Shown: positions 1-8,668 of the stretch, piece by piece
How the letters are laid out: every line of letters starts with the position of its first letter
Numbering within the stretch: the first letter of the stretch is position 1
Origin: Candidatus Methylomirabilota bacterium
GTDB taxonomy: Bacteria; Methylomirabilota; Methylomirabilia; Methylomirabilales; Methylomirabilaceae
Direction of reading: 5' to 3'
Length of the DNA stretch: 8,668 nt
NCBI GenBank assembly: GCA_016200385.1
Contig: JACQEV010000190.1
Coordinates: forward strand, 1 to 8,668
Program-made: the position numbers and the translations under genes
The notes under the pieces: generated by a model
Told to the model about the DNA's origin: nothing
The model's database searches: none
The model's input: only the letters and a program-made list of their open reading frames with translations

Positions 1-2
1 AC

Positions 3-149
3 CGAGGGGGGCAGCGCGAGCGCGTGGCGGCCGATTTCCTAATCGGCGCCCATGCTCTTTTCCAAGCCGAGCGCCTGCTCACACGAGATCGCGGCTACTA
101 TCGGACCTACTTTTCCCGCCTTCGGGTTCTCGACCCTACGAAGGCGTAG
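3..149 (+). CDS. PIN-domain (VapC-type) protein, C-terminal fragment
   Basis: The first in-frame codon is at 3 and the frame runs to TAG at 147-149; the gene begins upstream of the window. The 48 visible residues include DFLIGAHAL, then [17 protein letters not shown], and end LRVLDPTKA. This is the usual C-terminal third of PIN-domain VapC toxins, in which the Asp of ADFLIGAHA and the Asp of TRDRGYY belong to the acidic metal-binding RNase site. VapC proteins are Mg-dependent RNases neutralised by a VapB antitoxin encoded just upstream, which would lie outside this window. The family call is good. Activity and toxin status cannot be judged from the fragment. Confidence 0.8.
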
Positions 150-171
150 ACAGGTTTTCCCTTGGTGTGAA

Positions 172-278
172 AGCGCCCTACAAATCCATAATCCCACATC
201 GGCCATCTGAATTCAGCGAGATTGTCACGCGCCCTTCGTCGGGGCTCAGGGCAGGCCCTTCAGGCGTTCGCAATGACG
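172..278. repeat. interspersed repeat, copy A (about 107 bp)
   Basis: This stretch fills much of the gap between the convergent PIN and nucleotidyltransferase genes. It starts with GCGCCCTACAAATC and ends with TTCGCAATGACG, and its core (about 228-260) is nearly identical to 1289-1320. The same order of motifs recurs in copy B at 1233-1338: a CCCTACAAAT start, a variable middle, the CCCTTCGTCGGGGCTCAGGG core and a GCAATGACG end. ATTG near 221-224 and CAAT near 271-274 can pair at the base of a long hairpin. I see no reading frame in it that looks like a protein. It looks like a non-coding dispersed chromosomal repeat rather than an insertion sequence. Confidence 0.75.
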
Positions 279-337
279 TTGGAAAGCTTTTCGGTGCGTT
301 CGCCTCAGCCAGGCTTAGGCCGCTGCTGGAGGGAACC

Positions 338-889
338 TCATACGGCGAAGATGTAATCCAGTTCTTCCAACACCCGAAGTCGTCTAGCCCATCTGCGAAG
401 GTACGCGTGATTCAGTAACCTGGCGGAACGTTCAAGAACGCTGAGGGCGTCCTCGAAGTCCCTTGGACGACCCACCTTCAGCTTCTGGAGAATCAAGTCC
501 TCAGGGGCAACAACCCAGTAGTATCGGCCTTCCATCCGCTTTTTCACCCTCCGCTTCAAGGCTTGAAGATCATGGGCGTCACGGGGGCGCAGAACATCAA
601 CGGTTACACCATGGAACCGAAGGCGAACCTGGATCGCTCTGAGCATCGGGTTCCACTGCCGCCAGACCTCATCCACCTCCATACCTGCCAGGGCCAACTT
701 GCGGGCCAGGTGTTCGAAGTCCTTCTCATCAACCATCACCAGAAAGTCCACATCCGTCGTTGCTCTTGGCCTCCCCCAGACGGCAATCGCCCAGGCGCCG
801 ATCAGCGCGTAGGTTACCCGCTCGCGTCCGAAACACTCCACCGAGCGGCGCATTGCCTCGATAAGGCTATCGCTTGAAGCAGCGCGCAC
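338..889 (-). CDS. nucleotidyltransferase (MNT / AbiEii-like, toxin-antitoxin associated)
   Basis: Counting from the GTG at 889 the protein has 183 residues. It shows the minimal nucleotidyltransferase pattern: YALIGAWAIAVWG (27-39), then RATTDVDFLV with the metal-binding pair D46/D48, a third carboxylate D98 in VTVDVLRPR, and a downstream PEDLILQKL...GRPRDFEDA block (129-148) typical of AbiEii/DUF6036-like proteins. Such enzymes transfer a nucleotide to an RNA or protein target and are often the toxin, or in MNT/HEPN pairs the antitoxin, of a two-gene module. The start is uncertain. ATG 928 would overlap the upstream gene by 62 bp. GTG 889 has a purine-rich AGAGGGA just ahead of it. ATG 853 leaves too short a lead-in. 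It overlaps the end of the upstream small gene and is probably translated with it. TGA stop at 338-340. Confidence 0.8.
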   Translation of the reverse strand: MRAASSDSLIEAMRRSVECFGRERVTYALIGAWAIAVWGRPRATTDVDFLVMVDEKDFEHLARKLALAGMEVDEVWRQWNPMLRAIQVRLRFHGVTVDVLRPRDAHDLQALKRRVKKRMEGRYYWVVAPEDLILQKLKVGRPRDFEDALSVLERSARLLNHAYLRRWARRLRVLEELDYIFAV

Positions 890-1190
890 GCTCCCTCTTC
901 CAGCGGAGGGTCCACCTGGTGTCGGCATGGGACAGGCGGGCTAACAAGCGCTGCATCGCAGCCTCGACCTGCCTTTCGTCGGCCTTCGCCAGACCGGATC
1001 GAACTTCTGCCTTCAGGAGACGGAGATTGGCCGCCGAAAGCGCCGCAGCCTGTCGAAACCCCTCGTCGGCATTGCGGGGAAAATGCGCGCCCTTCAGCTC
1101 CGCCTTGACCATGCCGAGGCGCCGGAGCCAGAGGGGGACCCGCTTTGGCTGTTTGACGATCTTTGCTTTGATGACGCCGGATCCTCTCAC
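867..1190 (-). CDS. small basic protein, probable partner of the nucleotidyltransferase
   Basis: I do not recognise a named family. The frame encodes about 107 residues, strongly basic, with an N-terminal IVKQPKRVPLWLRRLGMVKAELKG segment followed by helical Ala/Leu/Arg-rich sequence and a C-terminal RWKRERARCFKR tail. The longer frame back to TTG 1229 starts inside a palindromic repeat, so GTG 1190 (or the adjacent GTG 1193) is the more likely start. No strong ribosome site is visible. The stop (TAG, 867-869) overlaps the next gene, a layout common in toxin-antitoxin operons. It could be the antitoxin or substrate-recognition partner of the nucleotidyltransferase (inference). The overlap, intact frame and basic composition support it being real. 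A longer frame in another phase over the same DNA reads through repeats and is not protein-like. Confidence 0.55.
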   Translation of the reverse strand: MRGSGVIKAKIVKQPKRVPLWLRRLGMVKAELKGAHFPRNADEGFRQAAALSAANLRLLKAEVRSGLAKADERQVEAAMQRLLARLSHADTRWTLRWKRERARCFKR

Positions 1191-1218
1191 CACAGCTAAT
1201 CCAAGGATATCCCCAACA

Positions 1219-1238
1219 GGGCGCAGCAAGCAGCGCCC
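1219..1238. repeat. small GC palindrome with CCCCTACA tail
   Basis: GGGCGC (1219-1224) and GCGCCC (1233-1238) are inverted arms around AGCAAGCA. The right arm runs into CCTACAAAT, the same flank seen at 172-184 and, in related form, at 4958-4970. It looks like one end of the dispersed repeat family and lies just upstream of the small basic protein gene. Confidence 0.55.
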
Positions 1239-1338
1239 CTACAAATCTGGAATCCCAAATCTGCAATCCGCATTCGGAGGGATTGCTTCGCGCCCTTCGT
1301 CGGGGCTCAGGGCAGGCCCTTTGAGCGCTCGCAATGAC
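1233..1338. repeat. interspersed repeat, copy B (about 106 bp)
   Basis: This is the second copy of the repeat at 172-278. The central part from 1289 (CGCGCCCTTCGTCGGGGCTC onward to about 1320) is almost identical between copies, and both end in CGCAATGACG. In this copy ATTGC (1282-1286) and GCAAT (1331-1335) pair, and GCGC on the inner side of each arm continues the stem after a small internal loop, so the unit can fold into a long hairpin. The two copies flank the nucleotidyltransferase operon in the same orientation. Confidence 0.75.
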
Positions 1339-1380
1339 GAGCTCGATGGTTGGAGCATACCAGAATCCTACCTCCCCTAA

Positions 1381-1401
1381 CCCCTCCTTACCAAGGAGGG
1401 G
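1381..1401. repeat. perfect 9-bp hairpin CCCCTCCTT-ACC-AAGGAGGGG
   Basis: The inverted arms 1381-1389 and 1393-1401 are perfect, with a 3-nt loop. It lies about 50 bp past the stop codon of the minus-strand alpha/beta hydrolase. It could end that transcript, but no T-run follows it on the minus strand. I therefore treat it as a member of the dispersed palindrome class common in such genomes, not as a proven terminator. Confidence 0.6.
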
Positions 1402-1449
1402 AAACAAAAGCGGCTAAGCTGATGGCGTCAGCACCGAATGTGGGGCGCT

Positions 1450-2520
1450 TCATTCTTCCAGGAAGGCCTGAACGCCTCGATAGAGCTGGAGATGATTCTT
1501 CTCGAGCAATGTGTAATGAGTTGAATCGCCGATATCTATGCGGCGTTTGTACGGCGCCGAACTCAGCTTCTGGAGCAGTTCATCTGCGGCGTCACTGCTG
1601 ATCAGCTCCTCGGCGCTCCCCCGCACGATCATGGTCGGAACCTTGATCTTCGCTGGGTCGAATAACGATCGGCCGGCGTGAATCTCGTGCCAATCGATGT
1701 ACGGGCCGTTGGGGACCTGGATCGATTCAGGGCTCCGCTGTTTCGCCGTGGGGTCGGACGCAAACACGGAGTCAATCCAGGTGTCGATCACTTCCTTTTC
1801 GCGCCAGACATCCCGTAGCTCCGGCTTGATCCAGCCGTCCCAGCGATCCAGCATCTCACGCCGTGGCACGTAGCGGTACCCCCCCATTTCATAATAGGGC
1901 CGGTCCGGGTTGGCGGGGTCGCCAAACGCCTTGACAAAGGCCGGGTTCTTCCCGTAGACCGCGCCGTACATGACGAGTTTGTTCACCTTATCCGGGTGTA
2001 GGGTGGTATAGAGGGCACACCAGGACGCGCCAATGGAGAATCCGATCATGTTCACCCTATCCACCTTTCGCTTGGAGCGGATGTAATCGACAGCCGCATC
2101 GATGTCCCGCATCACCTGATCTGCCCGGACAAGCGGAAGATTCTGATCTCGTGGCTCCTTCATCTCTGGGGGCCGCGTCGAACGCCCGAACCCCCTGATA
2201 TCCAGGGTGAAGGCGTCAAAGCCGCGCTCGGCCACATACTCCACCCACGAGTAACCTGGAAGGGCCAAGTCGAAGATAACCGAGGCGGGACTCGAAACGC
2301 CATGGACAAAGAGGACGACGTTGTCCCTGCTGATTTTTGGCAAGTTCGCCAGTCGCTTCTCCCGAACGAACAGCTTGATCCCATGGTCCCTTCCCTGGAC
2401 CAAGAATTCCTCTTTGACGATAGCGTTCTCTTGATCTGTTGCGACCACAGCCGAGGCGCCGACGGCGATCACAGCGGCCGCGGTCCACCAGGTCACGACG
2501 ATTCGCGACCAGTGCCCCAT
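1450..2520 (-). CDS. exported alpha/beta hydrolase
   Basis: The protein has 356 residues. The N-terminus has a basic start (MGHWSR), a hydrophobic segment (about 7-26) and a VVA-TD junction near 27/28, which fits a Sec signal peptide. The mature part is an alpha/beta-hydrolase fold: the oxyanion strand VLFVHGVSSP (69-78), DIRGFGRS (107-114), the nucleophile elbow GFSIGAS with S162, and the terminal STHYTLLE with catalytic H335. The acid strand reads VRGSAEELIS, putting Glu (E304 or E305) where Asp is usual. Such enzymes hydrolyse esters, lactones or epoxides; the substrate cannot be told. A good ribosome site (AAGGAG at 2527-2532) supports the ATG at 2520. It diverges from hpnI and its own promoter is visible upstream. 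TGA stop. Confidence 0.88.
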   Translation of the reverse strand: MGHWSRIVVTWWTAAAVIAVGASAVVATDQENAIVKEEFLVQGRDHGIKLFVREKRLANLPKISRDNVVLFVHGVSSPASVIFDLALPGYSWVEYVAERGFDAFTLDIRGFGRSTRPPEMKEPRDQNLPLVRADQVMRDIDAAVDYIRSKRKVDRVNMIGFSIGASWCALYTTLHPDKVNKLVMYGAVYGKNPAFVKAFGDPANPDRPYYEMGGYRYVPRREMLDRWDGWIKPELRDVWREKEVIDTWIDSVFASDPTAKQRSPESIQVPNGPYIDWHEIHAGRSLFDPAKIKVPTMIVRGSAEELISSDAADELLQKLSSAPYKRRIDIGDSTHYTLLEKNHLQLYRGVQAFLEE

Positions 2521-2579
2521 CCTATGCTCCTTTCCTATGTGTCATGTTCTCGTTTGGGCGATGAGATTGGAACGGCATA

Positions 2580-2610
2580 AGTATATGGGTACGAAAAGCG
2601 TAGGTGTCAA
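2580..2610 (-). promoter_or_regulatory. sigma70-type promoter for the alpha/beta hydrolase
   Basis: On the minus strand a perfect TTGACA (plus coordinates 2605-2610) is followed after 19 nt by TATACT (2580-2585), five of six matches to the -10 consensus. The spacing is 2 nt longer than optimal. Transcription would start near 2573, giving a leader of about 50 nt that includes the AAGGAG ribosome site. This is the clearest promoter in the hydrolase/hpnI divergent gap. I found no convincing plus-strand -35/-10 pair for hpnI. Confidence 0.6.
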
Positions 2611-2711
2611 CTTCTTTTCATTCGAGAGCAATACTCGTGGCCATCTACTCGACATTTTCGAGCTATACCCCCTGGCCGATCTACAGTATGATGGCCCCGA
2701 GAGGAGGAGTG

Positions 2712-3881
2712 ATGGGCGTTGCCAGCTTGGTGACATTGAGCCTCATGGTGGCATCGACCGCATACTGGGTGCTCTGCCTCGTCGGCGCGCTGAAGTTCCT
2801 CTCTCGGCGCCCCCCCGAACGTTCAGAGGCTGCACCGGCCGTGACGGTGCTCAAGCCGGTGAGGGGGCTCGATCCTGACCTCGCGGAGAACTGCCGCGAT
2901 TTCTGCCGCCAGGACTATCCGGTCTACCAGGTGGTGTTCGGCGTGGCCGACCCTCAGGATCCCGCGATTCCACTGCTACAGCGGGTGCTCCAAGAATCAC
3001 CTGTCGATCAGCATCGGCTCGTGATCGGCCCACAGGTCTATGGGCCGAACCGCAAGGTCAGCCTGCTGCAACAGATGCTTCCCGTCGCGGCCCATGAGAT
3101 TGTGGTCATCAGTGACAGCGATGTCAAGGTCGGCCCCGACTATCTGCGCTGCATTGCCGCTCCATTCCTCGATCAGACCGTGGGATTGGTCACCTGCCTC
3201 TATCGGGGAGATGGGGCAGAGGGTCTCGCTGCGCGGCTCGAGCAATTGGCCATTGAGAGCGCCTTCGCACCGTCCGTGATGGCCGCCTATGCCATCGAGG
3301 GCGTCACCTTCGCTTTCGGCTCCACCCTCGCCATTCGTCGGACAATCCTGGAGAAGGTCGGCGGTTTCATCCCGTTTGTCGACCTGCTGGCTGACGACTA
3401 CCACCTGGCCCAGGAGGCTCGGCGACAGGGCTATCGGCTGATCCTCTCTGACTACCCTGTTGCATGTGTCCTGGGGCGATCACGCTTCTGCGAGGTGTTC
3501 GACCGCCTCGTCCGCTGGGGCAGGACAAACCGCGCCTCACGCCCGATCGGCTACCTCCTCTCCGGAATTAGCCACGGGACGATCTTCTCCTTGGTCTATC
3601 TCTTCCTCAACCGCTTCTCCCCCGCCGCTCTGGTCGCTGCCGCGGCGACGATCGGGGTCAGGGCTGCTGCAGCATATGTCGTCGGCGCCTTCATTCTCAA
3701 GTCCCGATGCGCTGCCGCTCAGCTCACGCTTCTGCTGCCAGGGGATCTCGTGACCTTCCTGGCCTGGACTCTCAGCGTTGCCGGGAGGCGGATCAGGTGG
3801 CGCGGCACCCTCTACCGGATCGCGGAGGGTGGGCGGCTGATCGAGGAGGGCGAGGCGGACCCTTCCAACAGCTCCCGGTAA
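2712..3881 (+). CDS. hpnI: hopanoid glycosyltransferase HpnI
   Basis: The protein has 389 residues from ATG 2712, which is preceded by AGGAGG (2702-2707); ATGs further upstream lack a ribosome site. HpnI transfers N-acetylglucosamine to bacteriohopanetetrol at the membrane. It is a GT2/GT21 enzyme related to ceramide glucosyltransferase. Seen in order: an N-terminal membrane helix (about 3-25), TVLKPVRGLDP (45-55), D80 of VFGVAD, SDSD (134-137), LADDYHLAQEA with D228/D229, and the processive RLVRW motif (265-269), followed by three hydrophobic C-terminal segments (about 280-300, 303-328, 336-356). This is the full set of D, D, D, (R/Q)xxRW residues and normal family length. The last 70 bp overlap the 3' end of hpnK on the other strand. 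Confidence 0.9.
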   Translation: MGVASLVTLSLMVASTAYWVLCLVGALKFLSRRPPERSEAAPAVTVLKPVRGLDPDLAENCRDFCRQDYPVYQVVFGVADPQDPAIPLLQRVLQESPVDQHRLVIGPQVYGPNRKVSLLQQMLPVAAHEIVVISDSDVKVGPDYLRCIAAPFLDQTVGLVTCLYRGDGAEGLAARLEQLAIESAFAPSVMAAYAIEGVTFAFGSTLAIRRTILEKVGGFIPFVDLLADDYHLAQEARRQGYRLILSDYPVACVLGRSRFCEVFDRLVRWGRTNRASRPIGYLLSGISHGTIFSLVYLFLNRFSPAALVAAAATIGVRAAAAYVVGAFILKSRCAAAQLTLLLPGDLVTFLAWTLSVAGRRIRWRGTLYRIAEGGRLIEEGEADPSNSSR

Positions 3882-4717
3882 GAGGTCAGGACGAAGCCAT
3901 TTGCCGCCACGGCTTTCAGTACCAGCTCACTCGTGAGGGCCTCGAGTTCCTGCCGATGTCGATAGGTCGGGGTCCAACGCGCAAGCTCTGGACAGGGCGG
4001 CAGCCCGACATGGCAGTACCACTCGACCAGCCCGTCCCGAATTCTTGGCAGGAGCCCTAAGAGGAACGCCTCGTTCATATCGCCGCTTTGGAGCAACCCG
4101 TAGACGCGGTCGGCCGCGCGGACCCCTGCTCCCACAAGTCGTCCCCGAGCGTAACGGCACAGCAGCCCGAAGATCAAGGCGTGCGACAACTTATAGGCGA
4201 GGCGCGTTGTATCCAAAGCCAGAGTCGATCGAAGGTCGTCCAGGGGCAAGCGCATGGCGCGAATCCCGTAGCGGCCTGCCAGCTCGAGGAGGATCGCGAG
4301 TACGGTCGGATGGAGGTGAACGTTCACGTGCCCATCCAGATGCGAAATCGCCAGACCGGTGGCCACAAACGCCGCGAGTTGCGCCTCGATCTCACGGCGA
4401 AGCTGGGGGCGCAGCGACCTGAGAAAGAAGTACCGAAGGCCGGCACGGACGGGGCTCTCGCTGAAGTGTCCCTCAGCATCGACGAGACCTGGAATCATGT
4501 AGGGCGGAAGCGTCGAGCGGCCCTGACAGAGGACAAGGTGCAGGCCGACGGCGAGCCTCGGATGCGCCTTGGCCAGGGCGACTGCCTCGGAGGCGGCGGG
4601 GCCGTTCACCATCAGGCTTGCGCTGGTCAGCAGACCCTGCTCGTGGGCCCTCACGATCGCCTGGTTGACTGCCGACGACAGACCAAAATCATCCCCGGTC
4701 ACAATCAGCCGTTTCAT
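3812..4717 (-). CDS. hpnK: hopanoid deacetylase HpnK (YdjC-like)
   Basis: The protein has 301 residues. HpnK removes the N-acetyl group that HpnI has placed on bacteriohopanetetrol, giving glucosaminyl-bacteriohopanetetrol, the substrate for HpnJ. The YdjC/ChbG fold is clear: the N-terminal IVTGDDFGLS with metal-binding D10, SASLMVNGP (32-40), VGLHLVL with H60, and SHLDGHVNVHLHP (125-137) with several candidate metal and catalytic residues (H126, D128, H130, H134). The conserved part ends near TSYRELLEG (278-286). The last 15 residues, rich in Ser and Pro, are encoded in DNA that is hpnI on the other strand and look like a non-conserved extension. Next to hpnI the role is well supported. The ribosome site ahead of the ATG is weak (GGGGAAGA). 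Confidence 0.9.
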   Translation of the reverse strand: MKRLIVTGDDFGLSSAVNQAIVRAHEQGLLTSASLMVNGPAASEAVALAKAHPRLAVGLHLVLCQGRSTLPPYMIPGLVDAEGHFSESPVRAGLRYFFLRSLRPQLRREIEAQLAAFVATGLAISHLDGHVNVHLHPTVLAILLELAGRYGIRAMRLPLDDLRSTLALDTTRLAYKLSHALIFGLLCRYARGRLVGAGVRAADRVYGLLQSGDMNEAFLLGLLPRIRDGLVEWYCHVGLPPCPELARWTPTYRHRQELEALTSELVLKAVAANGFVLTSYRELLEGSASPSSISRPPSAIR

Positions 4718-4932
4718 TTACCCGTCTTCCCCGCTCCACCCATCCCCCGGTGGGACCCTTGCGCTGCGGGCGGCGAGGGCGCCCGCTCACCGCGCCACCC
4801 ACTGAGTAGTCTGAAATCCGAGGCTCCGTTAATTTCGGATTCGGGTTAACTCTGCGAGACACTCTCGTCACGGCCCCAAAACCGCTTGCAGCCTACACGA
4901 AACGCTCCACGCCTGTCAATGGAAAAGCCACG

Positions 4933-4968
4933 TGTAGGGGCGACCGGGCCGGTCCCCTCGCCCCTACA
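4933..4968. repeat. palindromic repeat TGTAGGGGCGA...TCGCCCCTACA
   Basis: Perfect 11-bp inverted arms (4933-4943 and 4958-4968) enclose an inner partial palindrome, ACCGG-G-CCGGT (4943-4953). The arms match the CCCCTACAAAT end of the repeats at 172 and 1233, so all three look like one dispersed family. It ends two bases before the -35 box of the hpnD promoter. Confidence 0.7.
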
Positions 4969-4970
4969 AT

Positions 4971-4999
4971 TTGCCTCCGGGGAGTGATCTCTCTATAAT
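4971..4999 (+). promoter_or_regulatory. sigma70 promoter of hpnD, predicted leaderless
   Basis: TTGCCT (4971-4976) and a perfect TATAAT (4994-4999) are separated by the optimal 17 nt. Transcription usually begins 6-8 nt after the -10 box, here 5005-5007, which is the A of the hpnD ATG or one or two bases before it. No ribosome site exists between the -10 box and the ATG, so the mRNA would have little or no 5' leader. Confidence 0.72.
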
Positions 5000-5006
5000 A
5001 CCGACC

Positions 5007-5912
5007 ATGCATCAACCGGATGAGCTTCGAACGGTGAGCCGCAGGGTGACCAAAGCGAGTGGCTCCAACTTTTACTATGCATTTCTCTTCCTCCCCAAAC
5101 CCAAACGCGAGGCGATCTACGCCGTGTATGCGTTTTGCCGACTGAGCGACGACCTTGTGGACGAGGTGAAGGCCGGAGGTGATCCCGCCGCCGCACTGAC
5201 CCGATGGCGTCAGGAACTCGATATCGACTTTCACGGCGGCGCCGGTCACCCCGTCATCGCCGCGGTTGGCCAGGCGGCGCGCCGGTTTCACATTCCAAAG
5301 GCCTATTTCCAGGAACTGCTGAACGGGATGGAGATGGACCTCACGCGCGCCAGATATGCGACCTTTGAGGAGTTATACTCGTACTGTTACCGGGTCGCGT
5401 CGGTTGTGGGCCTCATCTGCATCGAGATCTTCGGGTATCGGAACCCGGGGACGAAGATGTACGCCGAGCGACTGGGGATCGCCTTTCAGCTCACCAATAT
5501 CCTTCGGGACCTGGCACTCGACGCACGTCGGGGGCGAATCTATCTCCAGCAGGATGAGCTCAAGCGGTTTGGCTACACCGAGGACGAGCTGCTGGCCGGG
5601 AGCTACAACGACGCGTTCGTGGAGCTGATGCGGTTTCAGTGTGGGCGTACTCGGGACTTTTTTCGAGCGGCATCGGCCGCGTTGCCGGCCGAGGATACAC
5701 GGTCGCTCCTGGCCGCAGAGATCATGCGGGCCATCTACTACCGCCTCCTGCTCAAGATCGAGCGGGAGCGCTACGATGTCTTCAACGGGGATATCTCTCT
5801 CGGCAAGACCCGAAAGCTCTTGCTGGCTAGCACCCTCTGGCTACGATCAGCACTGACCTCCTGGCACCGACGAAGATCTACAGGAGGCGCACCCACCTAC
5901 CCTCAACCCTGA
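5007..5912 (+). CDS. hpnD: presqualene diphosphate synthase HpnD
   Basis: The protein has 301 residues and belongs to the squalene/phytoene synthase family. Two farnesyl diphosphates are condensed to presqualene diphosphate, which HpnE and partners turn into squalene for hopene synthesis. The first Asp-rich motif is DDLVD (48-52). The second is NILRDLALDARRGRIYL (164-180) with D168 and D172. YCYRVASVVG (126-135) is typical of the family. HpnD is favoured over HpnC by this motif style and by the IEIFGY segment (139-144), but the two paralogues are close. The ATG at 5007 lies immediately after a strong promoter and has no Shine-Dalgarno. The stop TGA (5910-5912) touches the ribosome site of the OsmC gene, so the two are probably co-transcribed. 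Confidence 0.85.
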   Translation: MHQPDELRTVSRRVTKASGSNFYYAFLFLPKPKREAIYAVYAFCRLSDDLVDEVKAGGDPAAALTRWRQELDIDFHGGAGHPVIAAVGQAARRFHIPKAYFQELLNGMEMDLTRARYATFEELYSYCYRVASVVGLICIEIFGYRNPGTKMYAERLGIAFQLTNILRDLALDARRGRIYLQQDELKRFGYTEDELLAGSYNDAFVELMRFQCGRTRDFFRAASAALPAEDTRSLLAAEIMRAIYYRLLLKIERERYDVFNGDISLGKTRKLLLASTLWLRSALTSWHRRRSTGGAPTYPQP

Positions 5913-5925
5913 AGGAGGATTGCCC

Positions 5926-6399
5926 ATGGCTGAGCTGATCCATGTCTCCAAGGTTAAGATCGTCAAGGACAAGGGCCCCGTCCGGCGGGCCTACATTGAG
6001 GCGTTTCCCGAGCCGGTGCGATACGGCGTCCACGGAGGGATCAAGAAGTTCTACGGTGTGGAGCCGGAGGAGGAGCTGCCCACGACCCTCGACCACCTTA
6101 TCGCCGCGGTGGCCGGGTGAATGACCGGGACGCTAGCCGTGGCGCTAGCGGCGCGGAAGATCCCGACACACCCAGATCGCTTGTCTTCGGAAGTCGAGGG
6201 GGTCATCGAGAACGTGGACGGCAAGCCTCTGATCACGAAGATCACGGTCCACTATATGGTCAAGGTCCCCAAAGGGAAGCGCGAGGAGGCCTTGCGGGCC
6301 ATCGAGGTCCACGAGAAAGGCTGCCCCGCCTCTCAATCAGTCAAGCGGGGCATCACCATTGAATATGACGGCGAGGTGAAGGAGGACGAGCAGCCCTGA
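5926..6399 (+). CDS. OsmC-family peroxidase, candidate selenoprotein (Sec65)
   Basis: One frame of 157 codons is interrupted only by a UGA at 6118-6120. Upstream it encodes 64 residues ending LDHLIAAVAG. Downstream it continues MTGTLAVALAARK and on through EKGCPASQSVKRG to EDEQP. Together these make a full-length OsmC-fold protein. OsmC/Ohr enzymes reduce organic hydroperoxides with two cysteines, the first in an invariant Gly-Cys at the start of the central helix. Here the UGA is exactly that codon; the second cysteine is C133, 68 residues on (66 in E. coli OsmC, Cys59/Cys125). A hairpin with SECIS features follows. The start ATG has AAGGAGGA (5912-5919) 6 nt ahead, overlapping the hpnD stop. 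The alternative is a pseudogene or two fragments: ATG follows the UGA directly, so a restart is possible but would yield a useless half domain. Confidence 0.85.
6118..6120 (+). other. in-frame UGA, proposed selenocysteine codon of osmC-like gene
   Basis: The context is GCG-GTG-GCC-GGG-TGA-ATG-ACC, reading Ala-Val-Ala-Gly-[UGA]-Met-Thr. In OsmC proteins the residue after this Gly is the peroxidatic Cys (TGC/TGT), one third-position change from TGA. The frame is the same on both sides and codes conserved OsmC sequence. Confidence 0.78.
6125..6156 (+). promoter_or_regulatory. candidate bacterial SECIS hairpin (osmC-like gene)
   Basis: The upper stem is a perfect 7 bp, CGCTAGC (6131-6137) with GCTAGCG (6144-6150). 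The apical loop is CGUGGC (6138-6143). The lower stem adds CCG/CGG (6125-6127 with 6154-6156) and one more G-C pair between two mismatches. The loop begins 17 nt after the UGA and has G as its second base. Known bacterial SECIS elements lie inside the coding region just past the UGA, with the loop about 16-37 nt away and a G among the first two loop bases; SelB binds that loop. Confidence 0.7.
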
Positions 6400-6430
6400 A
6401 GGGCGAGGGGGGATGTTGAGGGGAAAGGAG

Positions 6431-7030
6431 CTATGAGCCGCTCTCACGGTGGTGGTCGATTCCGACGTGGGCCTTGATGAATGTGACGATGCGCGCTTCG
6501 TCGACCACGTCGAACTTGTCGATCTTACCCCACGCCGTGAGCGCGATTCTCCGATCCAGGCCGCTGTACGGCGCGAGGACGACTCGATCGTACCGTCCGG
6601 TGATTGCCTTCAGCCGCTCGACGAGGTCCGGGCAGTCCTGACAGGAATAGTTGATGACGACCCCACCGTCCTCGAGATTGTGGACCTGCACCTCCTTGGC
6701 AAGCGGGTCGTTGTGAACGCCCCACGCGGCCAACGCATCCGTATGGGGTCCGGAGGTGGGTGGATCGCTATTGTAGGGCGGATGAGCGGCGCTGAGGGGA
6801 ACATGGGGACTCGGAAGGATCGGAACATTCGTCCAGGTGATCTTCTCGGTGATCTTCCCATAGGCCCAGTAGGCGGACACGAGCAGGACCGCCGAGATGA
6901 CGGCGTAGAGGCCGACCCGCATCGCTAGCTTGCGCTGCTGCGCCCGCTGCTTCTGGAGGGCTCGCTCCTGTTTCAATTCCTGCTTGCGCTGCTTTTTTTG
7001 ATCATATCTGGTGATGTGCGTGCTCGCCAT
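6431..7030 (-). CDS. DUF3105 membrane-anchored protein
   Basis: The protein has 199 residues from ATG 7030, which is preceded by GGGGGGAG; an upstream in-frame ATG at 7114 lacks such a site. The N-terminus is a charged Lys/Gln/Arg-rich, probably helical stretch (11-37), followed by one membrane helix (about 38-57). The outer domain carries the DUF3105 signatures: HPPYNSDPPTSGPH (83-96), HNLEDGGVVINY (117-128), then CQDC (130-133). The family's function is unknown to me. The conserved His and Cys residues suggest a metal site or a redox pair (inference). It is convergent with the OsmC gene, and the 31-bp gap holds no clear terminator. TAG stop. Confidence 0.8.
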   Translation of the reverse strand: MASTHITRYDQKKQRKQELKQERALQKQRAQQRKLAMRVGLYAVISAVLLVSAYWAYGKITEKITWTNVPILPSPHVPLSAAHPPYNSDPPTSGPHTDALAAWGVHNDPLAKEVQVHNLEDGGVVINYSCQDCPDLVERLKAITGRYDRVVLAPYSGLDRRIALTAWGKIDKFDVVDEARIVTFIKAHVGIDHHRESGS

Positions 7031-7206
7031 CGACTCCCCCCAGAAGCCATTCGCCAGGCACGTTCTTCCAGCCGCCAGCCAAGACACCATACGCTGTTTC
7101 GCCGGTGATTTCAACCGTGAAACGGCATGTAGGGCGGCGCGGCCTGTCCGGGCACATCGTGGATGCCAGCGGTTCTGACGACGGGTTTAGAACGGCGTGT
7201 CTTCGC

Positions 7207-7785
7207 TCAGGAGGACGCTCTCCACCCTGCCCCCTTGGCCAGCAGCAGGATCTTCGTCGACGCCTCCAGGGTCGTGGTAATCCTCAACGCGTCTTCGAGG
7301 CTTTCACCGACGACGAAGCTTCCATGTCCCCTCACCATGACGGCGCAATGGGCCTGCAGCAGCGACGAGGCTCGCTCGGCGACTTCCTGAGAGGCCACGA
7401 CGTTGACTGCCGCAATCACCGGAACGTTCCCAAGGATATGGCCTCCCTCCGAGTCAGCCGGGACGATCGTCTCACCAAGCAGGGACAGGGCAACCGCCGA
7501 CGGCGGGTGCGCATGGATGATCGCCTTCGCTGCAGTGGCGTGGTAGATCCCCAGGTGAACCGGCAGCTCCATCGAGGCCTTCGGATGCGCCGATTCCTCG
7601 AGCGACAGCGCAGTCTCAATAAGGTCATACGGCTCCAGGTGGCCCAGCATCGAGCCCGTCCTGGTGATCCAGATCCGCTCCCCCGAACGGAGACTGATGT
7701 TGCCGGCATGCGACGTAATCAGACCCAGGTGATAGAGATCCCGGCCCACCCACTGAAATGCCTCAAAGACCTTGGATCGTTCCAT
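7207..7785 (-). CDS. class II aldolase/adducin family protein (FucA-like)
   Basis: The protein has 192 residues from ATG 7785. ATG 7803 would add six residues (MRRDEE) and overlap the upstream gene; neither has a strong ribosome site. The fold is the zinc-dependent class II aldolase: SHAGNIS (25-31), TRTGSMLG (41-48), catalytic E73 in SMELPVHLGIY, zinc ligands H91 and H93 in HAHP, and H154 in RGHGSF. These match the E73/H92/H94/H155 arrangement of fuculose-1-phosphate aldolase almost to the residue. It may cleave or epimerise a sugar phosphate or a related keto acid; the substrate is not visible. It follows the deacetylase-like gene by 4 nt and is surely co-translated with it. The C-terminus is short (KGAGWRASS). 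TGA stop. Confidence 0.85.
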   Translation of the reverse strand: MERSKVFEAFQWVGRDLYHLGLITSHAGNISLRSGERIWITRTGSMLGHLEPYDLIETALSLEESAHPKASMELPVHLGIYHATAAKAIIHAHPPSAVALSLLGETIVPADSEGGHILGNVPVIAAVNVVASQEVAERASSLLQAHCAVMVRGHGSFVVGESLEDALRITTTLEASTKILLLAKGAGWRASS

Positions 7786-7789
7786 CTCT

Positions 7790-8662
7790 TCATCCCGCCG
7801 CATCGGCCAGGCAGGCGATAATCGGGGGTATCAGCGACGAGGCCAGGTCTGCCCTCGACCCGCCTCCAAGAACGACCAGAAGGCGACCGCCGCAGACCTG
7901 ACCCGCCAGGTCAAGAACCAAGTGGACGATTCCGTTATAGCATGTGGCGGTCAATCCGAGGTCGCCGTAATCACCCCGATGTCCGTCGAACCCGAAATAC
8001 CACACGAGGAGGTCCGGACGAAAGTCTGGGACCCGTTTGGCACAGGCTGCCTCCGCCGCCTCGAGATAGACCTCATCACTCCGAGCCCCGGCTTCGAAGC
8101 AGCGGCGATAGACCGCTACGTCCACTTTTGTCCCATCCGCCGACACATAATCGCTCCCGCAGAGACAGATATGCAAGACCGTCGGGTCGTCGCGGTAAAT
8201 GTCCCGGGTCCCGTCGCCGTGGTGCGCATCGGTGTCCAGAATGGCCACACGGCGCAATCCATGAACCTTCCTGAGCCGCTCGATGGCAATCGCGACATCG
8301 TTGAAACAGCAATACCCGCCGAAGAAGTCGCGTCCGGCGTGGTGACCTCCTGCGCCGATGAAGGCAAAGGCGTTGAGAAGTTCGCCAAGCCAGATCCGCT
8401 CGGCTGCCGCGACCACCCCTCCGACCGAGTGGCGCGCGGTGGATCAGAGCGGGTCTTGGGCCACCGCCCGGATAAGATCGGGCGTGTGAACTTTCAGGAT
8501 CAGCTCATCGGACGCCGGCTGGGATTCGAACAGCACGACCTGGGGACCGGCAAGCAGATCTCGCAGAATACCCGGAAAATCCGCCAGGCGTCTGCCCACC
8601 GTCAGGTAACTGCGCCGGGAGAAACTCGGGTGGTAGAAGATTCCGGTCCGCGGGGTCGTCAT
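7790..8662 (-). CDS. histone-deacetylase-superfamily protein, candidate selenoprotein (Sec73)
   Basis: The reading frame of 290 codons from ATG 8662 is broken only by UGA at 8446-8444. The start lies 6 bp from the window edge and could be further upstream. Before the UGA: TGIFYHPSF (6-14) and KVHTPDLIRAVAQDPL (57-72), the normal family N-terminus. After it: STARHSVGGVV, then GAGGHHAGRD with H107/H108, GYCCFND (116-122), DTDAHHGDG with zinc ligands D145 and H147, and WYFGFDGH with D226. The usual active-site Tyr near GGGY is replaced (LGGGSRAD, S269). Family members deacetylate acetyl-lysine, polyamines or small molecules. The frame, the conservation on both sides and a hairpin just past the UGA favour selenocysteine over a pseudogene. 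I do not know of a described Sec-containing member. The aldolase follows after 4 nt. Final stop TGA at 7792-7790. Confidence 0.8.
8408..8436 (-). promoter_or_regulatory. candidate bacterial SECIS hairpin (deacetylase-like gene)
   Basis: On the minus strand the 5' arm CGCGCCACUC (8436-8427) pairs with GGGUGG-U-CGCG (8418-8408). This gives ten pairs including one U-G, with a single bulged U (8412). The apical loop is GGUCGGAG (8426-8419). The loop starts 17 nt after the UGA, the same spacing as in the OsmC gene, and begins GGUC, the bases found in the SelB-contacting loop of the E. coli fdhF element. The bulged U is on the 3' arm here, whereas in fdhF it is on the 5' arm. Confidence 0.65.
8444..8446 (-). 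other. in-frame UGA, proposed selenocysteine codon of deacetylase-like gene
   Basis: The context reads Gln-Asp-Pro-Leu-[UGA]-Ser-Thr-Ala-Arg-His-Ser-Val-Gly-Gly. The frame is unchanged across the UGA and family-like sequence continues directly, with no indel. The site lies in the loop before the Gly-Gly helix, near the rim of the deacetylase active site. Confidence 0.65.
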
Positions 8663-8668
8663 CGTTCG

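Follow-up and report, generated by a model that had tools for sequence, protein, structure and literature searches.

The window, which is the whole stretch of 8,668 nucleotides analysed here, carries an OsmC-family gene in which an in-frame UGA at 6118-6120 occupies the column of the peroxidatic cysteine. This codon is very probably read as selenocysteine (Sec), and the gene is predicted, with similarly high confidence, to encode a selenoprotein that is likely to reduce peroxides. The gene and the features belonging to it are the following.

5007 to 5912, forward strand: squalene/phytoene synthase family gene, recognised by a profile match, ending 13 nt upstream of the OsmC ATG
5912 to 5918, forward strand: Shine-Dalgarno-like AAGGAGG, read from the sequence, 7 nt 5' of the OsmC ATG
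5926 to 6399, forward strand: OsmC-family gene, a predicted selenoprotein of 157 codons with one in-frame UGA, from frame reading, profile match and orthologues
6118 to 6120, forward strand: UGA, residue 65, predicted Sec in the peroxidatic Cys column of OsmC, from alignments and 97 genes
6131 to 6150, forward strand: SECIS-like hairpin with a 7-bp stem, the loop CGUGGC and a G at loop position 2, from folding and published rules
6322 to 6324, forward strand: TGC, Cys133, predicted resolving cysteine, from its invariance and alignment to solved OsmC

A first-pass annotation made from the letters alone had described a frame of 157 codons, intact but for one UGA, and proposed a probable selenoprotein. 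The same frame was read here, with a single TGA within an otherwise open 5926-6399, and the proposal is supported by the conservation of the UGA, the SECIS rules, the presence of selA, selB and selD, and purifying selection. With the TGA codon read as Cys the protein scored 49.3 bits against PF02566 (OsmC; cut-off 27.5). An AlphaFold2 model adopted the OsmC fold with a mean pLDDT of 94.6, and its top Foldseek matches were the OsmC-type structures 2onf, 1ukk, 1ml8, 1lql and 1nye. In the family profile alignment with solved OsmC structures (1ukk, 1qwi and 1nye) residue 65 corresponded to their first Cys and residue C133 to their second, in agreement with the reactive and resolving positions originally assigned to them; the profile matched only four sequences among solved structures, at E 6.4e-6 to 3.6e-4. 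A protein alignment of 47 rows, comprising the window protein, 41 loci and 5 database proteins, had Sec or Cys in column 65 and Cys in column 133 with no exceptions. Profile score, fold and both active-site Cys columns place the protein within the OsmC superfamily. The open reading frame of the squalene/phytoene synthase was listed from a TTG at 4971, with an ATG at 5007, and its adjacency to the OsmC gene suggests a possible operon.

The annotation was right that OsmC-like proteins are among the reported selenoproteins, although the published proteins belong to a different subfamily, represented by the curated model NF041052 (OsmC_like_Se). According to the selenoprotein literature drawn on (PMC1088965, PMC2398784, PMC9312934 and PMC13188914), OsmC-like selenoproteins were reported in 2005 from the Sargasso Sea, as three sequences with the motif UXXT, and again in 2008, as five sequences; they are also listed in reviews. 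Like the window protein, the NF041052 proteins adopt the OsmC fold, carry Sec at the position of the first Cys and have the bacterial type of SECIS. The motif of the window protein is UxxG(T/N) and not UxxT: among 97 distinct OsmC genes the residue at +3 after Sec was Gly in all 97, and at +4 Thr occurred in 92 genes and Asn in the other 5. The window protein reached 22.2 bits with NF041052, for which the cut-off is 95, and 19 of 47 family members searched with the model matched at E 0.001 (best E 6.5e-7). Genes over the NF041052 cut-off occur in 22 genomes of the phylum, and the motif AFULMTQ (UxxT) was found in translated L193 and L195 and in both translations from L198 and L199. Such members (for example P0242, AFULMTQ, 166.7 bits) are genes separate from the window type, sometimes within the same genome. 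Judged by sequence, the window OsmC is a subfamily different from the published UxxT one, in a Sec-OsmC family that is already known, and it adds to that family a group outside the curated model, present in records from several phyla. A third, more distant OsmC-like gene of the window genome, on contig C411 (L200:1403-1741, minus strand), has an in-frame TGA within GAUTAITLRMYAQRKGW and scored 53.5 bits against the NF041052 cut-off of 95. There are thus TGA genes of the NF041052 type, the window type and the L200 type, so that this phylum apparently has no fewer than three sequence groups of Sec-bearing OsmC-fold proteins.

In the mechanism of OsmC and Ohr the first Cys attacks the hydroperoxide and bonds with the second Cys, after which a dithiol resets the enzyme. 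The OsmC and Ohr peroxidases of E. coli and Thermus (1nye, 1qwi, 1ukk, 6d9n) share their fold and both Cys columns with the window protein, which differs in that Sec replaces the first Cys and in an identity of about 25% or less. Homology at this distance makes a peroxidase role the somewhat favoured function. In such a scheme SelA, tRNA-Sec and SelD would produce Sec-tRNA, and SelB, bound to the hairpin at 6131-6150, would bring it to the UGA; Sec65 of the completed protein would attack an organic hydroperoxide and then bond Cys133 as a selenenylsulfide, which a dithiol would reduce. The titles of the solved Ohr complexes 6ebd and 6ebg suggest dihydrolipoamide as a candidate reductant.

The best surviving alternative accepts the selenoprotein and differs on function only, taking the product for a thiol, persulfide or sulfur-transfer enzyme built on the OsmC fold. 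It retains an appreciable, if minority, share of the probability, and is consistent with scores that stay under the cut-offs of the classical models: 33.3 bits for OsmC (cut-off 85.8), 17.1 for Ohr (88.85) and 19.0 for SACOL1771 (166.15). A peroxidase, on the other hand, is suggested by the retention of both OsmC Cys columns and by gene neighbourhood. In all three stretches fetched from Rokubacteria-type genomes (L197-L199, from G047, G049 and G051) a published-type Sec-OsmC (NF041052) was located within 1.5 kb of the window-type OsmC, at 0.8-1.4 kb, with a peroxiredoxin-like gene between them; this neighbourhood lends weak support to the peroxide role, but in four other genomes (G039, G082, G086 and G087) window-type and published-type OsmC genes lie on separate contigs. 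It is a small selenoprotein cluster, the peroxiredoxin-like gene having an in-frame UGA (RWUPYC) that was read only in L198 (G047).

The nature of the codon itself was assessed from the DNA of related genes. The Sec column was TGA in 96 of the 97 distinct genes, TGC in one and TAA or TAG in none, so that TGA or TGC accounted for all 97; these genes derive from 114 match rows after identical genes were merged and the short matches L132 and L133 dropped. Their true stops were TAG in 39, TGA in 38 and TAA in 20, and an ordinary stop codon would therefore not be expected to behave like the UGA of the column. Within the phylum the OsmC gene was present in 58 of 95 genomes, with TGA in all 66 match rows (the codon position being verified solely for rows with a fetched locus). 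Among the best 80 of 82 relatives in a public genome collection, 79 carried TGA at the column, the exception being L120 with TGC; the records are labelled Methylomirabilota/Rokubacteria, Acidobacteria, Deltaproteobacteria, Actinobacteria, Nitrospiraceae, Abyssobacteria, Armatimonadetes and others. The frame is kept in sister species, six comparisons with which gave dN/dS values of 0.07-0.18 3' of the UGA, and the part of the frame downstream of the UGA is under strong purifying selection. A second copy of the subfamily with a TGA (L153:251-712; 66% identity) was observed in the window genome.

In protein databases, of the best 120 of 379 relatives, 11 had Cys in the column, two Trp and one Gly, while 106 did not reach it; among the matches listed, those without the UGA column were mostly of 89-93 aa. 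Pieces of this kind would be expected if the UGA were a true stop, yielding a 64-residue peptide and, after restart at the adjoining ATG (TGAATG), a second peptide of 92 residues. The TGAATG is present in the window, and the codon following the column was ATG in 76 of the 97 genes. It was CTN instead in the remaining 21, however, with neither TAA nor TAG in the column of any gene; full-length Cys versions exist, SECIS-like hairpins are far commoner at the column than at other codons, and in the structural model a cut here would break the helix formed by residues 54-76. Termination at this codon is thus considered very unlikely, and Sec is retained as its reading. The database proteins that start past the UGA (P0130, P0134 and P0136-P0240 except P0204), many of them named OsmC-like or OsmC family protein, represent a common gene-finder truncation. 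The absence of the part up to the UGA from 106 of 120 relatives, among the matches listed, illustrates how easily selenoproteins are cut or overlooked by gene finders.

The first-pass annotation had also placed a hairpin 17 nt after the UGA. Its 7-bp stem (6131-6137/6144-6150) and 6-nt loop (6138-6143) were recovered on folding, but the distance of 17 nt from the UGA is that to the first base of the loop, not of the stem. The folding energy was -13.8 kcal/mol for a 30-nt stretch and -10.4 kcal/mol for the stem-loop alone. The rules for a bacterial SECIS, as given in PMC13188914, are a loop of 3-9 nt, a stem of 4-16 bp, a G within the first two loop positions, a spacing of 16-37 nt between UGA and loop and an energy of -7.5 kcal/mol or lower; the script used was stricter, in that the loop G had to precede G or U. 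By these rules both the OsmC hairpin and that of an HDAC-like gene in the window qualified. Qualifying hairpins followed the Sec codon in 90 of 96 Sec-OsmC genes, compared with 3.4% of 11,830 other codons in the same genes (codons within four of the Sec codon being excluded from the controls), and none was found in the Cys gene L120.

Mean stability 3' of the UGA ranked first of 136 codon offsets across the OsmC genes (z -3.15); two other folding-window settings placed it third or fourth within a set of windows that all span that hairpin. Taken singly, the window hairpin was only modestly more stable than its shuffled versions (z -0.69 and -1.15), a different structure is favoured in one folding frame of 40 nt (L020 row), and for these reasons the case for a SECIS rests on the orthologues. 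Alignments for covariation were split by hairpin register into groups A2 (n=27) and A3 (n=45) of the 97 genes; outside these were 19 third-register genes, L044, L046, L090, L153 and the Cys gene L120, and L035 was omitted from the hairpin alignments as identical to L034 in that stretch. In the group of 45 sequences 98.0% of pair cells were paired and 12 cells were changed on both sides, and none of 500 shuffles did as well in pairing, in changed cells or in covariation score. Three pairs changed on both sides, a number reached by 5 of 500 shuffles. When the partners were slid by -1 there were more changed cells (16 vs 12), with pairing of just 50.2%. The register group to which the window itself belongs was 95.1% paired and showed no covariation, shuffles equalling the observed values.

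Three of the four sel genes to which the annotation had pointed are present in the window genome. A complete selB scored 383.5 bits; selA is represented by two fragments at contig ends, matching model positions 1-254 and 248-453 and apparently one gene split by assembly; and selD matches model positions 1-310 of 311 and has an in-frame TGA of its own (L016, G000:C210:9680-10606, minus strand). The fourth, tRNA-Sec (selC), was not found in this assembly of 411 contigs and 81% completeness, the best match scoring 41.2 bits against a cut-off of 47. ARAGORN gave no tRNA-Sec on four loci, nor did an Rfam scan of seven stretches, in which only ordinary tRNAs and SRP RNA exceeded the cut-offs. Matches to selC over the cut-off were obtained for 13 of 15 genomes of the genus, as a 91-base match at 65 bits or more in 12 and as a 98-base match at only 56.4 bits in G031; the two genomes without one were G000 and G023 (80% complete). 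selB was detected in 84 of 95 genomes of the phylum. In a sample covering 50 of 80 named loci it was present in 43 of 50 OsmC-family genomes, mostly labelled as other groups, and had no match in 7, completeness not being considered; the genome of the lone Cys OsmC (G095) also has selB.

The presence of selA, selB and selD bears on a further alternative, in which a changed code or suppression would cause the UGA to be read as an amino acid other than Sec. The two Trp and one Gly in the column of relatives, among the matches listed, would fit such a reading, but they probably come from sources translating TGA by another code. In this window TGA also serves as the terminator of genes, among them those for the squalene/phytoene synthase, the OsmC protein and the HDAC-like protein, which argues against a changed code, and Cys is the alternative residue in both the OsmC and the HDAC-like family; insertion of another amino acid is regarded as extremely unlikely. 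Decay of the gene or an assembly error, to which the fragmented source (411 contigs, 81% complete) might incline one, is scarcely credible, since it is refuted by a TGA shared, across many assemblies, by 96 of 97 distinct genes, which likewise rules out the chance nonsense mutation that the annotation had thought unlikely, and decay is further contradicted by the low dN/dS 3' of the UGA. The pattern of a selenoprotein gene, a conserved UGA with Cys as its alternative, was found for both the OsmC and the HDAC-like genes.

The UGA of the HDAC-like gene, a second conserved one in the window, is not mentioned in the first-pass annotation. The features of this region are given below.

7207 to 7803, minus strand: class II aldolase/adducin-like gene overlapping the end of the HDAC-like gene, from the ORF list and a profile match
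7790 to 8662, minus strand: HDAC-superfamily (AcuC-like) gene of 290 codons with one in-frame UGA, the second predicted selenoprotein, from profile and relatives
8309 to 8311, minus strand: Cys118 (GYC-CFND), inferred by motif to be the counterpart of HDAC8 C153, invariant in 54 rows
8413 to 8432, minus strand: SECIS-like hairpin with a 6-bp stem and an 8-nt loop, GGUCGGAG, starting 17 nt past the UGA, from folding and the rules
8444 to 8446, minus strand: UGA, residue 73, motif DPL-U-STAR, predicted Sec, from the codons of relatives

The sequence data make it probable, with good confidence, that this gene founds a new selenoprotein family, that of a putative HDAC-fold zinc enzyme with a predicted Sec73 that would have lost the usual catalytic Tyr. 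The protein scored 160.1 bits against PF00850 (cut-off 27.9), and its model (pLDDT 86.2, weak at 18-23 and 105-110) had the HDAC fold, with 5ji5 as the best structure match (TMq 0.79). It has the fold and the GGHH, DxDxH and GFD motifs in common with the HDAC superfamily (HDAC6, HDAC8 and bacterial HDAH); these are presumably the zinc and catalytic motifs, and within them D145, H147, D226, H107 and H108 were invariant in 54 rows. Classical HDAC deacetylases have a catalytic Tyr after the GG motif. The window protein departs from this, S269, also invariant in 54 rows, being aligned with the Tyr of the HDAC6 GGY motif, and on that criterion it is not a classical HDAC; a further difference is the Sec or Cys at residue 73.

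Among 18 distinct HDAC-like genes covering the site the codon was TGA in 17 and TGC in one (L147), and the gene was found in 17 of 95 genomes of the phylum. The best 120 of 1442 relatives of the protein, from a search that scored only the 7994 best candidates, included 113 that cover the site, and all 113 had Cys. In the phylum of Desulfacinum 36 of 297 genomes had an HDAC-like match, none with TGA, and of 30 genes read there 29 had Cys and one, a distant gene, had Tyr; the phylum of locus L122 (labelled Acidobacteria), with 297 genomes, gave no HDAC-like match at E 1e-60, in a search run without a positive control. A class II aldolase-like neighbour recurs at 5 of the 18 further HDAC-like loci that were fetched, not all of them long enough to show one. 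In G028 a shorter OsmC match with a TGA (L133, contig C29; residues 39-114, 80% identity) adjoins an HDAC-like gene, as in the window, and the full-length OsmC copy of that genome sits on another contig, C96.

The hairpin of the window's HDAC-like gene had an energy of -10.1 kcal/mol. Hairpins qualifying by the SECIS rules were present in 14 of 17 HDAC-like Sec genes; the rate was 8.2% over the remaining 4,001 codons of these genes, and among 29 Cys genes only 3 had such a hairpin. Stability 3' of the column ranked first of 145 offsets in the Sec genes (n=17; z -4.47) and fourth of 145 at the same column in 30 homologues without TGA (z -2.42); as the latter also rank high, the stability is partly a property of the HDAC coding sequence, and the rule-based test separates Sec from Cys genes better than mean stability does. 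RNAalifold applied to 16 HDAC-like sequences gave a hairpin somewhat unlike the window's own fold, and the exact HDAC SECIS is accordingly not fixed. A 66-row tree of HDAC-like proteins with either Sec or Cys required two changes of the Sec label, and HDAC-like Sec may have had a single origin. The partial copies L148, L149 and L150, the last without the Sec column, were excluded from the tree. L149 (G000:C307:8596-9063) is a partial second HDAC-like copy, diverged 5' of the UGA and nearly identical 3' of it, a pattern that could have arisen by gene conversion, strain mixture or assembly chimera.

At E values up to 1 the HDAC-like protein matched nothing in NCBIfam. No HDAC is included among the 119 families and subfamilies of prokaryotic selenoproteins tabulated in 2026 (PMC13188914), and the accompanying text contains no HDAC- or AcuC-type names; relative to that table the window adds a probable HDAC-fold family. 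No HDAC selenoprotein was found in the literature covered, although a Methylomirabilota genome with 63 selenoproteins in Cell Reports, known here by citation, may hold either gene. Should the HDAC case be true, selenocysteine would reach a zinc hydrolase fold widely used for deacylation, and comparison with the Cys relatives would allow a direct test of what Sec does to activity and redox control.

According to PMC6174833, HDAC8 activity is switched by a disulfide that forms reversibly between C102 and C153. The HDAC-like protein resembles it in placing a predicted redox residue close to the loop that precedes the first helix, and a Cys within the GFC/GYC loop; its first partner would be Sec73, which motif alignment puts near but not at the position of HDAC8 C102. 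With C118 in the counterpart of the C153 loop, the HDAC8 switch makes a putative Sec73-Cys118 pair an attractive idea, and by this analogy the pair might tentatively be regarded as a fast redox switch or a catalytic couple.

Outside the main genes a stretch of about 30 bases, cgcccttcgtcggggctcagggcaggccctt, was observed by eye to occur twice in the window, at about 230-262 and 1288-1322; it is perhaps a dispersed repeat.
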